Virus record (IMG/VR): IMGVR_UViG_3300007076_000027
Span: 1 to 29,751 of that record
Length of the DNA stretch: 29,751 bases
From: a virus
Reading direction: 5' to 3' (one strand)
Shown here: positions 1 to 29,751 of the stretch, one piece after another
Numbering within the stretch: position 1 is the first letter of the stretch
Layout: every line of letters starts with the position of its first letter
The notes under the pieces: model-generated
Seen by the model: only the letters and a program-made list of their open reading frames with translations
Databases searched by the model: none
What the model was told of the DNA's origin: nothing
Program-made: the position numbers and the translations under genes

Positions 1-222
1 GCACCATTTCACGCACTTCTTGGCCACAGCGAGCAACGCCGGCGCCGCGCGGTCCAGCCGTTCCTGGGCCGCCAAGCGTATCCGCAACCTGGCTTCAATG
101 CGGCGGGCTTCGTCGATCACGGCGGCGCGATCTTCATCCTCAGCGGGCAGATGCGCGATTGCGTCCCACATCTCGCGCGCGGAGGCTTCGACTTGTTCAG
201 CGGTCAGGCGTGGCGGGTTCAT
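1..222 (-). CDS. Hypothetical protein, partial (runs off the left edge)
   Basis: This leftward reading frame starts at an ATG at 222 and is open to the edge of the window, so the C-terminus is missing. The 74 visible residues are rich in Ala, Arg and Glu and should be mainly helical (start MNPPRLTAEQVEASAREM, then a DEARRIEARLRIRLAAQERL helix). I recognise no family. The start lies inside the preceding gene, 26 bases before that gene's stop, and has no clear ribosome binding site of its own, so translational coupling is likely. It is the third gene of the leftward operon that begins at 777. Confidence 0.6.
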   Translation of the reverse strand, partial: MNPPRLTAEQVEASAREMWDAIAHLPAEDEDRAAVIDEARRIEARLRIRLAAQERLDRAAPALLAVAKKCVKWC

Positions 223-397
223 GGGTGATCGGGGTGGAGACTAAGAGTTCCATGGCGACCGATTCAGCCATGATCATGTGATGCCTTGCGCGCGGCCCAC
301 TGTTGCCAAATTCATAGGCGTATTCGTGATCCGAAATCGCCGCCTCAGCAATCAACTTTATGGCGAGGATCAGTTTCTCGGCTTCGGGTTTGGTCAT
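197..397 (-). CDS. Small hypothetical protein (66 aa)
   Basis: The chosen start is the ATG at 397 (MTKPEAEKLILAIKLIAE), preceded by a near-perfect Shine-Dalgarno AAAGGAGGAAGC, and it overlaps the stop of the upstream gene as ATGA. The longer frame reaching to 520 lies inside that upstream gene and is unlikely. The protein looks like an N-terminal helix followed by a short tail; no family is recognised. Its strong ribosome binding site and coupled position argue that it is real. Confidence 0.7.
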   Translation of the reverse strand: MTKPEAEKLILAIKLIAEAAISDHEYAYEFGNSGPRARHHMIMAESVAMELLVSTPITHEPATPDR

Positions 398-777
398 GCT
401 TCCTCCTTTACCTTGCAGTAAACCGCAAATCCTACCGCTTTTTGCGGCTGATATCCTGCTGGAATGCGAAACTCCTTCAAGGACTTTTCCGGAATGGTGT
501 AAACGCACTGCTTTGGGCAATCAACTACCAAGATGTCGTGTTCGTTGTCTTTCATCTCGCAACTGATGCCGCATCCAGTTTCCTCGCCTTGTTGGCCTTT
601 GGTGAGTTCGTCGAAAATGATGCGGGTTAAGTAACTCGGATCAGTCCAGCGGTGTTTGCGGGCGAGCGCATTGGCGACTACTTCACCGATCTCCGATCCA
701 GACCAATGCGTGTAGAGCCACACGTCGTTCTTATTGTCCTCTGCTTGCCTCACTACGATGTTTCCTCTGTCTCCCAT
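394..777 (-). CDS. Conserved phage-type protein of unknown function (127 aa)
   Basis: This is the first gene of the leftward operon, starting at the ATG at 777 with AGGAAG just upstream. The N-terminus MGDRGNIVVRQ, the VWLYTHWSGSEI segment and the SYLTRIIFDEL segment are, from memory, the pattern of a widespread but uncharacterised phage and bacterial protein family; I know of no assigned function. A second half with several Cys residues (CGISCEMKDNEHDILVVDC) follows. It overlaps the next gene by four bases. Recognition of the family is from memory and unverified here. Confidence 0.75.
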   Translation of the reverse strand: MGDRGNIVVRQAEDNKNDVWLYTHWSGSEIGEVVANALARKHRWTDPSYLTRIIFDELTKGQQGEETGCGISCEMKDNEHDILVVDCPKQCVYTIPEKSLKEFRIPAGYQPQKAVGFAVYCKVKEEA

Positions 778-997
778 ATTTTGCTTCCTAAGAAAATCCC
801 CGCGCCGGAATGGACATGCGGCGAGCTGGCCAGGAAGGCAACCCGGAGCAATCCGACGCGGGGAAAATTGGTTTTGTTCTGCATGTCCATCGGCACCTTA
901 GCATGTCGTGTTACACGATGCAACAAAAAAAGCTTGCTAAGGGTTAGCGCACAGGGTAGGCTTGCGGTGACATGCGGACAAAAACCAATCATCGAAT
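778..997. promoter_or_regulatory. Divergent control region with four copies of a 7-mer and inverted repeats
   Basis: This 220-base gap separates the leftward operon (start 777) from the rightward early operon (start 998). GACATGC occurs at 813-819 and 969-975, and its reverse complement GCATGTC at 881-887 and 901-907. The four sites are spaced symmetrically about position 894. A further palindrome, TCGTGT-T-ACACGA, lies inside 901-921, and a 13-base inverted repeat with one mismatch pairs 797-809 with 852-864. A possible sigma70-type promoter for the rightward operon is TTGCTA (934-939), 17 bases, TAGGCT (957-962), but this is weak. The layout fits repressor or activator sites controlling both operons. 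Confidence 0.5.
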
Positions 998-1186
998 ATG
1001 AAGCAGGCAACAGTTATTCAATTTACTTACGAGGAAGTCAGGCAAGCCCTTGAAATGATGTACCCGGGGCAAATGAATGGCAAGGGCGTTAAGGTCGCCA
1101 GCGGTTCCGGGTATCTCGCCGAGACCTGCGCGATCGCGGAGCAACCTTCATCACCAGAACCCACTGCCGTCCCGCAGGCAAACTAA
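998..1186 (+). CDS. Small hypothetical protein (62 aa), first gene of the early operon
   Basis: The frame begins MKQATVIQFTYEEVRQAL and ends with a TAA directly abutting the ATG of the next gene. The N-terminal half could form a strand and an amphipathic helix; the C-terminal third is Pro/Ser/Glu-rich and probably disordered. There is no Shine-Dalgarno sequence before the ATG. No family is recognised. The position directly behind the control region and the tight junction support it. Confidence 0.55.
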   Translation: MKQATVIQFTYEEVRQALEMMYPGQMNGKGVKVASGSGYLAETCAIAEQPSSPEPTAVPQAN

Positions 1187-2503
1187 ATGAAAACCGCGCA
1201 AGTCGCCGCGCCGATCGACATTCCCTCCGGTCCACCCGAGGAGCCGGCCACCGCTAGCCTTGCCATCGCGAGGATCGAACCGCGGCAAGAGGTTGGCTTG
1301 TTTGGCACAACTGAACCCGTGGCTGTCGTCGCCAAGGCAACCGCCGTTGCCGACGCCCTCAAGGGGGTCATCGTCAGGCAAGGGCTTGTCTCGAAGATTT
1401 CCGGCAAAGAGTATCCCAGGTGTGAGGCTTGGACCCTCTTGGGGACCATGCTCGGAGTCTTCCCGGTCACGCTTTGGACAAAGCAAGTTGAGGACGGATG
1501 GGAAGCCAGGGTTGAGGCTAGAACGAAGGATGGCGCCGTAATCGGTGCAGCCGAGGCTCAATGTCTCAAAAGTGAGAAAAACTGGAGCGATCGAGATGAC
1601 TTTGCCCTCCGCAGTATGGCCCAGACGCGGGCAACGGCCAAATGCCTCAGAATGCCTCTAGGGTTCGTTATGACGCTGGCAGGGTATGAAGCCACACCAG
1701 CCGAGGAAATGGTCTCAGACCACCCAAAGGCCACGCAAACGCGCGCAAAGCCACCTCAGAGCGATTTTGATGCTAATTCGACCCCGCGACCGCCATCCGG
1801 CAAAGCCAATCCTGGAACGCCTCCTGCCAAGCCTCGTTTTGCCACTGTGGAGAGCAGAAAATGGATGATCGGCAAGTTGGCTGCCTGCCGAGAGCTCGCC
1901 GAGGAATACTTTCGAAAAGTTACGAACCCGGATGCTTTGATGCCCAACGAAACATTGGACGATCTGCCGTTCCAGTTTGTGCCCATCACCAAGGACCAAA
2001 TGGCAGCCTTGCAAGATGCAATCACGGCTTTTGGCAATGGCGAGCCGGCCAAACATGCCTTCCCGCCCAACCCGACCGGCCAAGAGCAGCCACTCAAGGC
2101 CGCCCCGCGCGCCACGACTCCCGCGGCCAAACCTCCGCCGGCGCCATCGGTCGCGGCGGCCAAAGCCAAGGATCCGAAGTGGTTCTTTGGGGTATTTTGC
2201 CCCGTTCCGCATCGAGGCCAGACCAAATCCGACTACGAGAAGAACCCGGAAACAATCGGCGATCTTTACGTCGCAATGAAGGACGGCGACACCGAGGCGC
2301 AAAAACGCCTTTGGGGGTTCGCCAACCATTTCAACCCGCAACCGCGGGAATACAACGGCAAGGTTTACCAGCCGAGCGAGGCTGACCATGCATTCCGCGA
2401 GGCCCTCGACGCCTTTGTGGAATGGGAAGCTCGCCACGGAAAAGACACCACAGGCAACCCGGCGAGTCCGGATCCAGACGAGGAGCGATCACCGTTCGAC
2501 TAA
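1187..2503 (+). CDS. Putative recombination protein with a feature of single-strand annealing proteins
   Basis: This 438-residue protein has a compact core at about residues 38-176: a stretch ending AWTLLGTMLG (81-90), then strands with GWEARVEARTKDGAVIGAAE (104-123), then a helix with ALRSMAQTRATAKCLR (140-155) and GFVMTLAGYEATPAEEM (159-175). A late helix of the type AQTRAxxxAL is also found in phage annealing proteins of the ERF and related groups, and the neighbours (PD-(D/E)XK nuclease, RusA-like resolvase) match a phage recombination set. The middle (about 180-330) is Pro/Ala/Lys-rich and likely disordered. A second folded part lies at about 335-430 (WFFGVFCPVPHRG and ANHFNPQPREYNGKVYQPSE). 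The annealing role is inference; the core family is, as far as I recall, annotated only as hypothetical. Confidence 0.5.
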   Translation: MKTAQVAAPIDIPSGPPEEPATASLAIARIEPRQEVGLFGTTEPVAVVAKATAVADALKGVIVRQGLVSKISGKEYPRCEAWTLLGTMLGVFPVTLWTKQVEDGWEARVEARTKDGAVIGAAEAQCLKSEKNWSDRDDFALRSMAQTRATAKCLRMPLGFVMTLAGYEATPAEEMVSDHPKATQTRAKPPQSDFDANSTPRPPSGKANPGTPPAKPRFATVESRKWMIGKLAACRELAEEYFRKVTNPDALMPNETLDDLPFQFVPITKDQMAALQDAITAFGNGEPAKHAFPPNPTGQEQPLKAAPRATTPAAKPPPAPSVAAAKAKDPKWFFGVFCPVPHRGQTKSDYEKNPETIGDLYVAMKDGDTEAQKRLWGFANHFNPQPREYNGKVYQPSEADHAFREALDAFVEWEARHGKDTTGNPASPDPDEERSPFD

Positions 2504-2515
2504 AAGGAAAAATCT

Positions 2516-2788
2516 ATGCCATGCGAATGCGATCCAGCCCAAGCGTACGAAGAACTTAAAGAACTCGCCGATGCTGCCACGCGCGCCGCGTGTGATATGG
2601 GGACGATTATCCGTAACCGTAAACTACTCGGAGAACTGACACCGGAAACCAGAGCGTGGATCCGTGCTCACGACGCCGCCGACGCTAAAAGAATGGCCGA
2701 GGAAACCGAAAACGAACTCCGGATGAAAACCAAAGAAGTCGCACTGTCTAAACTTACTGCGGCAGAACGCCGATCCCTCGGTTTATGA
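2516..2788 (+). CDS. Small hypothetical protein (90 aa), helical
   Basis: A good ribosome binding site (AAAAGGAAAAATCT) precedes the ATG at 2516. The protein begins MPCECDPAQAYEELKELADAA with two Cys residues close to the start, then is almost entirely helical and highly charged, with a Lys/Glu-rich second half. It overlaps the nuclease gene by four bases (ATGA at 2785), so the two are probably translated together. Function unknown; a nuclease or annealing-protein partner is possible from position alone. Confidence 0.7.
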   Translation: MPCECDPAQAYEELKELADAATRAACDMGTIIRNRKLLGELTPETRAWIRAHDAADAKRMAEETENELRMKTKEVALSKLTAAERRSLGL

Positions 2789-3828
2789 ACAAACAAAACC
2801 AAATGACAACGACACCCACCGACCAAAAACCACCAGCAAAACGAACTGACGGATCGCACTGGTATCGTCCAGACGGAACTGCCTTCCACTTCATCGCTAA
2901 AGCCGATGGCAGCGGCAACCGACCTACAACACTCGCCGACGCGAAAAAACTCGGACTCCTGCCCAGCGTGACCGGCATCCTCAAGAGCTTGGCTAAACCT
3001 GCTTTGCAGGAGTGGCTTATCCGCCAATCGGTCATGGCGATCGTCACGGCTCCAGATGTTGCCGGCGAGGCGATTGACGCCAAGATCACGCGCATCCTCG
3101 AGACTGAGAGGCACCAAGACGAGGAGGCCAAGGCAGCGGCCGACCTGGGCACGCGCATCCACGCCGAGCTCGAAGCCCATTTCATGGGCCAGGACGTGAT
3201 CGACCAAGAGCTTCAGCCTTGGGTGACGCCGGCGATCGATGAGTTGCACACCTACGGCAAGCTTGTCTCCGCCGAGAAGATCGTGGTAGGCGACGGTTAC
3301 GCCGGGCGCATGGATCTTTGGCTGGAGTCCGAGGATACCATGTGGCTTTGGGATGCTAAAAGTGCGAAGAAGCTGCCAGACCCGAAGAAAGGCGCCTGGC
3401 TGGAACATCGGCTGCAGCTCGCGGCGTACGCCCAGGCTGTTGCCGATCTCTTGGCCACAGGTGGCGGCGAGATGAAGACGATCAAGACGGCGAACATCTA
3501 CATAAGCACCACGGAGAAGGGTGCATTCGTGGTCTGCGAGCACGACGACTGGCGCACGACGTACCTTGAAGGGTTCTCGCCACTCGTGACCTACTGGCAA
3601 TTCGCGAATAACTACAGGCCCCAGGCGCAGGGCAAGCCCGTATCGGCGCGTGCGGTTGCTGGTCAGGTGCGTGCGGTCATGGAAAAGCAGACGGTGGTTC
3701 CCGAGACCGCCGCAGCCGCCGACGAACCGCCCACCTCGGAAACGCCGAGCCTGCCCACGCCCAAGAACGCCGCCGGCAAGAAAGTCGTCTGGTCCTCTGG
3801 CGTGGCGAGCACGCAACCTGCACCGTAA
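2785..3828 (+). CDS. PD-(D/E)XK nuclease, RecB/Cas4-like exonuclease type
   Basis: This 347-residue protein carries the ordered motifs of the PD-(D/E)XK superfamily: LPSVTGIL (59-66), LGTRIHAELE (121-130; the H and E of motif I), E164 in the following strand, GYAGRMDL (171-178) with the metal ligand D177, WLWDAKSAKK (187-196) with the D190-A-K192 core, and QLAAYA (211-216) with the conserved Gln and Tyr. Such enzymes degrade DNA ends or cut single strands and in phages pair with an annealing protein. The upstream gene may be that partner. The last 60 residues are Pro/Ala-rich and probably disordered. No four-Cys iron-sulfur cluster motif of classical Cas4 is visible. Confidence 0.85.
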   Translation: MNKQNQMTTTPTDQKPPAKRTDGSHWYRPDGTAFHFIAKADGSGNRPTTLADAKKLGLLPSVTGILKSLAKPALQEWLIRQSVMAIVTAPDVAGEAIDAKITRILETERHQDEEAKAAADLGTRIHAELEAHFMGQDVIDQELQPWVTPAIDELHTYGKLVSAEKIVVGDGYAGRMDLWLESEDTMWLWDAKSAKKLPDPKKGAWLEHRLQLAAYAQAVADLLATGGGEMKTIKTANIYISTTEKGAFVVCEHDDWRTTYLEGFSPLVTYWQFANNYRPQAQGKPVSARAVAGQVRAVMEKQTVVPETAAAADEPPTSETPSLPTPKNAAGKKVVWSSGVASTQPAP

Positions 3829-3895
3829 ACTTTGCCCGCTGCCGTGGAGTCCAAATAGGAATGATCGGGCTCTGTGGTGGCGGGCGTTAATCCTA

Positions 3896-4117
3896 ATGCA
3901 AACGCGAATTGTGTTCGATGGCGAGTGGTACATTCCACAGAGAAAAGTCCTTTGGTTCTGGATGCACATGGGATGCAGAGTAACGATGAGCCTATGGGAC
4001 AAACGCCATCGCTGTTATAGGCTGGACGGCCACTTCAAAACACTGGGCGAAGCTAAACAATTCCTGAAGTTGAAGCTGGCAAGGAGAAATACAAGGGTCG
4101 TGTATTCCAGCCATTGA
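3896..4117 (+). CDS. Small basic hypothetical protein (73 aa)
   Basis: The frame is open further upstream (to 3650), but that part lies inside the nuclease gene and has the Arg/Pro-rich look of a shadow. The coding-like part starts at the ATG at 3896 (MQTRIVFDGEWYIPQRK). It contains two short strand-like, Trp- and Tyr-rich segments and a C-terminal basic helix (EAKQFLKLKLARR). The TGA stop overlaps the next ATG by one base. No family is recognised. The 67 bases before the start hold no other gene. Confidence 0.55.
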   Translation: MQTRIVFDGEWYIPQRKVLWFWMHMGCRVTMSLWDKRHRCYRLDGHFKTLGEAKQFLKLKLARRNTRVVYSSH

Positions 4118-4479
4118 TGACGCCGGAATACATTAAAAAGCACTTCCCAAATGCCAGCCGAGCCTTCATCGAAGCTAACTGCCGTGTTCCTGTTGAACTG
4201 GAAAGTCCCGAGCGAAAACCAGATCCGGTACAAGCACTGGTCCGGCGCGAGAAAGTTCAGCGTGGCCGCAAAGGTCGCGTGGTTGCAGTCGTTACGATCC
4301 TCGCCTGCCGGCGTCGAGCAACTGATGACGATAATATCACGGCTGGCGCAAAAGCCCTCCGAGACGCTATTGCGACAAGCCTCGGTGTTGACGATGGCGA
4401 CCGGAGGATCCGATGGGAATGCCGCGCCGTGCAAACCGAAGGGCAAGAACACACCCTTGTAAAAATCTCCCTCCTGTGA
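4117..4479 (+). CDS. RusA-like Holliday junction resolvase family protein
   Basis: The 120-residue protein shows the RusA-type arrangement: a strand with VVAVVTIL, the acidic cluster DDDN (70-73), then K79 and D83 in a helix (AGAKALRDAIATSLG), then the second acidic pair D92-D93 in GVDDGDRRIRW and a final strand. In RusA, Asp residues in these positions bind the metal that cleaves four-way DNA junctions; phages use them to clear replication and recombination intermediates. The N-terminus (PNASRAFIEAN) differs from E. coli RusA and resembles, from memory, a phage subfamily whose activity is untested. The ATG at 4117 is chosen because it overlaps the previous TGA; a TTG one codon earlier is possible. 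Confidence 0.7.
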   Translation: MTPEYIKKHFPNASRAFIEANCRVPVELESPERKPDPVQALVRREKVQRGRKGRVVAVVTILACRRRATDDDNITAGAKALRDAIATSLGVDDGDRRIRWECRAVQTEGQEHTLVKISLL

Positions 4480-4667
4480 GCCGCTACTACATCTCCGAGC
4501 TCAAAACCGCACTTGAACTGGTCGAGAAACGCATCTCCGAGTTGGAGGACAAGGCTTACGAAGGCGCCCATAGCCCGAGGTTCCTGGCCCGGGACAAGGA
4601 GGAGGCCAAGAAGCTCCTAGAGCGGCGGCGCGAGTTGCGCCACCAGATCATGTTTCACAAGCCATGA
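4476..4667 (+). CDS. Small coiled-coil protein (63 aa), GTG start
   Basis: The start is taken as the GTG at 4476, which overlaps the previous stop as GTGA; a frame extending upstream to 4413 lies within the resolvase gene and looks like a shadow. Apart from about five leading residues the protein is one long charged helix (ELKTALELVEKRISELEDK, then a break with a Gly-Ala-His-Ser turn, then a Lys/Glu/Arg-rich helix), which suggests a coiled coil or helical hairpin. Function unknown. Confidence 0.6.
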   Translation: MSRYYISELKTALELVEKRISELEDKAYEGAHSPRFLARDKEEAKKLLERRRELRHQIMFHKP

Positions 4668-4954
4668 AACCACCACGTAATCAGATGATGAGGCAGCGCG
4701 AACTGGCGGCCGATATGTGCAACGATGAACTTGACGCACTCACCCCAGAGAAAGCTACCGCGTTAATCAAGGTGTTGTTCGCGTCTGATGAATCCTGCCG
4801 AGTGATGGTCAGAACCTTGCTAGCCATCAACTGGAAGTGCTTCCAAGTCGACATGAAATCTCAATTTATGAACTTGGCGTTGGAGTTGGCCTACCAGTAC
4901 TTCGGAGATCGGGACTACCAGAAACGCAAGGCGAAGAAAAAAGGCAAAGCATGA
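4664..4954 (+). CDS. Hypothetical helical protein (96 aa)
   Basis: Four-base ATGA overlaps at both ends place this inside the early operon. It begins MKPPRNQMMRQRELAADM, has an all-helical middle with two Cys residues, and ends in a very basic tail (KRKAKKKGKA) that could contact nucleic acid. No family is recognised. Confidence 0.6.
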   Translation: MKPPRNQMMRQRELAADMCNDELDALTPEKATALIKVLFASDESCRVMVRTLLAINWKCFQVDMKSQFMNLALELAYQYFGDRDYQKRKAKKKGKA

Positions 4955-5295
4955 AGAAGTACGAATATCTGCATCAACTGCTCTGGGAATGGCGGGCCAT
5001 GGGATTTGATGCTAGTTCTGGCGCCAGTATTCAAGCCAAAGGTAAGGTGCTCAAGTTCATGGACGACCACCCTCAGCCCCATATGCTCGGCCAAGACAGA
5101 CTCGACGTGCCACTACCTTTCAAACCAGGCCAGAGTTTGCGCGAGGCCGTCAATGACGCGCTCCTGAAAGCCCAAGCCGAGATGCCCGTCGTAGAATGCA
5201 CCCACATCTGGGTCGCGGAGGCGTTCTCTGATAACGTGGTGTGCGTCAAGTGTCATTTCGTGCGGCCGCCGTCGATCACGGAGAATCCACGATGA
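4951..5295 (+). CDS. Hypothetical protein with a C-terminal zinc-ribbon-like half (114 aa)
   Basis: The start ATG at 4951 overlaps the previous stop. The N-terminal half is helical (MKKYEYLHQLLWEWRAMGF). The C-terminal segment has a Cys-Thr-His and, about 20 residues later, CVKCH, a spacing compatible with a small zinc-binding knuckle. It overlaps the next gene by four bases. Function unknown. Confidence 0.6.
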   Translation: MKKYEYLHQLLWEWRAMGFDASSGASIQAKGKVLKFMDDHPQPHMLGQDRLDVPLPFKPGQSLREAVNDALLKAQAEMPVVECTHIWVAEAFSDNVVCVKCHFVRPPSITENPR

Positions 5296-5546
5296 TCTCC
5301 CTCGACCCTCCACGCTGGCCCTACGGACCTAGGATATGCGATTACAGCAACTTGCCAGCTTTCGACACCATCGCCGAGGGCTTAGCCTTCCACATCGTAC
5401 CGCTGCTGCGCTGGCACTGCCAGCACTGCGGTTGCTGGCACTTCTGGTGCGGATACGCCAACCGGCCCAAGTACCGCGTGCCTGAGCGGGTCTACAAGCT
5501 GGCCGGGCTGCGGGCGGAGGCGGAGGAAGGCGGAGTTGACATATGA
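5292..5546 (+). CDS. Small Cys/His-rich protein (84 aa)
   Basis: The start is the ATG at 5292, which overlaps the previous TGA; an upstream extension to 5241 is inside the neighbour. The central segment HCQHCGCWHFWCG carries four Cys and two or three His within about 14 residues and probably binds zinc. It sits next to another protein with Cys/His knuckles, so the two may act together. It ends GGVDI just before the operon runs out. No family is recognised. Confidence 0.6.
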   Translation: MISLDPPRWPYGPRICDYSNLPAFDTIAEGLAFHIVPLLRWHCQHCGCWHFWCGYANRPKYRVPERVYKLAGLRAEAEEGGVDI

Positions 5547-5597
5547 CTTCGCAGAAGTTAGAAAAGAGTTGTTCAGGTCGTAACGAACCGAACGGAC

Positions 5598-5705
5598 GTG
5601 AAAGAACAACTTCGAGATTTAGATTCCGGTTGTCAAAAGCTGCGGGAAACTGTGGCTCTCCGCGTCCGTGGAGTTCGTTACCAACCGGCATCGTTCCCAG
5701 GTTAG
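5598..5705 (+). CDS. Possible tiny protein (35 aa), GTG start
   Basis: A short frame starts at a GTG and runs VKEQLRDLDSGCQKLRETV to a TAG that falls inside the left arm of the operon terminator. The helix-like composition is more protein-like than the other two frames here, but there is no ribosome binding site and no overlap with the previous gene. It may equally be untranslated 3' sequence. Confidence 0.2.
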   Translation: MKEQLRDLDSGCQKLRETVALRVRGVRYQPASFPG

Positions 5706-5727
5706 CGAAAGCTCGCCTGGGTTTTTG
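5696..5727 (+). terminator. Rho-independent terminator of the early operon
   Basis: CCCAGG at 5696-5701 pairs with CCTGGG at 5716-5721. Inside, after a small mismatch, AGC-GAAA-GCT forms a second short stem closed by a GNRA-type tetraloop. A run of five T follows directly (5722-5726). This is a textbook intrinsic terminator on the plus strand, 150 bases beyond the last well-supported gene of the operon. Confidence 0.85.
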
Positions 5728-5945
5728 CTTACCCACCCCTGAACTCCGGATGTATGCCCTTGGTCCGAAGATCAAAATCAAGGCCGAGCAGATGTCGCGT
5801 GCGAGTAACGTAAGGTTAATGCCAGAGGCAGAACCCCAGGCGCGACTAAGCAAGTACCTCGGGTGGGTTGCTCCCTTGATGTACCCCCGCTCTCGGAATC
5901 GGAGAGAAGGGGGAAAGGGGGTTATGAGGTTGGAAGGGCTTTGGC
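5728..5945. other. Gene-free stretch between convergent operons, with one strong hairpin
   Basis: No convincing reading frame is seen on either strand. The one clear element is an inverted repeat at 5884-5913: CCCCC and CTCTC pair with GAGAG and GGGGG around a short loop. Neither side carries a T tract, so it is not a standard intrinsic terminator, but it could stop or stabilise the leftward transcript that ends at 5946. Confidence 0.4.
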
Positions 5946-6125
5946 TTAGTAGTAGCCGTGAACAGGGCGGGGTACCGTGCGATTCCGCTTCCGATACCCG
6001 CCTTTAGGCTTGTGGCTGAACTCCTCGGCTACCTTCTTGGGCGGGCACTTGCCTTTGGATTTTGAGCGATTATGGCTACACAGAGCCATGAAGTGTTGTT
6101 GACGTGAGGATTTGGCAGGTGGCAT
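5946..6125 (-). CDS. Small basic phage protein of the MPAKS-QQ type (59 aa)
   Basis: This frame is short but protein-like: MPPAKSSRQQHFMALCSHN, then KGKCPPKKVAEEF, then a basic tail ending in VHGYY. Small phage proteins beginning MPAKSKAQQRFM with a downstream helix are widespread (I recall them as an uncharacterised family often near virion genes), and the match in order and spacing is good. It is the last gene of the leftward virion operon, starting 4 bases after the giant gene's stop. Role unknown; nucleic acid binding is suggested by charge only. Confidence 0.6.
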   Translation of the reverse strand: MPPAKSSRQQHFMALCSHNRSKSKGKCPPKKVAEEFSHKPKGGYRKRNRTVPRPVHGYY

Positions 6126-6129
6126 AGGT

Positions 6130-9100
6130 TTATCTCCGTTGGGTGTCGTAGTGGCGCCGCAACATTTCCTGGAACTTACGGTTTAGATCTTGGCGTTCCT
6201 TGATCGCTTCGTCATAGGTCTTTCTCTGTTCCGGGGTGATCTGGGACAGGAATAGCCGCTCCATCTTGGCACTGCCGGTGAAGGGATGAGGATGGGCCAT
6301 GGCGGTGCGGATAGATTTGGGATCCTTGGTCTCCAGGAGCGTGGTATAGGCCTTATCGGCATCTTTGAGATCGTCGCGGACCAGGGCGGTGCGGAGATCT
6401 TTGTAATCGCTTGGGCCAAAGTCCTCTTTGAGGCGTTTATCCACCTGAGCGCGCAGGGCGGCGTTGGTCGAGGCGCGTTTCCAGTTGTCCACCATATGGA
6501 AAACCTGGGTCTGGGCGGTGCCGACGGGTTCCATCTTAACGCCACCACTGGCAAATAGCTGGCGTTGTACGGCTCCTGGCGCAGTGGCGGGGAATGTCTG
6601 TGGGAACAGTTCGTGGCCTACGGTAGCGGCGACCTGGGAGCCGATGATGGGCACGGGTGCCAGTTGGATCGCGGCTTTCCAGGCCCGGCGGGAGGTGCCG
6701 AGGATCTTGTCCTGCGTCATTGGATCCCGCCCGAGAGCCAGCACCTCGATGAACCGGCCCAGGTTTCCGAGCTTGTTATGAGCGATCTGGGTGATGGCCG
6801 AGGCCACATCAGGCTTGGTCTGGGTGAGGCGCAGAATGTCGTGGGTGATCTCGCCGAACACGGACAGCGGGGAGATGAAATAGCCCTTGGTCTTGCCGGT
6901 GAAATCAGGGATCCATGCGTCTAGCTTGTGCCCTTCTTCCGGGTTCTGGAACGTAAAATGCCCGCGGGTGAACAGGTTAAGCAGTTGGGTGGCAGCGAAG
7001 TAGCCTGCAAGTCCGGTCCCGAGGCCTTTGGCGACGGTTCCCACATGCACCGGCTTGCCCCGGGCGATGTCGAGTGGGATTGAACCTAGCTGTTTCACGG
7101 CCCGAATCTCGCGAGTTGCCAAGGCTTCGACCCAGTTCGAGGCCAGCCACAGGATATTGTTGAACGTGCGGATCGATGGATTCTTGAATATGCTCTCTTT
7201 CTGCAAGTTACCGAAGAACACGTTGATGTCGCTGGCGACCATCCTGGCAACCTGGTTGGCGTTCAGGTGCGGGTTATTCTTGGCCGCGCGCTCGAACTCG
7301 AGCAGGAAGCTCTGGGAAATCGCGCTGCGGGTCATCTTGTCGAACACCCACTTCTGCACTGGACCGACCACCGGCAACTCTCGGATCCAATCGCGGTACA
7401 GCACATCGGCGATCCTGGCCATGTTCAATCCGCTCTTGGCACCCAAGGTGATCAGGGCGTGTGGGGAGAGATTGACCTGGCGCCCTTCGATCTCCATCGG
7501 CCGGCGGGTTCGCACCCAGTCCGCCATTTCCTGGGTTATTAGACCTTTATTCACAGCCAGATCGAGGTCTTGAGGGCGATACTCGACGAGTGCCAACCCG
7601 CGCTTTTGACGTTGACCGAAGCTGAGTTTACCGGTGAGAGCCAGTTCAGCCTGCAGCGTGCGCGAAGCGTGGAACGTGTCCAGAGCCAGGGAGATATGCT
7701 TGTTGATCGCTGCAACATCAGCCAACGTGCCGACGACGCCAGACTCGGCTAGTTGGCTGGTTGCCGTCAGGGCGTTGATCAGCGGCGCATACCCGCTGTG
7801 AACTGCGACTCTAACCCCAGGCATGATTTCCTTGGCTTCGTAGCCTATGGGCACTGACTCTTGCACATCGGTCGTGCCGTCTGGGCGATGGATCACGCGC
7901 TTGGGGATGTCAGTCACCAGCGGTTTGCCATCGGTTTCGTCTCGGAACCCGCGCATCTGATCGAAGAAGTTCTTGCGATTGATCATGCGCTCGCCCTGGA
8001 ACACCCGATGCTCGACGAGATCGGCGATGTCTAGGCTCCTTGGGATAAACCCATCCTCAATCGCGCTCACGTAATCCTCGTAGACCTTTGCCTTGCGGAA
8101 CCCAGAGGACACACCTCCGGCCTTGGATCCACCCAGGACAATAGGTTTCTCGGCCGAGGTTAGCAGGTCCAGATCGTGGCGTTGGGGCACGTACCAGCGT
8201 TCGTAATCGGTATCTATGCCGCGACGAGCCTCGCGACCGATCTGGGCATCGAGCATCTTCTTCACGCGCTGTGCCACGGGTAGAAGCTGGTTGTACTTGT
8301 CGCGGGCCAGTTGGAGCGCGATAGCGGCGTTCTTGGCAGCTTCGGCGTTCAGTGGTTTGCCTTCATTCAGGAACTGCTGCGCCGCCGTCTCCATATCGGT
8401 CTGCTTCGTGCGCAGGTAGCCAACAGGATCGCCGGCGTGCTCAAGTTCTCCCAGGCGCGCCGCGTCCTCGACGGAGATGCCTTGGCCGCTCATCTTCTGG
8501 GCTTGCATGAGGAACGTTACAGCTTGGCGTTCGGGTTTGTCTGCGCGGAGACGGATCGAGTTGCCGGCGGTGTTCCCGGTCCAGCGTGGAAGATTGTCAG
8601 CGGCATTAGCGAGCTGCGAGATGGTCTGCTTGTTCGGCTTTCGAGTGAGCAGTTGCTTCATCCCTTCCGCGAAGTTCCGGAACCGCTGCTTCATCACGTT
8701 CCAAGTGTGGCTGCCGGTGTCGATGCCGGCAGCAGTCACGGATGGGAGTTGCTCGAACTCGGCGGGGCTTGCGGCGCCGGGGCCTACGGAACCTTCGGAT
8801 GGTTCTTCTGGCAAGCCTTGAAGAACTCGTTGCACGGCGGATTTGTCCGCCTTCGACAATCCACTGAGACTGACCTTAACGAGTGCCCCGGGCTGAGTGC
8901 TGATCTTGCGAACACGCTTGAGAACTTCTCCAAGTGCTTCCTTCGTGTTCAGAATGGTGAATACACCGTCTCCGGGAATATCGATCTCCTTGGTGCCAAC
9001 TTCCTTTTTGGCTTTGTCGATCAACTCTTTGTCGAACTTACCCTTCTTCCGATTCTCCATCAAGCCAGGAAACTTTTCCGCCTCACTCGGTGCCACTTCG

Positions 9101-11271
9101 ATAGCCTTCTCAAGTTCCGAAATAAGCTCGCCTTTGATGACCTGTGCGGGTCGATGGCCTTGAGTGGAAGCGGCTTTAGCGACTTCGGTTTCGGCTTTGG
9201 CAGCGGCGACAGGTTCAGCTTCAGGAGGTTTCGTTGCAGGAACCTGGGTGATCGTTTCAGGTTTGGCCGGGATCGTTTCAGCCGGTGGAGGTGCGGCCGA
9301 CTCCGCGGGAGGTGCTGGCGTCACTGGCGCAGCAGGCGGAGCAAGGATCTCCCGCGTGCGTTTCTTGTTCGCCAAGGCTTGCAGGATACGGCTCGGCTGG
9401 TTTGGCACGGCCAGCCGCTTCGCTAGCTCAGCGCGTGCGTCACCCTTGGGCAGCCCAGACACGTCTTTGACGGCTTCCCATTCGGCTAGGGTCTTGCCAG
9501 CGATTACGGTGCCTTCGATGCCGGTGTGGGCGGCGGGTACAGCGGTCGGCGGTGCTTGTGAGGCTTTCCACTCCTCAAACGTCGGCACGGGATCTAGGAT
9601 CTTAGCCCCCTCTGGCAAAATCGTGTGGCTCCACTTTCCTTCGACCACGAACCCCACTGATGGAGCTTTATCAAACGGCGTTCCTTCGGCTTCGTAGTAT
9701 CCGTTCCACAATGCAGGCCGAACAGTGCCGTCAGGCATCTGAACGCGCACGCGCACATTGCCTTCGGTAGCCTCTGGGGTTCCTTCATGCGCTTGCTCTA
9801 ACGAATGGACTGCCGGTGTCTCTTGAGCTTTGGCAGCAGGCAGATCCGTCGAGTGCAGGCGACCGGGTTCACGCGCAGTCGGTGCCAGCGTGCCTTTGGC
9901 GGCGGCCTCTCGGTCTAGGAAGAACTTTTGCCCAGTCGGATCAGAGAACCCACGTTGATCGATGTCCTCGGCTTTGATGCCTTCGCGAAGGATGATGTCC
10001 GGGTGAGTGTCTCCAAGTGCTCCTTGGATCACCTTGCCACCGACCAGACGGATCGCGGGCACGATCGCTTTGACATCGATAGAACCCGGTGGAACTTCGC
10101 GCACGACTGGAGGTGCCCAAGCTTGATCGCGTAGCGCACCAGCCTCCTCTCGGCTGAGATTTGCCTCGGGAAACAATTTCTGAATCTCGTCGCGTGTTTT
10201 GGCATTGGCCTTTCGTATCGTATCAAGCTGGCTCTCGCGTGTTTGTGGGGCCTCCGATTCTCCAGGAACTTCAGGACGACGAACGCGAGGGGGTGCTGGT
10301 GGTCCAAGCTCGACGGCGCTGGCAGTAGGCACGGCAGGCACAAAACCCGGTGGGCGGCCAACCAACTCCGCCCCTGTCATCGGCAACGCTCCAGGAACTC
10401 GCGGCTCATCGATGATCTCTGGTGCGGCGATGCGACCGCGGCGAAGTGGCTCTGGAAGTCTCGGGACGCCGCTTGTTCCACCATGACGCAGCATCAGGAG
10501 CGCAGGCAACACAAGGTTGTTGATTCTATCGCGCTTCTCCTCGGGTGACGCGGTGGATCCGGCCACTGCCATAACATCCTCGACAACTCCCGGTGCCATC
10601 GATGCCAGGATCGCCATGCCAGCCAGCTTTGACCCGCCACCAAGCGTCAGCATTTCGATGCTCTCAGGCGTAGAGAGGTTGGCGATCAATCGTGCGGCGT
10701 CGGACCCGGCTGGTTCCATCGCCGTCGCACGAACAGGAATAAGCGGTCGTCCAGCCTGAATCGGCTCACGCTGGAAGGCTTCCTCTGGGGTCATCTCTCG
10801 CAGTTCTGCTGGGGCGCCGCCTTCAGCTCGTTTGATGATGAACTGAGGAGGTTCTGGAACTCCCAGCGGTCGTTGAGCTTGCTCGCCTGGCAACGTGCCA
10901 CCAGTTGACGCAGGACCAATGCCGCGAAGTTGCCGAGCAACCCCGGTCAACGCCTCGGCGGTGACTCTTGGTATCTCTTGAGCAGCAGCGATGACAGGGC
11001 TAGGAGGTGCGACGGCGAGGCCAGCCATGGGCCCGCCGCCTGCGACGAGGAATCGCTGACGTTCGGCTGCTGATTGTGCTCGCCCCTCCGCCGAGGCTTC
11101 ACCGGCTGCCGGGCTTTCCAGAGCGGCCATGGTCGCACCGCCAAGTTCGATCGGCGCGGTGATACCAGTTCTTACAGCCTGCTCGGGAGTTGCTTCCTCC
11201 TCGAAATCAATGCCCCCACCGGCCTTAAAATCGATGGGGGCTTCCTCGGTAAAATCAATTTGCGGAGGCAT
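6130..11271 (-). CDS. Giant virion-type protein (1713 aa), probable internal/ejection protein
   Basis: A single uninterrupted frame of 1713 residues starts directly after the stop of the upstream gene. The first half (to about residue 800) is rich in Pro, Ala, Glu and Gly with low-complexity stretches (PVTPAPPAESAAPPPAE). The second half is helical and globular, with segments such as YERWYVPQRHDLDLL, RSLDIADLVEHRVFQGERM and WVFDKMTRSAISQSFLLEFE, and a Gly/Ala-rich, membrane-like stretch (VAKGLGTGLAGYFAATQLL). No nuclease, protease or lysozyme motif was found. By size, position at the end of the virion operon and composition it resembles the very large internal proteins that podovirus-like phages inject with their DNA, and polyvalent phage proteins. 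That role is inference. Confidence 0.65.
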   Translation of the reverse strand: MPPQIDFTEEAPIDFKAGGGIDFEEEATPEQAVRTGITAPIELGGATMAALESPAAGEASAEGRAQSAAERQRFLVAGGGPMAGLAVAPPSPVIAAAQEIPRVTAEALTGVARQLRGIGPASTGGTLPGEQAQRPLGVPEPPQFIIKRAEGGAPAELREMTPEEAFQREPIQAGRPLIPVRATAMEPAGSDAARLIANLSTPESIEMLTLGGGSKLAGMAILASMAPGVVEDVMAVAGSTASPEEKRDRINNLVLPALLMLRHGGTSGVPRLPEPLRRGRIAAPEIIDEPRVPGALPMTGAELVGRPPGFVPAVPTASAVELGPPAPPRVRRPEVPGESEAPQTRESQLDTIRKANAKTRDEIQKLFPEANLSREEAGALRDQAWAPPVVREVPPGSIDVKAIVPAIRLVGGKVIQGALGDTHPDIILREGIKAEDIDQRGFSDPTGQKFFLDREAAAKGTLAPTAREPGRLHSTDLPAAKAQETPAVHSLEQAHEGTPEATEGNVRVRVQMPDGTVRPALWNGYYEAEGTPFDKAPSVGFVVEGKWSHTILPEGAKILDPVPTFEEWKASQAPPTAVPAAHTGIEGTVIAGKTLAEWEAVKDVSGLPKGDARAELAKRLAVPNQPSRILQALANKKRTREILAPPAAPVTPAPPAESAAPPPAETIPAKPETITQVPATKPPEAEPVAAAKAETEVAKAASTQGHRPAQVIKGELISELEKAIEVAPSEAEKFPGLMENRKKGKFDKELIDKAKKEVGTKEIDIPGDGVFTILNTKEALGEVLKRVRKISTQPGALVKVSLSGLSKADKSAVQRVLQGLPEEPSEGSVGPGAASPAEFEQLPSVTAAGIDTGSHTWNVMKQRFRNFAEGMKQLLTRKPNKQTISQLANAADNLPRWTGNTAGNSIRLRADKPERQAVTFLMQAQKMSGQGISVEDAARLGELEHAGDPVGYLRTKQTDMETAAQQFLNEGKPLNAEAAKNAAIALQLARDKYNQLLPVAQRVKKMLDAQIGREARRGIDTDYERWYVPQRHDLDLLTSAEKPIVLGGSKAGGVSSGFRKAKVYEDYVSAIEDGFIPRSLDIADLVEHRVFQGERMINRKNFFDQMRGFRDETDGKPLVTDIPKRVIHRPDGTTDVQESVPIGYEAKEIMPGVRVAVHSGYAPLINALTATSQLAESGVVGTLADVAAINKHISLALDTFHASRTLQAELALTGKLSFGQRQKRGLALVEYRPQDLDLAVNKGLITQEMADWVRTRRPMEIEGRQVNLSPHALITLGAKSGLNMARIADVLYRDWIRELPVVGPVQKWVFDKMTRSAISQSFLLEFERAAKNNPHLNANQVARMVASDINVFFGNLQKESIFKNPSIRTFNNILWLASNWVEALATREIRAVKQLGSIPLDIARGKPVHVGTVAKGLGTGLAGYFAATQLLNLFTRGHFTFQNPEEGHKLDAWIPDFTGKTKGYFISPLSVFGEITHDILRLTQTKPDVASAITQIAHNKLGNLGRFIEVLALGRDPMTQDKILGTSRRAWKAAIQLAPVPIIGSQVAATVGHELFPQTFPATAPGAVQRQLFASGGVKMEPVGTAQTQVFHMVDNWKRASTNAALRAQVDKRLKEDFGPSDYKDLRTALVRDDLKDADKAYTTLLETKDPKSIRTAMAHPHPFTGSAKMERLFLSQITPEQRKTYDEAIKERQDLNRKFQEMLRRHYDTQRR

Positions 11272-12135
11272 TTACATGCGGGTGTAGCCGAGGCCTAGAG
11301 CATCGTCAAGCTGTGAGGCGGGGATGTACCCGATCTTCCCTTGAGGATTTTTGACTCGCACCTTACCGGTTGTAGCGGGCTTGGCAGGTGCCGCTGGTGC
11401 GGTTACAGGTGCGGCTGGTTGTCCTCCCATAAAACGCGCACGCATTGCCCTTTCTTCAGCGTGCAGTGCCGGAAGTTTGAAGTCTCTCAAGTTATCCTTG
11501 GTATCCAAAGGAACTGATGGATCGTCAAGTTTGGCCTCCGAGTCTCGAATTTCCTTGAGTAGATCGGCATGGCTTTGCAGGGCAAACCTGTCCACCGGAG
11601 GCGCAACCACCTTCGCCGGCGTGAGAGCCTTCATGCTCTTGGTCGATGGATCGTACAGGAACCCCTGGCCGCCAATGTCCATGACCTTATCCGGACCACC
11701 GCGACCGGCCCGCACCAGTGCAGCCGCTTGCCCGAGGTTGCTCGCCTTGGGAGCCGTGAACATCATCGGCGCCCATTTGGTCAGGGCTTCGGCGGGCGAG
11801 ACACCGTTGGCGAGGTCGCGCTGGTAGCCGCGAGTAGCCTGGAACTTGAGTGCGGTGGCGACCGCGGCCTCGGCTTCGGCGATCGGGGCATCTCCCATGC
11901 TCCGCAGCATTCGTTGCATGGCGATGTCCTGGCCCACCAACGCCGGGTTGTAGTTCGGCGCGGGATTGTACGGAGCCGTGACAGGAGCTACGCCGGGAGC
12001 GGCTACTGGTAGCGTAGGCGCCGCGGCGACAGGTGGCGGCGCAACGACCGCTGGCCGAGGAGAAGCATCAAGCACGATTGGCTGAGCTTCTTCGTTTATC
12101 AACTCCTCCTCGTCGATGTCGTCAGGTGCAGCCAT
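11272..12135 (-). CDS. Probable internal virion protein (287 aa)
   Basis: Residues 1-65 are acidic then Pro/Ala/Val-rich and likely disordered. A helical core follows with MQRMLRSMGDAPIAEAEAAV and RGYQRDLANGVSPAEALTKW, then GQGFLYDPSTKSMKAL. A second Pro/Ala linker leads to a short C-terminal unit with KVRVKNPQGKIGYIPASQL, which looks like a small strand-rich (SH3-like) end piece. The stop abuts the ATG of the giant gene, and the upstream gene ends 6 bases before the start or closer. No database family is named from memory; the setting points to an internal or tail-associated protein. Confidence 0.55.
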   Translation of the reverse strand: MAAPDDIDEEELINEEAQPIVLDASPRPAVVAPPPVAAAPTLPVAAPGVAPVTAPYNPAPNYNPALVGQDIAMQRMLRSMGDAPIAEAEAAVATALKFQATRGYQRDLANGVSPAEALTKWAPMMFTAPKASNLGQAAALVRAGRGGPDKVMDIGGQGFLYDPSTKSMKALTPAKVVAPPVDRFALQSHADLLKEIRDSEAKLDDPSVPLDTKDNLRDFKLPALHAEERAMRARFMGGQPAAPVTAPAAPAKPATTGKVRVKNPQGKIGYIPASQLDDALGLGYTRM

Positions 12136-12140
12136 AGGTT

Positions 12141-12995
12141 TTAGCCGTAAAGGGAGTCTGGAAAAAGGTCTCCATAGCCAGTGATGGTGTTTGAAGTGCC
12201 ACCTCCGCTCGGATTATCGAGGAAGTCAAAATACCCCTCGTCTGGACCCATTTGGTAGGTTGTCCCTGTCCCAGGCACGCCACCAGTCCCCGGCCTAAAC
12301 CCGATGCTGTTCCACCACGCTTCGGTTGCGTCAGGGGCGAACGAGGAAAGCAAATCAGACGCAGTGGCGCCTGTCGTTCCGGTGCGTGTCGTCAGTCCAA
12401 CCGGTCCACCCGGTTCGCCGGTGTAGCCTGTTCCGCCACCACCGCCACCCCTTCGGCTGGCGTCCAAGGCGAGCCTTTGGGCTTCCAAGTCGAGTGTTCC
12501 AGCTTGATACGGCGTCATCAGTTGCGTTGACGGGTCAAAGAGCGGTGCCGCGGGATTGCGAGCGTAAGCCATCGTTAGATCGCGCTGGCCCTGTTGCTGA
12601 AGCTGGATCCCAGTGAGTCCCAAAGCTTGGAGGTAGGCCGAGTTGGAGTTGGGGCTGCTTGAATCGATCCCGGTTCTCACTCCACGTTCGGCGGCCTGCT
12701 GGCCCAACACGCGCAATGTCTCAGGGTCAACTTGTCCTCGAAGTTCGGACCCGATATTGGCGGAACTTTGTTCCTCGAGGCCAGCGGCGCCAGGAATCCT
12801 AGCTTGGTTCGCCTGCGCCTGCGCGCGGCGTTGAAGATCGTCGATGTAGTTCGTCAGGTTGGTCAGGTTCATCCCGCCAGCGGGCGACACTCCGGATGCA
12901 CCGTAGTTGATGCGCGGCGCCGAGTAGGTGCCCGGCTGCAGACGGTTCTGCATCTGGATCGCTTCCCACTGGGTCATATAAGGGTTGTAGGGCAT
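12141..12995 (-). CDS. Probable internal virion protein (284 aa)
   Basis: The N-terminal half is helical and Gln/Ala-rich (IDDLQRRAQAQANQARIPG), followed by ELRGQVDPETLRVLGQQAAE and SSSPNSNSAYLQALGLTGI, a pattern I recall from uncharacterised virion genes of uncultured podovirus-like phages. A poly-Gly stretch (about residues 184-190) and a Gly/Thr-rich C-terminus follow. It is the first gene after the leftward terminator at 13031-13064. With the next two genes it forms a set of probable internal proteins. Confidence 0.55.
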   Translation of the reverse strand: MPYNPYMTQWEAIQMQNRLQPGTYSAPRINYGASGVSPAGGMNLTNLTNYIDDLQRRAQAQANQARIPGAAGLEEQSSANIGSELRGQVDPETLRVLGQQAAERGVRTGIDSSSPNSNSAYLQALGLTGIQLQQQGQRDLTMAYARNPAAPLFDPSTQLMTPYQAGTLDLEAQRLALDASRRGGGGGGTGYTGEPGGPVGLTTRTGTTGATASDLLSSFAPDATEAWWNSIGFRPGTGGVPGTGTTYQMGPDEGYFDFLDNPSGGGTSNTITGYGDLFPDSLYG

Positions 12996-13030
12996 AGGCT
13001 TGTGTCAGGAAGTCGGCTCAGGCATAATGC

Positions 13031-13064
13031 AAAAACTCCGCCCGGCCCAGTAAGCCGAACGGAG
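13031..13064 (-). terminator. Rho-independent terminator, leftward
   Basis: CTCCG at 13036-13040 pairs with CGGAG at 13060-13064, and CGGC (13043-13046) with GCCG (13054-13057), around a 7-base loop. On the minus strand the hairpin is followed by five T (13035-13031). It would stop leftward transcription from the tail-gene block before the 12995 gene, and it lies just outside the 5' end of the antisense HNH gene. Confidence 0.75.
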
Positions 13065-13077
13065 CAGTAAGCGAACG

Positions 13078-13698
13078 ATGAAAGAGATTACTCAGCTTTT
13101 TGAAACACTTCAAGATATTTCCAATGGGCACGGATACGGCATTTGGGAAGTATGCTGTCCTAGATGTGGAAATAAAAGAATGCTGCGCGCTCACAAATTT
13201 AAGAACTCTGGAAAAGTACGAGGGTCCGAAAATATGTGCCATCCATGCCGCGCCATATTGCTTCAAAAGCGAATAGAAATTGAATGTCCACGATGTGGAA
13301 TTGTTAGAACTCTTAAGCGTGCAGATGCGAGCCAGAGAATTACCAAATTCTGCGTGCGGTGTGTAAAACAAACTTTTCTGAAAAAAGACACCAGGGAAAG
13401 ACACATCGGTAAAACGTCTAGGGGATACGTTTTGGTTTTGGGGATGAGTGGGCATCCTCTTGCAAAACGAAATTCTGTTCACCAGCATTGGCTTACCCTG
13501 TACGAAGAACACGCAATGGGAAAGGAATCGGTGCTGTGGTTTAAAAACCAAGGATTCACAATTCATCACAAAAATGGAATCCGAGATGATAACACGTTGG
13601 AAAATCTCGAACTTAGAGCACCTGGAAAGCATCCACGCGGATGGACGATTGAAGACATGGAGGAAGCAATCCGCCACTATCGAAATCCAGCCACGTAA
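13078..13698 (+). CDS. HNH homing-type endonuclease with zinc ribbons
   Basis: The 206-residue protein has two Cys4 zinc knuckles, C27/C30 with C54/C57 and C70/C73 with C92/C95, followed by a C-terminal HNH fold: HH at 163-164, N166, N172 and N176 in FTIHHKNGIRDDNTLENLEL. The zinc ribbons probably bind the target DNA and the HNH part cuts it. The gene is on the opposite strand to all virion genes around it and visibly richer in A and T, both typical of a recently inserted homing endonuclease. It probably spreads with the phage rather than serving particle assembly. Confidence 0.85.
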   Translation: MKEITQLFETLQDISNGHGYGIWEVCCPRCGNKRMLRAHKFKNSGKVRGSENMCHPCRAILLQKRIEIECPRCGIVRTLKRADASQRITKFCVRCVKQTFLKKDTRERHIGKTSRGYVLVLGMSGHPLAKRNSVHQHWLTLYEEHAMGKESVLWFKNQGFTIHHKNGIRDDNTLENLELRAPGKHPRGWTIEDMEEAIRHYRNPAT

Positions 13699-13729
13699 TG
13701 TTTTGTTCATCGTCTGTCTTGGAAGCACG

Positions 13730-14779
13730 TCATATAGGAGCCAAGCGTAAACGATCGCTTCCGAAGATGGGCACCCTCACGGCGGTTTGAATCTTTCCTT
13801 GAACATGATCGAGTTGACCGTTTAATAACTGTATCGCCCGCGCGTGATGCTTGGCTTCGAGTTGTCCAGCGTTCGACGAATCCATCGTACTATACCTGTT
13901 CGCCTGACATTGCTCGTACAGTGCAGGGATATTCGGCACGTTCAAGTAATCCTGCGCGTTCACCAATGGCACGAAATCGAGTTTCACCTTCGCCGATACC
14001 TGCACCACTCCGCCAGGCGTCGAGCAACAGTTGCACGGCAATCCGTTGATGAAGTAGCGACGATACTGCGCCGTAGTCTCGTTGGGTTCCATCGTGCTTA
14101 GGTAGGTGGATGCCCCAGTCGTTGGATCCACGGTGTAGATCAGCACTTGACCGAGCGTGAGTTCCTTCAGGATTCCGCTGACATTGGCGAATTGGTTCAG
14201 CGACGTGGAGAACGGACTCACCATGTAGATTGTCTCGCCGAAAGCCGCCGTTTGCGTGTCGATGTCGGTAGCGGTTATCGGCTTCCCATTTTGATCGTTA
14301 CCTTGTGGCACGATCCTTCGTCCCACGTCGGCACTATTCGTTGGGTAGAATCGCAAATACTGAGGAGTTGCTGGAAAATCGGCCAGGGTGCTAACCGAGT
14401 CCCTCTCGAATGCCTGAACTGTATTCGGCTGGCAAAGCTGTGGCCCGCAACCTTTGGGTTGCAAGCCGGTCCCGAATAAAAGGTACTCATAAAACCCGTT
14501 TCTAAGGGCGATCGGGATCTTGCACACGTCGAGCACGATTACCCGGGCGACATTGTGAGGCGTAACGAAGAAAGAGGAACCAAGCGACGAGTTGACGTTG
14601 AACTTCATCGTGGCCCAGCCACCCACCCAACCCTCGTCAGGAGCCAGAGGATCCGTGATAAGCTGTTGCTCGGCGAGGTTGACGGCTGCGGCGTTCTCGG
14701 CGATGTCCTGCTTGCAAATCCCCAGTGGTTTGCCGACGCCTTGGTCGATCGCTTGCTGGAGGGTAGGTCTTAAGCCCAT
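13730..14779 (-). CDS. Putative virion (tail or connector) protein (349 aa)
   Basis: The protein starts MGLRPTLQQAIDQGVGKPLG, has a strand-rich middle (WATMKFNVNSSLGSSFFVTP) and a Cys-containing segment with two adjacent Cys (LPCNCCSTPGG), and ends with a helix and a short strand. The mixed strand-rich composition and its place between the Ig-domain gene and the internal-protein genes suggest a structural component. I recall similar proteins in uncultured phage genomes but no function. The HNH gene lies directly downstream on the other strand. Confidence 0.5.
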   Translation of the reverse strand: MGLRPTLQQAIDQGVGKPLGICKQDIAENAAAVNLAEQQLITDPLAPDEGWVGGWATMKFNVNSSLGSSFFVTPHNVARVIVLDVCKIPIALRNGFYEYLLFGTGLQPKGCGPQLCQPNTVQAFERDSVSTLADFPATPQYLRFYPTNSADVGRRIVPQGNDQNGKPITATDIDTQTAAFGETIYMVSPFSTSLNQFANVSGILKELTLGQVLIYTVDPTTGASTYLSTMEPNETTAQYRRYFINGLPCNCCSTPGGVVQVSAKVKLDFVPLVNAQDYLNVPNIPALYEQCQANRYSTMDSSNAGQLEAKHHARAIQLLNGQLDHVQGKIQTAVRVPIFGSDRLRLAPI

Positions 14780-14816
14780 AACCTGTCAGTAGTCCTATTG
14801 GTGAGATTTCGCAATG

Positions 14817-16274
14817 TTAAACGTTAAAGATGGCCCAACTGAAGGATAGGCTCGCGTTAGCACCTAGCCCGGTGCAGATGGCCCAAAAGTTCCCGCCACC
14901 GATGTCGTCAACCGAATAGGCGTCACCCGCGCTCAATGGAATGTTGATGTCGAACTCAAAGGTGCCGCTGGTGAATACTTGACCATAGGAACCGATTTGC
15001 AGGCCGTTACGTTTGACCTCCGCGGCCATGCTGTTGCTTCCACCGCCAGTCTGGGAGAAGGAGACTGTGACTCTGATCCTCGCTGTCACCGCCGGGCCGG
15101 TGTAGAGAATGCCGGTGGTTTGAACCGGGCCGATCGAAGCGAACGGCAGGGTGCCAGCCCACCGAATAGATCCACTGGCCTTGTTGGCTGACCCGCTACC
15201 GCTAGCCGAACTTCCCGCGCCGCCGTTGGTGGTGCTGTAAACACTCCAAATCAGCTTAGTCCAGTCTGGGCCAGGTCGAAGGTTGATCACGATACTGCCT
15301 TCGTACTGGCAGGAGTTTCCTCCTGAATCCTGAACGCGCACCGTGATCGGGTAGGTTCCGGCCGTGATATAGTCCGGAGTTCCAGAGAGCAGACCGGAAC
15401 TCGAAAGCGTGATGCCAGGCACAGTCCCAGAGACCAGAGTGAATGTGTACGGTGCAGTGCCGCCAACCGCGTTGAGTTGCGCGGTGTAGAAGGTGTGTTC
15501 GGTCGCCGCCGGCAAAGCGTTGATGTTATTAATCCCCAGGACGGCAATGCTGTAGTTCTTAACTCCGAAGTTTCCATCGGCATCGGTCGCACGGATCGAG
15601 AAGCTGAAGTTTCCGGCACTGGTTGGGGTGCCAGTGATCTCGGTTACGTCGTCCTCGGTCTGGTTCAGATGCAGGCCTGGAGGTAAAGATCCACTGACGA
15701 CCGTGAACACGAACGGAGCCTTGCCGTGCCCGGTTACGACTACGCTGTTGAGGTAAGGCAGGTTCAGGCACGCATTGGGAGTGATACCGCTCAGGCAGAT
15801 GTAATGCAGCGCGGCCTGCTGGCAGGCGTAGGCCTTGGCGACCTCGTTGGCTAGGCCATGAGTCGTCGAGTAAAACGAACCCGCCGGCACGTTCCAGGTG
15901 TAGAGGTTCCCATCCTCGCAAGTGAACGTGCATTGCTGAGGTTCGTTGAAGAAAAGAGTTTGGCCTGTTCCGACGTGTGGCGTGTGGGCGCAGATAAACG
16001 CTTGAGCAGCCGCACAGAGACGTGCCGCTTCCTGGGACTCGCTGGAGAAGCACAACGAGATGCAGCCTTCGGCGAAGAACGCTGGCGGGAACCCTGGATC
16101 ATTTGGGTTGTTGGTTCTTGGAAGCGGGTTAAGGCCGTTCCACCATGGGAAGCCTACGTCAGCGAAAAGGATGCTGTCTGGTGCCTCCGTCGAGTAATTG
16201 ATGATCGGAGGATCCGTCTCGGAGGCTTGGTCAGATCCGGGACAAATCAGTGGTTGGCAAGGAATATTCGGCAC
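14817..16274 (-). CDS. Virion protein with two Ig-like (He_PIG-type) domains (485 aa)
   Basis: The N-terminal 170 residues are Cys-rich (at least ten Cys) with a conserved-looking segment CAAAQAFICAHTP and a helix EVAKAYACQQAALHYIC. Two putative Ig domains follow, about 178-246 (SGSLPPGLHL, GTPTSAGNFSFSIRATD) and 255-331 (GGTAPYTFTLVSG, LLSGTPDYITAGTYPITVRV), with the SLPPGL and SGTP signatures of the He_PIG class. The last 150 residues are Ser/Gly-rich strands that look like a jelly-roll-type C-terminal domain. Such domains decorate phage tails and capsids and bind surface sugars weakly. The Cys-rich N-terminus probably anchors it to the particle. Confidence 0.65.
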   Translation of the reverse strand: MPNIPCQPLICPGSDQASETDPPIINYSTEAPDSILFADVGFPWWNGLNPLPRTNNPNDPGFPPAFFAEGCISLCFSSESQEAARLCAAAQAFICAHTPHVGTGQTLFFNEPQQCTFTCEDGNLYTWNVPAGSFYSTTHGLANEVAKAYACQQAALHYICLSGITPNACLNLPYLNSVVVTGHGKAPFVFTVVSGSLPPGLHLNQTEDDVTEITGTPTSAGNFSFSIRATDADGNFGVKNYSIAVLGINNINALPAATEHTFYTAQLNAVGGTAPYTFTLVSGTVPGITLSSSGLLSGTPDYITAGTYPITVRVQDSGGNSCQYEGSIVINLRPGPDWTKLIWSVYSTTNGGAGSSASGSGSANKASGSIRWAGTLPFASIGPVQTTGILYTGPAVTARIRVTVSFSQTGGGSNSMAAEVKRNGLQIGSYGQVFTSGTFEFDINIPLSAGDAYSVDDIGGGNFWAICTGLGANASLSFSWAIFNV

Positions 16275-16277
16275 AAC

Positions 16278-18107
16278 TCAGATACACTTAACATATTGAT
16301 AGATGTTCTGGAACTTATCCTCTGCCCAGAGGATAAGACCCCTAATTCTACACCATCCCAGGAACACGAACTTGACTTGAAACATATACCCGATGGTCGT
16401 TGGGCGGATCCCAATCGAGTCACAATCCGCCTTCGGTCTAGGAAGCTGGATCGGAAACCTGTAGCCTTCCCTGAAGTTTGGACCCAAAGGGTAGCAATCC
16501 GGGTTGTTCACGTCCTCCTCGCAGTTCTTGGCCGCGCAGAACGTGGTGCGGTGCCAGAAATGCCAGCATGGATCCGCATCTGGCCGGTAGTAGACATCGA
16601 GCAGCACCGTGCCAAACACCTTGTCGATCCACACTTCCCCGCCGTGAAGCTCTTTGGGCATGAACTCTTTGCCCCAAGTAAAGGCCGGCGTCTCCACCTG
16701 CCATTCGACTCGGTTATCTAGCGTATCGATGGTGCCGCCGTTATCGAACCGCTCGGCGTTGGTGATCTCGTAAACGTCGATGCTCAGATCCATCTTGTTC
16801 AGAGCCACCGAGAACGCCCTTGGCAAACCACCAAAGTCGCCAGTGAAAAGTTGGAAGTGATCCAGCCCTGCCCAAATGCCTTCCCAAGCCGGCGGCGCCT
16901 GCTCTTGCAGCGTGGAGACTAGATCGAAATCCAGAGGCAACATTCCCGGGAATACCACCCCGCTAGGCGTCTGCCGCGGCAATACCAGCTCCAAGAGCCG
17001 GTTGTCGAAGTCGATGCCGGACGCAAACCGCATGAGGGCGCGGTCGTTGAACTGCAAAGCGCGGTTGACGTTGTTGGAAATCGAGAGGTTGCCCCATTGC
17101 TTGTAGAACCGCGTGGCGATGATGAGCGATCGAACCGCCGGATCGAAAGACTGATAGAAAAGGTCGCCATTGATATGCACGATGCTGCGCTCGCCAGTCG
17201 TGCCATTGTTGATCTGCGAGACGGTCTGGAGGGGTTGGTTGTTCGTGGTGGCGGCAATCCAGTCGGCTCGGCTGGCCGGGATCTGGATCGCGTAAACCTG
17301 CTTGCGCGTGAAGATGTAGAGCGGCCCCTGTCCGAGCGTGGTATCGAGATTCGCCGTGAACGCGAGTGCTCTGATGTCTCCCGCCTGGGTAGGCACCGAG
17401 AACCCGTCTCCGCCGAATGCCAGAGGGTTTTCGGTCACTTTGAGGACCGAATCCTTGAACTTGTAAGGAAGCGTTCCAGAAGTCGTGTTGCCAGCAATGT
17501 CGCCCGCGGTGTATTGTCGGCCGCGCGCATACCAGATGCGATTGCCGTAGTAAACCATCGCCGTCGCCGATGGGAGTTCGCTGGTAGCAGGCACACCGGT
17601 AAGCCCTGCAGATCGTCGAAATAGCTCTGGCGTAGTCGAGGTTGCGCTGGCGTAGAAGATCGGCAACGTCACCCCGTCGCCGGCCTGGATTACCAGGAAC
17701 CCTTCCCCTTCGCAGAAGAAGCTCTGCGTCGTAGTGGCTGGGTTGAAAATGTGGTAGAAGGCGGAAAGATCGGTGACTGTGAACGGGGCTTCCAGGAGGA
17801 CGCGAATGATGTGGCCGGAGACGCTAATGATGAGGTAGGGATCGGAGTTGCCGTCGATCGGCTCATACATGATTCCGCCTTGGTAAAGCCCGCCAGCGGC
17901 GGCTGCGTCATTGTTCTTTTTCCAGCCGGTTCGCTGAAGAATACCTCCGCCTCGAACGGTGGCGTTGTTGAGCCAGGAGAGCTGATCTCGGCGTAACCCA
18001 TGGGGCACCAGGGAGCTTTGAACCGTCTTGAGGGCCTGGGAATCGACGCCGCCAGCGAAGTCGAAAGCACCATCGGCAACCAGAGTTTGGTTTTCAGTCC
18101 CGGGCAT
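16278..18107 (-). CDS. Putative nozzle/stopper-like tail protein (609 aa)
   Basis: The protein starts close to a motif GGVDSQ, continues SWLNNATVRGGGILQRTGW and then shows repeated strand-turn units (VYYGNRIWYARGRQY, GPLYIFTRKQVYAIQIP, ERSIVHINGDLFYQS, EGIWAGLDHFQLFTGDFGG) spaced as in a beta-propeller. Tail nozzle proteins of podovirus-like phages have this size and propeller build, and they open with a similar segment about uncovering the genome-facing ring. The C-terminal 120 residues contain several Cys (CWHFWHRTTFCAAKNC). The assignment is by fold impression and gene order; it could also be another large tail component. Confidence 0.5.
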   Translation of the reverse strand: MPGTENQTLVADGAFDFAGGVDSQALKTVQSSLVPHGLRRDQLSWLNNATVRGGGILQRTGWKKNNDAAAAGGLYQGGIMYEPIDGNSDPYLIISVSGHIIRVLLEAPFTVTDLSAFYHIFNPATTTQSFFCEGEGFLVIQAGDGVTLPIFYASATSTTPELFRRSAGLTGVPATSELPSATAMVYYGNRIWYARGRQYTAGDIAGNTTSGTLPYKFKDSVLKVTENPLAFGGDGFSVPTQAGDIRALAFTANLDTTLGQGPLYIFTRKQVYAIQIPASRADWIAATTNNQPLQTVSQINNGTTGERSIVHINGDLFYQSFDPAVRSLIIATRFYKQWGNLSISNNVNRALQFNDRALMRFASGIDFDNRLLELVLPRQTPSGVVFPGMLPLDFDLVSTLQEQAPPAWEGIWAGLDHFQLFTGDFGGLPRAFSVALNKMDLSIDVYEITNAERFDNGGTIDTLDNRVEWQVETPAFTWGKEFMPKELHGGEVWIDKVFGTVLLDVYYRPDADPCWHFWHRTTFCAAKNCEEDVNNPDCYPLGPNFREGYRFPIQLPRPKADCDSIGIRPTTIGYMFQVKFVFLGWCRIRGLILWAEDKFQNIYQYVKCI

Positions 18108-18111
18108 ATCA

Positions 18112-19332
18112 TTAGATTAGCAAGTCGCCGTAGAACCTGGGCTTCTCCTGCTTCACCGCGATCAAGTGTGCCGAGATGTAAGGCAGATCATCCCACATGC
18201 GAATATCCCGTAGCTTGAGCACTTGGTAGCGGCCTTTGAAATCCGGCACGAACTTCTTGTAGGCCCCCTCGGTGTAATAACGAAAGGATCGGTAATTCCA
18301 AAAGCTCACGTGCCCTGGATCGCAGAAACCTCCCTGCCCGTCGCTGCTCGGAACAAGTATGTCAAAAAGTCCGCCATGCGCCAGCACCCGGTACGCCTCG
18401 TTCATCGTGTGAACGTGGCTTCGCAAGTGTTCGATGGCGTCGTGCGCGCGAATAACTCCGACGCTGTTATCATCAAACGGCCAGCGTTCATCGAGATTCG
18501 CTGTCACATCGGCGTTGGCGATATCCACCGATTCGTAACCATCAGTAGGGTTGACGCCACCACAGATGTCGATACAGCGCAGGCCGCGGTCCTTCGCCCA
18601 CTTCAGCATCATCGGTTCGATATACTTGTCGTGGCACTCCCACATCGTCCTAGTGATGTCGTCCTGGTTCTTGAGCCAAGTGTTCCCACCATGGACGCGA
18701 TAGAGGTAGAGCGGCTGATCGACGTGGACCATGTTGGCCGTGAGATACGTGCGGCACATGAGGTCGTGGTCGTCGGTGATCTTCATCGTGGCATTGTGAC
18801 CGCCGACTTTCCAATAGGTGTCTGTGCGCCACGCGCGGAAATGGTTGGGTGCAAACCAAATTCTGGAGATGCTTTGAGGGAAAGGCTCGGCTGAAACAGC
18901 TTCAACATAGTCACCGCCTTCGTGCTGGAACTTTCGATACGTCCAGCCATAGCGCGAATCCCAGGAAATAGGCGTATTATTCCGGATGTCGTGGTTGACT
19001 GTATTAGAGTAGGCAAACCCTGTGGACGGATCCTGAAATGCTTTTGAGCATTGATCAAGGGCTCCAGGTAACAGAATATCATCGTGGTCTTGCTCCATTA
19101 GAATATCGCCGTGACTAAGTTCGCAGGCAACTCGCTTTAGGTATCCCACGTTTGGGATGCCTCTCGTGTCTCGCAACACCTGCACCCTTGGATCCGGGTT
19201 CTCGTAGTTTGACGCGCCATTATTCAGAAGCACAGTCCACTCGAAATCGGAGTGAGATTGGCTCTTGATCGAGTCCCACACCTGCGGCAGGAACGACGTG
19301 TCATGACTGGGAGTAAAGAGTGAGATCTTCAA
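18112..19332 (-). CDS. Family 2 glycosyltransferase fused to a SAM-dependent methyltransferase
   Basis: Taking the TTG at 19332 as start gives MKISLFTPSHD, the usual beginning of a GT-A family 2 enzyme, and removes a 41-base overlap with the upstream gene; an ATG at 19362 and a TTG at 19377 are alternatives. Residues 79-85 (MEQDHDD) are the DxD-like metal and nucleotide-sugar site, and ITDDHDLMCR (185-194) fits the catalytic-base region. From about 251 a class I methyltransferase begins: LRCIDICGG (motif I), VDIANAD, WPFDDNSVGVIRAHDAIEH and the motif AYRVLAHGGLF typical of the methyltransferase 11 group. It would transfer a sugar and methylate an acceptor or the sugar. The neighbouring collagen-like protein is a candidate substrate. 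Confidence 0.85.
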   Translation of the reverse strand: MKISLFTPSHDTSFLPQVWDSIKSQSHSDFEWTVLLNNGASNYENPDPRVQVLRDTRGIPNVGYLKRVACELSHGDILMEQDHDDILLPGALDQCSKAFQDPSTGFAYSNTVNHDIRNNTPISWDSRYGWTYRKFQHEGGDYVEAVSAEPFPQSISRIWFAPNHFRAWRTDTYWKVGGHNATMKITDDHDLMCRTYLTANMVHVDQPLYLYRVHGGNTWLKNQDDITRTMWECHDKYIEPMMLKWAKDRGLRCIDICGGVNPTDGYESVDIANADVTANLDERWPFDDNSVGVIRAHDAIEHLRSHVHTMNEAYRVLAHGGLFDILVPSSDGQGGFCDPGHVSFWNYRSFRYYTEGAYKKFVPDFKGRYQVLKLRDIRMWDDLPYISAHLIAVKQEKPRFYGDLLI

Positions 19333-19336
19333 TGGT

Positions 19337-19528
19337 TTAGCCCTGTGGACCACAGGCACCATCTGGGCCGCAGTCAAAGCATTCTCGTATTGACTTACAG
19401 ATTTGATTTACTTCGTCCGCCGTCATTGGAGGTTCCTCTGGTCCGACAAACTCTATCGTCAGGCATTGGCCACGGATTTCGAGTTCGACTTTGTGGGTGC
19501 AGTATGTGGTGGGTGTTTCTTTTTTCAT
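19337..19528 (-). CDS. Small acidic Cys-containing protein (63 aa)
   Basis: It begins MKKETPTTYCTHKVELEIRG, has a hydrophobic strand (CLTIEFVG), an acidic linker (PEEPPMTADEV), a helix and a Cys-rich tail (CFDCGPDGACGPQG). Five Cys in 63 residues suggest metal binding or disulfides. It ends 4 bases before the chosen TTG start of the glycosyltransferase and starts 3 bases after the stop of the collagen-like gene. Function unknown. Confidence 0.6.
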   Translation of the reverse strand: MKKETPTTYCTHKVELEIRGQCLTIEFVGPEEPPMTADEVNQICKSIRECFDCGPDGACGPQG

Positions 19529-19531
19529 AAA

Positions 19532-20767
19532 TCACGATATTCTAGTCAGCTTCATAAAGGAGTTGGCTTTCGCAAACCACCGTTGCACTGCTTGCACCCC
19601 CTTTGCTTGTACGCCGATAGTACAGTTCGAGTTTGGCGCAATCATTACCCCATCCAACACCACGCACTGAGCCCCTGCTGTTCTTTGTGTCGGCAGAACT
19701 CCGACACCTTGAGCGGTCTGGTAGTAAGATGAGTCTGACACGCCGGCTGTCTGAGGTCCGATAACTCTTCCAGCCACGGTAGATCCAACCACCGAACATT
19801 GCACGCCAACTTGAACACCTTGCACTCCAGCCGTTGGCTGGAGCGCAACGACTGCGTGGTATTCGTAAACTCCATTCGCCGCTAATGAAAGCAGATTCGA
19901 GAAAACGTCGCTCACAGTCGTTACCCCGAGATCGACTTGATTTCCTGCCCTGGTGTAGATCGTCCCCACATCTCCCTGTGGCCCCTGACCGCCTACAATT
20001 CCCTGCGTTCCTTGGACTCCTTGTGTGCCTTGAAAACCTTGCGTCCCTTGGTTGCCTTGATTGCCTTGCGTCCCTTGTGTGCCTTGGAAACCTTGCGTCC
20101 CTTGGAATCCTTGCGATCCCTGATTCCCCTGATTGCCCTGCGTGCCCTGTGTCCCTTGCGCCCCCTGTGTGCCCTGAAATCCTTGGCTACCCTGGTTTCC
20201 CTGGTTTCCTTGCGTGCCCTGGAATCCCTGATCGCCCTGATTTCCTTGAGGCCCACCGAACGCTCCCTGGTTTCCCTGGTTCCCTTGTGGGCCTGAGGCG
20301 CCACTTGATAAGGCTATGATATTGAAATTCGCATTCCGAATGGTGATCGTGGTTCCCGCTGCGTCCGTGCATTGTGCTCGAACCTCAACCGCGTCATTGA
20401 TAGCTAGCGAGAAAAGAACATCAACGACTATTTCGGTAAGATCAGTTCCGGGGATAGTGATCTCCATGACATCATTTGCCAAGAGATTGTTGTTCCTAAA
20501 AAACGCGAATTTGTAGCTGTGGCCGCTCGTCTGAGGCTGAATCGCGGCTGAGAATATTAACCGGAACTCCGCGGAGACGTTTGCCGTCATTTTCCCGGTT
20601 ACAGTATTCAGAGTCACCCCACTGCTGTCTCCGGCCACCCATGCTCCACCGAATGAGAAATACGCCGCTTGAAGTGTGAGCGTCAGGTTGCCCGTAAAAC
20701 GCATTTCACCATAGGCTCCTTTCAGAGCACCACCTGAAATCCCAGAGGATGCAAACTCGTGAATCAT
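19532..20767 (-). CDS. Collagen-like virion protein, Gly-X-Gln type (411 aa)
   Basis: Residues 1-155 form a strand-rich head. Residues about 156-268 are Gly-X-Y triplets dominated by Gln in third position (GFQGTQGNQGNQGSQG), with very little Pro and one break near residue 171 (AFGGPQG). A C-terminal globular domain of about 140 residues follows (from about residue 270). Collagen-like triplets in phages usually form trimeric stalks of tail or receptor-binding fibres, with the C-terminal domain nucleating the trimer. The low Pro content is unusual for a thermally stable triple helix; Gln in the Y position is tolerated in bacterial collagens. It overlaps the upstream gene by four bases. Confidence 0.8.
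   Translation of the reverse strand: MIHEFASSGISGGALKGAYGEMRFTGNLTLTLQAAYFSFGGAWVAGDSSGVTLNTVTGKMTANVSAEFRLIFSAAIQPQTSGHSYKFAFFRNNNLLANDVMEITIPGTDLTEIVVDVLFSLAINDAVEVRAQCTDAAGTTITIRNANFNIIALSSGASGPQGNQGNQGAFGGPQGNQGDQGFQGTQGNQGNQGSQGFQGTQGAQGTQGTQGNQGNQGSQGFQGTQGFQGTQGTQGNQGNQGTQGFQGTQGVQGTQGIVGGQGPQGDVGTIYTRAGNQVDLGVTTVSDVFSNLLSLAANGVYEYHAVVALQPTAGVQGVQVGVQCSVVGSTVAGRVIGPQTAGVSDSSYYQTAQGVGVLPTQRTAGAQCVVLDGVMIAPNSNCTIGVQAKGVQAVQRWFAKANSFMKLTRIS
19964..20302 (-). repeat. Triplet-coding DNA repeat within the collagen-like gene
   Basis: About 37 nine-base units encode the Gly-X-Gln stretch. On the plus strand they read as variants of CCTTGNGTNCCTTGGNNNCC; the units differ mostly at third codon positions, which is what selection for protein sequence with drifting synonymous sites gives. 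The region is recombination-prone and may vary in length between isolates. Confidence 0.75.
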
Positions 20768-21087
20768 GTTACCGCCCCCAAAATCGTGAAGGTCAGATTC
20801 CCATTTGAGGCGAGGACTCGGATCACGTCCTCTGCTCTGATGGTGACTCCCAATTCACTGGCGAAAGTCTCGTTGGCCGGCAACTGCATATCAAAGTACA
20901 GGAAATCCTTGGTCTGAGTTGCGCCTCCAAGAATCGAGATCGAGAACCGGAAAGTGGCCGTAACCGCTCCACGGTTGCACACGGCGAGTTCCTGAATCAG
21001 CGCATTGTTCGACGGATCCGGGCTATAAAGAAGCGTCTCGACCCCGGCCGCCGGGACGAGCTGGGCGAGAACACTGATGATGGGCAT
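20764..21087 (-). CDS. Small virion-type protein (107 aa)
   Basis: The sequence runs MPIISVLAQLVPAAGVETLLY, then LAVCNRGAVTATFRFSISI, KDFLYFDMQLPANETFASELG and LASNGNLTFTILG. Small strand-only proteins with this pattern (a TLLY segment, CNRG, an ANETF segment) are common in phage structural blocks, from memory, and are uncharacterised. It overlaps the start of the collagen-like gene by four bases and probably contributes to the same fibre or to the tail surface. Confidence 0.6.
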   Translation of the reverse strand: MPIISVLAQLVPAAGVETLLYSPDPSNNALIQELAVCNRGAVTATFRFSISILGGATQTKDFLYFDMQLPANETFASELGVTIRAEDVIRVLASNGNLTFTILGAVT

Positions 21088-21105
21088 AACGACTCCCGTT
21101 GATTA

Positions 21106-21696
21106 TTAACCTTTAGACTGCGGCACATCGATGCCCAACTGGCGCAGCGTCGTTATCACCGAATCGGCCGCGACTTTGGCATCCGGGTTACTCACTTCAC
21201 TGGCTAGGATCTGAGTGACCTGAGCCAGCACACCAGCTTCATTCTGATGCTGAGTCATAAATTGAGTGAGGGCTGAATCGTACGCTGTTCCGTTGGGAAG
21301 GCTCTTGATGAATTGACGAAGGGTCTCTACGAGTTGAGCTGTATTAGCCGCCGTCGCATAGTTCTTCGAGGATCTCAGATAACCCCACAGAGCCAGTAAT
21401 CCGCTGACCGCAGTTGTTGCCACGCCTCCCGCCCCGAACAACGTCCCGATGGTTCCGGCCACGCCTTTGATGTCCTGGGCGCCTTGTCCAGTCGCCGAGT
21501 ACTGATACTGCGGGATGATGTTGGTCACGTAAACCGGGACTCCGTTAGTCACGTACTGCGTCACCACTGGGGCATAGTTGGTCGTGACGTTGAAGATCCC
21601 GGATTCGAGTGCCGTGGGAGGACGCGGGTTCTTGCCGACGACTGAGCAGCCGCAAATGGCCAGGAAAGCCAGTAGTGAGAAAGCGATTCGTTTCAT
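21106..21696 (-). CDS. Phage-encoded lipoprotein (196 aa)
   Basis: The first 17 residues form a lipoprotein signal: positive start (MKR), hydrophobic core (IAFSLLAFLA) and a lipobox ending at C17 (ICGC). A Pro-rich segment (NPRPPTALE) follows, then a Gly/Ala-rich hydrophobic stretch that could be a membrane helix (GVATTAVSGLLALWGYL), then a helical C-terminus. It would be sorted to the outer membrane or inner membrane of a diderm host. Next to two membrane proteins it could be part of lysis (spanin-like) or of superinfection exclusion. No specific family is recognised. Confidence 0.6.
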   Translation of the reverse strand: MKRIAFSLLAFLAICGCSVVGKNPRPPTALESGIFNVTTNYAPVVTQYVTNGVPVYVTNIIPQYQYSATGQGAQDIKGVAGTIGTLFGAGGVATTAVSGLLALWGYLRSSKNYATAANTAQLVETLRQFIKSLPNGTAYDSALTQFMTQHQNEAGVLAQVTQILASEVSNPDAKVAADSVITTLRQLGIDVPQSKG

Positions 21697-21699
21697 AGG

Positions 21700-21786
21700 T
21701 TATTTAAGAGTATTTTTGTTCACGTAAAAGTTGAGTAAGTATCCAACAACCACACCGGCCAAAAAGGTCACGATCAGCATGATCAT
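21700..21786 (-). CDS. Tiny single-span membrane peptide (28 aa)
   Basis: The frame reads MIMLIVTFLAGVVVGYLL followed by NFYV and a short basic tail. It starts with an ATGA overlap to the upstream gene's stop and ends 3 bases before the lipoprotein start. It is one transmembrane helix with a basic end, a shape shared with small holins, pinholins and membrane anchors. Tight coupling on both sides argues it is expressed. The exact function cannot be told. Confidence 0.5.
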   Translation of the reverse strand: MIMLIVTFLAGVVVGYLLNFYVNKNTLK

Positions 21787-22109
21787 CTTTGCCTAGGCCT
21801 TTCGTTTAAGCGGTTGAAAATTTCTTTGAAGGTTTCCCTGAACTCCTGCCGATCCTGGCCAAGCTGCCTGTACACCGATTCCCGATCCTTTTTTGCTTCC
21901 GCCTGGCCGGCTTCTATCTTCTTCATCCAACCCCGAATGTACCATGTCAGGGCTAACACGACTCCGCCAACCGAGCAAACGGTTCGGATGTCCACCTTCC
22001 AGTCGCCCGTGATCTGCGGGGCCGACTGAGCGAACAAAGTCGAGACCATCGCCATTAACGTAGTCGGAATCATAAGCCCTAAATCCATGTTTGGTTGTTG
22101 CTGGTGCAT
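21783..22109 (-). CDS. Membrane protein with cytoplasmic coiled coil, holin-like candidate (108 aa)
   Basis: A hydrophobic N-terminal segment (LGLMIPTTLMAMVSTLF) could be a signal or a first membrane span, a second span is VCSVGGVVLALTWYI, and the C-terminal 50 residues are a charged helix (KKIEAGQAEAKKDRESVYRQ and on), probably a coiled coil. The start at 22109 lies 3 bases after the upstream stop; an internal Met at 22088 is possible. Two spans with a charged tail are typical of phage holins, but no endolysin gene is seen nearby. Confidence 0.5.
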   Translation of the reverse strand: MHQQQPNMDLGLMIPTTLMAMVSTLFAQSAPQITGDWKVDIRTVCSVGGVVLALTWYIRGWMKKIEAGQAEAKKDRESVYRQLGQDRQEFRETFKEIFNRLNERPRQR

Positions 22110-22112
22110 TGA

Positions 22113-23564
22113 TCATGGCCATCCACCGCCAACCGCAGTTCTAAAGGTTGTAAATCTCGCTTGGAGCAACGCCGATTCCGCCTGAGTCAATCCCTTGCAG
22201 AACGCCACCAGAGAGCAGGTGTCCGGACTGTTTATGGCAACTCCACCAGCGATGTTTCGCTCTCCGACGGCGTAACAAGTGGCGTTTTGACGTGTGCCAC
22301 CAGTCGTGGCCAGCGTGGCGCCGATCTGAGCGTGAGCGTTAGCACTGGCCGCATGGAACATTCTCAAGTCAGTTGCCGACAATCGGCTACCGCAGTAATA
22401 ACCTTCAGTCAGCCAAGCTCCATGAGCCACCTGCAATTGACCGTTTGCGTTGTCCCAGGTGCGGATATAGTGCGATGTGGTGACTCCGATGTAAGGGAAC
22501 AAATCCCAGTCCTGAGTTTGGGTTGCCGGATCATTCGTGTACCCGGCCATGGCAAAAATCCCTCCCGTAGTCGTAAAAGCGCACACAACCATCGCCGCGT
22601 CGGTATCGTTTGCGAACGCCGTAAACGGATTGAACCCAGTATCAAACGCACTTCCGGCGTTGTTGAACAGCAGGCCATTGTTGCTGATCCCCCAGCCTGC
22701 TCCACCCACGAACGTCCAAATCGAGAATCCCTGATCGTGGATGATCGGGCACCGAGCCGCCGTGAGGTCGGTGGAGTCAATAAAGTTCAGGTGAAGGATC
22801 TTCGATCGAATCCCATCGGCCACGACACCGAGATAGAACACGTCAGCGTCCTTGATCCTCTGCTTCGACGGCGCCGCACCTCCGTTGGCAATCGCCGTTG
22901 CCGCCCATGCCGCCGTCGTGACATCTGGAATATTCAGAACACCCGTAAATGCCCCAGCCGGAGGAGCCCCGGTCGGAGCTACGAACCGGATCTTGGCGTA
23001 GAGAACGGCTCCTGACGCCGGGCTGGTGACGCTGACGCTTGTGCCAGGTGCCGCAACCGTAGCCGCCAGAGCAAACGTCACGTTGTCGGTGCTGGTCCAG
23101 AGTTCGGTCTGAGTGACGAAGCCAGGGACCGTTCCCCAGGCAGCATCCCCGGTAAGTCCGTTTGCGCTTAGAGACCAGGTGAAGTTTGATGGAACTGGTG
23201 TCTTACTCGATGGCGTCACCCGCGATGTGATCACGGCCCCGCCGCTGCACGTGAACACCATCTGAGTACACGCCCCAGTAAAAACAGTCGTCACCGTCCC
23301 CTGACCCGTGCTCGGATAAACCGCGCCGCAGATGTTTACCTGAGTCTCGACACCCCAAGTGATGTCGTACGTTGTGTTCGCCTTGACGTTGAGCGTGAAC
23401 GTGCCACCGGAGCAGACGGATCCACCAGGGATCAGATTTCCAAGCCCGCCGTTAGCGACTTGGCAAAGAAGGTAAGCTCGGACGTGCCGGCGTTCAGACT
23501 TCGGAATGCACGAGAAGCATTTGGCCGCCGCGATCAGGCTGGAAGGAGAACAAGAGAGTGCCAT
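22113..23564 (-). CDS. Virion protein: Cys-rich module plus C-terminal lectin-like domain (483 aa)
   Basis: Residues 1-34 are a Cys-rich module (LIAAAKCFSCIPKSER, YLLC) that recurs in the next two genes. Strand-rich segments follow (a VCSGGTFTLNVKANTTYDI part and a Thr/Ser-rich part). The last 250 residues or so look like a concanavalin-A/laminin-G-type lectin fold: GFSIWTFVGGAGWG, GGIFAMAGYTND, WDNANGQLQVAHG, and the end ACSLV-FCKGLTQAES-LLQARF typical of such domains. This points to a surface or receptor-binding protein that meets host glycans. The N-terminal module may plug it into the particle. Confidence 0.6.
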   Translation of the reverse strand: MALSCSPSSLIAAAKCFSCIPKSERRHVRAYLLCQVANGGLGNLIPGGSVCSGGTFTLNVKANTTYDITWGVETQVNICGAVYPSTGQGTVTTVFTGACTQMVFTCSGGAVITSRVTPSSKTPVPSNFTWSLSANGLTGDAAWGTVPGFVTQTELWTSTDNVTFALAATVAAPGTSVSVTSPASGAVLYAKIRFVAPTGAPPAGAFTGVLNIPDVTTAAWAATAIANGGAAPSKQRIKDADVFYLGVVADGIRSKILHLNFIDSTDLTAARCPIIHDQGFSIWTFVGGAGWGISNNGLLFNNAGSAFDTGFNPFTAFANDTDAAMVVCAFTTTGGIFAMAGYTNDPATQTQDWDLFPYIGVTTSHYIRTWDNANGQLQVAHGAWLTEGYYCGSRLSATDLRMFHAASANAHAQIGATLATTGGTRQNATCYAVGERNIAGGVAINSPDTCSLVAFCKGLTQAESALLQARFTTFRTAVGGGWP

Positions 23565-23570
23565 GGCGTT

Positions 23571-23801
23571 TCATGTTCCACCGGCCAGGAGGCATAGAAG
23601 ATATAGCCTCACCCATTCACGCTCATCCGTCGTCAGGCATTTGAAGCACTTGGCCGCGGCAACCAGTGTCGCTGGGTCAGTGCTGCCCCCAGACGCCGTA
23701 GCCAACAGGTAGAGTTCCACTGGCACTTGCATTTCTCGCGGCACGCACTCCATGCAGCGTGCGGCTGCCACCAAACTCGCTGGGTCGCAAGAAATTGCCA
23801 C
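23571..23801 (-). CDS. Small protein of two Cys-rich modules (76 aa)
   Basis: The whole protein is two copies of one module: CDPASLVAAARCMECVP (ending YLLA) and TDPATLVAAAKCFKCLT (ending YLLC). The pattern is D-P-x-x-L-(I/V)-x-A-A-(K/R)-C-(F/M)-x-C-(I/V/L), about 17 residues later (V)-x-x-YLL. A CxxC pair with a preceding helix could bind zinc or form an interchain contact. It starts 3 bases after the upstream stop. It may serve as a spacer or adaptor between virion parts. Confidence 0.6.
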   Translation of the reverse strand: MAISCDPASLVAAARCMECVPREMQVPVELYLLATASGGSTDPATLVAAAKCFKCLTTDEREWVRLYLLCLLAGGT

Positions 23802-23804
23802 GGC

Positions 23805-24185
23805 TTAAGGGAAGGCGTTGAGCTGGCATCGAAGGAGGATCTCAATAGTCCTGAGATCGTCCAAACTCATGTTCGCAAAGGCATTTATCGCCGCGCGAAT
23901 CTGAGCAATCGTTTGCGTGCTCGATCCAGACACCCCGGCCGCAATCGCCCCGGCTTGGGCCACCGCCGCGTCGTTCGCATCGGCCACAGGATCGATGGGG
24001 ATACAGGTCATGCACGCAGATTGCGTGCGGAGTTGGTTTGGAGTTTGGGGTGTTTGCCCGGCAAGTTGCGCGCGCCGTTGTTCCAGGAAATACACGATCG
24101 CCGCTTGGTTCTCCTTCTCCGAAAAACACGAGAAGCACTTTGCGGATTGGATCAGGTTGTTAAGAGTGCAAGTCACTGTTGCCAT
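23805..24185 (-). CDS. Virion-type protein with Cys-rich module and helical tail (126 aa)
   Basis: The N-terminus carries the module (CTLNNLIQSAKCFSCFSEKE, then VYFL), and a second, partial copy occurs at about 57-63 (ACMTCIP). The rest is helical and Ala-rich (AAVAQAGAIAAGV) and ends with a helix SLDDLRTIEILLRCQL. It is the first of three adjacent genes sharing the module. The role is unknown; helical tails of this sort often oligomerise. Confidence 0.55.
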   Translation of the reverse strand: MATVTCTLNNLIQSAKCFSCFSEKENQAAIVYFLEQRRAQLAGQTPQTPNQLRTQSACMTCIPIDPVADANDAAVAQAGAIAAGVSGSSTQTIAQIRAAINAFANMSLDDLRTIEILLRCQLNAFP

Positions 24186-24209
24186 ACGTCAAATTTGCCT
24201 TTCTGTTGG

Positions 24210-24554
24210 TTAGTATCCCATGCCGCCCGGGTTCCCGCCAGCTTTGTCCATGGCGTCAATCTCCTTGCCGTAGTCCTCCTCGCCACCTCCTCCGATTTCA
24301 CTCGGCTTCGTGTTCGAGTATGAGAACTCGGCTTGATCGCCGTAAACCTTGACGATCTTCACGACCACTTCGTCGCCTTCCTTCAGCGGTTCGCCGCCTT
24401 TCCCCTGCAAGACCTTCACCGGCGCGACCGCCGTGTTACTGTCATCCATCTCCTCGTCCACAGACTTGGGCGGGGACTTTCCTTCGTCGTTGCCTTCGTG
24501 TTCGTCCGAACCGTACAGCGACGACATTTCATCTTCGTGATCTTGCATTTTCAT
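24210..24554 (-). CDS. Acidic protein, possible scaffold or decoration protein (114 aa)
   Basis: The ATG at 24554 (MKMQDHEDEMSSLYG) is chosen; the frame is open to 24602 through a Trp/Gly-rich segment that looks untranslated. A GGGGAGG lies about 13 bases upstream, slightly far for a ribosome binding site. The first 45 residues are strongly acidic and disordered, residues about 46-77 form a small strand unit (GDEVVVKIVKVYGDQAEFSY), and the tail is Gly-rich. It directly follows the putative capsid gene, where scaffolds, decoration proteins and small acidic virion proteins are usual. Confidence 0.5.
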   Translation of the reverse strand: MKMQDHEDEMSSLYGSDEHEGNDEGKSPPKSVDEEMDDSNTAVAPVKVLQGKGGEPLKEGDEVVVKIVKVYGDQAEFSYSNTKPSEIGGGGEEDYGKEIDAMDKAGGNPGGMGY

Positions 24555-24611
24555 AGAAATAAAGTTGCCTCCCCGCCACCACACGGGGAGGCCACCAACC
24601 ACCGAAGTCTC

Positions 24612-26159
24612 TTAGTCAACCGTCCAGGGTATGTTGACACTCTGGCAAACGGCGCCTGTGAGGGTAATGTTCGATCCAGAGACGGCCCAAGTTCCCATCG
24701 CCGCAAGGACCGTGTTCATTTGGGCGACCAGCGCGGTCAGTGTGCTCGTGCCGGTCAAAGGATCGTTGAGGATGTTCAAGCCGTTGCACAGGATCGAGTC
24801 ACGAGGCACTTCGTACGTCCCAGTCGCCGCGTTGAGCACTGGCAAGAACGTGAGGACCACGGTTGAACTCGGGCACAGCGCATTGGCTGAGTTGTAGTTC
24901 TGGGCCGGGTATCCTGGGTCATTCGCGCAGTTCGGCACGTCCACGATGCAGGCAGGCTCGCGCAGGTGGAAGAACACCTCGGCGAGTTCGGGATACTGCG
25001 CCTGGGTGGCGTAGCTGAAGTCGGCGATGAACTTGCCCTTGTTGCGCCGGGCGTTGTCCACGGCGATCGGGTTGCCGTTTACATCAAGGCCGCACGTGAG
25101 GTTGTCCATGACGAACTGCCACTTGCCGGCGAAGTCGCGCATGGCAAACGGCATTTCCGGGTTGATCGCTGTCGTGTCGCGCACGAGCGAAGTCATCGCC
25201 ATGCGGTGCCAGATGAAGTCCGCCTGCACCTGGGCGTTGTCGTAGTCGGTGTTGACGATTTCCTTGATGCCCTCGGTCGCAGCGACGTTCGTGTAAGGGT
25301 AAACGATCTGCAGCACAGTGCCGGCGGCAGAAGTGGACACCTTGTTGAACCGCAGCGCAGTCCAATCGGCGCGCAGGCCGTAGTTGCCCAGTTTCCCAAC
25401 CCAGCCGTACTTGTGGTACTTCTCGGCATCCACGAAATCGGTAAACCGCCAGTGGTCGGTCAACTCGGGGTTGCCCTCGACCATGTTCCACACTTCATCC
25501 ATGTCGGTGACGAACTCAAGCATGGGTTGCGTGGATCGATTGATGTCCTCGGAGAGCGCGCCTTCGCGGATCTGCGGCTGCACCCGGCGTTGCAGGTGCC
25601 GCGCCGTGATCTTCGACGTGGGCATCGTCGAGATCGTCAAAAACGTCATCGTCGAATCCCACACCGCTGTAATCGGCACCAGCGAGTTGTTCGCCGTCGC
25701 CCATTTGTACTTGGCGATCCGGATCGCTTCGGTGCGCATCCGATGCGACGTGATCAACGTCGAAGCCCGGCGATTAACGCGAATGACGTGCGCGAACTGT
25801 TGCTTGGCGCGGTCCGCCGAAAGGATCTGGTCGAAGCAGAACAGATCAGTCTCGTAGGCCTTGCGTTGCAGCTTGTAGCTGTCGCGCGTGAAGCCCAAGC
25901 CGATCTTGGTGCTCGACGGATCGCAGGGTTGACCGACGCAGGATGCGGCGGTTACATCTTCCCAGGCGCCTCGGAGGTCTGGAAACACATTTTCAAAGCG
26001 GTCGAAAGTATGTTCGACGCCATCTTGCGCGGCGAATCTTCCAATCGAAACGTGGCCGATCCACGTGTCGATGGGGTGCATCGCACGGATGATTTCATCA
26101 TCTAAGTGCTCGGATCGGCGGCTTAAAAAATCTGTGAACGAACGGCATGTAAGGGCCAT
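24612..26159 (-). CDS. Putative major capsid protein (515 aa)
   Basis: The start is taken as the ATG at 26159 (MALTCRSFTDFLSRRSEHLD); a GTG at 26210 would add 17 residues of doubtful quality. Features: QPCDP after an aromatic-rich N-terminal part, a long helix region with FCFDQILSADRAKQQFAHVI and ASTLITSHRMRTEAIRIAK, then a strand-rich second half ending with a Cys-containing tail. A long helix in the first half and strand-rich remainder are compatible with an HK97-like capsid fold, and the order (capsid-size gene, then an acidic small gene, then tail genes) is usual. It could instead be another large head protein; I did not recognise the sequence itself with certainty. Confidence 0.45.
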   Translation of the reverse strand: MALTCRSFTDFLSRRSEHLDDEIIRAMHPIDTWIGHVSIGRFAAQDGVEHTFDRFENVFPDLRGAWEDVTAASCVGQPCDPSSTKIGLGFTRDSYKLQRKAYETDLFCFDQILSADRAKQQFAHVIRVNRRASTLITSHRMRTEAIRIAKYKWATANNSLVPITAVWDSTMTFLTISTMPTSKITARHLQRRVQPQIREGALSEDINRSTQPMLEFVTDMDEVWNMVEGNPELTDHWRFTDFVDAEKYHKYGWVGKLGNYGLRADWTALRFNKVSTSAAGTVLQIVYPYTNVAATEGIKEIVNTDYDNAQVQADFIWHRMAMTSLVRDTTAINPEMPFAMRDFAGKWQFVMDNLTCGLDVNGNPIAVDNARRNKGKFIADFSYATQAQYPELAEVFFHLREPACIVDVPNCANDPGYPAQNYNSANALCPSSTVVLTFLPVLNAATGTYEVPRDSILCNGLNILNDPLTGTSTLTALVAQMNTVLAAMGTWAVSGSNITLTGAVCQSVNIPWTVD

Positions 26160-26397
26160 TTCTAAAAACTTTCTCTTATGGAATTGGCAGGGGATCGATT
26201 GAGGGGGCACACGCCAGCCAGCAATTCTCCTGCTGTGTATCTGCGCGTGTCTCGAACGCTGCGCGTGGTCCTCCAGACCTACGAACCGAATTGTGACGGG
26301 CTTCGGGAACCGGAGTTGCTTTTAGCTGGAGACTCAGGAACCAGGGGTTCGGGTGGCGGCCTTTCGGCCCGAACAAATTCACGCCACTGTCAGCTAT
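26160..26397. other. Gene-free stretch upstream of the putative capsid gene
   Basis: No convincing gene is seen here. A minus-strand frame (26176-26382) has a composition of a chance frame. The stretch holds the hairpin sequence CGGCCTTTCGGCCCGAAC at 26357-26374, whose reverse complement recurs exactly in the pentamer array at 28511-28528. It probably includes the leftward promoter of the virion genes, but no clear -35/-10 pair could be picked. Confidence 0.35.
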
Positions 26398-27036
26398 CTA
26401 CGAGCGATTCTTTTTCGGTTCAACTTTCTTTTTACCGCAAGTTGCGTGACGATGATAAGAGGTTGCCCACTTTTCCACCAACCCAAGAACCATGTTTACT
26501 TGTTCCTCATGGTCAATTTGCATAGTGGGATTGGTTTCTGGAATTGGTGTGCCGTTGGTCATCTGTATAAGCAGCCGTTTTTGATAATCCTCGATAACTT
26601 TGGCCTGTTCTTTATACTCAGCCTTCAACGACAAGTACGCGTCCCGCAAACTCTTTACCGTTGTGAGTTTGTCGGATGCCTCCTGAATATCTGGGTAATT
26701 CTTAAACAGAGGTTGTTTGTCCTGCCGCCACGCGAGAATGGCATTCCTTAGCTTGATCCACTGAGTCCTCCCCTTTTCTTCATCGTCAGTCTTACACTCA
26801 GGCAGCATTGCGTGAACAAACTCGTGGCACCCCCTACAGAGGACCACTAGGTGCTTCTCGGTAGTCTCCCAAATCGATTCAGGATACCAGACATGATGAG
26901 CGTCATTAGAAATCGACTCGTCTCCACAAATCTGGCACTTAGCCTTCTCTCTTACCAAGGCTTCCAATCGGACACCCTTCCACTTTTCTGATTTTAGATA
27001 CCCAAACCGATATGCGTGCTTGCTCTCGATGCTCAT
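26398..27036 (-). CDS. HNH endonuclease family protein (212 aa)
   Basis: The N-terminal 80 residues carry a clear HNH fold: C34-x2-C37 (CQICG), H47-H48 in AHHVWYP, C67-x2-C70 and H71/H75 in HLVVLCRGCHEFVH. The zinc-binding CxxC pairs frame the catalytic His. The C-terminal 130 residues are a charged helix bundle (DAYLSLKAEYKEQAKVIED), probably for DNA binding or dimerisation. It may be a homing nuclease; alternatively HNH proteins in phages assist DNA packaging next to terminase, but no terminase is seen. It is divergent from the HTH gene. Confidence 0.8.
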   Translation of the reverse strand: MSIESKHAYRFGYLKSEKWKGVRLEALVREKAKCQICGDESISNDAHHVWYPESIWETTEKHLVVLCRGCHEFVHAMLPECKTDDEEKGRTQWIKLRNAILAWRQDKQPLFKNYPDIQEASDKLTTVKSLRDAYLSLKAEYKEQAKVIEDYQKRLLIQMTNGTPIPETNPTMQIDHEEQVNMVLGLVEKWATSYHRHATCGKKKVEPKKNRS

Positions 27037-27041
27037 TTAAC

Positions 27042-27075
27042 TTTACACTACGCAAGTTGCGAGTATAGTTCAAGT
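27042..27075 (+). promoter_or_regulatory. Sigma70-type promoter with internal palindrome, leaderless start
   Basis: TTTACA (27042-27047) and TATAGT (27064-27069) are separated by 16 bases. Between them lies a perfect palindrome CGCAA-G-TTGCG (27051-27061), an apt operator position. The ATG of the HTH gene follows only 6 bases after the -10 box, where transcription itself would begin, so the messenger probably lacks a leader. The same interval also lies before the leftward HNH gene. Confidence 0.6.
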
Positions 27076-27246
27076 ATGAAATTCAAAACTGAATTGAAAA
27101 AGTGGAGAAGATCGAAACGTTTTCTTCAAAAGCAGGCCGCAGAGTTCTTAGAGGTGAATATCCGCACTTACGAAGGATGGGAGACCGGCCACAGTGTGCC
27201 GCACGCATTATCCATTTCCGAAATCAAGAGGCGCATGGCGCAATAA
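27076..27246 (+). CDS. Small HTH (XRE-like) regulator (56 aa)
   Basis: The helix-turn-helix is read at residues about 17-38: LQKQAAEFLEVNIRTYEGWETG, matching the usual Xre/Cro layout Q-xx-A-xx-L-x-V-xx-(R)-TYxxWExG. The protein is basic and short, with a C-terminal helix (EIKRRMAQ). The ATG at 27076 is chosen over an upstream frame start at 27016 because it follows the promoter directly; no ribosome binding site exists. The palindrome in its own promoter suggests autoregulation. It may also act at the control region at 778-997, though the half-sites differ. Confidence 0.75.
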   Translation: MKFKTELKKWRRSKRFLQKQAAEFLEVNIRTYEGWETGHSVPHALSISEIKRRMAQ

Positions 27247-27261
27247 AAGAAAGAACAACAC

Positions 27262-27423
27262 ATGAAAACCAGTCCTAAAAAGTCACCAATCAAATGTCCT
27301 ATATGCGGTCGAAAGTTCGTAGACCAAAAGAAATTTGGAGAGCACGTAGATCGCCACATCATGAAGGAGCTTTTCGCCCACGTGGATGCATTTCCCGACG
27401 AAGCAAAAGGTTTCCCCGCCTAA
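27262..27423 (+). CDS. C2H2 zinc-finger mini-protein (53 aa)
   Basis: This frame is too short for common cut-offs but has a canonical finger: C12-x2-C15-x12-H28-x3-H32 (CPICGRKFVDQKKFGEHVDRH with F19 and F25 in the usual hydrophobic slots). Residues 1-11 are Lys/Ser/Pro-rich. The ATG follows the HTH gene by 15 bases with a weak AAAGAAAG, so the two are probably cotranscribed. C2H2 fingers in bacteria are mostly of the Ros/MucR class, with different spacing; the x12-x3 spacing here is the classical eukaryote-like one. It probably binds DNA or RNA. Confidence 0.7.
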   Translation: MKTSPKKSPIKCPICGRKFVDQKKFGEHVDRHIMKELFAHVDAFPDEAKGFPA

Positions 27424-27435
27424 CTCATCCGCCCA

Positions 27436-27470
27436 AATAAAAAACCCCGCCGGACTCGTAACCGGCGGGG
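27436..27470 (-). terminator. Strong hairpin with T tract on the minus strand
   Basis: CCCCGCCGG (27445-27453) pairs perfectly with CCGGCGGGG (27462-27470) around an 8-base loop. Read on the minus strand, the stem is followed by TTTTTTATTT, a full intrinsic terminator for leftward transcripts. It sits 22 bases after the zinc-finger stop and could also mark the end of the rightward HTH/zinc-finger messenger by its stem alone. Confidence 0.75.
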
Positions 27471-27741
27471 ACCAATCCTAAACTTCTACGAAGTGATCTG
27501 AGTATCGCTGAAAAGTTCAGGAAATCAACTTGCCTTCCATTCTGATTAAGGTCAATATGGCACCAGTCCGTTGTAGCCGGATGAAGTTAAACCAAACATT
27601 TTGCACTCGTTCGTTGTCGGCAACGCCTCCCGGCGTTGGCTACACCGCGGCGGGCGGGTGCTTGCCCAAATCACGGCGAGCTTCGAAGCGGCAGGATCGG
27701 CTTTGCTTAGGCGCGGCGTGCTGGGGCGTGGAAAGGTCACA
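27471..27741 (+). other. Structured leader ahead of the 209-residue protein gene
   Basis: No convincing reading frame fills these 271 bases. CGTTG (27612-27616) can pair with CAACG (27621-27625), and CAACGCC (27621-27627) can instead pair with GGCGTTG (27632-27638), so two hairpins exclude each other. Further short stems (GGGC with GCCC around 27652-27666; GCTTCGAAGC at 27680-27689) follow. Exclusive hairpins of this kind are usual in attenuators and translation switches. A promoter presumably lies upstream near 27500-27600, but I see no clear pair of boxes. Confidence 0.4.
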
Positions 27742-28371
27742 ATGAAGGCAGTATCAAGACAGACGGAAATTGGAGGGGAATCGCCAACTAATGGAGCTAA
27801 AGAACTGGTAGAAATGGAGATACCGTACATAGCAGAGGTTACGATCGAAGGAAGTGCGGATCTCCTGTTTCATCGGTGGAATTGCGAGGCGGTAGAAGAA
27901 AAGAGCAAGGCCAAGAAGGGCAGTGCTGCGAAAAAGTCCGACGACATCGAGAGCTACGTTTACCGTAACGAGAAAGGTGAATTGGCCATCCCGGGAGAGT
28001 ACCTACGCATGAGCCTGATCGCCGCCGCGAAGTTTCGTCAGGATCCGCGCAGTCCTAGAAAATCGGCGGCCGACTTGTTCAAAGCTGCCGTGGTGTCGAT
28101 CACTAACTTGGCATCACTTGGAGTTAAAAAATGGGACTACGAGGACAAACGCAGGGTGTGCATCCAGCGTAATGCCATCACAAGAACTCGGCCAGCGGTC
28201 AAAGCTGGCTGGACGGCGACAATCCAGCTTCAAGTGAACTTGCCGGAGTACGTCTCTCCCACACTGTTAAACGAGGTCATCGGGCAGGCTGGTAAGCTGA
28301 TTGGCGTTGGTGATTTTCGTCCAACGTTTGGAAGATTTCAGGTCGTGAAGTTTGAAATTCTCGATCTGTAA
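27742..28371 (+). CDS. Conserved phage-type protein of unknown function, upstream of the pentamer array (209 aa)
   Basis: The start ATG at 27742 is preceded by GGAAAGGT at a good distance. The frame begins MKAVSRQTEIGGESPTNGAK, then a folded part from about residue 28 (PYIAEVTIEGSADLLFHRWN), a Lys-rich loop, IPGEYLRMSLIAAAKFRQDP, WDYEDKRRVCIQRNAI and the C-terminal segment GVGDFRPTFGRFQVVKFEIL. From memory this family (with the LLFHRW and GDFRPTFGRF segments) is found in phages and bacteria without a known role. The alternating strands and Gly-rich C-terminal loop bring RNA-binding RAMP/ferredoxin-like proteins to mind, which is only a suggestion. The TAA is followed within 2 bases by the array. 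Confidence 0.65.
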   Translation: MKAVSRQTEIGGESPTNGAKELVEMEIPYIAEVTIEGSADLLFHRWNCEAVEEKSKAKKGSAAKKSDDIESYVYRNEKGELAIPGEYLRMSLIAAAKFRQDPRSPRKSAADLFKAAVVSITNLASLGVKKWDYEDKRRVCIQRNAITRTRPAVKAGWTATIQLQVNLPEYVSPTLLNEVIGQAGKLIGVGDFRPTFGRFQVVKFEILDL

Positions 28372-28372
28372 C

Positions 28373-28785
28373 ATGGCCTGGCTCGTAAAGCCAGGGTACT
28401 CTGTGGCATGGAGGGTTCAGGTGTGCTCGGTCTTGGTAGGACGCTGTGCGGCGGGTAGAGTCTTGGTTCGCTAAGCTCCGGTCCGGTTATGTGGGGCGCG
28501 GTGCGGTATGGTTCGGGCCGAAAGGCCGGTTAGGCAGTCTATGATTGGGAAAGGCAGGCTCGGGCAAGGAGTAGTCGGGTGCGCAATGTTGTGCTTGGGT
28601 ACTCTCAGGCACGGTTTGGTCAGGTCTGGTTGTGAAGGGTTAGGATAGGCACGGTCTGCTCGGGTTAGTTTCGGAAAGGTTCGCTAAGGCGTGGTCGGGT
28701 AGGGTTAGGTCCGGACTAATTGAGTTCGCCTTGGTGGTCTAGGGTTCGGTCGGTAACGGTAGGGCACGTTTGGGACCGCTGTGGT
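28373..28785 (+). repeat. Degenerate pentanucleotide array, consensus NNGGT, two phase blocks
   Basis: The stretch is noncoding and can be cut into contiguous 5-base units. Block 1 (28373-28527) holds 31 units and block 2 (28526-28785) 52 units, out of phase with each other by 2 bases at 28526-28527. In units written N1 N2 N3 N4 N5, my hand count gives N3 = G in 73 of 83, N5 = T in 51 of 83, N5 = G only once, and N4 mostly G; N1 and N2 vary freely. Examples in a row: ACGGT TTGGT CAGGT CTGGT. GG pairs recur every 5 bases, so the RNA or the plus DNA strand could form two-layer G-quadruplexes. Stops occur in every frame. Confidence 0.85.
28377..28395 (+). other. Hairpin at the 5' end of the pentamer array
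   Basis: CCTGGCT (28377-28383) pairs perfectly with AGCCAGG (28389-28395) around the 5-base loop CGTAA. It starts 5 bases after the stop codon of the 209-residue gene. No T tract follows, so it is not an intrinsic terminator; it may cap or mark the start of the array RNA. Confidence 0.55.
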
Positions 28786-28824
28786 TTTGGCGGTGATTGA
28801 GTTAACTCTCGATCACCGCCAAAA
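28785..28824. other. 13-base perfect inverted repeat closing the pentamer array
   Basis: TTTTGGCGGTGAT (28785-28797) is the exact reverse complement of ATCACCGCCAAAA (28812-28824); the 14-base spacer contains its own palindrome GAGTTAACTC (28799-28808). The right arm codes the last residues of the GroES-like protein on the minus strand, so the left arm looks like an inverted copy of that gene end. It may act as a transcription stop for both directions although it lacks a classical T tract after the stem. Confidence 0.65.
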
Positions 28825-29116
28825 TGCTTTCTACATCCACGAGGCGCAATCGATCTCCGAGTCTATCCTCCAACCTGACACCTCCGTAAACGGTAGCGAT
28901 CACCTCGTCTCCTACTTTTATATGAGGCATAACCGAATGCCCACTTTTCACCGTTCTCCAAGGACCGATCTCTTTTACGAGACCTCGAATCGGTTTGACC
29001 TTTTCTCCACGGGGTGTGTCATTGGCAACGTCAGGAATCCATAATCCTGAATCGGTTTTATCAGATGGCGGAAGCTGTTGGATTAAGGCTTTTCCCTTCA
29101 ACGGTTTGATTCGCAT
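28802..29116 (-). CDS. GroES-like co-chaperonin (104 aa)
   Basis: The protein follows the cpn10 layout: start MRIKPLKGKALIQQL, a mobile-loop region at about 18-36 (TDSGLWIPDVANDTPRGEK, with SGLWIP in the place of GGIVL), RGLVKEIGPW, then IKVGDEVIA and the C-terminal VDVESILAVIE, all as in GroES. GroES caps the GroEL chamber; phages such as T4 encode their own co-chaperonin to fold capsid proteins. A role in folding this phage's capsid is a fair inference. The region VMPHIKVGDEVIATVYGG is slightly longer than usual. It overlaps the upstream gene by 56 bases and has AGGG before the ATG. Confidence 0.8.
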   Translation of the reverse strand: MRIKPLKGKALIQQLPPSDKTDSGLWIPDVANDTPRGEKVKPIRGLVKEIGPWRTVKSGHSVMPHIKVGDEVIATVYGGVRLEDRLGDRLRLVDVESILAVIES

Positions 29117-29531
29117 GTTTCGCCCTTCGATACCATTTGAACGTGTTTTCTGGGTAGAGAACTATGGGGATCCTGACTTTGCCGTCCGGATAGCGCACGG
29201 CCCACCATTTGTTTTGTAGATCATTATTGATAGCTTCTCCCCCTATCTCCTCGCCAGTTTCGATAGGCCGAGTGATCATAAAGTAGCTCTCGCCGTCAGA
29301 TACAATCAGCCCAGGAAACTCCTCCTTAGACTTCGGAGATTTTACCTGCACCAGATCACCAACCTTCGGTATCAGCCCAGCCCGGCGTAGCTTCGCCTTG
29401 GGGATGCAGGACTTCTTCGGCCCGCTCTCAATGCGTCGCGCCCATTCCTGGGCGGCCGGCCTCGGGTCGCGCTTGTGGAATTTCCTAAGAATCTTCAGGA
29501 GTTGATTGGCGCTGAGACTTCGGAGGTTCAT
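29061..29531 (-). CDS. Hypothetical protein (156 aa)
   Basis: The first third is a basic helix region (LSANQLLKILRKFHKRDP). The middle has a strand unit with VGDLVQVKSPKSKEEFPGLIV and YFMITRPIETGEEI, resembling a small beta-barrel; the last 45 residues include KWWAVRYPDGKVRIPIVLY. It starts in a four-base overlap with the upstream gene and its end overlaps the GroES-like gene. No family is recognised. Confidence 0.6.
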   Translation of the reverse strand: MNLRSLSANQLLKILRKFHKRDPRPAAQEWARRIESGPKKSCIPKAKLRRAGLIPKVGDLVQVKSPKSKEEFPGLIVSDGESYFMITRPIETGEEIGGEAINNDLQNKWWAVRYPDGKVRIPIVLYPENTFKWYRRAKHANQTVEGKSLNPTASAI

Positions 29532-29740
29532 GTTCCCTTTCGGTCGAGGGCATCAAGTTCGGCGTTGGCGTCCTCAAGGAACCCTCCAGTACCGCCGCCG
29601 CTAGGTCCGCCACCCAGGCCGCCGTTGGGATCCGATTTCTCGTACTCGTCGAGCGCGGCTCGGAGTTCAGCAATCGTGGCGAGGTCTCTTTTGTGCCACA
29701 GAGCAAGGCGATCGTGGTTGGCAACCTTCTGGCGGATCAT
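29528..29740 (-). CDS. Small hypothetical protein, Gly-rich C-terminus (70 aa)
   Basis: A helical N-terminus (HKRDLATIAELRAALDEYE) is followed by a Gly-rich linker (GGLGGGPSGGGTGG) and a short acidic tail. It overlaps the next gene by four bases. The Met used here lies 11 bases from the window edge, so an earlier start outside the window cannot be ruled out. Function unknown. Confidence 0.55.
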   Translation of the reverse strand: MIRQKVANHDRLALWHKRDLATIAELRAALDEYEKSDPNGGLGGGPSGGGTGGFLEDANAELDALDRKGT

Positions 29741-29751
29741 CGCGTGTAGGC

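Follow-up and report, generated by a model that had tools for sequence, protein, structure and literature searches.

The array of five-base units at positions 28373-28785 of the window, the 29,751-nucleotide stretch of viral DNA analyzed here, is very probably a bank of guide RNAs (vrRNAs) belonging to a VIPR system that the phage encodes. The window contains a VIPR vrRNA array together with its vipr gene; the kind is already known, and this array is unusually long and nearly continuous. The identification is supported by the homology of the adjoining protein, the array itself, its recurrence beside homologues of that protein, its strand, the covariation of its hairpins and the code found in its clade, in which one nucleotide is skipped. 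VIPR combines a RAMP protein, Vipr, with vrRNAs made of alternating GGY and NN (PMC13142463, a preprint of April/June 2026). The NN pairs recognize double-stranded DNA, passing over one target base from each pair to the next, the effect is transcriptional silencing, and the natural targets are rival phages and satellites (PMC13142463). The same preprint describes VIPR as a relative, and possibly the forerunner or ancestor, of CRISPR, and it distinguishes seven types and several array architectures. A literature search for further VIPR papers beyond PMC13142463 found none. The first report of VIPR dates only from April 2026, and the window, itself a virus record (G000) in keeping with the phage-encoded nature of VIPR, shows such a system in environmental phages.

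The array and the adjoining Vipr protein

A preliminary description, made from the nucleotide sequence, had reported a strict five-base periodicity in noncoding DNA. The periodicity is real: the lag-5 self-match of 28373-28785 was 0.395, compared with 0.288 ± 0.021 (maximum 0.360) in 2000 dinucleotide shuffles, and further peaks of 0.41-0.43 were found at lags 10, 15, 20 and 25. The period-5 composition score was 13 SD above shuffles and, among periods 2 to 15, only 5 and its multiples stood out. A five-state NNGGY model allowing phase jumps, with parameters set by hand on the window, gave 192 bits over 28375-28785, while the best of 300 shuffles reached 50. The earlier proposal of a core under selection, with free positions between, was right. 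The model recognized 82 complete in-phase units on the + strand, 30 in a first block (28375-28525) and 52 in a second (28526-28785), with a single phase slip at a hairpin located at about 28513-28530. The first core base is G in 72 of the 82 units, the second in 54 (66%), and the third is T, C, A or G in 51, 17, 13 and 1; both N positions vary freely, and about half of the units are imperfect in GGY. A previous count made by hand (G in 73 of 83 units at the third position of the unit; at the fifth, T in 51 units and G in a single one) agrees with this phase. The array is much as first described, with three amendments, namely the phase slip, the looser second G and an additional array upstream of the gene. 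The latter, located at 27675-27737 (+), is weaker (12 units, 29 bits in the array model) and lies directly 5′ of the vipr start codon, so close that it runs into the ribosome-binding site with its final units. Arrays were found at the corresponding place before vipr in L015, L016, L017, L019, L021, L023 and other related loci.

Several known kinds of element were tried and rejected. Stop codons occur in every frame of 28373-28785, so the interval is noncoding, as had been claimed. A tandem repeat finder reported nothing at the array, in agreement with the earlier argument against slippage, and a microsatellite was discarded on the same result. Neither the window, its array region included, nor 15 related loci had a match in Rfam to a known structured RNA, and no DNA-level similarity of the array to phages was found. 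A CRISPR array, with identical repeats of 20-40 nt, unique spacers and cas genes, was also rejected: there is no repeat array of that form and the adjacent open reading frames are not cas genes. The preliminary statement that the array matches no known pattern has been superseded, the pattern being that of VIPR vrRNAs (PMC13142463).

The open reading frame at 27742-28371 (+) encodes 209 amino acids. A search with this single sequence found PDB entry 36pp, "SUSP1 Vipr protein", with E=6.5e-4. A profile of 13 homologues aligned with chain D of 36pp over residues 5-188 of 202, including the G-loop, with E=1.1e-11, and the protein also matches phrog_4652 (E=1e-17). Its glycine-rich loop is given by LIGVGDFRPTFGRF, and the G-loop sequence GVGDFRPTFGRF aligns with GVGDWRPRFGRF of SUSP1; a thumb-like stretch, KxxQDPRSxRKSAxD, and the glycine-rich loop, GxGDFRPTYGRF, are conserved in the homologues. 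An AlphaFold (AF2) model of medium confidence (pLDDT 70) was compared by Foldseek with a structure library dated to 8 April 2026, which may predate 36pp. The best matches were type VII Cas7 and Csm3 (E 1.5e-4, probability 1.00, TM only 0.39-0.51), and all fold matches were of the Cas7/Csm3 type. Going by the sequence comparisons and the predicted structure, the 209-amino-acid protein is Vipr, a RAMP protein with the RRM-like core, the glycine-rich loop and a putative thumb of that family and with a Cas7-like predicted fold, and because it adjoins the array, we read the latter as a VIPR vrRNA array.

Recurrence beside vipr and the guide code

A search for relatives of the protein confirmed 314 in viral contigs, of which 80 were kept, and 30 in GTDB (84,980 species genomes), mostly in Phycisphaerae MAGs but also in Stenomitos, Thermomonas, Alicyclobacillus and others. 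GGY/NN arrays lie directly before vipr, directly after it or both in nearly all of 118 vipr loci drawn from the two sources, with only a few exceptions. The preliminary description had tied the array to the adjacent protein and had proposed checking the homologues for the same periodicity; this recurrence confirmed the tie. In 2.1 Mb of tiled related contigs the model found 88 arrays that scored 40 bits or more, 79 of them at most 1.5 kb from vipr; at least two of the remaining nine are neighbours split by tile borders. On the strand of vipr lie 77 of those 79 arrays, and the earlier suggestion of a noncoding RNA read from the + strand is probably right. As a positive control, the model as set on the window was run on phage SUSP1 and returned exactly four vrRNAs, of which one precedes vipr and three follow it, as in PMC13142463. 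A few arrays on the strand opposite to vipr were also seen, at 3305-3386 of L076 and at 4530-4605 and 2951-3016 of L012 (all −).

These observations bear on whether the element acts as DNA, that is, as a G-quadruplex tract, an origin or a packaging signal. One strand is G-rich and has GG every five bases, as such an element could require, but the near-constant orientation on the coding strand of vipr, the presence of arrays beside vipr in unrelated phages and in bacterial genomes, and hairpins with covarying stems and GAAA or UUCG tetraloops typical of RNA leave this reading with next to no probability. The G-quadruplex, the origin or packaging signal and the DNA-binding lattice, all put forward earlier, found no support, and neither did the sponge, considered below.

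VIPR systems typically, though not always, include a vipr-accessory (vap) gene. No neighbour gene is conserved across the subclade of the window, where a vap candidate was sought. By type only, a 53-amino-acid C2H2 zinc-finger open reading frame at 27262 and an HTH open reading frame at about 27016-27246 are candidates in the window. Among the relatives, L092-L099 and L035-L056 form a family of elements, integrated or phage-like, in Phycisphaerae MAGs, with DUF669, vipr, RusA-like and DEAD-helicase genes; each has three GGY/NN arrays, and members target one another's DUF669 and helicase genes.

To read the code, the arrays were reduced to their strings of NN pairs, which were sought elsewhere among the loci by skipping 0, 1 or 2 target bases between pairs and by reversing their order; the calculation used no data from PMC13142463. 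A skip of 3 reads the array itself and is uninformative. In 1.05 Mb, matches scoring at least 16 numbered 147 with a skip of 1, and 1, 2 and 1 with a skip of 0, a skip of 2 and the reversed order, respectively. In 3.15 Mb, 45 distinct guide-target pairs with a skip of 1 scored at least 18, a score of net matches worth at least nine units, and none did under the other three rules. With lenient mismatch scoring, pairs of at least 19 numbered 99 for a skip of 1, and 0, 2 and 1 for the others in the same order. These results show that the NN pairs are the information-bearing part and that the code with one nucleotide skipped holds for the protein clade of the window. The test thus reproduces the code independently, over 118 loci, in a clade distant from the E. 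coli phage system.

The preliminary description was right that the NN positions vary freely, but it had placed the function in the GG(T) core, and the pairs that match genes of rival phages are those between the cores. On that account the array would be a protein-binding sponge or a structural lattice in which GGY matters and NN is filler. The core is indeed conserved with NN free, and a gene for an RNA-binding protein adjoins the array. The reading is nevertheless contradicted for the clade, where NN strings match rival genes under one spacing rule alone, and two loci, L047 and L056, differ by entire NN strings within near-identical DNA; for the window it is very improbable.

The targets of the guides of this clade are now indicated. 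Those that could be named are rival vipr, DUF669, DEAD helicase, ParB-N6 methylase, HARE-HTH and PD-(D/E)XK nuclease genes. Rival vipr is targeted at KKTDDVES by a guide of L026 and at RTRPAxKAGW by a guide of L027, and the helicase at its Walker A motif, VIPTGGGKTP. Within these genes it is the third base of the codon that is skipped. That position was read only from genes identified by Pfam or as vipr; reading it from the longest open reading frame is unreliable because GC-rich DNA has spurious antisense frames. The vipr gene of the window has a site at 28183-28211 (+) that matches a vrRNA of a rival (L027, 3132-3178) in 19 of 20 NN bases, again with the skip at the codon third position. When all guides were compared leniently with only the phage of the window, one match of 22 that looks like chance arose in the skip-2 control, and single lenient matches were therefore not taken as evidence.

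For the guides of the window itself, no convincing target was found in the 3.15 Mb of related contigs, where matches were at chance level. Four exact scans of IMG/VR with eight units returned 11, 34, 5 and 28 stretches, whose flanking units match at about chance. Two sets of candidates were set aside: L256/L252 match 11 of 12 units with the skip off the wobble base, and L283 matches nine units in antisense, consistent with the wobble position, with some probability of arising by chance. An exploratory measure of the codon-likeness of the NN pairs hints at antisense targets for the units that precede each hairpin (best 12-unit stretch about 3 SD over the average). A search of IMG/VR for relatives of the phage by its two large proteins found none except one near-identical contig, so the rivals of this phage may simply be unsampled.

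By analogy with the preprint (PMC13142463), RNP assembly and gene silencing would proceed in the window system as follows. The Cas7-like protein encoded by vipr would coat the array RNA, each subunit holding one NNGGY unit with GGY gripped and the NN pair free. Successive NN pairs would then base-pair with double-stranded DNA, one target base being skipped, usually at the third position of a codon, and the loaded complex would silence genes in phages or mobile elements that compete with this one. Most likely the 82 units comprise several guides, each of about 11-16 units, that follow directly on one another, with short tetraloop hairpins between some of them.

Hairpins and the architecture of the array

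The array of the window opens with a hairpin of 7 bp at 28377-28395 (the fold of 28373-28400 has z=-3.4) and closes with a terminal hairpin of 17 bp at 28785-28824, an inverted repeat with 94% complementarity (fold z=-5.8) that would form the 3′ end of the last vrRNA; the hairpins of the window's array are all on the + strand. Many of the arrays in relatives also end in a hairpin. Between the two blocks, at about 28510-28530, where the phase shifts, lies an internal hairpin, GGTTCG-GGCC-GAAA-GGCC-GGT. RNAfold, applied to 46 nt around it, prefers another fold, and the support for the internal hairpin is for this reason comparative. In the subclade the element has a common form: GGY NN CG, a stem of 4-7 bp beginning with GG, a tetraloop that is mostly GAAA and also UUCG, the other arm of the stem, and GGY. 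It was found 23 times in 8.2 kb of subclade array and 45 times in 426 kb outside, a rate at which about one would be expected in the arrays. The 23 hairpins have ten distinct stems, the third pair being C-G, A-U, G-C or U-A. This covariation indicates that the array acts as RNA of the + strand.

How many guides an array holds can be seen in relatives. In L018 hairpins recur every 75 nt or so, which corresponds to about 12 units per vrRNA. In an uninterrupted run of 23 units in L101 (6717-6828), units 2-12 match a ParB-methylase gene and units 12-22 a HARE-HTH gene. The sequence here gives direct evidence of several guides within one array; we infer that each of the blocks of 30 and 52 units in the window does so too.

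The turnover of guides is illustrated by L047 and L056, whose vipr genes are 99% identical and whose flanking genes and downstream arrays are near-identical. Their upstream arrays (4797-4922 and 4834-4945, respectively) share about 66%, roughly the level expected from the fixed GGY core by itself. Since the flanks are about 99% identical and the upstream NN strings differ completely, whole guides are replaced at once, which may point to recombination or to a route of guide acquisition. The one near-identical contig (G001/L002) matches the window without a difference over the whole overlap and is uninformative in this respect.

Taken together, these features may define an architecture distinct from the described types, a possibility that we put forward tentatively: one long transcript would carry several guides of 11-16 units, end to end or overlapping by one unit, the small covarying tetraloop hairpins would mark where it is cut or bounded, and whole guide strings would be replaced at once between near-identical relatives. 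The long continuous arrays, the tetraloop hairpins and the wholesale exchange of guides are candidate variant features. They raise the question of how guides are excised from an unbroken array of this length and how the exchange of entire guides takes place.

Compared with the described vrRNAs of 9-16 units, the array is looser and far longer, and it lacks the pseudoknotted tail of type II; it could therefore be decayed in part. In the strong form of this alternative, the phage retains vipr, drift has affected most of the 82 units, and those near hairpins or near the gene are the only ones still acting. The second core G at just 66%, the imperfection of half of the units and the failure of the window's guides to find a target in the 3.15 Mb of contigs and the IMG/VR scans are in its favor. 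So is the distribution of good units in the subclade, where the nearest two units to either side of a hairpin have a perfect or almost perfect GGY, compared with about 40% perfect elsewhere. Against this, the whole subclade is equally loose (54% perfect units) yet keeps long, nearly continuous arrays, mostly of 42-137 units. In addition, L026 and L027, whose proteins are 67-68% identical to the Vipr of the window, have guides with clear targets in the skip-1 test, and the last core base is G in only one of 82 units, which drift would not produce. Extensive decay is thus rather unlikely, and a working bank of guides is the preferred reading. As a whole, the first interpretation of the array was supported in part.

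Comparison with known systems and other features of the phage

The closest described system is the type II VIPR of Escherichia phage SUSP1 (PMC13142463), with which the window shares a homologous Vipr (the 1.1e-11 profile match), a phage location, GGY/NN units that flank the gene on both sides and follow its strand and, for the clade of the window, the code with one nucleotide skipped. Type II vrRNAs, known from SUSP1 and P. fulva, have 9-16 repeats and an invariable structured 3′ tail, with a pseudoknot in the SUSP1 clade (PMC13142463). The four vrRNAs of SUSP1 stand apart, at about 13-16 units apiece, and a long conserved tail follows each; the 82 units of the window run on almost without a break, with a single short tetraloop hairpin, less strict conservation of the second G and no accessory gene that is conserved beside them. 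The window does not have the type II form, its blocks of 30 and 52 units having short GNRA and terminal hairpins only. Hammerhead ribozymes, which lie between the vrRNAs in some VIPR arrays, were not found by Rfam in the window or in the 15 related loci. Some VIPR types are described in PMC13142463 as having "staggered arrays with overlapping vrRNAs". Judged by that description, overlapping vrRNAs would fit long arrays with multiple guides such as that of L101.

The likeness to Class 1 CRISPR-Cas systems (Cas7/Csm3 with crRNA) lies in the Cas7-like fold, in an RNA held by repeated subunits and in the use of a guide RNA against foreign DNA. The window differs in having no CRISPR repeats, spacers or cas operon, in a unit of 5 nt compared with 6 nt in CRISPR, and in guide information that is split into dinucleotides.

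Since the 645- and 766-amino-acid proteins of the phage matched no PHROG or Pfam family over the cut-off, the phage is an orphan lineage. Other features were observed along the genome. An open reading frame at 18112-19377 (−) has glycosyltransferase-2-like and methyltransferase matches in one frame, and another at 19532-20767 (−) includes, at 20004-20285, repeats of period 9, 18 and 27 that form a collagen-like stretch of a tail-fibre protein (phrog_819, phrog_1806). A GroES-like co-chaperonin (Pfam Cpn10, E=7e-13) is encoded at 28802-29116 (−), convergent with the array. Beyond the end of the window, contig G001 continues with genes for N6/N4 and C5 DNA methylases and a radical-SAM-like protein (L120, 2296-15543).
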